A stretch of DNA of 64,000 bases from Canibacter zhuwentaonis. Its GTDB lineage: Bacteria > Actinomycetota > Actinomycetes > Actinomycetales > Microbacteriaceae. Each line of letters begins with the position of its first letter. Position 1 is the first letter of the stretch. A program made the position numbers and the translations under genes. The stretch is taken from assembly GCF_018531145.1 (NCBI RefSeq), contig NZ_JAHDSZ010000004.1, positions 62,001-126,000 of the forward strand, read 5' to 3'. The notes below the pieces were generated by a model that did not search any database, had not been told where the DNA came from, and saw only the letters and a list, made by a program, of their open reading frames with translations. This document shows positions 1 to 64,000 of the stretch, piece after piece.

Positions 1-179
1 AGGTTGTGGTTATTATCGGCGGTGCATACGGGGTTGATGAGCACGTTAGAGCACGCGCAAACTTGGTCTGGTCGTTATCTAATCTTGTTTTTCCGCACCA
101 GCTTGTGCGCTTAATTCTTGCCGAGCAGATTTATCGCGCGCAGGAGATTTACGGCGGCAGCCCGTATCACCATGGGTAA
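1..179 (+). CDS. rlmH: 23S rRNA (pseudouridine-1915-N3)-methyltransferase RlmH, C-terminal part
   Basis: The gene is cut by the left edge; the open frame starts at base 3 and ends at TAA 177-179, leaving 59 codons. The visible part contains GGAYG, the SAM-binding glycine motif of this SPOUT-family enzyme, then SLSNLVFPHQLVRLILAEQIYRA split over the knot region, and ends in the typical family terminus SPYHHG. RlmH methylates pseudouridine 1915 in helix 69 of 23S rRNA on assembled ribosomes. The C-terminal motif and ending are close to family consensus, so the identity is firm although most of the protein lies outside the window. Confidence 0.93.
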   Translation, partial: VVVIIGGAYGVDEHVRARANLVWSLSNLVFPHQLVRLILAEQIYRAQEIYGGSPYHHG

Positions 180-200
180 GTGACCTCTCGTGTTATAGCA

Positions 201-315
201 GATAAGCTGCTGCCTGTGCCGCCAAACATAAGTGTCCGCCCGTAACGCCATGGATAAGCCGTTGCCTGCACCGCCACGGACAAGTTGCCGCCTATATCGC
301 TGCGGATAAGCGGTA
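201..315. repeat. degenerate 26-bp tandem repeat, about 4.4 copies
   Basis: Units start at 201, 227, 253, 279 and 305, exactly 26 bases apart, each opening with a version of GATAAG and carrying a TGCC/CGCC core near its middle. Copies differ at many positions. A 26-base period is not a multiple of three, so this is not a coding repeat. It fills the spacer between rlmH and the next gene; no function is evident. Confidence 0.6.
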
Positions 316-336
316 ATACGCAGGGTAAAATTTTTA

Positions 337-744
337 GTGTCCCACCCCCGTCGTATGCTGTTTGGTATGAAACTACAGCACTTATTTTTAATTTTGAAGC
401 CGGCTAGTTTACTGGCCTTTCTGAGGCTCGTCAGAAGCGCGCACACGGATTCTTCGCGGATTACGGGCACAGCTGTCTACCAGTCCCCTTTTGCAACCTT
501 GCGCGACGCAACAGGCGAGCTGAGGGCGGTTGAGAACGCCACCGCGGAGCCACTCTCACAGGTGCGATTAGCGGTTGCCGGTGACTTCGCGTTTGCGCAG
601 TCACTGCCGGTTGATCTGCACCCCGGAGAAAGACTCCGCCTCTGTCGGCACAGCGTCTCGCGGTGCCAGTTTGCTGACACTGCGGTGTTGCGCTGGTTTG
701 ATAAGCAGGGCGCTGAGAGGCTGTGGGCGGTACCTGTGCGTTAG
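337..744 (+). CDS. hypothetical protein
   Basis: A 135-residue frame from GTG 337; ATG 355 or ATG 367 are equally possible starts and would give MLFGMKL or MKLQHLF. I do not recognise the family. The N-terminus has a weakly hydrophobic stretch (roughly residues 13-30) that could be a signal anchor, followed by a soluble region rich in Arg and Ala ending in RLWAVPVR. It overlaps the 3' end of the opposing XRE gene by 4 bases. The reverse-strand frame over the same bases looks like a shadow. It may be a genuine small gene, but no motif proves it. Confidence 0.5.
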   Translation: MSHPRRMLFGMKLQHLFLILKPASLLAFLRLVRSAHTDSSRITGTAVYQSPFATLRDATGELRAVENATAEPLSQVRLAVAGDFAFAQSLPVDLHPGERLRLCRHSVSRCQFADTAVLRWFDKQGAERLWAVPVR

Positions 745-1055
745 TTCTTGTTTTTCAGCGCCTGCTGTTTTTCTATAGCTTCTATCAGGTGGCGAGCTGT
801 GATCCTGCGATCCTTTGGCGAGGTGTACTCGCTAGTTATGTACTTGGTTAAATCAGACACGGTGGTGTTGAGCGCGTTAGCTATCCGGGTTAGTGTTTCA
901 AGATTCGGATTGGTTTTACCGCGCTCGATCCGCCCGTAATTGCTGATATCGATGTTCGAGAGGTGGGCAACATCCTGCTGGGTTAATTGTAGCTCGTGGC
1001 GTACTTCTCGGATGCGCTTACTTAAGGGCACTGCTGGTGATAAAACTTCATCCAT
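741..1055 (-). CDS. XRE-family helix-turn-helix transcriptional regulator
   Basis: A 104-residue protein if started at ATG 1055 (MDEVLSPAV). A longer frame reaches back to 1247, but the extra residues do not look like protein. Residues about 11-70 form a classic Cro/C1-type HTH: KRIREVRHELQLTQQDVAHLS for helices 1-2, then ISNYGRIERGKTNP for the recognition helix and turn, and LTRIANALNTTVSDL. The C-terminal 30 residues are basic and uncharacterised. It lies divergently from nrdHIEF with about 345 bases between start codons, so it could act on that spacer, but the visible operators there match NrdR and DnaA. Target unknown. Confidence 0.85.
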   Translation of the reverse strand: MDEVLSPAVPLSKRIREVRHELQLTQQDVAHLSNIDISNYGRIERGKTNPNLETLTRIANALNTTVSDLTKYITSEYTSPKDRRITARHLIEAIEKQQALKNKN

Positions 1056-1166
1056 ACATTCTATGCTCGCAAGCCTGCGGATTTTCCGCCACGTGCTAAT
1101 ACACCCTGGGCTTAAAAGCAAGGGCATAAACACCCTATTCGGGTGGTAAATGCGACACGCCGAGCT

Positions 1167-1272
1167 TGTGGATAACGACTTTTTTCGGCTGTGGATAAAG
1201 AATGAAATTGTCATGTTTTTTGGGAGGAGAAATGCTTGTTTGTTCACAATCTGCGGATTTTCTTGTTGATAA
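1167..1272. promoter_or_regulatory. DnaA-box cluster upstream of nrdHIEF
   Basis: Two perfect reverse-orientation DnaA boxes (TGTGGATAA, complement TTATCCACA) lie at 1167-1175 and 1190-1198, and a one-mismatch box TGTTGATAA at 1264-1272, just upstream of the NrdR boxes. DnaA control of ribonucleotide reductase is established for E. coli nrdAB; the same logic here is inference from position. Spacer 1056-1400 holds no gene I can support. Confidence 0.6.
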
Positions 1273-1287
1273 CTACAAACTTGTAAT

Positions 1288-1335
1288 TATCTATATGTTG
1301 TGGTCGGGTATGATTGTTATCACTACATATAGTGA
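1288..1335 (+). promoter_or_regulatory. tandem NrdR boxes upstream of nrdH
   Basis: Two 16-mers resemble the NrdR consensus acaCwAtATaTwGtgt: 1288-1303 with core CTATATGTTG and 1320-1335 with core CTACATATAG. Their starts are 32 bases apart, i.e. three helical turns, the spacing typical of NrdR box pairs. The second is almost a full palindrome. NrdR is the ATP/dATP-sensing repressor of ribonucleotide reductase genes; nrdR itself is not in the window. The boxes lie 65-110 bases upstream of the nrdH start. Confidence 0.8.
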
Positions 1336-1400
1336 TTTGCCAGTTTACGGCGAGCACTGTGTTTATTCTAAGCAAACAGCACAACGAGAAAGAGCCCAAG

Positions 1401-1631
1401 ATGACAGTTACTGTTTACACAAAACCATCGTGCGTGCAGTGCACCGCGACATATCGTGCGCTTGATAGTCAGGGTATTGAGTATGATGTGCTTGATCTGT
1501 CACAGGATGAAGCTGCGCTCGCCGCTGTTAAAGAGCTTGGTTACCTACAGGCGCCGGTTGTTGTTGCCGACGATGATCACTGGTCAGGTTTCCGGCCTGA
1601 CAAAATCGCAGAACTAGCTGCACGTGGATAA
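1401..1631 (+). CDS. nrdH: glutaredoxin-like protein NrdH
   Basis: A 76-residue thioredoxin-fold redoxin and the electron donor for class Ib ribonucleotide reductase. It starts MTVTVYTKPSCVQC at ATG 1401, behind a weak purine-rich site (GAGAAAGAG); the longer upstream frame is rejected because NrdH begins at this motif. The redox pair is CVQC (Cys11, Cys14), and the C-terminal WSGFRPDKI is the NrdH signature. First gene of nrdHIEF, downstream of NrdR and DnaA boxes. A large hairpin separates it from nrdI. Confidence 0.96.
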   Translation: MTVTVYTKPSCVQCTATYRALDSQGIEYDVLDLSQDEAALAAVKELGYLQAPVVVADDDHWSGFRPDKIAELAARG

Positions 1632-1645
1632 TTCTCCGCTAGCGC

Positions 1646-1687
1646 CACTGCTGTGGCTGCCTCTGTAAAGAGGCAGCCACAGCAGTG
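1646..1687 (+). terminator. perfect 19-bp hairpin between nrdH and nrdI
   Basis: Two 19-base arms (1646-1664 and 1669-1687) are exact complements around a GTAA tetraloop. The bases after it are GAGGGGGCAACTTTACT, so there is no continuous U-tract. It may be a partial terminator, or an RNA-processing or stability element that sets NrdH levels apart from NrdIEF. The nrdI ribosome site (GGAGG, about 1715) begins 28 bases downstream. Confidence 0.6.
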
Positions 1688-1726
1688 AGGGGGCAACTTT
1701 ACTCAATTTAAGTGGAGGCATACTGT

Positions 1727-2128
1727 ATGTCCGGGCTTGTTTACTTTTCAAGTGTTTCAGGTAACACCCACAGATTTGTTGAAAAACTTGGGTTACCCGC
1801 GCAACGCATTCCGCTGACTCGCGTAGCGGATTCGCTTGAAATGAATGCCCCCTTTGTGCTGATTGTGCCCACGTACGGTGGCGGACCAGAAACAAAAGCG
1901 GTTCCTAAACAGGTTATTAAATTTTTAAACAATCCGACTAACCGACAGCACCTGCGCGGGGTTATTGCCGCAGGAAACACTAACTTTGGTGACGCTTACG
2001 GGTTGGCGGGCGATATAATCGCTAAGAAGTGCAGCGTGCCTCACCTTTATAGATTCGAACTTTTTGGCACTTCCGATGATGTTACAAGGGTAAAACAAGG
2101 ACTGGAGAAATTTTGGAAAAATCAGTAG
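1727..2128 (+). CDS. nrdI: class Ib ribonucleotide reductase flavodoxin-like protein NrdI
   Basis: A 133-residue flavodoxin-like protein that supplies oxidant for assembly of the dimanganese-tyrosyl radical cofactor of NrdF. ATG 1727 is preceded by GGAGG with about 8 bases of spacing, so it is preferred to the ATG at 1712, which would lie over that site. The FMN phosphate loop [12 protein letters not shown] is near the N-terminus, followed by PTYGGG and the 90s-loop region [15 protein letters not shown]. The last 16 bases overlap the TTG start of nrdE, suggesting translational coupling. Confidence 0.96.
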
Positions 2129-4269
2129 CAAAAACTCAGCACGACTCTTCGCGGGTGAGCGAAACTGATTATCATTCGCTTAACGCGATGCTCAATTTGT
2201 ACGATGATAAAGGCAAGATTCAGTTTGACAAGGATCGCGAGGCCGCACGCCAGTACTTCCTGCAGCACGTCAATCAGAACACCGTGTTTTTCCACGATTT
2301 TGATGAGCGTCTCCGTTTCTTGATCGAAAACGAGTACTACGACAAAGATGTGCTTGATCTGTACCCGCAGGGTTTTATTGAGGAGCTAACCGACTACGCT
2401 TACAGCTTAAAGTTTAGATTCCCCACATTTCTCGGAGCGTTTAAGTTTTTTACTTCGTACGCACTCAAAACCTTTGACGGCGAGCGCTATTTAGAGCGCT
2501 TTGAAGATCGCGTTGTGATGGTTGCGATTGCGCTTGCGCAGGGCGACCAAGAGCTGGCAACAACCTATGTGAAAGAAATAATTTCGGGACGTTTCCAGCC
2601 TGCAACACCAACATTTCTAAACGCGGGCAAAGCGCAGCGCGGCGAGTTTGTGTCGTGCTTCCTGTTGCGCGTTGAAGACAACATGGAGTCCATTTCGCGC
2701 GGCATTAATTCCTCGCTGCAGCTTTCAAAACGTGGCGGCGGTGTTGCGCTGTTGCTTTCGAATATCCGCGAATATGGCGCGCCGATTAAAAAAATCCAGA
2801 ACCAGTCTTCCGGCATTATTCCGGTTATGAAACTCCTTGAGGATGCTTTTAGCTATGCGAACCAGCTGGGTGCGCGGCAGGGCGCGGGAGCGGTGTACCT
2901 ATCCGCTCACCACCCCGATATTCTGCGCTTTCTTGATACTAAGCGCGAGAATGCTGATGAGAAGATCCGCATTAAAACCCTGTCTCTCGGTGTTGTCGTG
3001 CCAGATATTACATTTGAGCTGGCTAAGCGCGGGGAATCTATGTACCTGTTCTCGCCGTACGATGTTGAGCGGGTTTACGGCGTGCCGCTGGCGGATATCT
3101 CAATCACAGAGCGTTACTACGAGATGGTGGATAATCCTGCGATCCGCAAAACCAAGATCGGCGCGCGCGAGTTCTTCCAGACGATAGCCGAGCTGCAGTT
3201 TGAATCGGGATACCCCTACATTGTTTTTGAAGATACTGTGAACCGTGCAAACCCGATCAAGGGGCGGATCAATATGTCGAATCTATGCAGCGAGATTTTG
3301 CAGGTAAACACCCCAACAACATACAACGCTGATCTGAGTTACGACAAAATCGGTAAGGATATTAGCTGCAATCTCGGGTCGATGAACATCGCCAAAATGA
3401 TGGACGGGCCGGATTTTGGGGCGAGCGTTGAAGTTGCGATCCGCGCTCTAACCGCGGTTAGCGATATGAGCCATATTAGCTCTGTGCGCTCTATTGAAGA
3501 CGGCAACGACAAGTCGCACGCAATCGGGCTGGGGCAGATGAACCTGCACGGGTATCTTGCGCGTGAACGAATTTTTTACGGCAGTGAAGAGGGTGTGGAT
3601 TTCACAAATATCTACTTCTACACCGTGCTTTTTCATGCGCTGCGCGCGTCTAACAAAATCGCGATAGAGCGTGGTGAGTTGTTTGAGGGATTTGCCGATT
3701 CAAAATATGCAAGCGGTGAGTATTTTGACAAGTACACAAATCGCGTGTGGCAGCCGGAGACTGCAAAAGTGCGGCTTTTGTTTGCAGAAGCAGGAATTGA
3801 AATTCCAACCCAGCAGGACTGGGAGGAGCTGAAATCAAGCGTGCAGCAGCACGGTTTGTACAACCAAAATCTGCAGGCCGTGCCGCCAACCGGATCCATT
3901 TCGTATATCAACAATTCGACCTCCTCTATTCACCCGATAGCGTCGAAAATTGAGATTCGGAAAGAAGGTAAACTCGGGCGGGTTTACTATCCCGCACCGT
4001 ATTTGACCAACGATAATCTAGATTACTATCAGGATGCGTATGAGATTGGTCCCGAGAAGATCATTGACACTTACGCGGCAGCAACTCAGCACGTTGATCA
4101 GGGGCTTTCGCTGACTCTGTTCTTCCCGGATACTGCAACCACGCGCGATGTTAACCGTGCGCAGATTTATGCGTGGCGTAAGGGCATCAAAACGATTTAC
4201 TACATTCGTCTGAGGCAGATGGCGCTTGAAGGAACCGAAGTTGAAGGCTGTGTTAGCTGTATGCTGTAG
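2113..4269 (+). CDS. nrdE: class Ib ribonucleoside-diphosphate reductase, alpha subunit
   Basis: The 718-residue large subunit that reduces NDPs to dNDPs. It starts at TTG 2113, inside nrdI and 5 bases after GGAG. Active-site features are visible: FVSCFLL (first redox Cys), NLCSEI (radical-site region), the second-half redox region, and the C-terminal shuttle pair in EGCVSCML, which takes electrons from NrdH. The short N-terminus lacks the ATP-cone domain, as usual for NrdE, so allosteric activity control is expected to be weaker than in class Ia. The length fits the family. Confidence 0.97.
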
Positions 4270-4303
4270 TGCGTGCCGCTTGTCCGCCGTAATCAAAGAT
4301 TAG

Positions 4304-5296
<993 letters not shown>

Positions 5297-5668
5297 TTTC
5301 CTGTGGGGCGTGCTTGCAATGCGGGTCATGGATACAGCGTCGCTCCCGTGACGCGTGGGCGGCGCAGGTTTCCTAGAGTGAGCTGAGCGTGTGGCATCTT
5401 TGAATGCGCGGTTGCACCGAGGCGCGGACGAGCTGCGGAGTTGAGTGTGCGGCTGCTTTGTGAGGATCGTCCGCAGCGCGGGCGGTGAGCACTCCGTCTA
5501 TCCCGCGCCGCGCGAGAGTCGAGGGATTGATTCGTTTGTGATTCCTTATTGATAGTAAGAAGTGTTATTAATTGGGGACAGAATGCTGCCAATTTAAACT
5601 TGTTTGGTTATGCTGTAGTTATTGCTTAGGAAAACCTATTCAACAAGGAAGATTGAAACGAGGAGACA
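5297..5668. other. intergenic spacer nrdF - alcohol dehydrogenase
   Basis: A 372-base spacer with no frame that looks coding on either strand. The first 230 bases are GC-rich without a clear terminator. The last 130 are AT-richer and must hold the promoter of the dehydrogenase, but no confident -35/-10 pair can be named. A strong ribosome site (GAGGAGA) precedes the next gene. Confidence 0.5.
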
Positions 5669-6742
5669 ATGAAGGCAATCACATATTACGGCGATCACGA
5701 CATTCGATTTGAAGAGCGTGAAAAGCCCAAAATCATTCATCCGACTGACGCGATTGTGAAGGTTACCAAAACCACAATTTGCGGCACTGATCTTGGCATC
5801 TACAAGGGTAAAAACCCCGAGATTGAAGAGACGGCTCGCAAAGTTGAGGGAGAGTGGAACGGTCGTATTCTGGGGCACGAGGGAATTGGCGTAGTCGAAG
5901 AGGTTGGCGATGCTGTGACCGGCATTAAAGTTGGCGACAAAGTGCTCATTTCCTGTATTTCGCGCTGCGGCATCTGCGATAACTGTCAGGAGCGGCTGTA
6001 CGCGCACTGTCGCAACGGCGGCGGTTGGATCATGGGGTACATGATCGACGGCACGCAGGCCGAATACGTGCGCACGCCTTTCGCCGATAACTCGCTGTAC
6101 CTGTTGCCAGAAGATCTTGATGAAGATGTTGCGGTGTTTTTATCAGACGCGCTGCCAACCGGTCACGAGATTGGGGTACTGAGCGGTGAGGTTAAACCCG
6201 GTAAAAACGTGTTGATTGTTGGCGCTGGTCCGGTGGGTATGGGTGTTTTACTAACGGCTCAGCTGTATTCGCCCGGGTCAATTATCGTGGCTGATATGAA
6301 CGAAAATCGCCTCAAAATGGCTCTTGAGATGGGGGCAACTCACGTTATTAATCCGGCCAAAGATGATCTGGGCGAGCTGATTGCGCAGGTTACTGGCGGG
6401 CGCGGCGTGGATGTTGCGATTGAGGCCGTCGGGCTGCCAGCTACCTGGGAGCTTGCCGCCGCTCACGTGAAAGAGGGCGGTAATATCGCCGTTGTTGGTG
6501 TGCACGGCAAACCGGTCGAGTTGGAACTGCAAAAGCTGTGGATCAAGAACCTCACGATTACAACCGGTCTTGTTAGTGCGTACAGCACGGGCACGCTGCT
6601 GAAGGCCGTGCAGAACAGCGACATTCCGATCGGCACTCTGGCGACGCACCACTTTAAGTGGAGCGAGTTTGAGAAAGCCTGGGATGTGTTTATTAACGCT
6701 GACGAGCATAAGTCGATGAAGGTCGTTATTGAAGCTGAGTAG
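5669..6742 (+). CDS. zinc-dependent alcohol dehydrogenase, medium-chain family
   Basis: A 357-residue MDR-family NAD(P)-dependent dehydrogenase. The catalytic zinc site is visible as CGTD (Cys38) and the downstream GHE motif; the structural zinc lobe has Cys residues in CISRCGICDNCQ and AHC. The Rossmann fold is VGAGPVGMG near residue 190, and the acidic residue in VADMNEN at the end of beta-2 favours NAD. ATG 5669 follows GAGGAGA. Monocistronic, ending in a strong bidirectional hairpin. Substrate is unknown: secondary alcohols, butanediol or a sugar alcohol are all possible. Confidence 0.9.
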   Translation: MKAITYYGDHDIRFEEREKPKIIHPTDAIVKVTKTTICGTDLGIYKGKNPEIEETARKVEGEWNGRILGHEGIGVVEEVGDAVTGIKVGDKVLISCISRCGICDNCQERLYAHCRNGGGWIMGYMIDGTQAEYVRTPFADNSLYLLPEDLDEDVAVFLSDALPTGHEIGVLSGEVKPGKNVLIVGAGPVGMGVLLTAQLYSPGSIIVADMNENRLKMALEMGATHVINPAKDDLGELIAQVTGGRGVDVAIEAVGLPATWELAAAHVKEGGNIAVVGVHGKPVELELQKLWIKNLTITTGLVSAYSTGTLLKAVQNSDIPIGTLATHHFKWSEFEKAWDVFINADEHKSMKVVIEAE

Positions 6743-6765
6743 TTTGTAACGTTAAAACTTATAGA

Positions 6766-6803
6766 AGAGGGCTCTCAGAATCATGTGATTCTGAGAGCCC
6801 TCT
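6766..6803. terminator. bidirectional hairpin between convergent genes
   Basis: Perfect 18-base arms at 6766-6783 and 6786-6803 meet at a 2-base centre. It lies between the stop of the alcohol dehydrogenase and that of the opposing hypothetical gene. On the minus strand it is followed by a short T-rich stretch; on the plus strand there is none. Confidence 0.7.
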
Positions 6804-6813
6804 AAGGAGATAC

Positions 6814-7104
6814 CTAGAGTGCATCTCCTAGTTTGCGTTCCAGTTTAATTCGTTTCCGGTTTAGTCGAGCTAGGGTAAAGGTGTGCTGAGCGATGAGCTT
6901 GCCGATCTCTGTAAGCGATGGCAGGTGGCGGTTTGAGAGTTCTTGATCAATTTCTTCCTCACGCCCGTCTGCTTTCATCTCTTCAATCAATAATTGCGCT
7001 TTTTGCACAGAATCTTGCGATAGTGGATTAGCGGCGATCTCCGCTTTCACCGCATCCAACTCATCACGAAGCTGTGTGCTATCTTTCTTCCCAAACAATA
7101 TCAT
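6814..7104 (-). CDS. small coiled-coil hypothetical protein
   Basis: A 96-residue charged protein starting at ATG 7104 behind AGAGG. Two helical, coiled-coil-like stretches are evident: residues about 8-50 (STQLRDELDAVKAEI onward, rich in Glu/Lys/Ala) and 68-95 (basic, ARLNRKRIKLERKL). No signal peptide or membrane segment. Family not recognised. It faces the dehydrogenase across a strong hairpin and is divergent from the peptide/two-component operon. Confidence 0.65.
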   Translation of the reverse strand: MILFGKKDSTQLRDELDAVKAEIAANPLSQDSVQKAQLLIEEMKADGREEEIDQELSNRHLPSLTEIGKLIAQHTFTLARLNRKRIKLERKLGDAL

Positions 7105-7224
7105 CGACCTCTTATCCTTTGCGTATCTGGTCAGCTGTGCTGAGCGGTCTTATGAGTGTGCAAATTGGCATGGTCGCGCTCTTTGTCGCAATTGTTTCCA
7201 TGATACTATGAAAGGGTCGCGGCA

Positions 7225-7309
7225 CAACACCGATAAAATTCGTGGTACAACCCTGATATTTATCGGTGTCGACAATTTTCAGCAGGCTGGTAGGCTCGAA
7301 GAGCATAAA
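7225..7309 (+). promoter_or_regulatory. inverted-repeat operator and -10 of the peptide/two-component operon
   Basis: Perfect 11-base inverted arms ACACCGATAAA (7227-7237) and TTTATCGGTGT (7259-7269) frame a 21-base centre containing ACCCTGATATT (7250-7260). A -10-like CATAAA lies at 7304-7309, about 44 bases from the inner arm. A homologous element with the same arm spacing lies at 10295-10339. Probably the binding site of the response regulator encoded just downstream; that role is inference. Confidence 0.65.
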
Positions 7310-7339
7310 AAAACCGGACGATGTAGAAAGGTTGCGGTG

Positions 7340-7555
7340 ATGAAAATGATCATGTTGGCACAGAAGAATGGTTCTCGTTTGCTGGCGCTAGCAACGGCTG
7401 GACTGTTGGGTTTGGGGCTAGCTGTCGTTCCAAGCACGGTTGCGCTTGCCAGGGAGCAAAAAATCAGTGGGGATAGCAGGGTTACGGTGATGCCTAGCCA
7501 CGGTGACGTATTGTGTAGAATATTTCCATATTTTCCTATGTGCAAGAAGAAGTGA
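7340..7555 (+). CDS. secreted small peptide precursor, putative signalling peptide for the adjacent two-component system
   Basis: A 71-residue precursor from ATG 7340, 9 bases after AGAAAGG. The upstream in-frame extension to 7076 is rejected because it has no protein character and crosses the operator. Residues 1-37 are a clear Sec signal peptide: basic start, hydrophobic LLALATAGLLGLGLAVV core, and ALA-R cleavage site. The predicted mature 34-mer ends DVLCRIFPYFPMCKKK, with two Cys eight residues apart that could form a disulfide or thioester loop, and a basic tail. The stop overlaps the kinase start as TGATG, so the two are translationally coupled. Pheromone role inferred from context; no homologue recognised. 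Confidence 0.7.
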   Translation: MKMIMLAQKNGSRLLALATAGLLGLGLAVVPSTVALAREQKISGDSRVTVMPSHGDVLCRIFPYFPMCKKK

Positions 7556-8703
7556 TGCGTGAGGGAAAGCTCGAAGATTTTCGCCGTATCGCGCGTGCGC
7601 GGGCGAGGGGCTATAAGCTGACATATTTTCTTGTCGCTGCCATCATTGTGCTTTTCGAGCTGTTGTTCATTGCAGTCGGTGATTTGCCCCGGTTGGATAC
7701 GGCGATTGTGCTGGCAGGATATGCTCTGGTATTAACTGTAGCTCCTTGGATCGGGCTTGTAGGGGATCTTCTTTATGTCACGCTTTTTGTGGGCATGAAT
7801 TTATACGGCTATGAATCATCCTTTTCTTTTCCGGTGTTTGGCGTATTTCTGATTGTTGTGGTCTGGCTTATTAGGCATCATTCAATCGCGGCAATCTCAC
7901 TACTCGCAGGAGTTTCTTTACTTGGGATTCTGCTCAGCGAAAATCCTTTGGTACGGACAGTGAGTGAGATTGTTGTAATTGTAATCGTGCTTAGTGTTGG
8001 ATTCACGCTAAGAGTGTTTAATGATAGAAAAGGTATTTCTGAGCGCTCCCTCGCGACTGCTCGGCAAGAATCACGCAGAGCGCTGGTGTCTGTGCGAAGT
8101 GAGTTAGCCGCCTGGTTGCATGACACAATCGCAAAAGACCTTGCCCAAATGGCTATCTCGGCACAGAATCTTGCGGCAGCTCACCCCGAGCTCGCACACG
8201 AGATGGAATCGCTGACAACGATTGCTCAGGACGCTTCTCGCCGTCTGCGCCCGATGATTATGGATTTGAGGTTTTCCGTAGCTGCGCCGAGTTTGCATGC
8301 CGCAGTGAAAGAGTCTGCGTCCATGCTGCGTTCCCGCTCCATAGTGCTCAATGCAGACATGGTGTCCGATATTGACCTGTTACTTTCTCGGCAAGCTATG
8401 CTCACGGCGTCACTGTTTGTGCGCGAGACAGCTACAAACGCACTGAAATATGGGCAAGCGTCAAGTGCGATAGAGCTTTACGTGGATCTTAACGATGACG
8501 AAGTTGCCTTAATGATGAGCAACCAAATAAGCACAGAGCACACCAATCACGCTTTCACAGGAGGCTTCGGGCTAGCAAATCTGCAATCACGAATCGAGAG
8601 GGAGGGCGGACGCATGAGTTTTGCCTCTACCGGCACTCAATGGATTATTAACGCGACTATCCCCAACTTGCAAAACAGCACCGAAGGAAAAGACGATGAG
8701 TGA
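7555..8703 (+). CDS. membrane sensor histidine kinase, NarL/DegS-type
   Basis: A 382-residue kinase from ATG 7555, overlapping the peptide stop. Residues about 22-160 contain five to six hydrophobic segments and no large extracellular domain, as in peptide-sensing kinases. The HisKA_3 box is AAWLHDTIAKDLAQM with phospho-acceptor His189. The HATPase domain has the N-box RETATNALKYG (about 290) and G-box GGFGLANLQSR (about 336). The final bases overlap the response regulator start. Likely ligand is the coupled upstream peptide, by inference. Confidence 0.9.
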   Translation: MREGKLEDFRRIARARARGYKLTYFLVAAIIVLFELLFIAVGDLPRLDTAIVLAGYALVLTVAPWIGLVGDLLYVTLFVGMNLYGYESSFSFPVFGVFLIVVVWLIRHHSIAAISLLAGVSLLGILLSENPLVRTVSEIVVIVIVLSVGFTLRVFNDRKGISERSLATARQESRRALVSVRSELAAWLHDTIAKDLAQMAISAQNLAAAHPELAHEMESLTTIAQDASRRLRPMIMDLRFSVAAPSLHAAVKESASMLRSRSIVLNADMVSDIDLLLSRQAMLTASLFVRETATNALKYGQASSAIELYVDLNDDEVALMMSNQISTEHTNHAFTGGFGLANLQSRIEREGGRMSFASTGTQWIINATIPNLQNSTEGKDDE

Positions 8704-9355
8704 AAATATTCGCGTCCTCATTGCTGATGATGATCAGATTATTCGTGAATGTCTCGCCAACCTGTTACATCTACAAGAAGGCATCACCGTGCTAGCAGCA
8801 GTAGCAGACGGCAGTAAAGCACTGCGGATACTTGCCGATAAAAGCGTGGACGTGGTGTTACTGGATGTGGATATGCCCGTTCTCGACGGGATCAGCACCG
8901 CCAAAGAAATTGCGCGATTGTATCCCAGTGTTGATGTTGTGATGCTCACCTCCTTTGAGCATGAGGATTCGCTCGGGCAATCCCTAGCCAGTAACGTGCG
9001 CGGGTTTCTGACTAAAGATATCCCTATCGCCGAGCTTGCCCAGCTGCTTAAATATGCGCATGGCGGACAGCGGGTATTCGGACAGCGTCCCACCCAGATA
9101 CTCGCAGAATCTTATATGGCATTGGGTAAAAATGATCCTGCTTATGACGATTTTCGGCAAAGAGTAGAGCAGTTACCTGATTATCTACGCGCCGTGTTTG
9201 ATCTGCTCATCCAAGCCTTGCCCAATAAGATCATCGCTCGGAAGCTTGGAATTACTGAAGCTACTGCACGTTCTTACATTTCCGAACTCTTCATCGCCAC
9301 TGGCTTTACCAACCGGGGTGAACTCACCATCACTGCCATCAAAGCAGGATACTAA
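8696..9355 (+). CDS. response regulator, NarL/LuxR-type
   Basis: A 219-residue regulator from ATG 8696, overlapping the kinase by 8 bases. Receiver domain: acidic pocket ADDD, phospho-acceptor Asp57 in LLDVDMP, switch Thr in MLTSFE and Lys in LTKDIP. The C-terminal LuxR-type HTH (about 155-215, ALPNKIIARKLGITEATAR) is divergent but keeps the helix layout. It most plausibly binds the inverted repeats at 7227-7269 and 10297-10339. The operon ends in a hairpin at 9364-9399. Confidence 0.92.
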   Translation: MSENIRVLIADDDQIIRECLANLLHLQEGITVLAAVADGSKALRILADKSVDVVLLDVDMPVLDGISTAKEIARLYPSVDVVMLTSFEHEDSLGQSLASNVRGFLTKDIPIAELAQLLKYAHGGQRVFGQRPTQILAESYMALGKNDPAYDDFRQRVEQLPDYLRAVFDLLIQALPNKIIARKLGITEATARSYISELFIATGFTNRGELTITAIKAGY

Positions 9356-9363
9356 AGCATACG

Positions 9364-9399
9364 AGTTGGCGGGTACAAGACAACTTGAACCCGCCAACT
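9364..9399. terminator. hairpin between response regulator and small membrane gene
   Basis: Arms AGTTGGCGGGT (9364-9374) and ACCCGCCAACT (9389-9399) are perfect complements around a 14-base loop, 8 bases after the regulator stop. Neither side has a long T-run, so termination strength is uncertain. It separates two convergent operons. Confidence 0.6.
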
Positions 9400-9417
9400 A
9401 AAGAAGAAACAACAGAT

Positions 9418-9585
9418 TTAACTCCGAGACTTAGCCTGTTCTTTCCAAAGTATCAATGTTTTGGGAATGGCCAATACCGCTGCTGCCAGCATGATGAACT
9501 CGGCATATTGGATACGACAGAGAACAAGGATCAGACCAAAGAGTAGTAACAAACCTGGTGCTATGTACCCGTACCTTTTAATCAT
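9418..9585 (-). CDS. small two-helix membrane protein, putative bacteriocin immunity protein
   Basis: A 55-residue protein from ATG 9585 (MIKRYGYIAP), about 10 bases after GGGAG; a TTG at 9609 would add eight residues and overlap the preceding gene. Two hydrophobic segments (about 8-26 and 30-46) are followed by a basic tail KEQAKSRS. It sits 5 bases after the stop of the secreted bacteriocin-like gene on the same strand, the usual place for an immunity gene. No sequence family recognised, so immunity is inference from size, topology and position. Confidence 0.6.
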   Translation of the reverse strand: MIKRYGYIAPGLLLLFGLILVLCRIQYAEFIMLAAAVLAIPKTLILWKEQAKSRS

Positions 9586-9590
9586 TATCG

Positions 9591-10148
9591 CTATTCTCCC
9601 AAGCCACAAGCTGCCATCACTGCAGTGATTCCGAACAGTTCAAGCAATGCTTTTTTAACATCGGATCCAGCAGCCTTGGCTCCTCCGTTAATAGCTTGTT
9701 TAAGTGCTGCCGATTTGCTCATTTTTGCAGCACGTGCTTTTTTATAGATGTTCCAAGCTGTTTTTACAAAGGGGATAGCACCTCCGACTGCTTTAATCGC
9801 TGATTTGACTTTCAGGATTTTTGCTGGTGTAAAGTTTGTGATAATCGCATATCCGATAGCAGATCCGCATGCTAGCCAATTGACTCTTGTCGTAGGTAGA
9901 TCGTCATACCATTCGAGTAGAGCTTGCTGGTCACCAGACAAAAGAACGTCATCCGGGATGTTCTCGATGAACTGCATTGCTCGAGCTAGTTCCGTTTCAT
10001 TGAAGAAGAGTTCTTCAAATTCTGGCTCGTAATTATTCTCTGCTGCAATGGTTTGCGTGCTGTTTGGCTGATACTCTACGGCAGAAGCAGCGCTCAAACT
10101 TGTAAACGAAAGAGCTAATGTAATTGTTCCCGAAAGTAGGGTGTTCAT
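9591..10148 (-). CDS. secreted bacteriocin-like protein (streptococcin A-M57-like, tentative)
   Basis: A 185-residue exported protein from ATG 10148. Signal peptide: hydrophobic GTITLALSFTSL core with ASA-V cleavage near residue 23. The next 75 residues are strongly acidic. The C-terminal 85 are glycine-rich, hydrophobic and basic: WLACGSAIGYAI, AKILKVKSAIKAVGG, a Lys/Ala-rich helix, and an end in MAACGLGE, with one Cys at each end. The layout recalls streptococcin A-M57-type secreted bacteriocins, from memory only. Its Shine-Dalgarno GGAG (10167-10170) is 18 bases from ATG but 6 from an ATA codon (10158-10160) that would add the expected basic N-region. The promoter carries the operator shared with the peptide operon. 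Confidence 0.65.
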   Translation of the reverse strand: MNTLLSGTITLALSFTSLSAASAVEYQPNSTQTIAAENNYEPEFEELFFNETELARAMQFIENIPDDVLLSGDQQALLEWYDDLPTTRVNWLACGSAIGYAIITNFTPAKILKVKSAIKAVGGAIPFVKTAWNIYKKARAAKMSKSAALKQAINGGAKAAGSDVKKALLELFGITAVMAACGLGE

Positions 10149-10254
10149 TGATTTTTTTATTGTTATCTCCTTAACATTTGTTTTGAAGTGTAACGGTGGG
10201 TGTGCGGTCTGTTTGCTGTTGTTTTGTTTGTGTAGAGCAAAACAACTGGACTCA

Positions 10255-10339
10255 TCTATAGCCACTACAAGAAAAACACAACTACGGTGCTGAGCATCAC
10301 CGACAAATGTTGGGATGTGACCCTGATATTCGTCAGGGT
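10255..10339 (-). promoter_or_regulatory. operator and -10 of the bacteriocin-like operon
   Basis: Bases 10295-10339 match 7225-7269 at 31 of 45 positions by hand count, including an 11-base identical run ACCCTGATATT. The half-sites CGACAAA (10301-10307) and TTCGTCA (10329-10335) start 28 bases apart, as in the first element. A minus-strand -10 (TATAGA, complement at 10255-10260) lies about 46 bases from the inner half-site, close to the 44 of the other promoter. Confidence 0.65.
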
Positions 10340-10342
10340 ACG

Positions 10343-11027
10343 CTAGATAACCAGCAGCTCACGTTTGTCATATACCGATTCGGCGGGTTCACTCCCGTTG
10401 CGGATCGCACGATCAAGCGCCATAATCAATGCGATGATGCCATCGATTTCCTCGGTGGATTTGGTTTTGTCGGGTTTGATGTTTTCTGCTGGGTATTGCT
10501 GGACAGTGATGTTGTCTGTCATCCACGCCAGCACCGGATGCCCAGCACGCGCGAGCCTCCCATCCAGCGCGAGTCGCATTAGTTCTTTGCTGGCGGGGCT
10601 CATGTTTTTGAAGCCTTGCTCGAACGGCACGACCGTAAACCCCAGACCTTTGAGGTTCTGCGACATCTGCACCGCACCTCAACGGTCGTAGGCGATTTCC
10701 TGAATGTTGTAGGACAGGCTGAGTTGTTCGGTGGTGTGCCGTAATGCACCACATTGTTCTCAGTGGTCTCCAGGAGCCCTTGCCGGCGCCACAGGTCATA
10801 GGGCACAACGCAGGTCAAGGGTGTCTAGCGCACTTCCTGCTTCACCCACTGATTGAGCCGCAACTGCCGAAACGCGTTCTCCTCGGCCGGATTCTATTTC
10901 GTGGACTCGCACGCATCCCGCACATTCTGTATGGGCACGGTCACCCCGAGGGACGGGGGTTGGCTTTCCGCCAGGTTGCGTGCGGCGCCGGAACCTTTGG
11001 TCATCACGTCAAACAGTTTCCGGTTTG
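10343..11027 (-). pseudogene. phage terminase large subunit, decayed remnant
   Basis: Reading from 11027 downwards, family blocks appear in shifting frames: NRKLFDVMTKGSGA, WRKANP, SLGVTVPI, NPAEENAFRQLRLNQW, CVVPYDLW, NIQEIAYDR, then an intact 109-residue end from ATG 10672 with GFTVVPFEQGFKNMSP and KPDKTKSTEEIDGI. In-frame stops replace conserved Trp at 10679-10681 and 10825-10827 and a Gln at 10894-10896, and there are at least two frameshifts and a deletion. It is the ATPase/nuclease packaging motor of a tailed phage. No other phage gene is visible nearby. Confidence 0.9.
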
Positions 11028-11250
11028 GTTAGATGAGTAGATAGAGGTTAAGCTGGCGCGGACAAACTATGAGATTTGGCGGGCTCGTTACAGTGAGTTT
11101 GGGGATAGCAGCGGTAAGAGGGATAAGCAGGAGCAGGTTTCTCTGCGCGGAAAAAACTAGGCAACCCCGGAACGAAAGTGCCCGCAGACAACAAAACCCC
11201 GCGCGCACCATAAGCGTGCATAAGCGATAAAGCACACGCAAAAACAAAAA

Positions 11251-11309
11251 CATGAGTGAACTTGACTCAAGTTTAACCCAGCTGTAAACTTGAGTTATAT
11301 TGACTAAAG
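11251..11309 (+). promoter_or_regulatory. clpB promoter with two HspR/HAIR operators
   Basis: Two HAIR elements (consensus CTTGAGT-N7-ACTCAAG): CATGAGT-N7-ACTCAAG at 11251-11271 and CTTGAGT-N7-ACTAAAG at 11289-11309, one mismatch each. They overlap a plausible promoter TTGACT (11262-11267) - 17 bases - TAAACT (11285-11290), covering -35 and -10 respectively. HspR repression of clpB through HAIR is known in Streptomyces. hspR is not in the window. Bases 11028-11250 show no gene. Confidence 0.88.
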
Positions 11310-11348
11310 TTTACAGCGCAGTGCGCTGTTTCGTGGAAGGTGCAAAAT

Positions 11349-13511
11349 ATGCAAAACAGCACAGAGCAGACAGCTCAAGAAGAGCGCGCGCTGCAAAAGT
11401 TCGGGGTTAACCTAACTCAGAGCGCGCGTGAAGGGAAACTAGATCCGGTAATCGGCAGAGACCAGGAAATCAGGCGACTAAGCCAGATTCTCGCGCGCCG
11501 CACCAAGAACAACCCGGTTTTAATCGGCGCACCGGGCGTCGGTAAAACCGCTGTTGTTGAGGGTCTAGCGCAGCGCATTGTTGCCGGTGATGTGGCAGAA
11601 TCACTGCGTGATCGTGAGCTTATTTCGCTGGACATAGCCGGGCTAATAGCAGGTGCTAAATACCGTGGCGAGTTTGAAGAGCGCATGAAACAGGTGCTCG
11701 CAGAAATAAAAGAGGCCGACGGTAAAATCATCACTTTTATTGATGAGCTGCACACGCTGATGGGCGCGGGCGGCGGCGAAGCGTCGGTGGGCGCGGCGCA
11801 AATGCTCAAACCGATGCTGGCGCGGGGCGAGTTGCGCCTAATCGGAGCAACAACCCTTGATGAGTACCGCGAATTTGTTGAAAAAGATGCCGCCCTAGAG
11901 CGCCGCTTCCAGACCGTTTACGTGGGCGAGCCGAGCGTGCTCGACACAATCGCAATTTTGCGCGGTCTCAAAGAGCGCTACGAGGCACACCACAAAGTCA
12001 CAATCGCGGATGCGGCGCTGGTGGCGGCCGCAGAGCTGTCACATCGCTACATCCCAGCCCGCCAGCTGCCCGATAAGGCAATCGACTTAATTGACGAGGC
12101 GGCAAGCGTGCTGCGCATGGAAATTGATTCTGCCCCGCGCGAGATTGACGAGCTGCGCAGATCGGTTGATCGTATGAAAATTGAAGAGCTCGCGCTTAAA
12201 AAAGAGAAAGATATGGCATCGCGAGAGCGCTTACAGCAGTTGCGAGCGGATATAGAGCAGCAGAGCGCTCAGCTTGCGCAGCTTGAAACGAGCTGGCAAG
12301 AAGAGCGTAAGGGGCTCAACAGAATCGGAGAGATCCGCAGCAAACTCGACAGCCTAAAAGTGGCGGCGGATCTGGCGCAGCGCGAGGGTAAATTAGAGCG
12401 TGCCTCAAAACTGCTGTACGTGGAAATTCCGGCGCTCGCGCAGGAGCTGCAGCAGCTCGAAGAGCAACAGGAAGAATCGCAAAACAAGCAGGGGCGGATG
12501 GTTAATGAGCGAGTTAGCACCGCCGATATTGCCGAGGTTATTGCGTCGTGGACGGGTATTCCGGTCGGCAAACTGCTGCAGGCGGAGAGTGAAAAACTGC
12601 TGAATCTCGAAGCGGATCTGGCGCGGCGCGTTGTCGGTCAGGAAACTGCTGCACGCGCGGTTGCTGATGCGGTGCGTCGTGCTCGCGCCGGTATCGCTGA
12701 TCCGCTAAAACCTACCGGCTCTTTTTTGTTCTTAGGTCCCACAGGAGTTGGTAAAACCGAGACCGCGAAGGCGCTGGCGCAGCTGCTCTTTGACGATGAA
12801 AAATCGATTGTGCGAATTGATATGTCAGAGTACGGTGAGAAGCACTCTGTTGCGCGGTTAATAGGCGCGCCTCCCGGGTATGTGGGCTTTGAGAGCGGCG
12901 GGCAGCTTACCGAGGCGGTGCGGCGGCGGCCGTATTCGGTTGTGCTGCTTGACGAGGTTGAAAAAGCGCATCCGGAGGTGTTTGACGTGCTGCTGCAGGT
13001 GCTCGACGAGGGCAGGCTGACGGACGGTCAGGGACGCACGGTTGATTTTAGAAACGTGATTTTAATTTTGACCTCTAACACGGGCAGCCAGTACCTAATC
13101 GACCCTGAGCTAGACTGGGTGCGCAAAACCGAGCTTGTGCACGAGAGTTTGCGGCACATTTTTAGGCCGGAGTTTTTGAACCGGCTCGACGAACAGGTTA
13201 TTTTTGCCCCGCTCGAGCAGGGAGCGCTGGCGCAGATAGTTGAAATCGCGCTCGGCAAGCTGCAGCAAAGGCTCGCCGCGCGGCGCTTGCGCCTGCGCGT
13301 AACCGAGCAGGCGCGCAACTGGCTTGCGGAGAGCGGATACGATCCCGCATACGGCGCGCGCCCATTGCGCCGCCTGATTCAGCGCGAAATTGAGAACCGG
13401 CTGGCGCAGCAGCTGCTCGCGGGTGAAATAGGTGACGGTGACACGGTGATTGCGGATCTTGTGGCGGGCGAGATTAGCTTGCGCACCGAGAGCACCCCCG
13501 CGGTCACATAG
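11349..13511 (+). CDS. clpB: ATP-dependent disaggregase ClpB lacking the N-terminal Clp_N domain
   Basis: A 720-residue AAA+ protein from ATG 11349, 8 bases after GGAAGG; the GTG at 11340 overlaps that site. It begins directly at the linker ([25 protein letters not shown]). NBD1 has Walker A GAPGVGKT and Walker B FIDELH; a full coiled-coil M domain follows (about 280-395, the ClpB hallmark that binds DnaK); NBD2 has GPTGVGKT and [12 protein letters not shown]. Canonical ClpB is about 860 residues with a 140-residue N domain, absent here. HAIR operators upstream mark it as a heat-shock gene. It rescues aggregates with DnaK. Confidence 0.93.
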
Positions 13512-13520
13512 AATATACGT

Positions 13521-14183
13521 ATGAATTATGACATCACCGCCATTCTTGCGGCCGCCGGCTCGCACCACGAGGTTACAACCGCGGGGGTTGGTCCCTGGCC
13601 GGGCGAGTGGCCGCAAGAGTCGCACTATGATCCGGAGCTGCTTGCAAACGGTGACAGTCGTAATGTTATTGACCGCTACAGGTATTGGAAACTGGACGCG
13701 ATTAAAGCCGATCTCGACAGAGACCGGCACAGTTTTCACGTTGCGATAGAAAACTGGCAGCACGATATGAATATTGGCTCTATTGTGCGCAGTGCTAACG
13801 CCTTTGGCGCAGACACCGTGCACATAGTGGGCAGGCGCAGGTGGAATAAGCGCGGTGCGATGGTGACGGATCGCTATCAGCACATCCAGTATCACGAGGA
13901 TATTGCCGCGCTTGCGGCGTGGGCGTGCGGCGCTAATCTGGAGGTTATTGCGATTGATAACCTGCCCGGGTGCGTGCCGATGGAAACTTTTAACTGGCCC
14001 AAAAACTGCGTTATGCTGTTTGGGCAAGAGGGTCCGGGCTTGAGCCGTGAGGCGGTTGAGGCGTCGCACAGCATTGTTGAAATCACGCAGTACGGCTCAA
14101 CGCGCTCACTGAACGCGTCTGTTTCTGCCGGAATCACAATGTTCAGCTGGATTCAGCAGCACTCGCCGCATATGCCGCGGTAG
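13521..14183 (+). CDS. SpoU/TrmH-family RNA 2'-O-methyltransferase
   Basis: A 220-residue protein starting 9 bases after clpB, so possibly co-transcribed. SPOUT motifs are clear: motif 1 HDMNIGSIVRSANAFGADTVHIVG, motif 2 VMLFGQEGPGLS with the SAM-loop glycines, and motif 3 RSLNASVSAGITMF, the knot-forming loop. The N-terminal 70 residues are unrelated to the catalytic domain. The enzyme methylates ribose 2'-OH in tRNA or rRNA; which nucleotide cannot be told from sequence alone. Confidence 0.9.
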   Translation: MNYDITAILAAAGSHHEVTTAGVGPWPGEWPQESHYDPELLANGDSRNVIDRYRYWKLDAIKADLDRDRHSFHVAIENWQHDMNIGSIVRSANAFGADTVHIVGRRRWNKRGAMVTDRYQHIQYHEDIAALAAWACGANLEVIAIDNLPGCVPMETFNWPKNCVMLFGQEGPGLSREAVEASHSIVEITQYGSTRSLNASVSAGITMFSWIQQHSPHMPR

Positions 14184-14264
14184 CGGGAAGCGGATCCCCG
14201 GCGCGTGTGGGGGCTTGTGTTTTAGTTTAATATCGGGTACTCTTATAGAGTTAGCCGCTAGCGT

Positions 14265-14338
<74 letters not shown>

Positions 14339-14543
14339 CAACATTTTTAACCTGTGCCGCAAGCTAGCGCAGCACTGACTCGCTATTTGATTTTGAGACT
14401 TTGTTATTGACTCTGAACTTAGAGCAACGATTCCGGGCGGTCGCAGGGAGCTGAGAGTCACCGATTTTCGGTTTAACCCTCGTTATTGATTGCTGCAACC
14501 TTGAAAATTAACGGGGATTCTTAACAGCTTGTAAAATAGAGCT

Positions 14544-15479
14544 GTGACTGCAAAAATACTGCTTTATTATGCTTTTCAACCGGTGCCAGATCCTGAGCTA
14601 ACCAGAATGTGGCAGCGCGAACTCTGCGAAAAACTGGGTTTGCGCGGGCGGATCATTATTTCCAAGCACGGCATTAACGGCACCGTGGGAGGCGAAATAG
14701 ACGCGTGCAAAGCCTACCTAAAAGCCACAAAAGCTAGATTTCGGCTGGATGTTAAGTGGAGTGACGGCACAGCACTAACCACCAAGCCGCAGTTGGTGCA
14801 CGGTGTTGACCGATCCGCTCCCTGGTTGCAGGTCACGGATTTTCCAAAACTGAGCGTTAAAGTGCGCGACGAGCTGGTGGCCTTTGGACTGCCAGACGAG
14901 TTGCAAGTTGGTGAGCGTGGCGTTATCGGCGGCGGCAAGCACCTTAAGCCCGAGCAGGTAAACGAGCTGATGGCAACGCGCAAAGACGCCGTGTTTTTTG
15001 ACGGTCGCAACGCCTGGGAGGCGGAGATTGGGCGCTTCAAAAACGCGATTGTGCCAGATGTTACAACCACCCACGATTTTGTGCGCGAGATAGAATCAGG
15101 CAAGTACGACAGCATTAAAGACAAGCCCATTGTCACCTATTGCACCGGCGGTATTCGCTGCGAGATTCTTTCGGCGGCAATGCGCAAGCGCGGGTTTAAC
15201 GAGGTTTACCAGATTGACGGCGGCATTGTGCGCTACGGCGAGATGTTTGGCAACGACGGGCTGTGGGAAGGCTCGCTCGCGGTTTTTGACGGTCGCGAGG
15301 TGATGGATTTCGCGCCTGAAGCTAAGGTTATTGGTGAGTGTATAGTTTGTAAAAGCGCGTCAAACAAGCTTGCGAACTGCGGTGAGCGCAGTTGTCGTGA
15401 GCGGTTTGTAACCTGCGTGGAGCACACGGATGCAAACTGCGCAACTCACAACAGGCTGCGCGAAATACCTACCAGATAG
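14544..15479 (+). CDS. trhO: rhodanese-domain tRNA uridine 5-oxyacetic acid hydroxylase TrhO
   Basis: A 311-residue protein from GTG 14544. The N-terminal acylphosphatase-like UPF0176 domain has the typical [12 protein letters not shown] motif; a central rhodanese domain carries the active-site loop YCTGGIRCE; the C-terminus has a Cys cluster ([14 protein letters not shown] ... [16 protein letters not shown]) that may bind metal. TrhO hydroxylates U34 of certain tRNAs in an oxygen-dependent route to mo5U/cmo5U. The last 11 bases overlap the opposing peptidase gene. Confidence 0.93.
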
Positions 15480-17424
15480 TAACGCGCTCTGCCGGGTCTA
15501 GCCAGAGTTTATCGCCCGGCTTTGTGTTAAACGTTTTGTGAAACACATCAATATTGCGCACAATCTGGTTGCACCTAAACTCGTTTGGTGAGTGCGGATC
15601 AATTGTGAGCAGGCGCTGCACTTCTGCCGGGCGCACTGCCTGTTGCCAAGCCGCCGCCCAGGCGTAGAAAAAGCGCTCTGCCGCGCTCATCCCGTCAATC
15701 ACTGGCGCATCCGCGCCGTTGAGAAACCTGTTATAAGCTAGCCACGCGATTGACAGACCGCCCAGATCGCCGATATTTTCGCCGATCGTAAACTCGCCGT
15801 TAACAGTTTTACCATCCGCGCCCTCCGGTGAGAGCTGGTTGTACTGCGCGATTAGTGATCCGGTGCGTTGTTCAAAGGCAGTGCGATCCGCTTGCGTCCA
15901 CCAGTTAGTGAGCTTACCGTCGCCGTCGTAGCGAGAGCCCTGGTCGTCGAAGCCGTGACCTATTTCGTGCCCGATAACAGCTCCGATAGCGCCGAAGTTA
16001 GCGGCCATATCAGCGTTTTTATCGAAGAAAGGAGGCTGCAAAACGGCCGCCGGGAACACAATTTCGTTAAGCGTCGGGTTGTAGTACGCGTTAACTGTTT
16101 GCGGGGTCATAAACCACTCGTCACGGTCAACCGGCTTGCCCAGCTTGGCAAACTCCCGCGCCGTTTCAAACCGCGCCACGACCCGTGCGTTCTCGAGCAG
16201 ACTATCATTGACCTTCAGCGCGCTGTAGTCGCGCCATTTCACCGGGTATCCAATTTTCGGCACGAACTTTTCGAGCTTTTCAAGCGCCCGCGCGCGGGTT
16301 GCAGGGCTCATCCACTCCAGCGAGTTGATTGAATCGCGGTAGGCATCGATGAGATAGGCAACCAGCTCGTGCATGCGCTCCTTGGCGGTTTCGTCAAAGT
16401 GCTTGCTCACGTACAGCCGCCCCAGAGCCTCGCCCATTGCGCCCTCAGCAAAGCCCACACCGCGACGCCAGCGCTCGCGCTGCTGTGTTGCGCCGGTTAG
16501 TGCGGTGCCGTAAAACTCAAAGTTTGCGGCGGAAATTTCAGGGCTTAAGAACTCTGAGCTGCCCGCAACAAGATGCCACAGCAGCCAGTTGCGCCAGTCT
16601 GTGAGGCGCTCTGCTGTGAGCAGCTGCGCAAACTCTGCTACCGCGCTGGGCTGGCACAGCACAACCTCCGCCGGGAGTGTTTGCCCCAGCTCGTCAAAGT
16701 ACAGCTGCCAGTTAATGCCCGGCACTGTTTCTTGTAGCTGAGCTAAGCTAATAAGGTTGTAAACCTTTTGAATATCGCGGCTTGCTACCCTGTCCCAGTG
16801 GTGCTTGGCAATATCCGACTCGAGCCGCATTACGCTGTGCGCGCGCTGCGCAGCATCGTCAATGCTCACGAGCTCAAACATTTTTTGAATGTGAGCTACA
16901 TACTGATCGCGCAGTTGTGCATATGCTGCTTCGCGATAGTATGACTCATCTGGCAGACCCAGGCCGCCCTGTGCAATAAACAGCACGTAGCGGCGCGGAT
17001 CTCCCGGGTCGTTGTTAATAAACATACTCACAAGCCCGGCAATGCCTGCTTTATCAAACTGCGCGGTTAAACGCACAAACTCGGATATTTTGTTAATACC
17101 CAGTATCTTCCGGATATCTGGTTGCAGCGGCTGCGCGCCCAGCTCGCGCAGTTTTGCTTCATCCATAAAGCTGTTAAAAAGGGTGTTTATTTTAGTCAGA
17201 TCCGCTTTATCTGCGGGATCTTCAAATCCAGCAACTTTGCCGGTAATAATATCTCTAACAGCGTCTTCCGCATTTTCTGCGAGTATCGAGAAAGCGCCGT
17301 AACGAGCCTTATCCGCCGGAATTTCAGTGCGGGCGAGCCACTTGCCATTAACGTGCCGGTATAAATCATCTTGGGGGCGCACCGCGCTGTCGAGCTCTGC
17401 TTTATTAATTCCTGAAGTAGCCAT
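15469..17424 (-). CDS. M13-family zinc metallopeptidase (PepO/neprilysin type)
   Basis: A 651-residue protein from ATG 17424. The zinc motif HEIGH lies in [18 protein letters not shown], the third ligand Glu in [15 protein letters not shown], and the substrate-contacting NAYYNP and [10 protein letters not shown] are present upstream. The C-terminus ends in VTIW, as in actinobacterial members with the CxxW-like end. No signal peptide or membrane anchor, so a cytosolic oligopeptidase is likely. Convergent with trhO and divergent from the MATE transporter. Confidence 0.95.
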
Positions 17425-17498
17425 AACTAGATAATATATAAGTGTTCTGTAAAGTTACTTTTATTGTTTTTGCCGCCTGTATACGCAAGAATTAAAGG

Positions 17499-18869
17499 GT
17501 GTCAAAAAATTACCAAGCTGCCACGCCCCGCGCGCTGTTAAGCAGCAGGGCTTTGAACAGAGAGATTCTGCGCCTCACCCTGCCCGCGCTGGGCACGCTC
17601 GTGGCAGAGCCGCTGTTTAGAATCCTCGACACGGCTATGGTCGGGCATTTGGGGGCGGATATTCTAGCCGGGCTCGGGGTTGGCAGCACGATTTTGACAA
17701 CCGCGGTTGCGCTGATGATTTTTCTGGCGTACGCAACAACTCCCGCAGTTGCAAGATATGTGGGCGCGGGCAGAATGGGCGAGGCAATTCAGGCGGGCAT
17801 TAGCGGGATTTACCTGGCGGCTTTAATCGGTGTGCTGATTGCGCTGCTGCTGGCGCTAATTCCGGGGTTGCTGGTGGGTTTCTTTCTGGATGGGCAGAGT
17901 CTCGCGGGCAGATCCGCCCACACCTATTTAATTATTAGCAGCGCCGGTGTGCCGGCGATTTTAATAACCTTCGCAGCCAGCGGGCTGGTGCGCGGCCTGC
18001 AAGACACGCTCACGCCGCTGCTTATTTCTGGCGCGGGTTTTGCGTGCAATGCCGTTTTGAACGCGATTTTTATTTACGGGCTCGGTTGGGGCATTGCGGG
18101 TAGCGCCACTGGCACGGTAATTGCGGAGTGGGGCATGGCTGCGGCGCTTGTGTGGCACATAAATAAAAAGGCGCGCGCGACCAGGGCGAGCTGGCGCCCG
18201 AGCCTGCGGGGGATTAAAGCCAGCGGTATCGGGGGCTCGTGGCTGCTGCTGCGCACGCTCACCCTGCGCGTTTGTACGGTGCTCGCGGTTGTCGCGGCGA
18301 CTCAGCACAGCACGCAGGCTGCCGCCGGATTTCAGATTATCAACAGTGTTTTTATGCTGCTCGCTTTTATTTTTGATTCTCTAGCAATTGCCTGTCAGGC
18401 GCTAATCGGTAAAACGCTTGGCGCGTCTGATAAGGTTTTAACGCAAAAAATAGTGCGCCGGGTTGCGCTCTGGGGTGTTTACAGCGGCATTATTGCGGGC
18501 GTGCTTGTGGCGCTGGGCGCTAATTTTCTGGGCGCTATTTTTACAGCGGATCAGGCTGTGCTAGTGATTCTGCCGCAGGCTTTTATAACGCTGGCGATTT
18601 TGCAGCCGCTCTGTGCGATCGTGTTTATATACGACGGGGTTTTAATTGGCGCTGGTGATAATAAATATTTGGGGCTGGCGGGTATTTTTAATCTCTGCTG
18701 TTACTCCCCAGCTTTTGCGCTGCTTGTTTATAATTTACAGCTTGATGCGGGTTACTATTTATCGTTTAATATTTTAGCTATTATGGGCGTTTATATGGTT
18801 TCGCGCCTTGCGACGCTGGGGCTGCGGGTGCGCTCTGAAAAGTGGCTTAAGTTTGGGATTGTTCGTTGA
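17499..18869 (+). CDS. MATE-family efflux transporter, DinF-like
   Basis: A 456-residue polytopic protein with about 12 hydrophobic segments from GTG 17499. The N-terminus NREILRLTLPALGTLVAEPLF and LDTAMVGHLGADILAGLGVG match the DinF branch of MATE transporters. The two six-helix halves are clear, with the inter-half loop around residue 225-245. DinF homologues exchange Na+ or H+ for cationic drugs or toxic metabolites; substrate unknown. Divergent from the peptidase with about 75 bases between starts. Confidence 0.92.
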   Translation: MSKNYQAATPRALLSSRALNREILRLTLPALGTLVAEPLFRILDTAMVGHLGADILAGLGVGSTILTTAVALMIFLAYATTPAVARYVGAGRMGEAIQAGISGIYLAALIGVLIALLLALIPGLLVGFFLDGQSLAGRSAHTYLIISSAGVPAILITFAASGLVRGLQDTLTPLLISGAGFACNAVLNAIFIYGLGWGIAGSATGTVIAEWGMAAALVWHINKKARATRASWRPSLRGIKASGIGGSWLLLRTLTLRVCTVLAVVAATQHSTQAAAGFQIINSVFMLLAFIFDSLAIACQALIGKTLGASDKVLTQKIVRRVALWGVYSGIIAGVLVALGANFLGAIFTADQAVLVILPQAFITLAILQPLCAIVFIYDGVLIGAGDNKYLGLAGIFNLCCYSPAFALLVYNLQLDAGYYLSFNILAIMGVYMVSRLATLGLRVRSEKWLKFGIVR

Positions 18870-18936
18870 TTTATGCGCGCTTGCGGGGGTTGTAATTTGA
18901 GGCGGCGCGGTGGCTTGTTGCGCGGCCGGTGCTTTT

Positions 18937-19024
18937 AGCGGTTTCAAATCGGGGCATTTCGCTGAAATGCTGGCGTTCTTACCGGCTTCAAGTCGGCATC
19001 TCCCATTAAATTGCTGGTACTCTT
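18937..19024. repeat. degenerate 44-bp tandem duplication
   Basis: Two 44-base units (18937-18980 and 18981-19024) both run from A[GC]CGG[TC]TTCAA to a TCTT end, matching at about 28 of 44 positions by hand count. It ends 6 bases before the nucS start codon. Probably an old duplication; no function evident. Confidence 0.4.
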
Positions 19025-19030
19025 AAATGC

Positions 19031-19723
19031 GTGAAAATAATAATCGCCAAGTGTTCTGTTGATTATACGGGAAGAATCACATCCCATCTGCCGCTTGCAG
19101 CTCGGATGTTAATTTTTAAGGCTGATGGCAGTGTGCAGGTGCACTCCGATGTCGGGTCTTATAAACCGCTCAACTGGATGAAAGCGCCGCTGACACTGTT
19201 TAGGCAAAAACCAGATGAAAAACAGGCGGCAGACGGGGTTTCTGAGATTTTGCGTGCTGAGCCGCGCAGGGGCAAAGACTTACTGCTTATTTATATTCAT
19301 CACGTATACGAAGAGCTCGAGTACGATCTTGGTGATGCGCCCGCGCTTATCAAAGACGGTGTTGAAAAACACCTGCAGGAGTTGCTTGCCGAGCAGATAG
19401 AGCTGCTCGGGGAGGGGTACTCGCTGATCCGCCGTGAGCATTCTACGAGTATTGGACCCGTGGATATTCTGGCGAAAGATGCCAGCGGGCAGACTGTTGC
19501 TGTTGAAATTAAGCGGCGCGGTGAGATTGACGGGGTGGAGCAGCTGACACGCTATCTTGCGCAGCTTAACAAAGACCCGCTGTTTGCGCCGGTTAGCGGG
19601 ATTTTTGCGGCGCAGGAGATTAAGCCGCAGGCGAGCACGCTCGCGGCTGACAGGGGGATTCGGTGCGTGGTTTTGGACTACGACAAAATGCGCAATATTG
19701 AAGATGTGAACGCGCTTTTTTAG
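19031..19723 (+). CDS. nucS: mismatch-specific endonuclease NucS/EndoMS
   Basis: A 230-residue protein from GTG 19031. The N-terminal domain (about 1-110) opens KIIIAKCSVDYTGRITSHLP, typical of actinobacterial NucS. The C-terminal RecB-like nuclease domain has GPVDILAKDASG and VAVEIKRRG, supplying the catalytic Asp, Glu and Lys. NucS cuts both strands at mismatches and replaces MutS/MutL in Actinobacteria and some archaea, working with the beta clamp. No clear ribosome site precedes the GTG, so a leaderless transcript is possible. Confidence 0.95.
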   Translation: MKIIIAKCSVDYTGRITSHLPLAARMLIFKADGSVQVHSDVGSYKPLNWMKAPLTLFRQKPDEKQAADGVSEILRAEPRRGKDLLLIYIHHVYEELEYDLGDAPALIKDGVEKHLQELLAEQIELLGEGYSLIRREHSTSIGPVDILAKDASGQTVAVEIKRRGEIDGVEQLTRYLAQLNKDPLFAPVSGIFAAQEIKPQASTLAADRGIRCVVLDYDKMRNIEDVNALF

Positions 19724-19729
19724 CGGATG

Positions 19730-19829
19730 GATTTAATGAGCGGATTTAGTGCGTTGGTTTAGCGGGTGGTTTTAGCTGGTAGATTTAATTATTAATGAGC
19801 AAATTTAGCCGGTTGATTTAATGAGCGGA
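19730..19829. repeat. degenerate short tandem repeats before the SseB-like gene
   Basis: An exact 15-base direct repeat GATTTAATGAGCGGA occurs at 19730-19744 and 19815-19829. Between them are five or so decayed copies of a 12-14 base GATTTAG(C/T)GGGT-like unit. The second exact copy contains an in-frame ATG, 15 bases before the better-placed start of the downstream gene. Confidence 0.5.
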
Positions 19830-19835
19830 GAAAAT

Positions 19836-20336
19836 ATGCACGATGCAAAGCAAGCGGCGGAGCGGTTAAACCTCGAATCGGTTACCGAGCAAGCAACAGA
19901 CAGCATAGACCCCGAAACTGCACCCGACTACTGCAACGAGAAAATCGTGGCGGCGCTTGACGTACTGCAGCAGCGGGCAGATTACGAGGCACTGGCAGAG
20001 TTTCTGAACTCGCTGCGGCAGGGGCATTTAATCGTTGACGTTACCGGATGGAGCAGCAAAAAAGCCGGCCCCAAAGCGCGCATTCTGCGCACGACCCGCG
20101 GGCAGGCGGTGCTGCCGCTGTTTACCTCAATGAAGCAGCTGCGCCTAAGCGCTGGCGGTGAGCGCGCCAAGGGCGCTATTCTGCCCGCGCGCGATGCGCT
20201 GCTGCTGATTAAAAGCGCGCCTTTTGTGGCCGTCGAGTTTGACCCCGGTGGCGCAAAACAGGTTGTGCTGCGCAGATTTATTGAGCTGGCCGCGGGAAAT
20301 GATGAAATAACTGCGGCAACGCTCGCTAAAAAGTAG
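19836..20336 (+). CDS. SseB-domain protein
   Basis: A 166-residue protein from ATG 19836, 5 bases after GGAG. ATG 19821 lies inside a repeat unit and is less likely. Residues about 40-160 fit the SseB N-terminal domain: a short helix ALAEFLNSLRQGHLIVDV, a strand turn QAVLPLFTSMKQLR, and the DALLLIKSAPFVAVEFDPGG segment. Function of the family in Actinobacteria is unclear. It lies between nucS and the PLP homeostasis gene on one strand. Confidence 0.75.
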   Translation: MHDAKQAAERLNLESVTEQATDSIDPETAPDYCNEKIVAALDVLQQRADYEALAEFLNSLRQGHLIVDVTGWSSKKAGPKARILRTTRGQAVLPLFTSMKQLRLSAGGERAKGAILPARDALLLIKSAPFVAVEFDPGGAKQVVLRRFIELAAGNDEITAATLAKK

Positions 20337-20415
20337 CGGCGCTGTGACACATCAGATCCGCCGCATATAACAGCATTTAACAGTCTTTAACCATATTTAA
20401 TAGAAAAGAGCACAG

Positions 20416-21129
20416 GTGATTTCCCAGCCACAGAGCGTAGCCGATTTACAGCACAATTTAGAGCTGGTGCGAGAGCGGATCGCGGCGACCTGCGAGAGGA
20501 GCGGGCGTGATCCGCAAGATGTGCGGCTGCTGCCCGTGAGTAAAACCGTGTCCGAAGAGGTGCTGCGCAATGCCGTGGCGGCGGGGGTTGTGATGTTTGG
20601 CGAGAATAAGGTGCAGGAGGTCGTGCGCAAAAGCGAAAATCTGGCAGACACCGGGGTGAAATGGGCTGTTATTGGGCATCTGCAAACCAACAAGGCAAAA
20701 TATGTTGCCGAGCTTGCCAGTGAGTTTCAGGCGCTGGACAGTGTAAAAGTCGCTGCGGCGCTGCATAAGCGGTTGCAGCTTGCCGGGCGCGAGCTTGATG
20801 TTTTTGTGCAGGTTAACACTTCTGGTGAGGCATCGAAGTTTGGGGCGGATCCCGCTGCGGTGCCGGCTCTTTTAGAGCAGCTTGCGGGGTATGCGAGTTT
20901 GCGCGTGCGCGGGTTTATGACCATGGCGGCAAACACCGATAACAGCGCGGAGGTGGCGGCTTGTTTTGCGCGCTTGCGTGGTATTCGCGACTCGGCCGTG
21001 CGTGATTTTGGTGAGAACGTGTGCGGCGCGGAGCTGTCAATGGGAATGTCGGGCGATTTCGAACTCGCCATTGCGGAGGGTTCAACCTGCGTGCGCGTTG
21101 GTAGCAGTATTTTTGGGAGCAGAAATTAG
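20416..21129 (+). CDS. YggS-family pyridoxal phosphate homeostasis protein
   Basis: A 237-residue TIM-barrel protein from GTG 20416. The PLP lysine is in LLPVSKTVS, followed by the signature MFGENKVQE; the HLQTNKAKYV and ELSMGMSGDFELAI motifs complete the family pattern. It holds PLP without known catalysis and buffers vitamin B6 and amino-acid pools. In many Actinobacteria it sits in the ftsZ-sepF cluster; here it follows nucS and an SseB-like gene instead. Confidence 0.94.
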   Translation: MISQPQSVADLQHNLELVRERIAATCERSGRDPQDVRLLPVSKTVSEEVLRNAVAAGVVMFGENKVQEVVRKSENLADTGVKWAVIGHLQTNKAKYVAELASEFQALDSVKVAAALHKRLQLAGRELDVFVQVNTSGEASKFGADPAAVPALLEQLAGYASLRVRGFMTMAANTDNSAEVAACFARLRGIRDSAVRDFGENVCGAELSMGMSGDFELAIAEGSTCVRVGSSIFGSRN

Positions 21130-21135
21130 GTGCTT

Positions 21136-21802
21136 TTAACCGGCGTTTAGTTTAGTAGCTCTATCGTGCGCCGCAGCTATAGATGCGTTGTGTGTGACGG
21201 TAATAACAGTGCTGCCAAAATCCTGATTCAGGTTGTGCAAAAGCTGCATAATACGCGCTCTGTTTGCCTCGTCTAGAGAAGCGGTTGGCTCATCGGCGAG
21301 AATAAGCTGTGGGTTTAGAATTATGGCTCGGGCGAATACAGCCCTTGCCTTTTCTCCTCCGGAACACTCAAGCGGTTTCTTTTTGATAATAGAGCCTATT
21401 TCTAAATGTTGCACAATCTTATCAAACCTCTTGCGCCAGTTGTGCGGCTGAGGTTTTGCATAGAGCAGCGGCAGGGTGATGTTTTCTGCGATGCTCAGGG
21501 AGTTAATAAGCGCTGATTCTTGCAGCACGAATCCGATTTTCTTGTTGCGCCACCGCGCTAACTCGGTTTCTGAGAGATCTAACACTTGCTCGCCGAGTAG
21601 TCTGTAACTGCCCGTGAATTTACGATCGATTAGGCCCAAAATGTTGAGCAGTGTGCTCTTGCCAACACCAGACTCGCCAACGACAGCAACTCTCTCTCCG
21701 GCTGTTACGGTCAGAGAAAAATTGCCAAGAGCTGTTACGGGAGATAGCCCTTTTTTTATACGCCTTGTGCTTAACGCTGAGTTCAATAAGATTATTTGTC
21801 AC
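21136..21802 (-). CDS. ABC transporter ATP-binding subunit with N-terminal frameshift in a poly-A tract
   Basis: The ATPase body is complete: Walker A GESGVGKST, signature CSGGEKARA, Walker B ILADEPTASLD and switch His in VTVTHNAS. The natural start appears to be GTG 21802, overlapping the permease stop as GTGA and reading NNLIELSVKHKAYKK, the usual first strand of such subunits. That frame is lost at a run of seven A (T7 at 21751-21757 on the plus strand). Dropping one A joins it to GLSPVTALGNFSL. A TTG at 21786 could give a 216-residue product without the first strand. LolD/MacB-type partner of the permease. Confidence 0.8.
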
Positions 21803-23025
21803 TGTAAAATTCCAATCGAGATGGGGACGCGTTTTATCCTCCAGGTTGTGACCTGTGTTACCACAGTTACTAAAATAATATTGACCAGCAGCGCGGATAG
21901 GAGAGCCATCCAATCCATGGAAATTAATCCGCCGCCGAAGCCGTAGGTTATTAAATCGGCATCTTTTTTGAGCCAGCTAGCATACCTCGAGTATGCAACT
22001 AGGACGGTCAGAGCGGATGTGGTGAGCAAAGCCAGCAAAGCGTAGTAGGTGGCAATGAGCCGCCGGAACTTTTTATAGCTCAGCCCGGCGAGGATGCTGA
22101 TTGTAAACTCGCGCATCATAATTTTCACGCCGGCCAGTGAGCTGTAAACGGACAGGGCAACAATTAGGAGCACAAGCAGGGTTGTAACCAGCACAAGCGT
22201 GAACATGGCGGATCCGAAGTGCTTGTTGTAAAAGTTGATATTATCCTGCTGGCTGAAAAAATTGAACTTGAGCGAGATTAGCTGCTCTATGTAGGTGCCC
22301 AGGCTTGTTACCTCTGATCTGGTGGTATTAGTCAGGGTCAGATCCATTAGTGCGTTGATTTTAAAAGCTGTGCCCGTGCTTTTAATGTACGACTCGGTTA
22401 CGGGCACAACCACTGAAAAGTTGTAATACTGCTTAGAATCAAGCGCGTACAGGTTTGAATGAGCCGAGTTTGTGGCGAGGATACCGGAAACAATGTAGCG
22501 CAGAGTTCGGTCTGTTGCCGGGTCGAGCATTGAGAACTTTGCGCCCACAGGGTAATCGGCGGCGAGACCTTTGCCCACCAGTACCGGGATCTCGTCAGAT
22601 TTATTAAAATCGGGGCTAAAACTTAGCCCGGAGCCTTCGGCGACGGTAAATCCGTTTAGCTCGTTGTATTTTTGATTCATATACGCCACAGGAACTTCGA
22701 TTTTGCGGCTGTTTGGCAGATCTGTTATATAGCCATCGGTAAAGAGCGCGTATTCATAGTCTGCTGCTAAGCGGTTATAGACGCTCTGGAGTGAATCTGT
22801 TGAAATATCGTTCAGGTCGTTTTTAGCAGCGGGATCAAGGTTTGCGATAAAAGTTCCCGGCGCTTCAAAGCGAGCGACCTCTTGACGCCCTTCTGCCGTG
22901 GAAACTACTGTGCGAGCCACTGTAAAGGTGGTGTAATTTGCGATGAAGAGCAGAATAAGGGTGATCGCGGCAAGCAGCGGTTTGCGCAGAAAAATACGGG
23001 TTAAGAAAAAGCGGAAAGGTTTCAT
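21799..23025 (-). CDS. FtsX/MacB-type ABC transporter permease
   Basis: A 408-residue protein from ATG 23025. One membrane segment lies at the N-terminus (about 18-38), then a 230-residue extracytoplasmic domain, then three segments at about 275, 330 and 385, the standard FtsX topology. The start overlaps the preceding gene as ATGA, and the stop overlaps the ATPase GTG. With its ATPase it should form a mechanotransmission-type exporter, used elsewhere for peptides, lipoproteins or antimicrobial resistance; the substrate here is unknown. Confidence 0.88.
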   Translation of the reverse strand: MKPFRFFLTRIFLRKPLLAAITLILLFIANYTTFTVARTVVSTAEGRQEVARFEAPGTFIANLDPAAKNDLNDISTDSLQSVYNRLAADYEYALFTDGYITDLPNSRKIEVPVAYMNQKYNELNGFTVAEGSGLSFSPDFNKSDEIPVLVGKGLAADYPVGAKFSMLDPATDRTLRYIVSGILATNSAHSNLYALDSKQYYNFSVVVPVTESYIKSTGTAFKINALMDLTLTNTTRSEVTSLGTYIEQLISLKFNFFSQQDNINFYNKHFGSAMFTLVLVTTLLVLLIVALSVYSSLAGVKIMMREFTISILAGLSYKKFRRLIATYYALLALLTTSALTVLVAYSRYASWLKKDADLITYGFGGGLISMDWMALLSALLVNIILVTVVTQVTTWRIKRVPISIGILQ

Positions 23026-23474
23026 GTTTTTACTTTGATTAAAAGAATGCTCGCGAGGATGTACGCAGTAAAAGTTGCTAATAGATGCAGGGAATTGACG
23101 GTGTTAAAACCCATCGCCAGTTGCACTAATATTGCCAGCGCAAAGCACACCGCCAGCGTTAATAAGCAGCGGACTGCGTATTTCGTGCGGATCCTGAGGA
23201 GCGTATCACCGACAAGTAGACGGCAGTGAATCTCGGTTTTGGAGTTCACTAAAAGCCGATAGTGAAATATGACAGCTATTGTCGATAGGCTGAGCAGAAA
23301 AGGTGTTTGATTAACGAGAATAAACTTAAGAAACCTCATTAAAACATAGGATTCAGCGGATCTCTGTTCAAGATACACAAGATACCCCGCAAGGAAAAAG
23401 CACCCGGAGTATAAGCACGCCAGCTCAATAAAGTTAGGTAGCCGCATTAGAGACTTGGGTGCCGGGTGGCTCAT
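23022..23474 (-). CDS. four-helix membrane protein of the ABC operon
   Basis: A 150-residue protein with hydrophobic segments at about 17-35, 53-70, 100-120 and 126-146. First gene of a three-gene operon with the FtsX-type permease, which it overlaps by ATGA. Family not recognised; it could be an accessory membrane subunit. A good promoter lies about 53 bases upstream. Confidence 0.75.
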   Translation of the reverse strand: MSHPAPKSLMRLPNFIELACLYSGCFFLAGYLVYLEQRSAESYVLMRFLKFILVNQTPFLLSLSTIAVIFHYRLLVNSKTEIHCRLLVGDTLLRIRTKYAVRCLLTLAVCFALAILVQLAMGFNTVNSLHLLATFTAYILASILLIKVKT

Positions 23475-23526
23475 GGTTGCGTTGCCTTCTCTGTTACAAA
23501 GCTAGTATTTCTAAGATCTAGGGGTA

Positions 23527-23555
23527 AATTTAGCTTGTTGGATAATCTTTGTCAA
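23527..23555 (-). promoter_or_regulatory. sigma-70-type promoter of the ABC operon
   Basis: On the minus strand TTGACA (23555-23550) is followed after exactly 17 bases by TAAATT (23532-23527). The predicted transcript would start near 23520 and leave a leader of about 45 bases before ATG 23474. Confidence 0.75.
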
Positions 23556-23686
23556 GATAGACAAATCTCACTGTTTCCTGTATTCTGAATAATGATAGAT
23601 CCCCGATCGGCCCACTGACTCGCGAGAGTTATGCATAAATGGTCGGGGACATCTTTTTAATTAAGCGTGCATATTATAATAAACAA

Positions 23687-24636
23687 ATGGTGGTAGAGAA
23701 GGAATTCCTGAGCTATAGTGACCAGGTCAATTTGCTTCGTAAAAGAGGGCTTAGCATTGATGATCAAGACGAGTGTGAAAAGTTTCTATCTCGGGTTAAC
23801 TACTATCGACTGTCGGGTTATTTTCGTTACTGGCAGGAAGATCCTAGAAACGGTGACAATAGATTTATGAAGGGTTCTTCCTTCGTTACGATTCATGGCC
23901 TGTACATAGCGGAAGAAGAATTTAAGGTCGCGTGTTTTCTGCTTCTGCAATCCTTGGAAGTGCTCGTTCGCACTCGCTTCGCCTATTACTATGCTCACCG
24001 GGTTTCACCAAAAGGCTTTTTTGCCAAAGGCGTTGGATTCACGCAGCTACCGAAGAAGGCGAAGGGGCGTCCAGTAGAAGAAGATATTTTACGTAGTCTT
24101 AATCAGAGCAAAGAACCCTTCATTAAACACTACCGCACATGCTACCTCAGCGGCGAAGGAGAACGTTGTTGCCTTCCAAAGGCTTATGAGGATATGCCTA
24201 TTTGGGTCGCTGTGGAGGTGCTCTCGTTTGGAGTTATATCTAAAATGCTTAAGGCTTCGGAAGAATCGGGAGTGCTTAAGGACGTTGCGGAATCAATGTC
24301 GGTATCAAAAAAGATTTACCCAGTCAGATACGCTCTTTTGTATACCTGCGTAATCGCATCTCCCATTGCGCGAAACTATGGAATCACGCTGTACTCGATA
24401 AACCTGCTTTACAGCCAAAACAGGTTCATAAAGCGAGAGAGGTGCGGTGCTTTGATGATATATCTATTTACAAAATATTGATTGCTGTGGACGCGATGGC
24501 GTGTAAAACGGGCATAGCGCATAATTGGCTTGAGGAGACTATAAATCCAATCTTAAAGCGCTCACCCTTCTTAGAAGCAGGAATAGCAACCCCGCGAAAG
24601 TATGGAGAAATGCCCAAAAACCTTCTTGTTAGCTAA
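23687..24636 (+). CDS. Abi_2-family abortive infection protein with -1 frameshift at A_AAA_AAG
   Basis: Frame 1 starts at ATG 23687 (MVVEKEFLSYSDQ; an upstream ATG 23639 adds 16 residues) and has the AbiD/AbiF block: a RGLSI segment followed by FLSRVNYYRLSGYFRYW. It runs on to 24481, but after 24313 it loses family character. The -1 frame from there reads DLPSQIRSFVYLRNRISHCAKLWN, the conserved LRNxxxHxxxLWN motif, and continues to TAA 24636. The junction is AAAAAAG at 24307-24313, with codons tcA AAA AAG in frame, the dnaX-type slippery heptamer. Either a one-base loss in A7 or programmed frameshifting; combined product about 316 residues. Presumed anti-phage function. Confidence 0.75.
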
Positions 24637-24908
24637 TTTTTGGCTAATAGTCGCTTGTTCTCCAATATCGCATCTTGTGCTTCGGCACGTTGAATACGTT
24701 TTATTGCTGCCGAAATTAACTGTGTTGATGCATTTAGGTTGAGCCGCTGCAAAGTAGCGTCTGCTTTATCCCATAGCACTACATCAGAATACTGTGCCCT
24801 GACTCCGCCAACTGTCGCGCAATCTGGTGCGTATTCTGTGCGATACCCGATTTCCCGGCAATGATCCAATGATAATTGCTCAATCACCGACTCATTAATC
24901 TTGTTCAC
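24633..24908 (-). pseudogene. hsdR: hsdR fragment, type I restriction subunit N-terminus
   Basis: From GTG 24908, inside the 3' end of rhuM, 91 residues resemble the first 90 of HsdR: a VNKINESVIEQLSL start, REIGYRTEYAPD, VVLWDKADATLQRLN and AILENKRLL. HsdR should run about 1000 residues with a nuclease and a DEAD-box motor; the rest is missing and the frame closes at 24633. The break coincides with the end of the opposing abi gene, so this is probably a recombination junction. Confidence 0.75.
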
Positions 24909-25941
24909 GGTTTTTTCTTGCGATAGCTTGCTGCGCAGCAGCATTGAAAGCGTCAAAATCCGATACGTGGTTAGCGTCTTGCTCTATCCGAAACTTATCA
25001 TATTCTTTAATAGCGTGCTGATGCGCAATCTCTTTTGTGATCTTTCCAGCGTCTACGAGAAGCTCACGCGCGTCTAGTTTGATCACCCTATCGAGAAACG
25101 CAATCCACTCTTCCATCGTGGTTGGTATGTGACGTTTCGCGCGCGACTCTCCAAGGTTAAGATAGGCTTCTACGAGATGATCAAGATCCGCTAGCTCATC
25201 TGGTGTGAGATAGTTTTCCCCAATTGTCACATCAGATCGTATAATCTTCCCATCGGGCGCGTTTTTCCAAGAGGTGAGTCCCATATGCGGCTGGTCAGCA
25301 TTGGCGCGCTGCCTAATAACTTCAGCGGCTGTGTGACCGTGTACCGCAAAATGAAGTTTGTTTTGCATCAGGGTAAAGAATTTTCGAGTGGTTGGCGCAT
25401 CTTTGTCATAGTCTACTGCTGTGGCGTAGATGTCTGTGACCTTCTGATAGAAACGTCGTTCGGAAAGGCGGATCTCGCGGATCTCTTGGAGTAACTGCTC
25501 GAAATAATCGACACCGAGGATTTCACCCTGCTCCATACGCTCGCGATCGATTACGTAGCCGCGCAGCGTAAAATCGCGCAAAATACGAGTAGCCCACTGG
25601 CGGAATTGGGTAGCACGTACGGAGTTCACGCGGTAGCCAACAGAGATAATAGCGTCGAGGTTGTAGTGCTGAGTTAAATATGATTTGCCGTCTTTGGCAG
25701 TTATCCGGAATTTCCGGATAACTGAATCTGCAGCGAGTTCTCCCGAGCGAAAGATATTGCGGATATGCTCGTTCACGGTGCGGAGATTAATGTCAAAAAG
25801 CTGCGCCATCAGTTTTTGCGTTAGCCAAATTGTGTCGGCTTCGTAGCGAATTTCAATATCGAATTCTTCGTTCGCCGTGAAAGTGAGAAACCGGGCAGAA
25901 GAGTGCTTAATCAGCTTCCTTGAATCGAATGACCTGCTCAT
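24895..25941 (-). CDS. rhuM: RhuM-family protein (virulence RhuM/Fic-associated type)
   Basis: A 348-residue intact protein from ATG 25941, 5 bases after GAGGAG. The N-terminal winged-helix-like domain has IWLTQKLMAQLFDINLRTVNEHIRNIF and the RhuM signature HYNLDAIISVGYRVNSVRATQFRQWAT. The C-terminal half is helical. RhuM genes are commonly embedded in type I restriction operons, matching the hsdM and hsdR remnants on either side here. Molecular function not established. It is the only full-length gene left of this locus. Confidence 0.9.
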   Translation of the reverse strand: MSRSFDSRKLIKHSSARFLTFTANEEFDIEIRYEADTIWLTQKLMAQLFDINLRTVNEHIRNIFRSGELAADSVIRKFRITAKDGKSYLTQHYNLDAIISVGYRVNSVRATQFRQWATRILRDFTLRGYVIDRERMEQGEILGVDYFEQLLQEIREIRLSERRFYQKVTDIYATAVDYDKDAPTTRKFFTLMQNKLHFAVHGHTAAEVIRQRANADQPHMGLTSWKNAPDGKIIRSDVTIGENYLTPDELADLDHLVEAYLNLGESRAKRHIPTTMEEWIAFLDRVIKLDARELLVDAGKITKEIAHQHAIKEYDKFRIEQDANHVSDFDAFNAAAQQAIARKNREQD

Positions 25942-25963
25942 GGATGCTCCTCTACGGGTTCAT

Positions 25964-26106
25964 CTACATCTTGGCTTGTGGCTTCGGTGACGGTTCTCTG
26001 TGCTTTAGCCACCCGAAGACGACGTGTTTATACCTTGAGCCGTGCAGTTGTCTGCCGCCTCCCATAGCGTCTGCTGGAGCGCTTTCGTGCTGTTTTTAGC
26101 GACCAT
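25964..26106 (-). pseudogene. hsdM: hsdM remnant, N-terminus of a type I DNA methylase subunit
   Basis: ATG 26106 follows GAGG and reads KALQQTLWEAADN, the standard opening of HsdM. After a short deletion and frame change the next family block RYKHVVFGWLKH (normally EYKHVVLGLIFLKY) appears in another frame, ending at TAG 25964-25966. SAM-binding and NPPF motifs are absent. The promoter-side end of the restriction-modification operon is thus preserved while the methylase is gone. Confidence 0.75.
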
Positions 26107-26188
26107 TCGGTTTTCCTCAGTTATGTTAGATACCGTTGCAAAAAGACTGTTAGCTAAACTTTCTAGTTTAATAATTTTATCATGCGCT

Positions 26189-27762
26189 CTAGCTTTCCTG
26201 CTTTATTATCTTGCCAACTGCGGCGCTGTATGAAAATATCGCTAGCCCGCTAAAAGCAAGCAGAGCTAAAACGTACAGGGCGACCCTGGTCATTAAACCG
26301 TTAAAACGTTCAGTCTGATCCGTTGCAAGATAGCTTGGAACCAGATACAGCTCGCTTGCCCGCGCGGTCTTCAAAAACTGTTGCATAACGTCAGATTCCG
26401 GGTCTAAAAGCACCGCCGCTGTGAGTAGCTTTTCCCGCTCGTACTCGTCTAAAATCTCGAACTGATCCGGCGCGAGAACAAGTATTTGAAAAGAATCAAG
26501 ATTGAGCCCCGCAGCGTTCGCGTCAAACCATGTAGCACCGCGCGGCAGCGATCCGCCCTGTTCTATTTGCGTGCCACGAAACACCAGCGGATCAACCACC
26601 GCGTCGAGCGCGGCTCCCCGCAGCACGCAGGGGGCCGTGCAACCACGACCAAGACTTGGAAACATCTCAAACGCCCTGCTGCCAACAACAGCTATTGTGC
26701 GCGTGGTGCCGAATAGCTCTGGTTCGGTGACGGTCAGGTTGCTTGTTATTGAGGTGTAGGCGCGGTGCGATTCAATCTGGTTACGGAGCAGTTCAAGGCT
26801 GTCTGGAGAGGTTTTTGACACCGTTTGCGGAGGGTACACCGGCGTGAACACTACGGCGTTTGCCTGTCTTAAATTGCGCCCGCCGCGCAGTGCTTCGGCC
26901 TCGGTTAGCACATCCGTTAAAATTAGCGCCATCACCAGGGTTACAAGCCCAAAACCGCCGTGATGCTCAGCGTATGAGGTCGTCTGCGCACGGTCAGAGC
27001 GAGATGCCTTGTGGTTATGCGGATGCGTAATTTTGATTCAAATCCTTGTCTGCGGGTTTTCCAGAAAACAGCGGCACAAAATAGCCCACCGGCGAAAAGC
27101 CCGCCTGAAATCATGATCGGCCGATTTTGCGCCAGTTCTAGCCACAGAGGCGGTGGGGTTATAGCGCGGGTATCAAATTCGCGCTGCTCAAAAATCTGCG
27201 TTATTTTCGAGAGCACAACAGGATCTTTGCTCGTTAGAATAATGCGAGCCGAGATAAGAGGAGTTGATATACCGGGAACAAGCGCGTACTGATGGTAGCT
27301 GACTCCTGCGGGAGGGGCTATGACAGCGGTAATTTCGCTGTTTGGCGGCGTCAGCTCACACGCGCCCGTTTGAGCGTAGGCGCTTGCGCAGAACGTGTTT
27401 TCAAAGATATAGACTCGCTCGGTTTCGCCTGGTTCTGCGCGGGCAGAAGTGGCACTGTGCTGGTTTAGCCAGGGCAATATTGCAAGCGGATCAACCACCG
27501 CTAACCCGGGAAAACCATCGCCTTCGCCGTCTATGATAAGCGCTATATTGTGCTCTTGCGAAAAGCGGTTTAACTGCTGGTATAAACTCTCATGGTTGCC
27601 GTCAGCAAGCTGTTTGACGCGAATCGCTGAAGACTCGCTACCAGAGTTGAAGATCAGAGCATTTCGCTCTGTTATGCCCCAAGTAATAGCTAGCCCGGTA
27701 GAAGCCGCAAGAATACTTACGAAGAGCACAATTGCAAAGTAAGCGAAGTTTTTATTTCGCAT
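26189..27762 (-). pseudogene. bacteriocin-associated ABC permease (DUF1430-like), frameshifted and truncated
   Basis: Two consecutive frames, 27762-26941 (273 residues) and 26935-26189 (248 residues), form one protein. The first has a membrane segment at about 10-28, an extracytoplasmic region, a second segment at about 222-240, and stops inside a third (SITAVLGL). Adding one T to the TTTT run near 26953 would continue as TAVFGLVTLVMALILTDVL into the second frame, which has another outer domain and a final segment. The protein then ends at KIIKQES, lacking the usual last membrane helices. Topology matches bacteriocin-associated integral membrane proteins; no cognate bacteriocin or ATPase is adjacent. 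Confidence 0.7.
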
Positions 27763-28076
27763 GATTTTACGTTTTCTTAGGCTTCGCGGTTACATCCTTT
27801 TGAATGCTCGGGTTTGTTGTGAATCATACAATTTTAAGGCATTGCGATGAAAAGTGTACACGCTCAGCGTAGCACTAGCAGGTGTGAGTTTCCGCAGTCA
27901 CGCGCCCGGGCATACGTCAGAGTTAAAATTGGCGCTTGCAAGTTTTATCGCATATACTTAAATTAACCGTTCAGCCCGCCTTGATTATTGTGTCGAGTGT
28001 GGGCTGGATTTCTGTCAGGGCAAGATTTACATTTAAAACGCTGACTCAGAAGTAATCTAAGCCAGCATTTAATCTG
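27763..28076. other. intergenic spacer, broken permease - tRNA-Tyr
   Basis: A 314-base AT-richer spacer. It should have held the promoter of the permease pseudogene, but no confident -35/-10 pair or terminator stands out, and no frame looks coding. The downstream edge abuts the tRNA-Tyr 3' end. Confidence 0.4.
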
Positions 28077-28158
28077 TGGCGAGTGAGGGATTCGAACCCC
28101 CGAAGTCGTTGACAGCTGATTTACAGTCAGATCCCTTTGGCCGCTTGGGTAACTCGCC
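28077..28158 (-). tRNA. tRNA-Tyr(GTA)
   Basis: An 82-base class II tRNA on the minus strand: acceptor GGCGAGT/ACTCGCC, anticodon loop CTGTAAA giving GTA, a long variable arm after the anticodon stem, and T-loop TTCGAAT. CCA is not encoded. A frame overlapping it (27963-28172) is a shadow. Confidence 0.97.
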
Positions 28159-28205
28159 GCGTTACGCAACAAATTTTAGCAGCATTTAAGCAGGCACGCA
28201 AATAA

Positions 28206-28243
28206 AAGCAGTGGCACGAGGCTTGAACCCCGTGCCACTGCTT
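28206..28243 (-). terminator. intrinsic terminator of the HtaA-domain gene
   Basis: Perfect 13-base arms AAGCAGTGGCACG (28206-28218) and CGTGCCACTGCTT (28231-28243) around a 12-base loop, lying 11 bases after the gene's stop. On the minus strand the hairpin is followed by TTTATTT, a good U-tract. Confidence 0.85.
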
Positions 28244-28254
28244 GTTTAACGGTT

Positions 28255-29433
28255 TTAAGCGTTCTGTTTGCGACGTGACGCAACTACCAGAGCTGCGGCT
28301 CCCACAAGCGCTGAGAGAGTTGCGATACCCATTGGCAGCACGCTGTCAGCCGCGCCGGTGCTAGCAAGTTCTTTTTTAGCGCCGGTTGATTTTTTAGCGA
28401 CGCTAGCTGCAGTGTCAGCCGGAACAGGTTTTGCGCTCTCCGGAGCGATCACAGTAGCCTTTATCGAGGTGCTGTTTTTGGTGCCCTTGAAGTTGAAGGT
28501 GTGAAGACCCAGTTCAAAATCTTCTGGAACAGTCCAGAGGTAGCTCACATCACCGTCTAGGTTTGCGCGGGTTGTAGTGATATGCACAGGAGTGCTGTTA
28601 ACCCAGATCTCAACCGTTTCGTATGGATCGAAGCCGCTTGCTTTAAGCTCAACCTCTTTGCCAGCCACAATTTGCACATCTTCGCTCTTGCCGTTAACGG
28701 TGGCGCTGGTTTTAGGATGAGTGTGTGTTGCAGGAGGAGCGGTTGAATCAGCTGGTTGGTCAACTGAATCCGCAGCTTTCTTGAGGGTGAATGACACTTT
28801 CAGGGGGTCGAGCTTGGTGTTAGGCTGATAGAAAGAACCTGTGAAAGTGCGACCAGCTTCTGTAATAGTTACGTCTGAGGCGCTAATGGTCAATTTGCCG
28901 CGATCGATGCTCGGCATTTTTGTAACTTTAAACTTTGCAAATTCTACAGCCTTAACGTCAAAAATTTCTCCTTTTTCGGTGAAACTTTTGAACTTTAGAC
29001 CTTTAAGGTCTAGTAATAGCACGCCTTCTGTTTTAGATGTGAACTTAACAACCGGGTTTGAGAATGTTAGATCGAGTAATCCTTCGTGCGCTTTGAAATG
29101 CACTCCGCCAGAAAATGCGATACTGCCAGACGGGTTTGCGCCGTAGCTATATTTACCCTTGCCGTTTGTCCAGTGGAAGGTTTTGCCCGGGGCTGTAATG
29201 TCTGTATCAGCGGTAACGCCGCCGACGGGTGTTATTGTGCCTTTTGCTAGAGCAGGGTTTGTTACGTAGCTGCGGAAGGAATCTCTAAATCCCCAGGAAA
29301 AAGCCCCGTCGTCGATTACGTAATTGGTTGTATTCCCGGGTTCTGCGTTTGCAACTGTTGGAGCGAGAGCAAAGCTTCCCGCGCCAACTAGGAGCGCGAG
29401 TGCCGCTCCTACAAATTTGTTTCTAGACTTCAT
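28255..29433 (-). CDS. HtaA-domain surface protein with LPXTG-like sorting signal
   Basis: A 392-residue exported protein from ATG 29433, 5 bases after AAGGTG. Signal peptide 1-30 (LALLVGAGSFALAP, cleavage after ANA). Residues about 38-205 are one HtaA domain (GAFSWGFRDSFRSYV, FHWTNGKGKYSYG, FSGGVHFKAHEGLLDLTFSNP), a heme-binding module in Corynebacterium HtaA. Then an Ig-like region, an Ala/Lys linker, and a sorting end: LASTG, a hydrophobic helix and RRKQNA. The motif is LASTG rather than LPXTG, so a variant sortase is likely. A role in heme capture is inferred; no hmu transporter is nearby. Confidence 0.9.
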   Translation of the reverse strand: MKSRNKFVGAALALLVGAGSFALAPTVANAEPGNTTNYVIDDGAFSWGFRDSFRSYVTNPALAKGTITPVGGVTADTDITAPGKTFHWTNGKGKYSYGANPSGSIAFSGGVHFKAHEGLLDLTFSNPVVKFTSKTEGVLLLDLKGLKFKSFTEKGEIFDVKAVEFAKFKVTKMPSIDRGKLTISASDVTITEAGRTFTGSFYQPNTKLDPLKVSFTLKKAADSVDQPADSTAPPATHTHPKTSATVNGKSEDVQIVAGKEVELKASGFDPYETVEIWVNSTPVHITTTRANLDGDVSYLWTVPEDFELGLHTFNFKGTKNSTSIKATVIAPESAKPVPADTAASVAKKSTGAKKELASTGAADSVLPMGIATLSALVGAAALVVASRRKQNA

Positions 29434-29599
29434 ATTTCACCTTACAAGTTGTCTGAATCGCTACTCGTGTAGCTGCTTACCCCAATAGCGTATCATCTGA
29501 TGTGCAAAAAGGCTAGACGTTTTTGCGCAGAGCGGATCAGATGCTGCTGCGCAAAGAAAGTCAAGGGAAGGCTGTTTAAGGCGACGTTTTGAGCGGATC

Positions 29600-29792
29600 T
29601 TTTCCACAGATGAAATAAATCCGCAACTCTAAACCTGTAGATTAAGGTTGAAAGTTTTTCTCCGTGTGGAAACTAAAATCCCAGGTCAAAGCGCTATTGT
29701 CCGACAACAAACAAGCGGTTATCAACAAATCCACAGGCCGCTTGTTGATAACTACCCGGCGTTTTGCGAAGTTATCCTCAGAGTTTTCCACA
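29600..29792. promoter_or_regulatory. DnaA-box-like cluster upstream of dnaB
   Basis: Five sites resemble the DnaA box TTATCCACA within 193 bases: TTTTCCACA at 29600-29608 and 29784-29792, TTATCAACA at 29719-29727, its reverse at 29743-29751, and TTATCCTCA at 29772-29780. The middle two form an 11-base inverted repeat (29718-29728 and 29742-29752) with a 13-base centre. No dnaA or dnaN is near, so this is not oriC by position; autoregulation-like control of dnaB or DnaA titration is possible. The 430-base spacer 29434-29863 has no gene. Confidence 0.5.
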
Positions 29793-29863
29793 GATAGAAT
29801 TTGCTCCTCGCACGGCTATCATCTATTTTTGTCAGGGCATAAAAATATTTGAAAGTGAGAGTT

Positions 29864-31231
29864 ATGAGCGAGGCGGTCTATCCACCGGTCCACGATCCTG
29901 GGCAGGGTGAGTTGCGCGTGCCGCCACACGAAATATCCGCAGAACAAACGGTGCTCGGGTCGATGCTAATTTCCCCCGAGGCAATCGCAATGGTTATCGG
30001 CATCTTAAAAAGCACAGATTTCTACGTGCCCAAGCACGAAATTATCTACGCCTCAATTCGTGGTCTCTACGAAACCGGCGACCCCGTCGATGTTGTAACC
30101 CTCATCAATTACATGACAAAACAGGGCAAACTCGGTAAAATTGGCGGGGCTGACTACCTGTACGAGCTGATGAACTCCGTGCCAACGGCCGCCAACGCTG
30201 ACTACTATGCCGAGGTTGTGCAAGAAAAAGCCCTGTTACGGCGGATGATTAACGCCGGTACAAAAATTGTGCAGATGGGGTACGCGCAGGAGGGCGACCC
30301 GGTTGACCTGGTGAACGCGGCGCAGTCTGAAATCTACCGAGTCACAGGAGACGGTCAAGCAGAAGATTACGTTTCGCTCGACGTTGCGTTGGAAGCCGCA
30401 ATGGAAGATATTGAGCTGGCGTCAAGAAACTCAGACGGCATGACTGGTATCGCCACGGGCTTTGCTGAGCTGGACACAAAAACAACTGGTTTTTCCGGCG
30501 GTCAGATGATTATTATCGCGGCCCGCCCGGCGATTGGTAAATCAACCTTCGCACTAGACGTTGCGCGCGCGGCAGCGATCCGCTCGAACAAAACCACAGT
30601 GTTTTTCTCGTTAGAAATGGGACGCAGTGAAATTGCAATGCGGCTGATATCGGCGGAGGCGAGTGTGCCGCTGGGCACGCTGCGCAGCGGCCAGCTCGAC
30701 GATCGCAACTGGGCAATGGTCGCCGATGCGCAAGCTCGCGTGAGCGGTAAGAAGCTGTTTATCGACGACAGCCCGAATATGTCGCTCGCGGAGATCCGCG
30801 CAAAATGCCGCCGCCTCAAACAGCGCGACGGGCTGGAGATGGTGGTTATTGACTACCTGCAGCTGCTCTCGAGCGGGAAGCGGAGCGAGAGTCGCCAGCA
30901 AGAGGTGAGCGAGTTCTCACGGGCGCTGAAGTTGCTCGCCAAAGAGCTGGATGTGCCAGTTGTTGCGCTGAGCCAGCTCAACCGTGCCTCTGAGGCGCGG
31001 GCTGATAAGCGCCCAATGATGAGCGATCTGCGCGAGTCCGGCTCGCTCGAGCAGGATGCCGACGTTGTGATACTGTTACACCGTGACGCTGATCCTAAAT
31101 TGGATCGTTCGGGCGAGGCGGATATTATCCTCGCAAAACAGCGTAACGGCCCGACGGGCACGATTCATGTCGCTTTTCAGGGAATGTACTCGCGCTTTAG
31201 GGATATGCCGCAGGAAGTTGTTGCGCCGTAA
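29864..31231 (+). CDS. dnaB: replicative DNA helicase DnaB
   Basis: A 455-residue hexameric 5'-3' helicase. ATG 29864 follows GTGAGAG; an in-frame TTG at 29849 would add five residues. The N-terminal collar domain (PPHEISAEQTVLGSMLIS) is followed by the RecA-like motor: Walker A ARPAIGKST, Walker B VVIDYLQLLSS, the sensor SQLNRASEARADKRP, and the RESGSLEQDADVVILLHRD arginine-finger region. No intein is present, although DnaB is often interrupted by one in Actinobacteria. It unwinds DNA at the fork and recruits primase. Confidence 0.97.
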   Translation: MSEAVYPPVHDPGQGELRVPPHEISAEQTVLGSMLISPEAIAMVIGILKSTDFYVPKHEIIYASIRGLYETGDPVDVVTLINYMTKQGKLGKIGGADYLYELMNSVPTAANADYYAEVVQEKALLRRMINAGTKIVQMGYAQEGDPVDLVNAAQSEIYRVTGDGQAEDYVSLDVALEAAMEDIELASRNSDGMTGIATGFAELDTKTTGFSGGQMIIIAARPAIGKSTFALDVARAAAIRSNKTTVFFSLEMGRSEIAMRLISAEASVPLGTLRSGQLDDRNWAMVADAQARVSGKKLFIDDSPNMSLAEIRAKCRRLKQRDGLEMVVIDYLQLLSSGKRSESRQQEVSEFSRALKLLAKELDVPVVALSQLNRASEARADKRPMMSDLRESGSLEQDADVVILLHRDADPKLDRSGEADIILAKQRNGPTGTIHVAFQGMYSRFRDMPQEVVAP

Positions 31232-31450
31232 ACTGCGGCTGGGTGCTGTACGTGTGTCGGGAGCGCCGCGTGTTGTGCAGCGTATTCAGCAGCTGTGAGA
31301 CGTAGTAGGCGGCGTGCAGCGTGAGCTGGCTGCGTGTTGCACGCGGCACGCGCAGCGCGAGTCGAGCGCATATTGCGCACCGCACACCCAGCGCGTCGAG
31401 CGTGTGCGTGCTACGCGCTAAGATAATATGGTGGCGCAAAAGGGGTGGTA

Positions 31451-32017
31451 ATGAATCATGCACAAACACAGCTAAACGGCGCGGCGCGGGTGTATCCGGC
31501 ACTGGCGCTGGAGGCGGCTTTGCACCTGGTGAGTGGGCTAACCGTGCTGTTCACCGCGGTACTGCACGAAAATCTCACCGCTAACCGCGCAATATTCGCC
31601 GTTAGCTTGGCGGTTTTCGCCGTCGCCCGGCTGCTTGCGCAGGTGCTTATTAAGGCGGATCAGAAACAGCGCAGGCACCATTTCCCGCTCGCTATTATTG
31701 ACGCGCTCGCGGTCTTTATAACTTTCCTGCTTGCCAGCAGCGTTGCCGTATTTAGCCTGACTGTGATTTTGTGGGCGCTCGGGGTGTTTTTTGCGAGACT
31801 TTCGGTGCTGGTTAAGTTGAAAAACTCAGCGCCGCGTGATCGTAACTTGCTGCCGTTAACGGCGATTTTGGCAGGAATGCTGGCAGTTTTTGTTTTCATA
31901 GTAAGGACCGATCAGGTTAGTGTAATCGGTGCGTTTGGCGGCTACGGAGTTATTATCGGAATTTTTGGGTTAATCGCCGCTTTTGACACGCACACAGCAG
32001 AAAGCGATACCGTTTAA
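31451..32017 (+). CDS. polytopic membrane protein of unknown function
   Basis: A 188-residue protein from ATG 31451, preferred over GTG 31445 two codons earlier. About six hydrophobic segments arranged in pairs, with a basic KADQKQRRHH loop near residue 72. No motif recognised. It is followed after 2 bases by another small membrane gene, so the two probably form an operon. The 219-base GC-rich spacer after dnaB holds no supported gene. Confidence 0.75.
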   Translation: MNHAQTQLNGAARVYPALALEAALHLVSGLTVLFTAVLHENLTANRAIFAVSLAVFAVARLLAQVLIKADQKQRRHHFPLAIIDALAVFITFLLASSVAVFSLTVILWALGVFFARLSVLVKLKNSAPRDRNLLPLTAILAGMLAVFVFIVRTDQVSVIGAFGGYGVIIGIFGLIAAFDTHTAESDTV

Positions 32018-32019
32018 GT

Positions 32020-32319
32020 ATGGAAAACAATAATCAACCCTCACGCAAAGAGCGTCTGAAGCCGTTAGAACTGGTCGGTTTTTCAGCAGTCCTCGCGATT
32101 TTTGCCGGTGTTGTGGTGATGATTGTAACCCGTGACATTGTTTTGCGAGTGCCGGTAACCGTGGGCGTAGTTTTTATTGTTGCGCTGCTTGCGCTATCAC
32201 TGCTGGGGTTGAGCGTAAAACCCAACCCGGAAGACGCTGCGGTTATGCGCAAGCTACGCGAGGGTGACGCCCAAGAGGGCGACAGCACAGAGGGCAATAT
32301 CCCCGGTAACTGGCACTAA
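32020..32319 (+). CDS. small two-helix membrane protein
   Basis: A 99-residue protein from ATG 32020, 2 bases after the preceding membrane gene. A basic N-terminus (SRKERLKPLE) precedes two hydrophobic segments (about 18-37 and 44-65), then an acidic tail with PNPEDAAVMRKLREGD. Such proteins are often seen beside purB in related actinobacteria, but no function is known. The stop overlaps the convergent purB end by 4 bases. Confidence 0.75.
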   Translation: MENNNQPSRKERLKPLELVGFSAVLAIFAGVVVMIVTRDIVLRVPVTVGVVFIVALLALSLLGLSVKPNPEDAAVMRKLREGDAQEGDSTEGNIPGNWH

Positions 32320-33698
32320 TCCAACTGTTTGCTCAGCTGCGCCGCGATGCCCGTGTATTTAGCGGGCGTGAGCGCCAGCAGGCGTGCTTTGGCGTGCTCA
32401 CCAATATCAAGCCCCGCAACAAAATCGCGTAGTTGCTCGCCTGTGACGGTGCGACCGCGGGTCAGTTCCTTGAGCGCGGCATAGGGGTCACTAATCTGGG
32501 AGCGCCCGGCTGTCACCTCGGCACGAATCACGGTCTGAATTGCTTCCGCAAGCACCTCCCAGTTGGCGTCAAGATCGGCCGCGATAACCTCGGTCGCGGC
32601 GGTGATCTGCCCCAATCCGCCATGAACATTGTGCATTGCAAGCACGGAATGCCCGAGCGCCACGCCGATATTGCGCTGCGTCGACGAGTCGGTAAGATCG
32701 CGCTGCCAGCGGCTGGTCACCAGCGTCGCCGCTAGCGAGTCGAGCAGCGCGTTAGAAACTTCAAAGTTCGCCTCGGCATTTTCAAAACGGATCGGGTTTA
32801 CCTTGTGCGGCATTGTTGACGACCCGGTAGCCCCGGCAACTGGAATCTGCTTAAAGTAGCCAATAGAAATATAGCTCCAGATATCGGTTGCGAGATTGTG
32901 CAGAATTCTGTTTACGTGCACAACGCGAGTGTACAGTTCGGCCTGCCAGTCGTGTGACTCGATCTGTGTTGTGAGCGGGTTAAAACTCAGCCCCAGACCG
33001 GTCACAAACTCGCGCGCGAGCTGCTGCCAGTCGGTGTCCGGATCCGCGCTCAAATGCGCCGCAAAAGTGCCCGTTGCACCGCTAAACTTGCCCAAATAGG
33101 GAATGCTGTCGAGCTGCTGCAGCTGTCGATTCAGGCGGTGCACAAACACCGCGAGCTCCTTGCCGAGGGTTGTGGGAGTTGCCGGCTGTCCGTGAGTGCG
33201 GCTCATCATTGCTAGCTCGCCATACTCCGCAACCTGCTCGCGCAGCCGCTCGATCACGGCAAGGAGCCGCGGTCGCCACACGGTTTTGATCGCGCCACGC
33301 ACGGTTATTGCGTAGGCGAGATTGTTGATGTCTTCGCTAGTGCAGCAGATGTGGGTCAATTCTGCGATGTGTCCCAAATCGAGCTGCTGCAGCTGTTTGC
33401 GCACCAGATATTCAACGGCCTTCACATCGTGGTGAGTGACCGCCTCGATTTCGGCCAGCTCGGCTATTTCTGTGTCGCCAAAATCGGCCGCCCACTGGCG
33501 CAGCTGCGCCAGTTTTGCGGGTTCAATAGGACTTGCGCCAAACAGCCCGCGCGCGGTGAGGTGCGCAAGCCACTCAACCTCGATAATTACGCGCGCGCGG
33601 TTCAGCCCGGCTTCGCTCAAATACTCGCCAATTTCTGAGGTGGTCGCGCGGTATCTGCCGTCTAGCGGGCTGATTGGCTGCTGTGAAAAATGTGGCAT
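32316..33698 (-). CDS. purB: adenylosuccinate lyase
   Basis: A 460-residue fumarase-superfamily enzyme from ATG 33698. It begins QPISPLDGRYR, typical of the E. coli-type PurB branch; the catalytic His region is MSRTHGQPATP and the flexible signature loop is GATGSSTMPHKVNPIRFENAE. It cleaves SAICAR to AICAR in purine synthesis and adenylosuccinate to AMP. The length fits the branch. Confidence 0.97.
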   Translation of the reverse strand: MPHFSQQPISPLDGRYRATTSEIGEYLSEAGLNRARVIIEVEWLAHLTARGLFGASPIEPAKLAQLRQWAADFGDTEIAELAEIEAVTHHDVKAVEYLVRKQLQQLDLGHIAELTHICCTSEDINNLAYAITVRGAIKTVWRPRLLAVIERLREQVAEYGELAMMSRTHGQPATPTTLGKELAVFVHRLNRQLQQLDSIPYLGKFSGATGTFAAHLSADPDTDWQQLAREFVTGLGLSFNPLTTQIESHDWQAELYTRVVHVNRILHNLATDIWSYISIGYFKQIPVAGATGSSTMPHKVNPIRFENAEANFEVSNALLDSLAATLVTSRWQRDLTDSSTQRNIGVALGHSVLAMHNVHGGLGQITAATEVIAADLDANWEVLAEAIQTVIRAEVTAGRSQISDPYAALKELTRGRTVTGEQLRDFVAGLDIGEHAKARLLALTPAKYTGIAAQLSKQLD

Positions 33699-33802
33699 CG
33701 CGACTCCTCGTTAAGGGGTTGATAATGATTCTATTTATATCCTAATCACCTATTCTGCATCACATACGAGATATGCAAGGTGGCGGCACTAAAATGTATT
33801 AG

Positions 33803-35122
33803 ATGGAAGCAAAAAATCCGCCAATTATTGTGCGCCCCGATGTGCTGGCTGTGCCACCATATAAGCAGGGCAAAGCGCTTCGCGGCAAAGGGTTTAAACT
33901 TTCAAGCAATGAAAGCCACGAGCCGCCGCCGCAGCGGGTGCTGGCAGCGATTGCGCAGCATCACGAGCTGAACCGCTATGCTGACCCTAATTTCAGCCTG
34001 CTACGTGAGCGGATCGCGGCAGAATACGGCGGCGTAGTAACAAGCGACTGGGTGCAGCTGGGAGTCGGATCTGCTGCGCTGCTGTACCAGCTGGTGCATG
34101 CAACCGCGGGCGGGGGAGATAATTACGTGCACGCCTGGCCGAGTTTTGAGGCGTATCCGCTGTTGGGCGTTGCCAGCGGCGCGAAAGCCGTTGCGGTGCC
34201 ACTAACATATGAGGCAAAACACGATTTGCCAGCGATGGCCGAGGCTATTACCGCGCGCACCCGCGTGGTTCTTTTATGCACGCCCAACAACCCGACCGGT
34301 CCGATTATTACGCGCGCAGAGTTTACGGAGTTTATGCGCGAAATGCCGGAGCGCGTGCTGGTTATTTTAGATGAGGCGTATGCCGAATATGTGACCTGTG
34401 GTGAGGCGGTGCGTGGCACACCCGAACTGCTTGTGCAGCACCCAAACCTGTTGATTTTGCGCACTTTTTCTAAGGCAAAAGGGCTTGCCGGTTTGCGTAT
34501 TGGTTACGGTATTGCCGCTCCTGAAATCTGGCGGGCTGTTTTTGCGGTGCAGATTCCGCTTGCGATAAACAGTCTGTCGGCTATTGCCGCGCAGGTCGTG
34601 CTTGATGATGCAGAGGTTGTGCAAGAGCTTGTGGTGCGCAATGCGGCAACCATTAAATGCCGTTCGGAACTGGTAAAACAGCTGGGCGATCTTGGGTTTA
34701 GCGTGCCTCAGACCCAGGGCAATTTTGTGTGGTTGCCTGCCGCGCAGATTAGCGCGCTCGTAAAGCGGGCAAAGCAGCTTAGCTCGTTTGAAACGCTGGA
34801 AAACAGTGATCAGCTCGCGCCGGATGCCCCTGATTCAATGACGCTGGGTGATATAAAAGCCTCGACTGCGTTGGGTGACTCTGATATTGTGACTGCGTCG
34901 GGCGACCCCGCGACTGCGCTGGCGGATGCGCTGGTCGAGGCTGCAATAATCGTGCGAGCCTTTCCCGGTGCAGGAGTGCGCATCAGCGTTGGAGAGCCAG
35001 AAAGTATTGGCGCGGTAACGCGCGCGATTAAGAGTTTTTTAGAGCACGGTAACTGTGATGGTTTTGCGCCAACAGACAGCGTCCGCGATAGTTGGGGTGG
35101 AGGCGAGTGCGGTGCTAGCTAG
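33803..35122 (+). CDS. PLP-dependent aminotransferase, HisC/aromatic aminotransferase type, with a C-terminal insertion
   Basis: A 439-residue fold-type I aminotransferase from ATG 33803. The motifs LSSNESHEPPP and NRYADPNFSLLRERIA open the protein, with CTPNNPTGP and VILDEAYAEY in the middle, and the PLP lysine in RTFSKAKGLAGLRIGYG. Family members are about 360 residues; the extra length is a repeat-rich, acidic insertion at about residues 325-375, before FPGAGVRISVGE. It may act on histidinol phosphate or on aromatic amino acids. Its end overlaps the E1alpha start, so it shares the dehydrogenase operon. Confidence 0.88.
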   Translation: MEAKNPPIIVRPDVLAVPPYKQGKALRGKGFKLSSNESHEPPPQRVLAAIAQHHELNRYADPNFSLLRERIAAEYGGVVTSDWVQLGVGSAALLYQLVHATAGGGDNYVHAWPSFEAYPLLGVASGAKAVAVPLTYEAKHDLPAMAEAITARTRVVLLCTPNNPTGPIITRAEFTEFMREMPERVLVILDEAYAEYVTCGEAVRGTPELLVQHPNLLILRTFSKAKGLAGLRIGYGIAAPEIWRAVFAVQIPLAINSLSAIAAQVVLDDAEVVQELVVRNAATIKCRSELVKQLGDLGFSVPQTQGNFVWLPAAQISALVKRAKQLSSFETLENSDQLAPDAPDSMTLGDIKASTALGDSDIVTASGDPATALADALVEAAIIVRAFPGAGVRISVGEPESIGAVTRAIKSFLEHGNCDGFAPTDSVRDSWGGGECGAS

Positions 35123-36302
35123 TAAACTGCTTGAGATGCAAGATCCGGAGCCGATCCGCTTTTTAGATAAAAACGGCGAGTGGAATCCCTCTGAGAGTGC
35201 CGCCGTATACGCCATCGCGCTTGAGGGCGTGACTCTCGACGATAAACAACAGTGGTTTAGTGATATGAGCGTTACGCGCGCCTTTGATGCCGAGTGCACG
35301 AATCTGCAGCGGCAGGGACAGATGGCGCTGTGGGTGCCGAGCCTCGGGCAGGAGGGCTGCCAGGTGGGCTTTGCGCACGCGGCAGATGAGCGTGACTATA
35401 TTTTTCCGGCGTATCGTGAGCACGCGCTCGCCTATGCGCGGGGCGTTGAGCTGTACGACATCGGCAAGACCTTCCGTGGGATTAGTCACGGCGGGTGGGA
35501 TCCGCACGACCCTAAAAACGGTAATGTGCACCCTTACACGCTGGTGCTGGGTGCACAGGCGCATCACGCGGTTGGTTACTCGCTGGGGCAGATGCTCACA
35601 GAAAAAGCCAAGCACGGAGATTACAGCCTCGACCCGGGCACGCCAGGAACGGCAACGGATCGCGCCACGATCGTGTTTTACGGTGACGGCACAACAAGCC
35701 AGGGTGACGCGAATGAGTCAATGGTGTTTGCGGCGAGCTATCAAACCCCTACGCTGTTTATTGTGCAGAATAACCAGTGGGCTATTTCTGTGCCGGTTGC
35801 ACGGCAGTCACGCACCCCCATTTACAGGCGCGCGCTGGGCTTTGGAATTAATGCTGTGCAGATTGACGGGAATGATCCGCTGGCAGCCTACGCGGTGGCG
35901 AAAACCATGCTTGGCATGGCGCGCGGCGGTGGCGGTCCGCAGTATATTGAGGCGCTCACGTACAGAATCGGGGCGCACACAACTAGCGACGATCCGACCC
36001 GCTACCGTGACAGCGTGGAGCTTGACGAGTGGCGTCTGAGTGACCCGGTTAACCGGCTGGCGGCGCACTTGCGTGCGGCAGGGGTTGGTGAGGAGTTTTT
36101 TGAGCAGGTTACCCAAACCGCTCGCGAGAAGGCGCAGCAGGTGCGCGAAAAACTGCTTGCGAGTGTTGCGCCGCACCCTGACACGATGTTTGCGCACGCA
36201 TACGCTAGCGCGCCGCACGCGCTGCGTGACGAGCAGCGGCGATGGATGGCGGAATATGAGGAGTCTTATCAGACGGACGTGAGTGGTGAGGAGCGAGTTT
36301 AG
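35112..36302 (+). CDS. 2-oxoacid dehydrogenase E1 component, alpha subunit
   Basis: A 396-residue thiamine-diphosphate subunit. GTG 35112 is chosen because GGAGG (35099-35103) lies exactly 8 bases upstream; an ATG at 35055 far inside the aminotransferase is unlikely. The ThDP/Mg motif is YGDGTTSQGDANESM followed by VQNNQWAIS, and the phosphorylation-loop-like region YRIGAHTTSDDPTRYR is present. It decarboxylates a 2-oxoacid together with E1beta and passes the acyl group to E2. It resembles branched-chain 2-oxoacid/pyruvate E1 of actinobacteria; the substrate cannot be fixed from sequence. Confidence 0.93.
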   Translation: MLASKLLEMQDPEPIRFLDKNGEWNPSESAAVYAIALEGVTLDDKQQWFSDMSVTRAFDAECTNLQRQGQMALWVPSLGQEGCQVGFAHAADERDYIFPAYREHALAYARGVELYDIGKTFRGISHGGWDPHDPKNGNVHPYTLVLGAQAHHAVGYSLGQMLTEKAKHGDYSLDPGTPGTATDRATIVFYGDGTTSQGDANESMVFAASYQTPTLFIVQNNQWAISVPVARQSRTPIYRRALGFGINAVQIDGNDPLAAYAVAKTMLGMARGGGGPQYIEALTYRIGAHTTSDDPTRYRDSVELDEWRLSDPVNRLAAHLRAAGVGEEFFEQVTQTAREKAQQVREKLLASVAPHPDTMFAHAYASAPHALRDEQRRWMAEYEESYQTDVSGEERV

Positions 36303-36305
36303 CTA

Positions 36306-37292
36306 ATGAGTGACAAGAAAAATACTAAGGTTATTGCCCACGCGCTCAATGCGGCGCTTGCTGACGCGATGGAAGCGGATAAGAAAGTTATGCTTTTGGG
36401 CGAAGATATCGGCAAGCTCGGCGGGGTTTTTCGGGTTACCGACAAGCTCGAAGCGCGGTTTGGTTCGGCGCGGGTGCTTGATACACCGCTTGCCGAGTCT
36501 GGGATTGTGGGAACGGCTATCGGGCTCGCGATGCAGGGCTGGCGGCCGGTTGTGGAAATTCAGTTTGACGGTTTTGTTTACCCCGCGTTTAACCAGATTG
36601 TAAGCCAGCTGGCAAAGTATCGCAGCCGCACAGCGGGCTGTGTGCCGCTGCCGGTTGTGATCCGCTTGCCTTATGGCGGGCATATTGGTGCGGTTGAGCA
36701 CCACCAGGAAAGCCCGGAGGCGTATTTTGCGCACACTGCGGGGTTGCGGGTTGTTGCGCCGTCGAACTCTAACGATGCTTACTGGATGCTGCGCGAGGCG
36801 ATTGAGTTTGATGACCCGGTTGTGTTTATGGAGCCGAAGGCGAAATACTGGCAAAAGGGTGAGGTGGATTTTACCGCCGCGGTTGCGTCGATGACGGCAA
36901 GCCGGGTTGCAAAAACCGGGGCGGACGTAACGGTTATCGGTTTTGGTGCAATGGTCACAACGCTTTTGGAGGCAGCTAAAATTGCCGCTGCCGAGGGAAT
37001 TAGTCTTGAGGTGATTGATATCCGCTCGCTCTCGCCGGTTGATTACGGTCCGATTTTTGAGTCGGTGCGAAAAACCGGGCGGGCTGTGATCGCGCAGGAG
37101 GCACCCGGTAATGTTAGTTTGGGTTCTGAAATTGCCGCGAGCGTTGCAGAAAACTGTTTTTATTCACTGGAGGCTCCTGTTTTGCGGGTTTCGGGGTATG
37201 ACGTGCCTTTCCCTGCGGCGAAGCTTGAGGGAGTGTATTTGCCCGATACGGATCGAGTGCTCGAGGCGGTCGATCGCGTGATGAGCCATTAA
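36306..37292 (+). CDS. 2-oxoacid dehydrogenase E1 component, beta subunit
   Basis: A 328-residue transketolase-like subunit from ATG 36306, 3 bases after E1alpha. Family motifs: [58 protein letters not shown] with the catalytic-region His pair, and the transketolase C-terminal segment [18 protein letters not shown]. It forms the alpha2beta2 E1 heterotetramer. Its stop overlaps the E2 start (TAATG), so the three genes are coupled. Confidence 0.95.
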
Positions 37293-38872
37293 TGAGCGGA
37301 AATAACATGAGCGGAAAACAAGTTTTTAATCTCCCGGATGTTGGCGAGGGGCTTACTGAGGCCGAGCTGGTGAGCTGGCAGGTTGCTGTTGGTGATGAGA
37401 TCGCGCTGAATCAGGTTGTGTGCGAAATTGAAACCGCAAAATCGCTTGTTGAGCTGCCGTCGCCTTTTGCCGGTAGGATAACGGATCTGCTTGCGCAGCC
37501 GGGGGATACGGTGTCTGTTGGCGCGCCAATTATGCAGGTTGCCGCAGCCGGTGCGATTCTGGAGGGTAACAGCCAGGCGGCGGATAGCAGCGTGGCGGAT
37601 GGCAGCGTGGCGGCGCAGGCAGCGCCCGAGATAATCGGCGCAGCAGTTGCGGGTACTACTGGGGGCGCAGCAGCCGCAGCAGAGCTTACGCATAGCGATT
37701 TAGTGCAGCAGAGCGTAACCGATGCGGATGCTGCGGTGAGTGAACCTAAAAAGAATGCGGTGCTTGTTGGGTACGGCACAGCGGGCGCGGTGAAGAGTCG
37801 CCGCAGAGGTGGCGCAAAAGTCGCTGCTCGTGATAAGGTGACGGCAGAGACCACAGCGGCGCAGGGCGGCGCGGCGATGGCTGTTTTGTCGACCGTGCAG
37901 AACAGTGTGCCAGCCGCACAGGCGCCGGTTGCGGCGCAGGGCACCCCGGCACAGCAGCCCACAACCCCGGTGCAGTCAGTATCACAAGCGCAGCAAATCG
38001 GCGCGGCGCGGGTGCTCGCAAAACCCCCGGTTCGTAAGCTCGCAAAAGATCTTGGTATTGATATTACTGCGGTTGTTGGCACGGGAAGCATCGGCGATAT
38101 TTCACGTGATGATGTTATCCGCTACACAAACAGCGCCAGGGGCAGCACATCCGCCGCCCGCGTCGGAATTACCGAGGTGCTCGAGCGCGAAACCGTGATT
38201 CCTGTGAAGGGCATTCGCAAGCAGATTGCGAAGGCGATGTCACAGAGCGCGTTTACTGCGCCGCACGTTAGTGTTTTCACCGAGGTTGATGCCACCCGCA
38301 CGATGGAATACGTGAAGCGGTTGAAGAACTCCAGTGATTTTGCGGGTGTTAGAGTTTCGCCGCTGCTGGTGTTTGCGAAAGCTATGATCTGGGCGGTGCG
38401 GCGTAATCCGCTGGTTAACGCGACTTTTACGGAGCATGAAATAACCGTGCACAATTATGTGAATCTGGGAATTGCGGCGGCGACCCCGCGCGGTCTGCTC
38501 GTGCCAAACATCAAAGACGCGCAGAATATGTCGATGCTGGAATTGGCAAAAGCTATTGGCGAGCTGACTAGCACTGCGCGGGAAGGCAAAACCACCCCGG
38601 CAGAAATGGCGAATGGCACGATCACAGTGACGAATATCGGTGTTTTTGGTATGGATACTGGCACGCCGATTATTAACCCGGGCGAGTCTGCGATCGTTGT
38701 TATGGGCACTATTAAGCAGAAACCGTGGGTTGTTGACGGTGCTATCGTGCCGCGTATGGTCACAACTGTTGGTGGATCGTTCGACCACCGGGTTGTTGAC
38801 GGCGATGTTATTTCCGCCTTTGTTGCTGATGTTGCGGCTATCCTCGAAGAGCCAGCGCTGCTATTAGACTAG
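37292..38872 (+). CDS. 2-oxoacid dehydrogenase dihydrolipoamide acyltransferase (E2)
   Basis: A 526-residue protein from ATG 37292 (a second ATG at 37307 is possible). One lipoyl domain (about 10-85) with the lipoylated Lys50 in [10 protein letters not shown]; a long Ala/Gln-rich linker (about 90-235); a peripheral subunit-binding domain (about 241-278, [15 protein letters not shown]); and the catalytic domain ending in DHRVVDGD with His499 and Asp503. It transfers the acyl group to CoA. No E3 gene lies in the window, so lipoamide dehydrogenase must be encoded elsewhere. Confidence 0.95.
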
Positions 38873-38942
38873 GTTTAGCCGCTATTGTGTTGTGCGCTGT
38901 GCAATATTATTGCGCCCTTGTTGTGTGTGCCCACTGCATTGG

Positions 38943-38981
38943 CTTATTGTGTGCGTTGCTGTGCGCGACGCACACAATAAG
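38943..38981 (+). terminator. terminator-like hairpin after the E1-E2 operon, in a gene-free spacer
   Basis: Perfect 14-base arms (38943-38956 and 38968-38981) around an 11-base loop, 70 bases after the E2 stop; the T-rich stretch comes only 18 bases later. The rest of spacer 38873-39351 has no gene. Its last 170 bases are strongly AT-rich and include a weaker inverted repeat CTAGCC/GGGCTAG near 39283-39315 that may end the opposing transcript. Confidence 0.6.
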
Positions 38982-39351
38982 GGTCACTGCTTGCCGTTAA
39001 TTTTTAAACTTGACGCGTCAATATTCGGGTTGAACTTGAAATCGGTGATTACCAGGAGATTGCGACCGCCAGACCCGGGTAAAACGTCAACAAGCTAGCT
39101 TTCTCCGGGAGCTAGATAAAACCTGGTCAACTCCAGCGGATCGCTCATGTGTAAAACCACCAATAAAAATAGATTGTTATCTGTATAGTAGTTTGTAACA
39201 CATCCCTATTTATTTTAACTTTAATTACTAAACCTTAAAAATAATAGGGGAAATTAGAATAGGCGTAATTAAGAGAAAAATCTAGCCTGTCAAATTAAAA
39301 AATCGGGCGGGCTAGGATATAAATATTTTGTTTGCGGGTGTGGCTGTTGAT

Positions 39352-39795
39352 TTATACGGAGTTATGCTTTTGTGCTGTGCTATCTGTGGCGGGTGCGATT
39401 GTCAGATTGTCGCCACTTGTAGATTCGCCGCTGCTTCCAGCATTTTCTTTGTGTTCTGGGCGCACAGTGCTCAGCACGGCGAGGTGACGTGCAATAGCGG
39501 TGATTTTGCGCTCCTGCTCGCGGTCGCGCCTTGTGGTTGCCAGCGCGATGCCAATAAACGCAACAACAAACGCATACAGCAGCAGATCAGTGCCTCTCCC
39601 AACACCAACAGCGGTTGCTAAATCGTTTACAGCTCCCGGGAAAATAACCGCAAAAATAACGCACAGCAAAAAACAAATAATACCGATTGTACGCAGAGCC
39701 TGGCTTCGAGCCGAGCGGGCGCTGTTAAACAGCGCCAGGGCAAACGCAATAAACGCTGTGATTAATATGATTTTAATAATTATTTGCTGTTCCAC
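39352..39795 (-). CDS. DUF2304 membrane protein
   Basis: A 147-residue protein from ATG 39795. Three hydrophobic segments (about 5-24, 35-52, 68-86) are followed by the DUF2304 pattern ATTRRDREQERKITAIARHLAVL, and a low-complexity Ser/Thr-rich tail. DUF2304 genes typically accompany dolichol-phosphate-mannose-synthase-like glycosyltransferases, exactly the upstream neighbour here (6-base gap), so it is probably an accessory of that enzyme. Confidence 0.85.
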   Translation of the reverse strand: MEQQIIIKIILITAFIAFALALFNSARSARSQALRTIGIICFLLCVIFAVIFPGAVNDLATAVGVGRGTDLLLYAFVVAFIGIALATTRRDREQERKITAIARHLAVLSTVRPEHKENAGSSGESTSGDNLTIAPATDSTAQKHNSV

Positions 39796-39801
39796 AAAGA
39801 C

Positions 39802-40482
39802 CTACTTTACAAAGAGTTCGCCGAGAATATTAATTGAGTTCCACATTGACTGCCCTTTAGCGCGGGAATAATCGGTGTAGAGAATGTGCACAGGGTGCTC
39901 AGCGTAGCGCAGTTTATGCTGTCCAATAAGCGAAACTATTTCGCTGGCGTGAGCCATCCGGTTTTGCGTTATTTTAATTTTTGAGACAGCGTTTAGATTT
40001 AACGCGCGCAGCCCGTTGTGAGCGTCGGTGAGTTTAACACCGGTGCCTATCCGCTCAAAAAGCGCTGCCATTCGCAGAATGATTTTTTTGAGGGCATCCG
40101 CGTTGGTTCGTCCGTCAAGAAAACGAGAGCCCAGTAGCACATCGAGCGGCTCAACGCGCAGTCGCTCAACCATCGCGGCAGCGTCAGAAACCTGGTGTTG
40201 CCCGTCAGAATCAAAGGTTACAAAATACTTTGCCTGCGGTTGCGCGGCGGCGAACTCAAGCCCTGTTTGCAGCGCGGCTCCCTGCCCGAGGTTAACCGGG
40301 TGGCGCAGCACAACAGCGCCTCCCGCGAGCGCGGCAGCTCCTGAGTTGTCGCGGCTGCAGTCGTCAACGCACACAATATTTGGAAATGTTTTAAGCGCTT
40401 GGGAAATAACATCTCCAACCACCTGCCCCTCGTTATAAACGGGCACAATTAGCCAGGTATCGTTAAAATTACTTTGTTTCAT
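39802..40482 (-). CDS. family 2 glycosyltransferase, DPM1-like
   Basis: A 226-residue GT-A enzyme from ATG 40482. Motifs: WLIVPVYNEGQVVGDVI, CVDDCSRDNSG (nucleotide-binding DD), FVTFDSDGQH (DXD metal site) and GSRFLDGRTNADALKK. No C-terminal membrane helices. It probably attaches a sugar to a polyprenyl-phosphate carrier, working with the DUF2304 protein. It overlaps the end of the upstream glycosyltransferase gene by 14 bases. Confidence 0.93.
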   Translation of the reverse strand: MKQSNFNDTWLIVPVYNEGQVVGDVISQALKTFPNIVCVDDCSRDNSGAAALAGGAVVLRHPVNLGQGAALQTGLEFAAAQPQAKYFVTFDSDGQHQVSDAAAMVERLRVEPLDVLLGSRFLDGRTNADALKKIILRMAALFERIGTGVKLTDAHNGLRALNLNAVSKIKITQNRMAHASEIVSLIGQHKLRYAEHPVHILYTDYSRAKGQSMWNSINILGELFVK

Positions 40483-41599
40483 GCGGATCTTCCTGAGTGT
40501 TTTGAGACAGAACCTCCCGGCATATTTTAAGGTATTGCGCTGCTCGTTTTTGCCACTTCCAGTCTATAAGATTTTGTTGCTGCCAGGGTGCAGGGTTTTC
40601 ATGCCAGATTTTCCTAACGCCTGCAACAAGAGCTGCAGGATTTTTACCCTCGGTAATCACGATTGGCGCGCCATCTGCAGACAGCTTAAGTGTGCCCGGT
40701 GCGGGGTAAGTCACGATCCTGCCTTTGTTATCAAGGGCTTCAAGCAATATTGTTTGAAACCCCTCGGCGAGCCTGGTTGGGTTAATCAGGGTTGCGCCGC
40801 GCAACATTTCCTGCACCTCGGGTTGTTTAACGTGACCGTGCAGGTGGACGGTGTCTTTCAGTCCCATTTGCACGATGGCTGCGCGCGCGGCTTCAAAATC
40901 TAAGCCGTCACCGATAATATCTGCAGTGAACTCTTCGCCGGCTTCTTTGAGCTGCTGCGCCATGAGCAGAAAATCAATCCACCCTTTTACTTTTATAAGC
41001 CGCCCTAAAAATACGAGGTGTTTAGGTCTGTCAATAATTTTTGTGGGCGCTGTGATGCCGTTGATAGCGTTGTAAAAAACCTCCGCATCAACGTTGCTGA
41101 GTCGTTTTACAAAGTCGCACGATGCCTCAGAAACCCCGAGCACTTTTGTTGCGTTTCGGTGCGCGTATTTGCCGAGGGTGAGATCTACAATACGACTTGC
41201 GAGCGCAATCGGCTTGGAGTTGCCAAACACAAAATTGCTGCCGTGCTCGGTGAGAATAGTCGGGATGCCGTATTTTTTGCCCAGGTAGACTCCCAGTATT
41301 GTGAGTGGGAAAAATCTCGTGTGCACAGAAATCAGAGATATTCGTTTGACGCTTAAGATTTTTTTAATCTGCGATACTGCTTTAAAAGTAGGCACGCTGA
41401 ATATGTCAGCCACGTGCAGAGTCGCTGGCAGGCTAATAATCTCAACGCTGTTTTCAACCCTGTTGCCAGCCGTGTTTTCTAGGGTTATTACAGTAACAGC
41501 TGCGCCCGCAGCAGCCATTTCACGCGCAAGTGCCTGCACGTGCAATTCAACGCCTCCCGAGTGCGGCGGGTAGTTGTTAACTAAAAATGCAACTCTCAT
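40469..41599 (-). CDS. family 4 glycosyltransferase
   Basis: A 376-residue GT-B retaining enzyme from ATG 41599. The N-terminal domain has NNYPPHSGGVELHVQALAREM, the C-terminal one VFLGRLIKVKGWIDFLLMAQQL and the NPTRLAEGFQTILLEAL loop containing the E-x7-E pattern of GT4 (slightly altered). It transfers a sugar from an NDP donor in the cytoplasm. It lies between the flippase and the DPM1-like gene. Confidence 0.92.
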   Translation of the reverse strand: MRVAFLVNNYPPHSGGVELHVQALAREMAAAGAAVTVITLENTAGNRVENSVEIISLPATLHVADIFSVPTFKAVSQIKKILSVKRISLISVHTRFFPLTILGVYLGKKYGIPTILTEHGSNFVFGNSKPIALASRIVDLTLGKYAHRNATKVLGVSEASCDFVKRLSNVDAEVFYNAINGITAPTKIIDRPKHLVFLGRLIKVKGWIDFLLMAQQLKEAGEEFTADIIGDGLDFEAARAAIVQMGLKDTVHLHGHVKQPEVQEMLRGATLINPTRLAEGFQTILLEALDNKGRIVTYPAPGTLKLSADGAPIVITEGKNPAALVAGVRKIWHENPAPWQQQNLIDWKWQKRAAQYLKICREVLSQNTQEDPHETK

Positions 41600-41612
41600 A
41601 ATGTCTTCGCGC

Positions 41613-42965
41613 TTATTTTACAGTGCAAATCTTGCGATTATGTTTGATGCTGTGTGCGCTCAAAAACCCGAGCACAGCCGTGCCGCGCACAAGCACCGCG
41701 ACAGCAACAGCCCAGAATCCACCGCCGACCCCGTGCGCAGGAATTAGCGTTGCGCAGGTAATCAGCGCGGTTATCGCGGCGAGCGTATTCACAGAGAGCA
41801 TTGTTGTGTAGCGGTTCGCAATGCTCAGTGCAGCTCCCGTAAAGTGTGCAAAGGGCAGCAAAACTATCGCGGTGACCAGCGGAATTGCAATGGTTGTTCC
41901 AAAAGCATAGGCTTCTCCAAAGAGCTGCGGATAGAGCCAGTACCCGGCAGTAACCCCCAATAGTGCGAGCGGAATAAACACGAGCGTCCATTTGAGCGTG
42001 GGCGATAAAATCCACCTGAACACGTTCTTTTTGCCGTAGCTGGCCTGCCCGCGAGGAATCCAAGCCTGCGCAATATTGCCCATGGTCAGATCCGCTATTG
42101 CGTACATATAGATGAGAACTGCAAAGTGGCCTGCGGCAGCGGCACCGGCTAGCGGGGACAGGAAATACTGGGGAGCAAACGACACCGCCGAGAGCACCGC
42201 AGTGGCAGTTCCGAGCGGAAGCCCGGCACGTAGCACCTTGAGAATAGACTTTTTTGCGCTCAGCTTTGTGACGGCAAAAATACGCCTGGCGGCGAGCTCT
42301 CGCCCGCGTAAATACTTCACCGGAAAGGCAAAAATAACAGCCACTATTATTGCGGAGCTAACGGCCAGCGCCAGCAGCGTGGGAATAATGCTGTTTGTTA
42401 TGAGCATTATTGCTGTTGCCGCGAGCAGGCTTCCCGCGCCGACAAACATGGATCCCCAAAAAATGCGTGAGGTGCGGGAAACAGACTGCCACGCAGCAGA
42501 CAGCAGGTCAATATAAGCGTCACTGGCCTTCACGATCGCCATAATCAGCACTATTGGGAGAATCTCGGGCACAACAATGCCTACAATTACCCCGGCAACT
42601 GCGGTTGCCACAACCACCGCAAGGTGCTGCGCCGCGAGGTGCGAGCTGAGCGGTTGCACGGGAATAACGGTTAGAAAAACAGTGCGGAGGTTCAACTGTG
42701 ACAGCACAAAAATTGGGGTCACAATTGCCAGCGCGAGAGTGTACTGTCCAAAATCGTGGGCTGTGAGCGTGCGCGTGAGCAACAGCATAACGCCCAACTG
42801 CCCGAGATTGCGCACAATGCTCGCACCAAACAGGTGCGCGGTTACCTGCTGCACGGCTTTGCGTGAGCTCTGTCCGCTAACTATTGAAATTGGACCGGTG
42901 ATACCAGTTTGCACCGCCGCTGTTGTCGAGGTTGCGGCAGCTGGAGTGCTGTTTAGCTTTGGCAC
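41613..42965 (-). CDS. polysaccharide flippase, MOP superfamily (Wzx-like)
   Basis: A 450-residue protein with about 12-14 hydrophobic segments from ATG 42965. The first 35 residues are a Thr/Ala-rich cytosolic tail; membrane helices start at about 40 (VTAHLFGASIVRNLGQLGVMLLLTR, the typical first-helix pattern). It flips lipid-linked sugar repeat units. The start overlaps the end of the upstream polytopic gene by 13 bases. Confidence 0.85.
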   Translation of the reverse strand: MPKLNSTPAAATSTTAAVQTGITGPISIVSGQSSRKAVQQVTAHLFGASIVRNLGQLGVMLLLTRTLTAHDFGQYTLALAIVTPIFVLSQLNLRTVFLTVIPVQPLSSHLAAQHLAVVVATAVAGVIVGIVVPEILPIVLIMAIVKASDAYIDLLSAAWQSVSRTSRIFWGSMFVGAGSLLAATAIMLITNSIIPTLLALAVSSAIIVAVIFAFPVKYLRGRELAARRIFAVTKLSAKKSILKVLRAGLPLGTATAVLSAVSFAPQYFLSPLAGAAAAGHFAVLIYMYAIADLTMGNIAQAWIPRGQASYGKKNVFRWILSPTLKWTLVFIPLALLGVTAGYWLYPQLFGEAYAFGTTIAIPLVTAIVLLPFAHFTGAALSIANRYTTMLSVNTLAAITALITCATLIPAHGVGGGFWAVAVAVLVRGTAVLGFLSAHSIKHNRKICTVK

Positions 42966-44962
42966 GGCAGAACCTTGTAAAGAGCCGCATCTCCCTGCCG
43001 GTCAATTAGCTGAAAAGCGGGGGAGTTGCCTTCATCAAGCCCGGACTCTATTTCGCGCCCATCGATAACAGTCACCTTGCCAAAATCAAGGAAGTACTCG
43101 ATGTTGAGATGCTTTACGGCTTGGCAGGCGCGCGGATCGACATGAGCTTGATCCATACGATCTTGCACAATGCGAATATTAGGGTCGTTTGCCTTGGTGT
43201 AGATGTGCGGGAAAAGCACCTTTCTACCCGAGAAAGTGTATGCGAGCGCGGTGCCCGTCCACGGGGAACCGGCTATGATAGCACCCGGCGGCACGTGCTC
43301 TGGCAGGCGCTCAAGAATGGCAAGTTCATCGGGCGTGAGCAGCTGTGATTTATTCGTTATATGGTAGGTGTTGCGGAAGTTTTCCTGAGTTCTATCAAGC
43401 CCAGCGCCCCAGATCGCCAGGGTTATAATGGTGAGCACAATTCCCGCGCCAAGCAGCGGGCGGATCTTGGGCACCACTGTTTGCGCCACAATACGAATTA
43501 GTGCGACCGCAGCAAAAGCGGCAAGGGGCATCACAAGAATTGTGAAGATAGCGGCGGGGCGTGGGAAGTCCCCGTACCAGAACTGGGTGAAATAGCGCAG
43601 GTGCTTAAAGGGAACAGCCTTTGCGATGAAGAAAAGCAGCATAAATATTAGCGTCATAGCGCTGATCACTAAAACTGCGGTGTGCTGCGGTTTTAAGAAC
43701 CATTCAAAGCGGTAGGTGCTCAGCCCGCGACGACTGCGCCACAGGGTTGCCGTGCTGTAACCGATTGCGAACAGGAACAGCACGGTAACGACGATCTGCT
43801 GCCCATAGCTCAGAGGGGCCATTTTGAGCAGGTCAAGGAGCGTTTCGGCTGCAGAGCCGCGCACTCCCCAGGTGTCGCCGACGTTGAAGAAATAGGAGAT
43901 TAAGAAGACCACGTTGCCGTAGAATACGAGCAGCAGTATGCGGCGTAGCTGCACAAGCGGTGCTTGTTTTTTGAAGTCTCGGAATGTTGCAAGAAAAGCT
44001 ACGGGAACAGAAGCAAAGAGCGCTCCCAAGGCGGATCCGGGATGTGTTAGCAAAACTCCGCCAAAGGTTGCTGCGCTGATAATTGTGAGTTGCCAAATGG
44101 GGGCGATCCGCCCGCTGACACCCAGTCGTGCGAGCTGCAGCATCAGCGCTACCAGGAGCGGGAAGAAGGCAAGAGCCATAAAGAAGGGGTAGAGAACGCC
44201 GTAAATTAGCATTTCTATTGGGAAAGTTGTGAGAGTTGCCGCGAAAACGCCGACAAAAACTTCGGCTAGGCGTGATCCGCCAAGCTGGCGCGTAAGCAAC
44301 ATAATGCAGGGCGCGAAAATCGTGATGAGGGTGGCTATGCTGAGGGCGTTAATTGCGATCGGGATCGAGAAGTTGCCTGCCTCACTCACAATAGCGACGA
44401 GTGCATGCCATGCCGCCGGATAAAAATCTGGCTTATTGCCTGCCGCTGTTAGGCGCGTGATTTCAAGTGGCGAAGCGTTGAGACTTTCTTTAACATAGGT
44501 GATAATGTTGAGGTGGAAAACATTGTCGAAGGTTTGCGAAAAGTTACTGAAGCTGCCGATGCCGGTGAGCAGCACCGTGATGGTTATGCTCAACATAATA
44601 AATATACCAATAACGGTTGTGAGGTAGATTTTATGCGTTTTAGGCTCAGATTTAAGCTGAATGCCCATTGCCCGCATGATAAACCCAAAAACGAAGCTCA
44701 GTGCGATTGTTGCGGGGAAAACTATCCAGGCTTTCCACGGCACATTAACAAACGGGAAAATTATGCTCAACAGCGCCATGATCGTGATTGAGACCGCGGG
44801 CGCGAGCGAGTGCAGCCAGAGACCGCGGGCTTTAATTAGGAGCGCTGCTGGATACCCTGGAAGCAAGATAAACGCGATAGCTGTGAGGATCGCGCCAATA
44901 CTCGTTAAAAAACTCAAGATTCTCCCGTTTTGTGTAAGATGAGTGGATTTTAACCGTTTCAA
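42953..44962 (-). CDS. large polytopic membrane protein (DUF6541-like), putative GT-C-type glycosyltransferase
   Basis: A 669-residue protein from ATG 44962. Twelve or more hydrophobic segments in residues 15-510 are followed by an extracytoplasmic domain (about 525-669). The long loop after the early helices holds FDNVFHLNIITYVKES, resembling the first-loop acidic site of GT-C enzymes, and KPDFYPAAWHALVAIV follows. DUF6541 is recalled from pattern only. It probably decorates surface glycans using a lipid-linked donor. First gene of the five-gene minus-strand operon. Confidence 0.75.
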   Translation of the reverse strand: MKRLKSTHLTQNGRILSFLTSIGAILTAIAFILLPGYPAALLIKARGLWLHSLAPAVSITIMALLSIIFPFVNVPWKAWIVFPATIALSFVFGFIMRAMGIQLKSEPKTHKIYLTTVIGIFIMLSITITVLLTGIGSFSNFSQTFDNVFHLNIITYVKESLNASPLEITRLTAAGNKPDFYPAAWHALVAIVSEAGNFSIPIAINALSIATLITIFAPCIMLLTRQLGGSRLAEVFVGVFAATLTTFPIEMLIYGVLYPFFMALAFFPLLVALMLQLARLGVSGRIAPIWQLTIISAATFGGVLLTHPGSALGALFASVPVAFLATFRDFKKQAPLVQLRRILLLVFYGNVVFLISYFFNVGDTWGVRGSAAETLLDLLKMAPLSYGQQIVVTVLFLFAIGYSTATLWRSRRGLSTYRFEWFLKPQHTAVLVISAMTLIFMLLFFIAKAVPFKHLRYFTQFWYGDFPRPAAIFTILVMPLAAFAAVALIRIVAQTVVPKIRPLLGAGIVLTIITLAIWGAGLDRTQENFRNTYHITNKSQLLTPDELAILERLPEHVPPGAIIAGSPWTGTALAYTFSGRKVLFPHIYTKANDPNIRIVQDRMDQAHVDPRACQAVKHLNIEYFLDFGKVTVIDGREIESGLDEGNSPAFQLIDRQGDAALYKVLPCQS

Positions 44963-45057
44963 AGTCTACAGCAGTATTATGCTACGGATCTTTATTACAA
45001 TTAGAGCGCTACTAAGTTGCCAGCTGATGTCCAAAATGATTATGTAATCTTAATGTA

Positions 45058-45588
45058 ATGGAAATGAGGGTGGCAGCGTATGCGGTTATAGAGCGTCGCG
45101 GTGAACTGTTGCTGACACACTGGCGACGCGGATCTCTGCACGGCTGGACGCTGCCCGGCGGCGGTGTTGAGTCGGGAGAGGATCCGCGCGACACGGTAAT
45201 TCGTGAGGTGCGCGAAGAAACCGGGCTGGCAGCGCGTACGGGCAGGCTGCTCGGTGTGGACTCGCGCATTATCAAGCGCGAAGAAACACTCCCCGAAGAT
45301 TCACGTGAGCTGCACACGATCCGCATTGTCTATCGGGCGAGCGTTATTGAGGGGTTGCTTGTTAACGAAGTTGGCGGCTCAAGCGACGAAGCGCGCTGGG
45401 TGCGGCTCGACGAGCTGGGTCAGCTGCGTAAATTGTCACTCGTTGATACCGCATTGAAAATGGCGCGGATCACTCGCCGCAGCAGCCAGCAGCGGGTGCA
45501 TACAAGCCGCAGGCGTAATATCCGCCGATATTTGGGCACTCCTGGCGGGAGCGTTAAGCCTTCACGAATTCTATTGCCTCGGCAATAG
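45058..45588 (+). CDS. NUDIX hydrolase
   Basis: A 176-residue protein from ATG 45058. The Nudix box GGGVESGEDPRDTVIREVREETGL matches GX5EX7REUXEEXGU, with preceding WTLPGG. It hydrolyses a nucleoside diphosphate linked to another moiety; substrate unknown. The C-terminal 35 residues are basic and lie outside the fold; the last 35 bases overlap the 3' end of the opposing wzt gene. Confidence 0.92.
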   Translation: MEMRVAAYAVIERRGELLLTHWRRGSLHGWTLPGGGVESGEDPRDTVIREVREETGLAARTGRLLGVDSRIIKREETLPEDSRELHTIRIVYRASVIEGLLVNEVGGSSDEARWVRLDELGQLRKLSLVDTALKMARITRRSSQQRVHTSRRRNIRRYLGTPGGSVKPSRILLPRQ

Positions 45589-46333
45589 GACCGTCAAAAA
45601 TCATTGTCCCGTGCTCTAGCACAATACCGCGTTCGCACAGCTCTTGCACCTGGTGCGCGTCGTGACTGACAATAAACATTGTTTTTCCCGCGCGCTGCAT
45701 TTCGTGTAGTTTGCGGTGGCATTTTTCACGGAACTGGGCATCACCCACCGAGAGAATCTCGTCTACTAGCAGAATGTCAAGCTCGGTGTGGATCGCCACA
45801 GAAAATCCCAGGCGGGAATACATACCCGAGCTGTAAAACTTCACCTCGGTGTCGATAAAATCTCCGATTTCGCTGAATTCGAGAATCGACTCGAAGCGGG
45901 CATCGACCTCGACCTTGCTCATCCCCAGAATTGCGGCGTTGAGATACACATTTGCCCGCCCGGTTAAATCCGGGTGAAAACCCGCGCCAACCTCGAGCAG
46001 CCCAGCAACTCTGCCGCGGGTGCGGATCCACCCCTGATCGGGCGGCATCACTCCCGAGAGGAGCTTGAGAGTTGTTGACTTGCCTGATCCGTTGCGCCCG
46101 AGCATAGCCACCGACTGCCCCTCGGGCACTATGAAGCTGATGTCTTTGAGCGCATCAAATCTGGTTGAGAGCTGTTTGCGCCGTAGCATCGCAATAAAAG
46201 TTTCTTTCAGCGAGTGCGTGTGTTTGATGTCGAAGCTTTTTGTGACGTTTTCAATCACGATCGCGGGCCGCGGATCCCTGCCGAGTTTGGGCTGTTCCAT
46301 CGGGTTTATGCCGTTATTAGAGCCGCTGCGCAA
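45554..46333 (-). CDS. polysaccharide ABC exporter ATP-binding subunit, Wzt-like
   Basis: A 259-residue ATPase. TTG 46333 is preferred because GGAGGG lies 5 bases upstream; ATG 46300 has no such site. Walker A GRNGSGKST, signature YSSGMYSRLGFSVA (the divergent form of O-antigen/teichoic acid exporters), Walker B ILLVDEILSVGD. The missing C-terminal extension means no carbohydrate-binding domain, as in TagH-short/RfbE types. It powers the adjacent Wzm-like permease, whose gene it overlaps by 17 bases. Confidence 0.94.
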   Translation of the reverse strand: MRSGSNNGINPMEQPKLGRDPRPAIVIENVTKSFDIKHTHSLKETFIAMLRRKQLSTRFDALKDISFIVPEGQSVAMLGRNGSGKSTTLKLLSGVMPPDQGWIRTRGRVAGLLEVGAGFHPDLTGRANVYLNAAILGMSKVEVDARFESILEFSEIGDFIDTEVKFYSSGMYSRLGFSVAIHTELDILLVDEILSVGDAQFREKCHRKLHEMQRAGKTMFIVSHDAHQVQELCERGIVLEHGTMIFDGPIAEAIEFVKA

Positions 46334-47192
46334 AAGTGCCCTCCAGTTTTTTGAATACCAGCTGTCCGATTAGCAGGGCGCAAAGCGCTATAGCGGATGC
46401 GATTAGTGCGTATGTGAGCAATCCCGTAGGCCGTTCTGAGTGCGGCGCTAGCGGCAGCCAGAAAGTGTTGTGGAACAGCTCGACGCTTGCCGTCATTGGG
46501 TTTACCATGTAGATCTGATAGAGCCATTCTGGGGCGCGATCGCGCACCATCGCGAAGCTGTACAGCACGGGACTGATCCACGTTGCAAACATTAGAATCA
46601 TGTCGACGAAGTTTTTAGCGTCACGATAGACCGCGTTGATGGCGCCAAAAAACAGCCCGAGCCCGAGCGCGAAGCAGAGGATCAAAAACACGCCCACAAT
46701 AAAATATATTATTTGCAGCCAGCTGACTGTCCAGCCGGAAAAAATCGCGACTATTAGCAGCAGTAGCGCCTGCGGCAGAAAGTGCACTAGCGCGACCCCG
46801 CACGCGGACACTGGGAATAGCTCGCGCGGCAGAAATATTTTACGCACGAGCTCGCGGTTGTCAACAATCGCGCTGGTTGTGTTGTGCAGGGTTTCGGTGA
46901 AAAAATTAACGGCAACAATGCCAGAAAAAAGATAGATTGGAAAGAAGTCGATATCACGGTTAATACCCATAATAACGCCGATAACGATGTAGTACATTAA
47001 AAACTGTGTGCCGGGTTTTACATACGACCACGCCCAGCCCAGAGCCGAGCCGTAATAGCGCGTGGCAACACCTTTTTTCATTATTAAGCGCAGTAAATAA
47101 CGGTGCTGCAGCACGTGCAATAGCCCGTAGCTTTTGCCTGGTGTGGCATAGTCAGGATCTTTACGATATTTTTCGATCGTGCGCGTATTCAC
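46317..47192 (-). CDS. polysaccharide ABC exporter permease, Wzm-like
   Basis: A 291-residue ABC-2-type permease from ATG 47192. Six hydrophobic segments, with the cytosolic interface motif KKGVATRYYGSALGWAWSYVKPG at the N-terminus and the family pattern NTTSAIVDNRELVRKIFLPRELFP. It exports a lipid-linked glycan together with the Wzt-like ATPase. Divergent from the large surface-protein gene with about 115 bases between starts. Confidence 0.94.
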   Translation of the reverse strand: MNTRTIEKYRKDPDYATPGKSYGLLHVLQHRYLLRLIMKKGVATRYYGSALGWAWSYVKPGTQFLMYYIVIGVIMGINRDIDFFPIYLFSGIVAVNFFTETLHNTTSAIVDNRELVRKIFLPRELFPVSACGVALVHFLPQALLLLIVAIFSGWTVSWLQIIYFIVGVFLILCFALGLGLFFGAINAVYRDAKNFVDMILMFATWISPVLYSFAMVRDRAPEWLYQIYMVNPMTASVELFHNTFWLPLAPHSERPTGLLTYALIASAIALCALLIGQLVFKKLEGTFAQRL

Positions 47193-47309
47193 GGTATTTA
47201 GCTTACACTGCCAATTTTAGATTGCCACTGCTACTAGCTATCTTTGAGGTTGAGAGTGTACTATTTTTTGTTCAGTATATTTATCTCGGTTATTAACACA
47301 GGAGCGATT

Positions 47310-50267
47310 GTGTCAGGAAGCCTAAACAGTAAAACGCGGAGTCTAGACTTTGGTGTCGTCATTAAAAAGATGACGGTGTTTGTTGTGGTGCTGGCAACCG
47401 CGTTTGCAGTGCTGAGCGGGTTTAGCGCGGAGCGCGCGCACGCCGATAATATAACCGACGGGTTTAACCCGGGCAACATTATTGCTGACGAGGTTTTTTA
47501 CAACGGGGGCGGATACTCTGCGCAGGAAGTGCAGGAGTTCCTTGATAGCATGGTTGCCAGGTGTACGCTCGGGGATCCCGGTAGACCAGCTGGCGGCACA
47601 ACCTTGCGGGGCACGCTGCTTGCTCACGTGTGCCTGAAAGATTTCAAAATGGATACGCGCTCAAGAAATGCGGATGCGTACTGCAAGGCGTACCCGGGCG
47701 GACGGAATGAATCCGCCGCAGAAATTATTGCAAAAGTGGGCAAAGCTTGCAATATTAACCCTAAAGTTTTGCTTGTGATGCTTGAAAAAGAGCAGTCGCT
47801 TGTGACAGACGACTGGCCATCACAGCGGATGTACAACGTTGCAATGGGGTACGCTTGCCCTGACAGCGGACCTGGTCACTCCGCAAACTGTAACGAGGAG
47901 TTTTACGGGTTCTTCAACCAGATGTACTACGGCGCGCGGCAGCTGCAGCGCTATCGAGCGCACCCTGACCGGTGGAATTATCGCGCCGGGCGGGTAAACA
48001 CAATTCAGTATCACCCAAAGTCCGAGTGCGGTACGTCGCAGGTTTATATTGAGAACGCAGCAACTGCGGGGCTTTACGTGTACACACCGTACCGCCCAAA
48101 TCAAGCGGCGCTCGATGCCGGTTGGGGCACAGGCGATGACTGCTCAACATATGGCAACCGTAACTTCTACAACTTTTTCAAAGCCTGGTTTGGCAGCACC
48201 CAATCAAAGTACACGGTTGCGAGCAAATTCAGTGACTACTGGATCAAGAACTCAGACTGGCTGGGAGCACCGGTTGACTCGGTTGTAGACACGGGCGCTG
48301 GCGGCGGTCTCTACCAAGAGTTCAGGGGCGGTGTTATATTTGGCGCGCACGGATATTCAGTCGTTGGGCTGCGCCAAAACAGCCCAGAGCTTGTGGCGCT
48401 GCGCAAAAACGGTTTTGTGCAGGGTGTGTGGGGGTATCCGCTAGAAGATCCCGGTGCTGGCAAGCCGATTCGCTTCTACAGGGGTCTTGCCGGTGTGAAC
48501 GGTGACAGTGTTTATTTGATTCCGAACGAGCTTGTGCAGGCATGGCAGGAGTTTGGTGGATATGAGGGGGCGGATTATTCTCCCGGTGCGCCAGTTGGTG
48601 ACGCGGTGCGTGCTAACGGTAGTATTCACCAGGAGTTTAGCCGGATCTCGTTGGTGCGAGATCCGAACGGCAAAGTTTGGTCTTTGGACAAGCGCTTTGT
48701 TAGATTCTGGCTCGATGCTGGCGGAGTTCACAGCGAGCTTGGTCACCCCACGGAAAACGTGCGGGCGATTGCCGGGGGCGCAAGCTGGAAGCTGAGTAAG
48801 CACACGCTCTATATGAACGCGGATCGCAGGGTGTTCAGCATCCCTAACGGGCACTATAACGACGCCTATTGGGTAACTGGCGGTCCTGCAGGTCCTGCAG
48901 GGCATCCTGTTGGTGCAACTGAATGCGATGCGTCTGGCGTGTGTGTTACGCAGTTTGAGCGTGGCTATGGCGTGTGGTCGGCTAACACCGGCTTTATTCT
49001 GCTGGCGGCAGAGGAGTACAAAGCCTGGCAACGCGCAGGGCGGGAAGGTCTGGGTCTTCCTGTGACGCAGGCTACCCAGGTTGCGCCGGGCGTTTTTGTT
49101 GTGCAAACCGAGCGGGGCAGCATTTACCGTTCAGCGCGCGGCGCGTACGCAATTGCTGAGGGGCAGTTAAAAGAAGCGTGGGAAGAGCAGGGCGGGCTGC
49201 AGCAGTTTGGCGTCCCGCTGTCGGATATGAGCTGCCAGGGTAACGGCGTGTGTGCGGTGCGCTTTAGCGGTGGGGTCTTCGGTTATCACTTAGAAAGAGG
49301 TGGGTTCTTTAACCGCTCACCGTACGCGAGCCTGGAAAATCCGGCGACTGATAAGCCTAATAAGCGTCTGGGGGGTGAAGACCGCTTTACAACTGCGGTG
49401 CTGATCTCGCAGGATAACTTCAAGAGCGCTGACACCGTTGTTTTGGCAACGGCAAAAGGGTTTGCGGATTCGCTAGCTGCGGCTCCTTACGCGGCAAAAC
49501 TTAATGCGCCGCTGTTGCTAACGGATCCCGGCGAGCTCAACGAGGTAACACGCAAGGAAATTGCGCGGCTTAACGCTAAACGCGTTGTTATAGCCGGTGG
49601 TAGCACGGTCGTCCCAGAGCACATTGTGACGCAGCTACAGCAGGAGTTTGCGGGTTTAGAAGTTGTTCGTTTTGCGGGAGAAGACCGGTATGAAACCTCG
49701 GCTATGATTGCCAAAGCAGGCTGGAGTGGAAGCCTGTCAGCGGTGTTTATTGCTACAGGAGAGCAGTTCGCGGATGCGCTCGCCGCCGCTCCTGCCGCAA
49801 TTGTTAACGACGCGCCGGTTGTGCTGGTGCCCGGCGGGGAAGCTGCGACTCCTGACTCTGTACGGGAGTTTTTGAGCCGGCAGCGTGGCGCAACACTGCA
49901 TTTTGCAGGCGGTGAGAGTGCTATTCGGCAGGAACAGCGCACTAATCTGTGGCAGCTCACTGGGGGACACACTGTGACCTATGGCGGAGTGGATCGATAC
50001 GACACCGCAGCGCAGATTGCGCGCGCCAACTTTAGCGCCAAAAACGCGGCCCCGGTTTATTTTGCGAGCGGTACCGGATACGCTGATGCGCTCAGCGGCG
50101 CGGTTATTGCCGGACTGAATAAAGCCCCGCTGCTGCTGGTTGACGGTGAATGCCTGGTGGCGGATACCGAGGTTACCGCGATGAGCTTGTTGCCAAGTTA
50201 CCGGGTTATTCTGGGTGGGAATGCCGTGGTTAGTGACGGGATTGCGCGTGGCAGGGTGTGCGGTTAG
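47310..50267 (+). CDS. secreted LGFP-repeat and triple CWB2 cell-wall-binding protein
   Basis: A 985-residue exported protein. GTG 47310 is chosen because AGGAG lies 5 bases upstream and yields a normal N-region; an upstream ATG 47244 would add 22 residues. Signal peptide about 1-48 (VFVVVLATAFAVLSGF, cleavage after AHA). Residues about 50-310 form a Cys-containing domain with LLVMLEKEQSLV and NVAMGYACPD. Residues 315-680 carry LGFP-like repeats (WLGAPVDSV, WGYPLED, ELGHPTEN, GLGLPVT, FGVPLSD). The C-terminus has three CWB2 repeats opening at about 684, 783 and 890 (GGEDRFTTA, GEDRYETSA, GGVDRYDTA), which bind secondary wall polymers. Confidence 0.93.
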   Translation: MSGSLNSKTRSLDFGVVIKKMTVFVVVLATAFAVLSGFSAERAHADNITDGFNPGNIIADEVFYNGGGYSAQEVQEFLDSMVARCTLGDPGRPAGGTTLRGTLLAHVCLKDFKMDTRSRNADAYCKAYPGGRNESAAEIIAKVGKACNINPKVLLVMLEKEQSLVTDDWPSQRMYNVAMGYACPDSGPGHSANCNEEFYGFFNQMYYGARQLQRYRAHPDRWNYRAGRVNTIQYHPKSECGTSQVYIENAATAGLYVYTPYRPNQAALDAGWGTGDDCSTYGNRNFYNFFKAWFGSTQSKYTVASKFSDYWIKNSDWLGAPVDSVVDTGAGGGLYQEFRGGVIFGAHGYSVVGLRQNSPELVALRKNGFVQGVWGYPLEDPGAGKPIRFYRGLAGVNGDSVYLIPNELVQAWQEFGGYEGADYSPGAPVGDAVRANGSIHQEFSRISLVRDPNGKVWSLDKRFVRFWLDAGGVHSELGHPTENVRAIAGGASWKLSKHTLYMNADRRVFSIPNGHYNDAYWVTGGPAGPAGHPVGATECDASGVCVTQFERGYGVWSANTGFILLAAEEYKAWQRAGREGLGLPVTQATQVAPGVFVVQTERGSIYRSARGAYAIAEGQLKEAWEEQGGLQQFGVPLSDMSCQGNGVCAVRFSGGVFGYHLERGGFFNRSPYASLENPATDKPNKRLGGEDRFTTAVLISQDNFKSADTVVLATAKGFADSLAAAPYAAKLNAPLLLTDPGELNEVTRKEIARLNAKRVVIAGGSTVVPEHIVTQLQQEFAGLEVVRFAGEDRYETSAMIAKAGWSGSLSAVFIATGEQFADALAAAPAAIVNDAPVVLVPGGEAATPDSVREFLSRQRGATLHFAGGESAIRQEQRTNLWQLTGGHTVTYGGVDRYDTAAQIARANFSAKNAAPVYFASGTGYADALSGAVIAGLNKAPLLLVDGECLVADTEVTAMSLLPSYRVILGGNAVVSDGIARGRVCG

Positions 50268-50331
50268 GCGCGTAGCGCGATCCGCCCTCGCGCGAGTGCG
50301 CTGTTGTTGCAAATGCCCACTTATTGGCTGC

Positions 50332-51498
50332 TTAGCGGGCGTTGTGGGCTGCCGCAGTAAGGCGCGCCACGGTTATATCCGCCGCTGATTTAAGCGAGTA
50401 ATTTTGCGCTGTCCACTCTGCCAGTTCTTGGCGTTGCGCAGCGGTGAGTGGGTTGCGCGCTATTTTCTGCATTGCGGCGGCAATTTGCTGCGCATCATAC
50501 TGCGCAACCACGCTCTGCGAGTCGGGGTTGTTAGCGATAAACTTTGCTGTTGGCCCGGGACCTGCAAACAGGGTTGGGCATCCGCTCGCCAGTGACGAGT
50601 AGATTTTTGTTGCAAAAGCAAAGCTGTATTGCCCGTAGGGATTTAGCGTTGCCAGCGTAGCAACCGCGCTGTTAAGCTCGCCCGCCAGCTGATCGGGTAT
50701 TACAGCGGGCTCAAAGGTAATCTGCGAGCTGATACCGTATTGGTTGACCTTGTGCTGCATCTCTGCTTTCACATCGGGCGTTGAAGTGCCAATAAAGCGG
50801 AGTTTATAGCCCGGGTTTTTGTCGCTAAAAATCTTAAAGGCGTCAATTAGCACGCTCGCTCCGTGCAGCTCGGTGTAACTGCCCGGGTAAATAAATTCTT
50901 TGCGCTGCGGCACGCTGCGATAGTTAAAAATATTGGTTTCTGCGCCCACTCCGGCGATAGTTGTTTTGGTTTTAACGCCTAGTGCGCGCACCTGTTTGGC
51001 AACGCTTGGATACATAGCAATTAGCTCGGTGGCGTTTCTGAGCGCAAACTTTTCAACATATTTCAGCAGGCACAATACGATTTTAGAGTTGGTTGCGTGC
51101 TTAGCAGCCTCTGACCAGACATCTGCCGCCCTGTAAACGTAAGGGATTTTGCGGAGTTTGCTGATAATGCTTACAACCGCGCCGGTTGTTGGCGGAGCCT
51201 CAACAAAAATAATATCCGGTTTTGGGTGTACCGCAAGTCGCCAGAGCAGAGGCAGATCGAAGCTTAAATACTGCAGATATCCGCGAATATAACCCTGCGC
51301 GTTACGCAAAACCGACGCTAAAACCAATTTTTCGCCCGGTATTTTGCGGTATTTTTGCGCCACTTCCGGAGTTGGTTTGGCGCCTATAACGGTAACCTGA
51401 CCCCCTGTTTCGATTGTGGAATCGGCAACAGCACCTAAAAAAACTGCGGCAGCGCCAGGCTCTGGTCGGTAAACTCTGCTGACGATCCATAAATGCAT
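50332..51498 (-). CDS. family 4 glycosyltransferase
   Basis: A 388-residue GT-B enzyme from ATG 51498. N-terminal pattern LWIVSRVYRPEPGAAAVFLGAVADS, and the C-terminal donor domain YPGSYTELHGASVLIDAFKIFSDKNPGYKLRFIG. The usual EX7E loop is replaced by SFAFATKIYSSLASGCPTLFAG, the form seen in capsule and exopolysaccharide GT4 enzymes. Divergent from the ABC exporter gene, 78 bases away. Confidence 0.9.
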   Translation of the reverse strand: MHLWIVSRVYRPEPGAAAVFLGAVADSTIETGGQVTVIGAKPTPEVAQKYRKIPGEKLVLASVLRNAQGYIRGYLQYLSFDLPLLWRLAVHPKPDIIFVEAPPTTGAVVSIISKLRKIPYVYRAADVWSEAAKHATNSKIVLCLLKYVEKFALRNATELIAMYPSVAKQVRALGVKTKTTIAGVGAETNIFNYRSVPQRKEFIYPGSYTELHGASVLIDAFKIFSDKNPGYKLRFIGTSTPDVKAEMQHKVNQYGISSQITFEPAVIPDQLAGELNSAVATLATLNPYGQYSFAFATKIYSSLASGCPTLFAGPGPTAKFIANNPDSQSVVAQYDAQQIAAAMQKIARNPLTAAQRQELAEWTAQNYSLKSAADITVARLTAAAHNAR

Positions 51499-51576
51499 TG
51501 CGCCTAAAAATATACCGCATTTCTTACGGGTGGTAAAATTAAGAACATCCTAATCGTTAAAATTAAGGCTTAATCT

Positions 51577-53379
51577 GTGAAAAATATTTGGCGCACACTC
51601 TGGGAACTGTGCGGTGTGCTGCCCAAAGGTGCGAAGTCTTTTTATATCTGGTACTCAATCATTACGAGCTCGCTCACTCTGCTAGACACGGCGGCGCTCG
51701 GTCTAATTGCGCTTACAGTAACCCCGCTGATTGGCAACCTTACGGTGAAACTGCCGGTAATAGGTGAAATTCAGCGTGAGCACACGGTGTGGCTGCTGCT
51801 CATAATCTGTTTGTTGTTTGTTATTAAAGGGGCTTTTGCTGTTGCCCTGCACTGGTATGCAACCCGGCGTTTTGCCAGCTACGAACTGGCCGTTGGGCAG
51901 CAGCTGTTTGACGCTTATATCCGCGCCCCGTGGGCTGAGCGCTCACGCTACAGCACCGCAGAGGTAACGCGCATTGTTGACGGCGCGATGGCGAATGCAA
52001 ATATGCAGTTTATTGTGCCGTTGTCGCACGTGCCGGGCAATTTTTTTACGTTTATGGGCGTACTTTCGGTGCTTATAATAACCCAGCCGATTATCGCGCT
52101 GCTGAGTTTTGTGTATCTCGCGCTAATCTCTCTGGTTATGCTGCGCGTGATCTCCAGGCGCTCGGGGCTGGCTGGCGAAACCAACAGAAATATTAGCTAC
52201 CGGGTTGCCACTGTGATGACGGAGATGGTGCAGGCGCTCAAAGAGGTGACTCTGCGCGGCAAGCTCAATCACGTCGCCGAAGTTGTGCGTGGGCAGCGCC
52301 AGAGTGCAACCAAGGCGCGGGCGGATCTGTCATTTTACGTGGCGATCCCTAAACATATGCTTGACGCGGCTTTAATTGGCGGCTTTTTGCTAGTTGGTGG
52401 GGCTTCTTATTTGCTGGGCGGAGCCGAATCAGCCGTTGTTTCGCTCGCGATGTTCGCGGCCACGGGATTTAGAATGATTCCCGCGCTGAACTCGATTCAG
52501 GGCTCAATTTCGCTGGCAAAGGCTGCTGAGGTGTATGCGCGCGACGTGATCACCGAGTTAAAGCGCGCTAACATCTCTCGTGGCGTGGTGGCAGCGGATG
52601 CAAACGCGAGCGCAGATACCGCGCTAATGCCGCAAAATCCACAGCAACTGCGGCTGCGGAACGTTAATTTCAGGTACGCTGGTGCCGATAAAAACGTGCT
52701 TAGCGATATTAATTTAGAAATTCCTTTTGGCAGCAGGGTTGCCATTGTCGGCCCGAGCGGAGCCGGTAAATCAACCCTGGTGGATATTTTGTTGGGGCTG
52801 AGCGTGCCAACAAGCGGTAAAATAACGATCGATAATATTTCGCTCAATTCAATTCTGCAGGAGTGGCGCAGCCGGGTTGGCTACGTGCCACAAAAGGTTG
52901 CTGTTTTTGACGGCACAGTCGCGCAGAATGTGGCGCTAACCTGGGGCGAAACTCACGATTCAGAGCGGATTCTGCGGGTTCTGGCGCAGGCTGAGCTGAG
53001 CGATATTTGCGATCGCCGCGACGGCCTGAACGCTAAAATGGGCGAAAACGGAGCGCAGATTTCAGGCGGGCAGCAGCAGCGCCTCGGCATTGCGCGGGCG
53101 CTGTACACCGATCCGCTAATAATGGTGCTAGATGAGGCAACGAGCTCGCTCGACACTGAAACTGAAAAGCGGGTTATGGAGGCAATGAACACGCTGGCGG
53201 GCGAGGTTACTTTTATAACGATCGCACATCGCCTTGCGACAGTGCGCGACTACGACCTGATTTGTTACGTTGCGGACGGAAAAATCCGCAGTGTGGGAAG
53301 TTTTGCTGAGGTTGCAAGGGCTGTTCCCGAGTTCAGAAAACAGGCAGAACTGGCTGGACTGGGCGGAGAGTTGAGCTAG
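51577..53379 (+). CDS. ABC exporter with fused membrane and ATPase domains (PglK/MsbA-like)
   Basis: A 600-residue half-transporter from GTG 51577. The membrane domain (about 20-325) has six hydrophobic segments; the ATPase domain starts near 350 with GPSGAGKST, then signature ISGGQQQRLGIARAL, Walker B IMVLDEATSSLD and the H-loop ITIAHRLATV. The aromatic/arginine pairing and gene context fit a lipid-linked oligosaccharide flippase like PglK, but a peptide or lipid substrate cannot be excluded. Confidence 0.9.
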   Translation: MKNIWRTLWELCGVLPKGAKSFYIWYSIITSSLTLLDTAALGLIALTVTPLIGNLTVKLPVIGEIQREHTVWLLLIICLLFVIKGAFAVALHWYATRRFASYELAVGQQLFDAYIRAPWAERSRYSTAEVTRIVDGAMANANMQFIVPLSHVPGNFFTFMGVLSVLIITQPIIALLSFVYLALISLVMLRVISRRSGLAGETNRNISYRVATVMTEMVQALKEVTLRGKLNHVAEVVRGQRQSATKARADLSFYVAIPKHMLDAALIGGFLLVGGASYLLGGAESAVVSLAMFAATGFRMIPALNSIQGSISLAKAAEVYARDVITELKRANISRGVVAADANASADTALMPQNPQQLRLRNVNFRYAGADKNVLSDINLEIPFGSRVAIVGPSGAGKSTLVDILLGLSVPTSGKITIDNISLNSILQEWRSRVGYVPQKVAVFDGTVAQNVALTWGETHDSERILRVLAQAELSDICDRRDGLNAKMGENGAQISGGQQQRLGIARALYTDPLIMVLDEATSSLDTETEKRVMEAMNTLAGEVTFITIAHRLATVRDYDLICYVADGKIRSVGSFAEVARAVPEFRKQAELAGLGGELS

Positions 53380-53430
53380 TGCGTGGTATGTTGACCGCAA
53401 TTATTAGGTCGTCACTGTTAGTCTAGAAGC

Positions 53431-54723
53431 GTGAAAATAGCGGTTATAGGTGCTGGGAAAATCGGTCTTCCCCTTGCAACACAGTATGCCTCGCGAGGTC
53501 ACAGTGTTGTTTGCGTTGATATTAATGAAAATGTTGTTGCGCTAATAAATCAGGGGCGCGAGCCGTTTCCGTGCGAGCCTGGGATGCTGGAATTCTTAGC
53601 GGATCAGGTACCCGCTGGGCAGCTTAGGGCGACGAGCGATTACAGCGCGGCAATTCCTGGTGCGGATGTTGTTGTTGTGGTTGTGCCGCTGCTGGTTGAC
53701 GAGAGCACCTGGGAGCCAGATTTCACCGCGCTTGATAGCGCAACTGAGGCTCTTGCACCGCACCTGAGTAAAAACGCGCTGGTGTGCTACGAGACAACGC
53801 TGCCCGTGGGAACAACCCGGAACAGGTTTACTCCGCTGATTGAAGAAATATCTGGGCTACAAGAGGGTGTGGATTTTTATGTCGCATTCTCGCCTGAGCG
53901 TGTTATGACCGGGAGCGTCTATAAAGACCTGCGCCGCTATCCAAAACTTATTGGCGCGCTAAATGCGGAGGGCAGTCGCCGGGCACGCGAGTTTTATGAA
54001 GCGGTGCTCGAGTTTGACGTGCGCGATGATTTGCCGCGCGCCAACGGTGTTTGGGATCTTGGCTCTGCAGAGACCGTAGAAATGTCTAAGCTGGCGGAAA
54101 CAACCTACCGAGATGTGAACATCGGGCTCGCAAATCAGTTTGCGCGCTTTGCGCAAAAAAACGAGATTGATATTTACAGGGTTATTGAGGGCTGTAACTC
54201 TAAAAAACACAGTCACATTCACACGCCTGGAATTGCAGTTGGCGGACACTGTATTCCCGTGTATCCGCGGCTGTATCTCGCGAACGACCCGGACGCTGAT
54301 ATTGTACGCACAGCGCGTGTTTTCAACGCAACAATGCCCGAGTATGTTGTGCAGCAGACAACAGAAATTATTGGCGATTTGGCGGGTGTAAAAGTTGCTG
54401 TGCTGGGCGCGTCATACCGCGGCGGGGTTAAAGAAACCGCGCTGTCAGGGGTTTTTGCAACGGTTGCAGCACTGCGCGAGCGAAATGCCGATGTGAGTGT
54501 GCATGATCCGTTGTACACAGCTGAGGAGCTTGCTGTTTCCGGCTTTGCTTCTTACCAGCTGGGCGAGCCGGTTGAAGTTGCGATTTTGCAGGCGGATCAT
54601 CCGGAATATAAGGATTTAACGCCCGCGCAGCTGCCTGGAATTAAGCTTTTTGTTGACGGCCGCAATCACACCAGCCCGGAGAACTGGCGAGGTGTTGCGC
54701 GGTTTGTGATCGGGTGCGGCTAG
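53431..54723 (+). CDS. UDP-N-acetyl-D-mannosaminuronate/UDP-glucose-type dehydrogenase
   Basis: A 430-residue enzyme from GTG 53431, 51 bases after the ABC exporter. Rossmann motif GAGKIGLPLATQYASRGH with VDIN, central KLAETTYRDVNIGLANQFA, catalytic Cys in VGGHCIPVYP, and a C-terminal UDP-binding domain with LGASYRGGVKETALSG. It oxidises C6 of a UDP-hexose to a uronate in two NAD+ steps. The GGHCIPVYP form favours UDP-ManNAc/GlcNAc dehydrogenase (WecC/WbpA) over UDP-glucose dehydrogenase. It supplies uronic acid for the surface polymer. Confidence 0.92.
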   Translation: MKIAVIGAGKIGLPLATQYASRGHSVVCVDINENVVALINQGREPFPCEPGMLEFLADQVPAGQLRATSDYSAAIPGADVVVVVVPLLVDESTWEPDFTALDSATEALAPHLSKNALVCYETTLPVGTTRNRFTPLIEEISGLQEGVDFYVAFSPERVMTGSVYKDLRRYPKLIGALNAEGSRRAREFYEAVLEFDVRDDLPRANGVWDLGSAETVEMSKLAETTYRDVNIGLANQFARFAQKNEIDIYRVIEGCNSKKHSHIHTPGIAVGGHCIPVYPRLYLANDPDADIVRTARVFNATMPEYVVQQTTEIIGDLAGVKVAVLGASYRGGVKETALSGVFATVAALRERNADVSVHDPLYTAEELAVSGFASYQLGEPVEVAILQADHPEYKDLTPAQLPGIKLFVDGRNHTSPENWRGVARFVIGCG

Positions 54724-54835
54724 CACCGGGTTTGTGATTGGGCGATAAATTGTCATTGTGTAGTCAGAGACTCTGTGCCAGTATGGATTAAGAGAAGTTT
54801 TTGTGACCAATAGGTTGTAGTTTACAACCGGATAG

Positions 54836-55396
54836 GTGTTTCACGTGAAACGAAAAGTAATTGCTGGTGTTGCCGCAGGGGTTGTTACCGCCGTTTTAAC
54901 CGCTGGCGGGCTGTTTTTTGCGAGCCAGAGCGCTTTTGCGGAGGACGCGCCGGATATTGATGCAGTGGTCATGGCTGCAGAGAGCGCACCGACTGCAGAG
55001 GGTACGCAGGCTGCAGAGAGCGCATCGGCTGCAGATATTGAGCCAAAAGAAACCGAGGTTTTTCTTGGTATTAGCGACAGAAAAATTATTGACGGGCAGC
55101 AGCTCAGAGTTGGCGCGTTTGCAAAAGAGCAGGCGCCCGGCAAGTTCGAGTTTTTTGTCAATGGCATTGCTGTTGATCCAGCCGCTGTTAGCACCTCAGA
55201 TGGAAAAACCGAGCTGGCGTTTACGCCGCTGGCGGGAGATCACGAAATCAAAGCGGTTTTCACGCCGGATAACTCGGCAGACTTTAAGCCTGCCGAGAGC
55301 GTTATTCAGGTTTCGGTTGTGTCAAGTCCGCTCACTCCCGCAGCGCCCGCAAGCAGCAGCGAACCTGTTGCACTGCCGCAAGGTCTGGGCGATTAA
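54836..55396 (+). CDS. secreted Ig-like-domain protein
   Basis: A 186-residue protein from GTG 54836, or GTG 54845 three codons later (MKRKVIAG). Signal peptide: basic KRK, hydrophobic VAAGVVTAVLTAGGLFFA, cleavage after AFA. A Glu/Ala/Ser repeat region (AAESAP, AAESAS) is followed by one Ig-like beta-sandwich of about 95 residues (FEFFVNGIAVDPA, AGDHEIKAVFTPDNSADFKPAES) and a Pro/Ser-rich end. No sorting signal. The start codon lies inside a parS-like palindrome. Confidence 0.75.
   Translation: MFHVKRKVIAGVAAGVVTAVLTAGGLFFASQSAFAEDAPDIDAVVMAAESAPTAEGTQAAESASAADIEPKETEVFLGISDRKIIDGQQLRVGAFAKEQAPGKFEFFVNGIAVDPAAVSTSDGKTELAFTPLAGDHEIKAVFTPDNSADFKPAESVIQVSVVSSPLTPAAPASSSEPVALPQGLGD
54837..54852. 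other. parS-like centromere site
   Basis: TGTTTCACGTGAAACG matches the bacterial ParB-binding consensus TGTTTCACGTGAAACA at 15 of 16 positions. It sits in the first codons of the secreted protein gene. parS sites cluster near oriC in most bacteria. parA and parB are not in the window. Confidence 0.85.
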
Positions 55397-55399
55397 CCG

Positions 55400-56215
55400 G
55401 TGACGGTTGGGCAAACCCCGCACATTGAAGTTGAGCTAAAACTTGAAGCGTCGTTAACTGCCAAGCTGCCTGAGTTTTTTGGTCACGATCTTGCTGTGCT
55501 GGCGCGCGAAGAGCACGTTTTGCGCGCGCGGTACTACGACACTCCGGCGCGCGATTTGGCACGGGCACAGCTTGCTGTGAGATACCGCGAGGGCGGTAAA
55601 GATGCTGGTTGGCATCTGAAACAGCGGATAACTAGCGCAAAACAGGCAGAATACAACTGGAGCGGAGCAAAAGATGAGCTCCCGCGTGATGCGGCGGATG
55701 CTATTAACGGTTTTGTGCCCGGAGCGGTCGCGCAGCTTGAGCCGCTCGCCGAGATTGTGACGCTGCGCAAAGTTCTGGTGCTCGGCACACCCGAGGGTGC
55801 GCCCCTTTATGAGATAGCGGATGACACCGTGCACTCTCAGGAGTTGTGCACGGGTGTTGTCCGTGCTTGGCGAGAGTGGGAGATTGAAGCACTCACTGAG
55901 AGTTGCGAGCAGCTGCCGTGGCTGCGCGAGACGCTTGCTGCAAACGGCGCTTATGATTCTTTGGCGGGCTCAAAAATCGCCCGTGCCGCGGGAGTTCTGT
56001 TGCCCACAGCGCTGACCAAGCAGGAGTCGCCGCAGCTCATTGCGGCGCTTGCGCTGCAGGAGGTTGCTGACCTGTGGGCTGGCAGGATGCCGCAGCTTGA
56101 TCTCGTGCCGTGGTTTGACGCTGCGGCGGGAGCGTATCCGCTAGCACCGCAGCAGGAGGCACAAATTGCGGCGCTGCGCGCGCACGTTCAGCAGTTATTG
56201 GAAAAAGGCGAGTAG
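55400..56215 (+). CDS. CYTH-domain protein
   Basis: A 271-residue protein from GTG 55400, 3 bases after the secreted-protein stop. The CYTH ExExK signature is IEVELKLE; tunnel residues follow as RARYYDTPARDLARAQLAVRYREGG, WHLKQR, and WEIEAL (EEE-like). The C-terminal 75 residues are helical and not a full CHAD domain. CYTH enzymes hydrolyse or bind triphosphates such as thiamine triphosphate or inorganic tripolyphosphate; specific substrate unknown. Confidence 0.88.
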   Translation: MTVGQTPHIEVELKLEASLTAKLPEFFGHDLAVLAREEHVLRARYYDTPARDLARAQLAVRYREGGKDAGWHLKQRITSAKQAEYNWSGAKDELPRDAADAINGFVPGAVAQLEPLAEIVTLRKVLVLGTPEGAPLYEIADDTVHSQELCTGVVRAWREWEIEALTESCEQLPWLRETLAANGAYDSLAGSKIARAAGVLLPTALTKQESPQLIAALALQEVADLWAGRMPQLDLVPWFDAAAGAYPLAPQQEAQIAALRAHVQQLLEKGE

Positions 56216-56225
56216 GGTTGCCTGC

Positions 56226-56417
56226 GTGACAAACAAGAAAATTAATCTTCCGGATGCTGCCCGCGTGAAACAGCTTGTGCTCGGGCTTGTTATGGGGCTG
56301 ATTGTAGGCGCTGTGCTTGGTGCGCTGACCGGATTTTGGCTTTGGCTGGCAGCGGGCGTCACGTTCGGGTTCGCCGTTGGCGCGCTCACTAAGCCGCCAG
56401 AGCGCGACGCTAGGTAG
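56226..56417 (+). CDS. small two-helix membrane protein
   Basis: A 63-residue protein if begun at GTG 56226 (MTNKKINLP), 10 bases after the CYTH gene. Two Gly/Ala-rich hydrophobic segments (about 14-34 and 36-53) form a helical hairpin, followed by a charged KPPERDAR tail. Probably co-transcribed with the CYTH gene. Function unknown. The 236 bases after it hold an imperfect GC-rich hairpin near 56471-56498 and no gene. Confidence 0.65.
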   Translation: MTNKKINLPDAARVKQLVLGLVMGLIVGAVLGALTGFWLWLAAGVTFGFAVGALTKPPERDAR

Positions 56418-56653
56418 GTGATCCTGCGGTTCTGAGCAGCCAGCTCGGGGGTGTTAGATAACTAAGGTAGACGCCCCGGTTTGTTTAAGCGCCGGGCGGT
56501 TAAATAAGACTCGTCTGTGATTTTGCGCGGCACTTACCAATTAAAAAAATCTGTGCTGCTGCCTTTCACCCGGTGAATTTTGTGAGTGGTGCTGTTTGGA
56601 GGGCGTGCGGTGCAGTAAAATAGCTGTGATTAAAGTACTATAGCGGGAGAATT

Positions 56654-57946
56654 ATGGCTGTTTGGAAACTGCACGGCAACGGAAAAGATATCGCACCGGA
56701 TGCGATTGTGCTGCCGGAGGAGCGGCTCGGGTGGGTGCGCACCCTTGGGTTCGGCGCGCAACACGTTGTGGCGATGTTTGGTGCTACCTTCTTGGTGCCC
56801 ATTATTACCGGGTTCTCGCCAACGGCGACACTGTTTTTCTCGGGGCTTGGCACAATCTTGTTTCTACTGATTACCGGCAACCGGCTGCCCAGCTATCTCG
56901 GCTCATCGTTTGCGTTTATCGCGCCGATCGCGGTTGCAACGGGCGTGCAGGGTGATCTGGGAGTTGCCAGCTTTGGTATTTTGATGACCGGTCTGCTGTT
57001 GTTTGTTGCCGGTTTGCTCGTGCATTTTCTCGGCATCTCCTGGATTAACACGCTGATGCCGCCGGTTGTGATGGGCGCGATAGTTGCTCTTATCGGCTTT
57101 AACCTGGCGCCGGTTGTGCGTGATAATTTTAGCCAGTCACCCGTTATTGCGCTTGTCACAATTATTTCGGTATTGCTGGTAACGGTGCTTTTTAGGGGTA
57201 TTCTGGGCAGGCTCTCAATCGTGCTCGGTGTGATCGTTAGCTATTTTGTGGCGTTATTTACGGGCAATGTTGACACCGTCGCGATTGAGCAGGCCGCGTG
57301 GTTCGGGCTTCCCGAGTTTCACGCGGTTTCAAATCCGCTAGACAATCCAGCTCTTTGGGGTCTGCTGCCCTCGTTCTTGCCGGTTGTGCTGGTGCTCGTG
57401 GCAGAAAACGTGGGGCACGTGAAAAGCGTCGGGCTGATGATGGCGCGCGATACCGATCCGCTGATGGGGCGTGCGCTGGTTGCGGATGGTGTTGCGACCG
57501 TGTTTGCCGGTTTTGGTGGTGGATCGGGCACAACAACATACGGCGAAAATATCGGTGTGATGGCCGCGACCAGGGTTTTTTCAACGGCGGCTTACTGGGT
57601 GGCGGCGCTGTTTGCCATTTTCTTGAGCTTTTCGCCCAAGGTTGGCGCTGTTATTAACTCGATTCCTGCCGGAGTGCTGGGCGGTGTGACGGTGGCGCTG
57701 TACGGATTGATCGGGCTTATTGGCATTAAAATATGGATCGATAACAGAGTTGATTTCAACCTGCCGATTAACCAGTTCACTGCGGCGGTTGCTCTGATTG
57801 TGGGAATTGCTAACTTCCTGATTGACACAGGCACATTGCTGTTTAATGGTATTGCGCTGGGCACGGTTGCGGCGGTTGCGGTGTACCACTTTATGCGTGC
57901 GGTGCAAAAGGTGCGCTGTCGTGAGCAGCGCGTCGTGAAGTACTAA
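56654..57946 (+). CDS. uracil/nucleobase permease, NCS2 family (UraA-like)
   Basis: A 430-residue protein from ATG 56654, 5 bases after GGGAG. It has about 14 hydrophobic segments, with QHVVAMFGATFLVPIITG (helix 1 motif with the conserved QH), the substrate-site LVLVAENVGHVKSVG (conserved Glu), and GSGTTTYGENIGVMAATRV (second conserved Glu). These match proton-coupled uracil transporters. No PyrR-binding leader is recognised upstream. Confidence 0.94.
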   Translation: MAVWKLHGNGKDIAPDAIVLPEERLGWVRTLGFGAQHVVAMFGATFLVPIITGFSPTATLFFSGLGTILFLLITGNRLPSYLGSSFAFIAPIAVATGVQGDLGVASFGILMTGLLLFVAGLLVHFLGISWINTLMPPVVMGAIVALIGFNLAPVVRDNFSQSPVIALVTIISVLLVTVLFRGILGRLSIVLGVIVSYFVALFTGNVDTVAIEQAAWFGLPEFHAVSNPLDNPALWGLLPSFLPVVLVLVAENVGHVKSVGLMMARDTDPLMGRALVADGVATVFAGFGGGSGTTTYGENIGVMAATRVFSTAAYWVAALFAIFLSFSPKVGAVINSIPAGVLGGVTVALYGLIGLIGIKIWIDNRVDFNLPINQFTAAVALIVGIANFLIDTGTLLFNGIALGTVAAVAVYHFMRAVQKVRCREQRVVKY

Positions 57947-58019
57947 ACTCAGGGGCTAATAATTATGAAGTCGGCGAGCTGTATGCTTTATTTCAGACTA
58001 AAGGCATAATCTAAAAAGT

Positions 58020-61000
58020 ATGTGGAATCCTTTTAGGCGTAACTCAGGCGGTCGCGGCAAAACCTTGGCAGACTATGAAAAAGAGTCTTACGAGTTAAAC
58101 CAAGACTACCAGATTACGGCTGCGTATGACACCGTGGATACGGGAGATTACGCGGAGGGCGCAGATCACGAGGACATTTTCTACGCTGTGTTCGGCAACA
58201 ACGAGCTGCAAGAGCAAAATGTTTCACATGAAACATTAGCTGCGCAGCACTCCTTTGTAACCGAACCTATCGAGCAAGCAGTGGATCAGGCGGCACAGTC
58301 GCCAGCGCTGCCTGTAAAGCCTGTGAAATCCGTAAATCCCGTAAAACTTGAGATTGAGCCGGAAGAGCTGATTGATGACAAGGAGATTATTGCGGGTTGG
58401 CGGCGTGAAATAAGCGAAATTGGTGGCAAAAACGGGCTGCTCTATTTTGAAGACACACAGGCTAACAGAATCGAGCTTTCTGCGGCTCATCCGAGCGGCA
58501 CAGCGCAGTTTATTGCGGGGCAAAAAACCCTGCTTAGTTCGCTGATCCGCGATAATATTGCGCTGCGTCGGGCGAAACAGGCCGCGAGCCGGGTTACCGA
58601 TAAGGCAATTGAAATGCGCAATATGCGCGGTTTGGAAACCGTGCATTTGGGTATTGGAATTGTGCAGTGGCGCTCCGATGGAGTGGATTTCTGTGCGCCG
58701 TTGCTGTTGCGCCCGCTCGCAATACGGCGATACGGGCACGACTTTGAAATTAAATTAAAATCATTGACCGCCGTAAACCCGGAGCTGATCAGAGCGCTGC
58801 GCAAACAGTTCGGAATTGCCCTTGATGCGTGTACACTGATTGAGCTTGCGCAGCAGGAGGGCGTTTTTAAGCCGCAACCCGTTATTGACAGGCTGCGGCA
58901 GATGGTTGCTGGCGTGGCAGATTTCAGCGTGCAACCGCGCTTGGTTGTGTCGTCTTTTGGCTCGGTGGCTTATGAAATGCAGCACGATTTGGGCGAGCGC
59001 ATTGATTCAACGGTGCTCCGCGCGGTGAGTGGTGATAGTGTGGCGACCAAAAAACTGCGCCGCGACTATCGCCCGGTGAACCCGATTTCACCTAACAATC
59101 GTGCTCCCGAAACCGATCGTAGCCTGTACGACTCTGATTTTGAGCAGGACGATGTGATCGCGCAAATAGCGGCGGGGCATTCCCTGGTTGTGCATACGTT
59201 GCCGGGCACGGGAGCAACGCAGACGGTTGTTAACGCGCTCGGGGAACTCGTTTGGGCTGGTAAGCGCGTGCTCGTTGTGTCGCCGCGCTACGCAACTATT
59301 GACGGCATTTCGCACCGGCTTAATCGTGTGGGGCTTGAGGGGCTGCTAACAACCCCGCGCAGGCTTAGGCGCTCACTGATTGAGGGGATTCGCCGCAACG
59401 AAGCCAGTGAGCCTGTTGATTCCGCAGATATTGGGCAGGCGCTATTGCGGATCAGGCAGGTGCTGATTGATCACCGGCAGGCGTTATCTGCCATTGATCC
59501 AGAGCTGGGCGTGTCGGCGATACAAGCGATGCGCGAGCTGGTGAAACTGGCACGGCTCGAAAATCCGCCGCAGACTGAGGTTAGGCTTAGTGATAACGCG
59601 CTGCTTTCGCTGGCGATGGAGCGTTCGGCGGTCGCGGAAGCGTTAACCGAGGTGGCTCGGCTCGGGCAGTTTGAATACGGCCCTGCGGATTCGCCCTGGT
59701 ACGGGGTTTCTTTTAACAGCACGGAAGACGCGCGCAGAATCTACAACCTGGCCGTTGATGCGGCAGAAACAAAACTGCCGCGACTGGTTACGTTGAGCGG
59801 GCAGATGCTGAAAGATCTTGCGCTGCGCCCCTACAACAGCGTGCACGAGCTTGGTATATACCTCAATCTCTTAAACGGCATCGGTCGCACGCTGGATCGC
59901 TTTAACCCCGAAGTTTACGACCGTCCGCTAACAGAACTGATCACCGCACACGCGCCACACACTCCTGATGAGGTGATGACAAAGGCGAACAAAAAGCGCC
60001 TTAAAAAACTCGCGCAGGAGTATGTGCGCCCTGGTGTTCACGTGACGGATATGTACGCACAGCTAACGGCGATTCAAAAGCAGCGGCAAATGTGGCAGCG
60101 CTATTGCACTGTGCCGGGCGCGCGCCCAGAGGTGCCGCTGGGGCTGTCGGCCGTGGCAACCGCGTTCACAACTCTGCAGCAGGATCTTGAGAGTCTTGAC
60201 GCGGTGCTGCTGCCCGAAACTGACGCTGCAAAAATGATGCAGCTGCCAATTGACGCGCTGAAACAACGGCTCGTGCTGCTGGCAGAGCCGAGCGAGATTC
60301 TTAAAAATATTCAAGAGCGCACTGCGATCGTTGAAAAAATGCGTGAGGCTGAGCTTGATGAGTTGCTGACGGATCTATCCGCCCGCCATGTGCATGCGGA
60401 TCAGGTCGCCACTGAGCTTGAGCAGGCGTGGTGGAAAACCGCGCTGAGTAGAATGCTCGAAACAAATCTCGACCTGCGCGGCGGTGACACCGCGGTTGTG
60501 GAGCGCTTAGCAATTGACTTTAGGCTTGTTGACGAGGCATATACGAGTCGCAACGGGGCACACCTTGCCGCGAAACTGGCGGATGCCTGGCATATTGCGC
60601 TGCTTGACAACAAGGCGGAGGCTGAGCGTCTGCACAGCGCGCTTCACCGCGACAGGGCAACAGCGGAAATGCTCTGTGAGCAGGCACCAAATATTATGAA
60701 CGCACTCACCCGAGTGTGGGCGGTTTCGCCATACGAGGCGCACCTTTTGCCAGACAATCTGTTTTTTGATACAGTTTTGCTGGTGGATGCGGCCGCCTTT
60801 AGCCTGGTGGAAGCGGTGGGTGCGATCCGCCGTGCTGCGCAGGTGGTGGCATTCGGCGATCCCGTTATTCAAAACCCGAGCCGATTCAATATCGCAGTTA
60901 CCAAGGCAGAATACAGTGGCATTAGTTTGCCTGCGGAGGTCGCAGCCGGGCAGAGCGCCTATGACGCGCTGCAGCAGGTTTTACCGCGGCTGAAACTCAC

Positions 61001-62111
61001 GCGCAGCTATCGTGCCGGGGGTGCGGATCTCACAAGCCTTGTAAACATTAAGTTCTATAACGGTGAAATCGCAACTCTGCCGTGGGCTGGCACTTTCTTG
61101 GGTCGCTCGAGTCTGACCCTTGATTTTGTGCGGCAAGGGCAGGGCGAGCTTGACCGGCAAACTGTGACGGTTGAGAGCACAGCAGCAGAGGTTGCGAGGG
61201 TTGTTGAGCTGGTGTTGGAGCACGCGGCAGAACGTCCCGGTGAGTCACTGATGGTGATCACTGCGAGCCGAAAGCACGCTGTGCGTGCCTGGCAGGCGGT
61301 GCTGGCAGAGTTTGCGAAGCATCCGCAACACCGTGATTTTATTCTGGGCGAGCACGCAGAGCCATTCACTGTTGTCACTCTCGAAGAGGCCGCCGCGCTG
61401 AGCCGTGACCGGGTGATTTTCTCGATTGGATTCGGGCGTACTCCGCACGGCAAAGTGCTTTCTAATTTCGGAATGCTGAGCACTCCCGACGGAGACAGGT
61501 TAATCGCGGTTGCTATGACCCGCGCGCGCCGCGGCATGGTGATAGTGAGCTGCTTCAGTTTTGAGCAGCTGGAGGGTATCAGAGAACACGGAGTAGAGCA
61601 GCTGGCGGCGGTTTTGGGATCTGAAACAAGCGTGGAAATACCCGAGGCGCAGATGCCTGCGGAAATTGACCCGATGATTCTTGAACTCGCTGATTTGCTC
61701 GAGAAAATGGGGCTGCGGGTGGTTGTGAATTATCAGCACGCGATTCCAATTGCGGCGGCTCTGGGCGATCGGGCAATTGCTGTTGATATTGATTTCAGTG
61801 GCGATGAAGACTCGCTCAGGCACGTGCTTCGGCTGCGCCCGGCGGTGCTGCGGCGTTTGGGCTGGCACTATCAGCGCGTGCAGAGTTTTGATATGCTGCA
61901 GAACCCGTACGCTGTTGCGGCAAAAATAGCCGAGATTATAGGTTACGAAGAGGGTGTTACTAATGCCGGTGCGGCTGGCGTTGCTGATGCTGATAATGAC
62001 GTTGCCGGGGCGGTCGATGCTGGCTCTGGTAATGCCGGTGTTGGTGTGACTGACGCAGCAGAGACCTCGGCAGCGGATAACCCTGACAATGACACCGCAG
62101 CAGCGCAATAG
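58020..62111 (+). CDS. large AAA/SF1 helicase-like protein with degenerate Walker A
   Basis: A 1363-residue protein from ATG 58020. The N-terminal 160 residues are acidic and variable. Residues about 170-370 resemble the DUF4011-type helicase leader (TLLSSLIRDNIALRRAKQAAS, LGIGIVQWRSDGVDFCAPLLLRPLAI). The P-loop position reads LPGTGATQTVVNALGELVWAGKRVLVVSP, with Ala where the catalytic Lys belongs. Near 1130-1180 lie RVIFSIGFGRTPHGKV and IAVAMTRARRGMVIVS, the SF1 motif V/VI block. The tail is a low-complexity Ala/Asp/Gly stretch. DNA-related role is likely, but classical ATP hydrolysis is doubtful. Confidence 0.78.
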   Translation: MWNPFRRNSGGRGKTLADYEKESYELNQDYQITAAYDTVDTGDYAEGADHEDIFYAVFGNNELQEQNVSHETLAAQHSFVTEPIEQAVDQAAQSPALPVKPVKSVNPVKLEIEPEELIDDKEIIAGWRREISEIGGKNGLLYFEDTQANRIELSAAHPSGTAQFIAGQKTLLSSLIRDNIALRRAKQAASRVTDKAIEMRNMRGLETVHLGIGIVQWRSDGVDFCAPLLLRPLAIRRYGHDFEIKLKSLTAVNPELIRALRKQFGIALDACTLIELAQQEGVFKPQPVIDRLRQMVAGVADFSVQPRLVVSSFGSVAYEMQHDLGERIDSTVLRAVSGDSVATKKLRRDYRPVNPISPNNRAPETDRSLYDSDFEQDDVIAQIAAGHSLVVHTLPGTGATQTVVNALGELVWAGKRVLVVSPRYATIDGISHRLNRVGLEGLLTTPRRLRRSLIEGIRRNEASEPVDSADIGQALLRIRQVLIDHRQALSAIDPELGVSAIQAMRELVKLARLENPPQTEVRLSDNALLSLAMERSAVAEALTEVARLGQFEYGPADSPWYGVSFNSTEDARRIYNLAVDAAETKLPRLVTLSGQMLKDLALRPYNSVHELGIYLNLLNGIGRTLDRFNPEVYDRPLTELITAHAPHTPDEVMTKANKKRLKKLAQEYVRPGVHVTDMYAQLTAIQKQRQMWQRYCTVPGARPEVPLGLSAVATAFTTLQQDLESLDAVLLPETDAAKMMQLPIDALKQRLVLLAEPSEILKNIQERTAIVEKMREAELDELLTDLSARHVHADQVATELEQAWWKTALSRMLETNLDLRGGDTAVVERLAIDFRLVDEAYTSRNGAHLAAKLADAWHIALLDNKAEAERLHSALHRDRATAEMLCEQAPNIMNALTRVWAVSPYEAHLLPDNLFFDTVLLVDAAAFSLVEAVGAIRRAAQVVAFGDPVIQNPSRFNIAVTKAEYSGISLPAEVAAGQSAYDALQQVLPRLKLTRSYRAGGADLTSLVNIKFYNGEIATLPWAGTFLGRSSLTLDFVRQGQGELDRQTVTVESTAAEVARVVELVLEHAAERPGESLMVITASRKHAVRAWQAVLAEFAKHPQHRDFILGEHAEPFTVVTLEEAAALSRDRVIFSIGFGRTPHGKVLSNFGMLSTPDGDRLIAVAMTRARRGMVIVSCFSFEQLEGIREHGVEQLAAVLGSETSVEIPEAQMPAEIDPMILELADLLEKMGLRVVVNYQHAIPIAAALGDRAIAVDIDFSGDEDSLRHVLRLRPAVLRRLGWHYQRVQSFDMLQNPYAVAAKIAEIIGYEEGVTNAGAAGVADADNDVAGAVDAGSGNAGVGVTDAAETSAADNPDNDTAAAQ
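58220..58235. other. second parS-like site
   Basis: TGTTTCACATGAAACA matches the ParB consensus at 15 of 16 positions (central G to A), inside the coding region of the helicase-like gene near codon 68, in its variable N-terminal part. It is 3.4 kb from the first site. One central mismatch may weaken binding. Confidence 0.6.
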
Positions 62112-62310
62112 CACCGCTAAAGAAGCGCGGCGGGTTAAGCGTCGCGCCGATTTTGAGGGCGAGCTGCAAGAAGCTGAGAGCGTAACGACAACGCTGCAGG
62201 AGATTACCGCAGAATCTTCCAGGCGCGGTAGCTCCGCAGCAGACGCTCGCAGTGCAGTTGATAGCGCAGCAGAGCGATTGCTGCGTGAAAAACCCCCGCA
62301 CTGGGCTTAG
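62089..62310 (+). CDS. small charged hypothetical protein
   Basis: A 73-residue frame from ATG 62089, overlapping the helicase-like gene by 23 bases and the accE end by 4. It is highly charged (STAKEARRVKRRADFEGELQEAE) and predicted helical, without a signal peptide or membrane segment. Translational coupling with the upstream gene is plausible. Family not recognised; moderate chance that it is real. Confidence 0.5.
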   Translation: MTPQQRNSTAKEARRVKRRADFEGELQEAESVTTTLQEITAESSRRGSSAADARSAVDSAAERLLREKPPHWA

Positions 62311-62633
62311 CCGTCTAAAAACTCGGTTATTTGGCGGGGGATTCGCTGCGAACGCCGCCAGGGCTGGCGTTCTATTCTGGCAACTCGGCGCACTCGACCC
62401 ATTTCCTCGCCGCGCGCGCTAACAAGCACCGCAACAATCGCGGCCTGCTCGATGGCGCTAACACCGGGGGTGCGGAAGGTGAAATCAGCTGCTTTAAGGG
62501 TGTTATCCGCCGGGTTCGCGGCGCGCTTAGCAGTATCGCGTTCAAAAGCGCTCTGCGGCGCATTAGCAGCGACACCGCATTTCACGGGTGTGGATTTTTG
62601 TTTCGGGGTTGCCGGTGAATTGTGCTTTGTCAT
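62307..62633 (-). CDS. acyl-CoA carboxylase epsilon subunit
   Basis: A 108-residue protein from ATG 62633, which starts 1 base after the accD-type stop. The N-terminal half is a low-complexity Lys/Ala/Pro tail. The C-terminal half has the epsilon-subunit pattern: GVSAIEQAAIVAVLVSARGEE followed by QPWRRSQRIPRQI. In Actinobacteria this subunit binds AccD-type carboxyltransferases and stimulates the AccA-AccD complex. A reading frame on the opposite strand is a shadow. Confidence 0.8.
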   Translation of the reverse strand: MTKHNSPATPKQKSTPVKCGVAANAPQSAFERDTAKRAANPADNTLKAADFTFRTPGVSAIEQAAIVAVLVSARGEEMGRVRRVARIERQPWRRSQRIPRQITEFLDG

Positions 62634-62634
62634 T

Positions 62635-64000
62635 TTAAAGCGGGATATTACCGTGTTTTTTGGTTGGCATTTCACTGCGCTTGCCGCGCAATCCGCGTAG
62701 CGCCTTAATCACTGCAAGGCGAGTGCCTGCGGGTTCTAGTACGTTGTCAATTTCACCGCGCTCAGCAGCCAGGAACGGGCTTGTTACCTCCGCATTGTAT
62801 TTTGCGGATATTTCAGCGCGCAGTTTTGCAACGTCTTCCCCAGCTGCGGTCGCGGCGGCAATTTCCTTACGGTAGAGAATACTAATTGCGCCCTGTCCGC
62901 CCATTACTGCTATTTCAGCTGTCGGCCACGCGATGTTGAAATCCGCTCCCATTTCTTTTGAACCCATCACAATGTAGGCGCCGCCGTAGGCCTTGCGCGT
63001 AATAATTGTGACCAGCGGCACCGTCGCTTCGGCGTATGCGTACAGCAGTTTTGCGCCGTGTTTAATTATGCCTTTGTGCTCCTGATCGACGCCGGGCAGA
63101 TAGCCGGGTACGTCAACGAGCGTCACAATCGGAATTGAAAATGCGTCACAGAATCGCACAAACCGTGCGGCTTTCTCGCTCGCATCAATGTTGAGCGTGC
63201 CCGCCATCTGGTTTGGTTGGTTCGCAACTATGCCGATTGTGCGACCCTCAACGCGCCCAAAGCCGACCAGAATGTTCGGGGCAAAAAGCGGATGCACTTC
63301 TAAAAACTCGCCGCTGTCAACAATGGTCTCGATAACCGTGCGCATATCGTAGGGCTGATTTGCGCTGTCTGGAATTAGCGAGTTCAGCTTGCGGTCGCGT
63401 TCGGTTATTTCGTAGGCGGTGTCACTGTCGTAAATCGGGGCTTCCGCGAGGTTATTATCGGGCAGATAGCCGATCAGGGTGCGTGCATAATCCAGGGCGT
63501 CAAGCTCGTCGCTCGCAAGATAGTGCGAGACCCCGCTTGTTTGGTTGTGTGTGCGACCGCCGCCAAGCTTCTCAAAGCCAACATCTTCGCCCGTTACGGT
63601 TTTAATTACGTCAGGACCGGTTACAAACATATGGCTGGATTCATCCACCATGATCACAAAATCTGTGAGCGCAGGTGAGTAAACAGCGCCGCCAGCAGAA
63701 GGCCCCATAACAATAGAAATCTGAGGAATTACGCCTGAGCTCATCGTGTTTCGCTTGAAAATCTGCGCGTATTTGCTGAGCGAGATTACGCCCTCTTGAA
63801 TGCGCGCGCCACCAGAATCGAGCAGACCGATAATAGGCACGCCAGTGCGCAGCGCAAACTCCATAACCTTCACGATTTTTTCACCGGCAACTTCGCCCAG
63901 TGATCCGCCAAAAGTCGTGAAATCCTGCGAGTAGACCGCAACCTGGCGACCGTGTATTTCACCCGCGCCTGTGATCACACTGTCACCAAAGGGGCGGTTT
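62635..64000 (-). CDS. acyl-CoA carboxylase carboxyltransferase (beta) subunit, partial
   Basis: The gene enters from the right edge without its N-terminus; about 454 codons are present. The oxyanion holes are visible: [13 protein letters not shown] with [16 protein letters not shown] in the N-half, and [34 protein letters not shown] with [14 protein letters not shown] in the C-half. It is of the PccB/AccD5 type (propionyl- or acetyl-CoA carboxylase), transferring CO2 from biotin-BCCP to acyl-CoA. The epsilon gene follows at once. The alpha/biotin subunit is outside the window. Confidence 0.95.

What the first reader, a model, noticed from the sequence alone, without database searches (positions are those of the whole stretch)
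7225..10339. Shared operator links a peptide/two-component operon to an opposing bacteriocin-like operon
The element at 7225-7269 and that at 10295-10339 agree at 31 of 45 positions by hand count, including an 11-base identical run. Both have inverted half-sites whose starts are 28 bases apart. Each is followed, in the direction of its own gene, by a -10-like hexamer at nearly the same distance (about 44 and 46 bases). One drives the peptide, kinase and regulator; the other drives the secreted bacteriocin-like protein and its small membrane partner. This is what a quorum-sensing regulon with autoinduction would look like. I know of no described actinobacterial system of this makeup. Function is inferred.
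Basis: partly seen in the sequence, partly recalled or inferred. Interest (0 to 1): 0.87.

Follow-up and report, generated by a model that had tools for sequence, protein, structure and literature searches.

The report
Peptide-signal switch controlling bacteriocin-like genes
A small actinobacterium appears to use a secreted, cysteine-looped peptide and a sensor-regulator pair to switch on its own signal and a nearby bacteriocin-like gene through matching DNA control sites, and related bacteria carry the same kind of switch.

Summary
The elements match at 31 of 45 positions (0 of 300 random 128-kb sequences reach 31). Each is really two tandem 20-bp palindromes 23 nt apart. A motif built from relatives only picks exactly these two pairs out of the 64-kb window (39.9 and 34.7; best of 200 random 64-kb sequences 14.5). 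The same double operator precedes the same peptide-kinase-regulator operon in Canibacter zhoujuaniae (two modules) and in an Actinomycetaceae strain. Of five genomes of the genus, strong operator hits occur only in the two with the kinase.

In a second family 41 of 213 genomes carry this kinase type. Over 58 modules, 29 have a peptide with a CxxFPxLPxC-like end before the kinase and 25 have the operator. Operators also face secreted proteins, including lactococcin-972-type and EntV-like bacteriocin genes.

Best reading: secreted peptide pheromone, NarL-type two-component system, autoinduced bacteriocin regulon. Peptide sensing, DNA binding and killing are inferred, not shown. I found no description among the papers listed.

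The parts
7227..7246 (+). operator palindrome d1 of the peptide/TCS promoter
   Evidence: PWM from relatives scores 13.1 here and 34.7 for the pair; the whole element is also one long inverted repeat
7250..7269 (+). operator palindrome d2 of the peptide/TCS promoter
   Evidence: PWM from relatives, top single site of the window, 21.6; cmsearch 56.5 bits for 7227-7269 (this element was among the model's 5 training rows)
7291..7296 (+). probable -10 (TAGGCT), starting 22 nt after the operator
   Evidence: TAGNNT at 21-22 nt in window, L003 and L021, at 29 nt in L002; inference
7340..7555 (+). 71-aa peptide precursor with hydrophobic leader, C-terminus CRIFPYFPMC-KKK; proposed pheromone
   Evidence: translation; hydrophobic segment 14-32; motif class found before kinases in 29 of 58 modules
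7552..8703 (+). membrane histidine kinase (HisKA_3 type), start overlapping the peptide stop codon (ORF open from 7540)
   Evidence: five hydrophobic segments; start suggested by alignment
8696..9355 (+). NarL/LuxR-type response regulator
   Evidence: Response_reg 1.4e-25, Sigma70_r4_2 5.2e-7; 81% and 79% identical to the L002 and L003 regulators
9364..9399 (.). inverted repeat between the convergent operons, likely two-way terminator
   Evidence: 16-nt arms, 94% complementary; role inferred
9418..9585 (-). 55-aa small protein with two hydrophobic segments; proposed immunity partner
   Evidence: homologue in L002 9905-10057
9591..10148 (-). bacteriocin-like protein (P0004) with a leader-like N-terminus (by eye) and a helical C-terminal domain bracketed by two Cys
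   Evidence: family alignment A6 with two invariant Cys; single-sequence model all-helical, pLDDT 65; start codon could lie a few codons upstream
10255..10260 (-). candidate -10 (TATAGA) of the bacteriocin-like operon
   Evidence: sequence read; inference
10297..10316 (+). operator palindrome d1 of the bacteriocin-like promoter (side facing P0004)
   Evidence: PWM from relatives 20.8
10320..10339 (+). operator palindrome d2 of the bacteriocin-like promoter
   Evidence: PWM from relatives 19.1, pair 39.9, the best pair of the window

Best explanation
A peptide-pheromone two-component switch with autoinduction. The 71-aa precursor is exported by Sec and releases a short C-terminal peptide whose two cysteines bracket eight residues (CRIFPYFPMC), probably closed by a disulfide. 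At sufficient density it is sensed by the membrane part of the overlapping HisKA_3 kinase, which phosphorylates the NarL-type regulator. Two regulator dimers bind the two tandem 20-bp palindromes, 23 nt (about two helix turns) apart on the same DNA face. They activate the peptide-kinase-regulator operon (positive feedback) and the convergent operon of a secreted bacteriocin-like protein (P0004) and a small membrane protein that may give immunity. Shown by sequence: gene order, operators, their conservation and co-occurrence, the peptide motif. Inferred: export, disulfide, sensing, binding, activation, killing, immunity.
For: Window-blind motif recovers both operators. In the genus, strong operator hits occur only with the kinase: G000 and G002; best E in G001, G003 and G004 1.56, 0.34 and 0.38. 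Operator better conserved than its flanks: 77% vs 49/52% to L002, 79% vs 72/67% to L003, 63% vs 51/50% to L021. Peptide motif ends 29 of 112 ORFs near kinase starts against 6 of 7192 elsewhere (regex written after seeing some of these loci). Motif from three modules finds upstream operators in 22 of the 55 other modules, against 19 hits in 435,639 background positions (about 1.4 expected in the 32,077 upstream positions). A partner site 22-24 nt away in 15 of the 25 (12 at 23, 3 at 24). A protein with a signal-like N-terminus lies divergent to the operator in 12 of 25 (my reading of the list). Cargo includes a lactococcin-972-type operon (TIGR03608 1.6e-68, TIGR01654 3.9e-11) and EntV-like proteins (2.1e-12, 2.9e-6), all below curated cut-offs.
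Against: No wet-lab evidence. 29 of 58 modules lack the strict peptide (seven of these have a looser form); G693 has the operator and a divergent secreted gene but no room for a peptide before the kinase. 33 of 58 modules show no upstream operator at the threshold used, and 13 of the 25 with one show no convincing divergent secreted gene. Peptide and kinase-sensor distances correlate hardly beyond the kinase's own divergence (partial rho 0.13). The peptide gene of L002 is frameshifted although the rest is kept. P0004 matched no Pfam or NCBIfam family up to E 1, no solved fold, and my crude hydropathy scan did not flag its leader. P0004 homologues were found in only 2 of 99 related genomes, and the other one, G065, had no kinase match. 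The operator-to-candidate -10 distance differs between the two window promoters (22 vs 37 nt).
Confidence: 0.72

Rival explanations
1. The Cys-bracketed peptide is itself the antimicrobial (or a toxin for kin), and the two-component system is an envelope-stress or self-protection sensor that also switches on the second bacteriocin.
For: Many of the peptides end in basic residues (KKK, EKHRPHK); many bacteriocins are signals too (recalled); small membrane proteins sit with several of the secreted proteins.
Against: The peptide lies directly before the kinase gene, often overlapping it, in module after module while the secreted cargo changes; this is the layout of a signal rather than of cargo.
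Confidence: 0.15
2. The peptide is not released as a signal but is a kinase-bound accessory or inhibitor, and the kinase reads an environmental cue such as membrane state.
For: Kinase is of the HisKA_3 type with only membrane segments as sensor; some modules have no peptide found in front (L059, L060, L062, L064).
Against: The conserved part is a short, hydrophobic, cysteine-bracketed C-terminus, as expected of a processed ligand.
Confidence: 0.1
3. The 31/45 match is a relic of DNA duplication (phage or repeat debris), not a working operator.
For: The bacteriocin-side element abuts a terminase remnant, and a third copy at C12:225836-225877 sits beside a second terminase remnant, 83% identical over 193 nt with no secreted gene seen next to it.
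Against: The motif trained on other species finds it; it is as close to the L002 operator (77%) as the window's own peptide operator is; genomes of the genus without the kinase show no comparable hit. The repeat search over 7100-10400 lists no longer repeat joining the two window elements.
Confidence: 0.03

Closest known systems
ComQXPA of Bacillus (ComX-ComP-ComA)
   Same: peptide gene before a membrane kinase and a NarL-type regulator; overlapping genes; quorum-sensing logic
   Different: ComX is isoprenylated by ComQ and has no Cys pair (recalled); no ComQ-like gene in the operon here; a census found comQXPA in no phylum but Firmicutes (PMC4008528, passages read)
Plantaricin/pneumocin-type three-component bacteriocin regulation
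   Same: autoinduced peptide, kinase and regulator switching on bacteriocin operons through paired operator repeats just upstream of the promoter (PMC2714321, passages read)
   Different: those use LytTR regulators, double-glycine leaders and ABC exporters (recalled) and 9-bp tandem repeats with a 12-bp spacer; here a NarL-type regulator, a Sec-type leader and tandem 20-bp palindromes
agr (AgrBDCA)
   Same: small cyclised signal and two-component sensing
   Different: no AgrB seen in the operon, no LytTR regulator; Cys pair instead of a thiolactone (agr features recalled)
EntV and lactococcin 972 bacteriocin families
   Same: relatives' operator-linked cargo resembles them weakly; P0004 shares the layout leader, pro-region, helical domain with two Cys
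   Different: P0004 itself matches neither; no actinobacterial peptide control of either appeared in the paper listings seen

Membership tests
NarL/FixJ response regulator with HisKA_3 kinase | receiver domain plus LuxR/GerE-type HTH; HisKA_3 and HATPase in the kinase | tested here: met
   Response_reg 1.4e-25 and Sigma70_r4_2 5.2e-7 above cut-off, GerE 1.8e-4 just below; HisKA_3 7.1e-4 and HATPase_c 0.05 below cut-off, but NarQ/NarX profiles 1.1e-10/4.1e-8
ComQXPA | ComQ isoprenyl transferase gene beside the peptide | tested here: not met
   operon holds only peptide, kinase and regulator between 7225 and 9355; the rest of the genome was not searched for ComQ
ComQXPA | HisKA_3 membrane kinase plus NarL-type regulator after the peptide gene | tested here: met
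Plantaricin/Blp-type three-component system | LytTR output domain | tested here: not met
   no LytTR match; GerE/Sigma70_r4_2 instead
Plantaricin/Blp-type three-component system | double-glycine leader and dedicated ABC exporter beside it | tested here: not met
   Sec-like hydrophobic leader; no exporter-sized gene between 7225 and 10148
Quorum-sensing system | released signal sensed by the kinase, density-dependent autoinduction | not testable with these tools
   operator before its own operon is consistent; no expression data
EntV family bacteriocin (NF058576) | match above curated cut-off | tested here: not met
   P0004: no match up to E 5; relatives' cargo L131 2.1e-12 and L123 2.9e-6, below cut-off
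Lactococcin 972 (for the L063 and L112 cargo) | precursor plus TIGR01654 membrane protein plus TIGR03608 ABC protein | tested here: inconclusive
   L063: 3.9e-11 and 1.6e-68, both under cut-off, precursor unmatched; L112 precursor 0.054, its neighbours not tested
Known fold for P0004 | confident match to a solved structure | tested here: inconclusive
   model pLDDT 65; best Foldseek E 0.79, best VIA-align Z 3.9

The most novel reading that the evidence does not exclude
A previously undescribed class of actinobacterial pheromones, Sec-exported peptides ending in CxxFPxLPxC, each wired with its own HisKA_3/NarL pair and a common operator (ACACCGACATATGTCGGTGT-like, in tandem) to an exchangeable bacteriocin cargo. 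It would give Actinomycetaceae and Canibacter several parallel private channels (eight kinase matches in one genome, one a fragment) and would pass between families by horizontal transfer.
Probability: 0.62. Interest if true: 0.9.

Novelty: new variant of a known kind. Interest (0 to 1): 0.85.

Why it matters
Peptide quorum sensing is best known from Firmicutes. A review of actinobacterial quorum sensing (PMC4748050, passages read) says in one place that signalling there generally uses cyclic or modified peptides and butyrolactones, but has no mention of bacteriocins, and the passages shown name no system of this makeup. Here a defined peptide motif, receptor, regulator and operator recur across two families. 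That gives short, synthesisable candidate signals and reporter promoters to test at once, and a motif scan that finds new bacteriocin candidates by their control sites rather than by homology: no Pfam match for 8 of 10 operator-linked proteins at E 0.01 and for 5 of 6 others at E 0.1 (L002, L003, L021, L059, L063; not L062).

Tried and rejected
Rejected or led nowhere. (1) Single palindromes as markers of the regulon: 38624 scores 19.3 but lies inside a coding frame, and C20:27465 (E 0.02 with model R1) lies inside a gyrase-like frame; only the tandem pair is specific. (2) 55824, the 27/45 reverse match: inside a 271-aa frame. (3) P0004 as a phage gene: phrog_25631 matches its C-terminus (2.9e-20), but tblastn found none in 50,697 phage records, and an IMG/VR scan, which reaches only close relatives, gave none; plasmid homologues exist in Staphylococcus, Bacillus and others (16 records). 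(4) Fold of P0004: weak single-sequence model, no clear match; no sequence match in the PDB for alignment A6 up to E 1. Absence of a match says nothing. One other member of A6 had a lone chance-level NCBIfam hit at E 0.038. (5) Peptide-sensor co-evolution: rho 0.33 (0 of 999 permutations as high), but 0.37 with the catalytic domain and 0.13 after removing the catalytic-domain distance (25 modules kept of 29). (6) I first took L002 for a Canibacter; it is G1231 of family f3. (7) Phylum sample of 396 genomes: only the own genome matched at 1e-18.

Caveats on counts: the 58 modules are a chosen set, not all 63 matches listed, and include weaker kinases (L050, L057, L058, L064-L066) and near duplicates (such as L126/L127). 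The peptide regex was written after seeing loci L080-L105, and it restricts four of the ten positions, so its enrichment is descriptive. The operator motif was fixed on three modules (L002, L003/L020, L021). The motif also held one site each from G693 and G597, and its random control used spacing 23 while the window was scanned at 21-25. Four of the five training elements of model R1 come from the two genus genomes where it then scores best; its silence in the other three is not circular.
Full report
WHAT IS THERE. The window lies in a 1.41-Mb genome (G000). Its genus holds G002, whose kinase contig has the length of the Canibacter zhoujuaniae ZJ955 contig (978,026) and gives the same alignments to the window; so the window is a Canibacter (Microbacteriaceae; PMC8165742, start of abstract seen). 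From 7340 run a 71-aa peptide with a hydrophobic leader (C-terminus CRIFPYFPMCKKK), a membrane histidine kinase and a NarL-type regulator, with overlapping starts. Opposite and convergent lie P0004 (9591-10148, leader-like N-terminus by eye, helical) and a 55-aa protein with two hydrophobic segments. An inverted repeat at 9364-9399 separates the operons.

THE OPERATOR. The 31/45 match is real and beyond chance. Each element resolves into two 20-bp imperfect palindromes, consensus about ACACCGACATATGTCGGTGT, start to start 23 nt. A weight matrix from relatives only (L002, L003, L021, G693, G597) was run over the window: the two best pairs are 10297/10320 (39.9) and 7227/7250 (34.7). The next pair outside these elements scores 17.7, and the best of 200 random 64-kb sequences 14.5. 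The operator is more conserved than its flanks. The TCS gene lies on the d2 side and the secreted gene on the d1 side in window, L002, L003 and L021. In L002, L003 and L021 one operator sits between the peptide operon and a divergent secreted gene. In the window that divergent slot holds no secreted gene and the bacteriocin-like operon has its own operator.

CO-OCCURRENCE. Of five genomes of the genus, the kinase is in G000 and G002 (two copies in G002); G004 has only a weak hit (7.8e-11, 27%) and G001 and G003 none at 1e-10. The operator model gives strong hits only in the first two: in G002 exactly two places, one per module; in G000 the two window sites plus C12:225836 (E 1.7e-5) and a weak one at 0.02 inside a coding frame. 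In the other three genomes the best E is 0.34.

SPREAD. Kinase matches, own genome included: 2 of 398 genomes in the own family at 1e-30, 14 of 396 in the order at 1e-18, 1 of 396 in the phylum sample at 1e-18. In family f3, 41 of 213 genomes in 14 of 36 genera match at 1e-30, and one genome, G1266, has eight matches, one of them a fragment. L002, titled an Actinomycetaceae bacterium, is a member of f3, so f3 is probably Actinomycetaceae. The window kinase is 67% identical to L002, and the second C. zhoujuaniae kinase is 76% identical to those of L126 and L127 from f3. With the patchy presence this points to transfer between families; no tree was made.

PEPTIDES. In 58 modules (57 loci), 29 have an ORF ending near the kinase start with C..[hydrophobic]P....C; among ORF ends near the start the rate is 29 of 112, elsewhere 6 of 7192. 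Over 25 non-redundant cores, Cys3, Pro7 and Cys12 are fixed and position 6 limited by the regex; Leu at 9 (14 of 25) and Pro at 10 (18 of 25) are not. Looser forms occur in L061, L063, L065, L066, L112, L115 and L121. None was found in front of the kinase in L059 (a broken remnant by eye, beside an IS-like frame), L060, L062 or L064; the other modules without the strict form were not inspected one by one.

OPERATORS AND CARGO ELSEWHERE. With a matrix from L002, L003/L020 and L021 only, 25 of 58 modules (22 of the other 55) have an upstream site at score 14, against 19 hits in 435,639 background positions; 33 of 58 have none. Fifteen of the 25 have a partner 22-24 nt away. The divergent gene encodes a protein with a signal-like N-terminus in 12 of 25 by my reading (L002, L020, L021, L062, L063, L107, L126, L127, L129, L130, L131, L135). 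Of 21 sites outside the upstream windows, those in the window, L059, L112, L123, L125, L134 and L136 also face such proteins. Cargo by family: PLA2-like (L062, 4.8e-6, below cut-off), lactococcin-972-type operon (L063), C39-like (L107, 3.1e-4, below cut-off) and I36-like (L135, 2.9e-6, above cut-off), EntV-like (L131, L123, below cut-off); L112 resembles L063 by eye with TIGR01653 at 0.054. EntV is described as a bacteriocin needing disulfide formation (PMC6606811 title, PMC9562342 abstract start).

HOW IT LIKELY WORKS. As stated under best explanation: secreted cyclised peptide, kinase, regulator, two dimers on a tandem operator, autoinduction and bacteriocin output. P0004 belongs to a small family with two invariant Cys in the five members aligned, found also on Staphylococcus and Bacillus plasmids and in 2 of 99 related genomes, own included, which fits a mobile bacteriocin; its activity is unknown.

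LITERATURE. Searches (PMC open papers) gave ranked, mostly capped listings; among the titles and abstract starts listed I saw no description of a Cys-pair peptide with a NarL-type two-component system controlling bacteriocins in Actinobacteria. Read in passages only: PMC4748050, PMC8895600, PMC4008528, PMC2714321. Subscription papers and preprints were not searchable, so 'new' means not found there.

Noticed in passing
window 10343-10818 (- strand) and L032 5882-6187: Terminase large-subunit remnants lie directly beside the bacteriocin-side operator and beside a third operator copy (C12:225836-225877), 83% identical over 193 nt; the third copy has 22-nt spacing and no secreted gene was seen next to it.
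   Followed up: partly
L032 2313-9208: The third operator copy sits in a restriction-modification neighbourhood: type I methylase-like gene, a DUF2283-like small gene, a second methylase-like and a nuclease-like gene (named by eye).
   Followed up: no
L002 9902-10394: Decayed copy of P0004 (two frames) plus a homologue of the small membrane protein, in the same convergent place but without an operator at the score used, in a different family from the window.
   Followed up: partly
L002 7713-8023: Peptide gene frameshifted in the leader although kinase, regulator and operator are kept.
   Followed up: partly
L106-L111, L123 (G1266): One genome with eight matches to this kinase (one a fragment); a triple operator with 24-nt spacing stands before an EntV-like protein in L123.
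   Followed up: partly
L059 5534-5930 oriented: IS-like transposase frame (by eye) ends just before the kinase of G487, next to what looks like a broken peptide remnant; the convergent secreted gene has an operator upstream.
   Followed up: partly
window 10146-10175 (- strand): The best-placed ribosome site for P0004 is five bases before an in-frame ATA, four codons upstream of the ATG; the true start may be there and would give the leader a basic N-terminus (read).
   Followed up: no
L003 6456-6746 and window 6814-7104: A similar 96-aa protein flanks the module in both Canibacter species; the secreted gene between it and the operator in C. zhoujuaniae is missing in the window.
   Followed up: no
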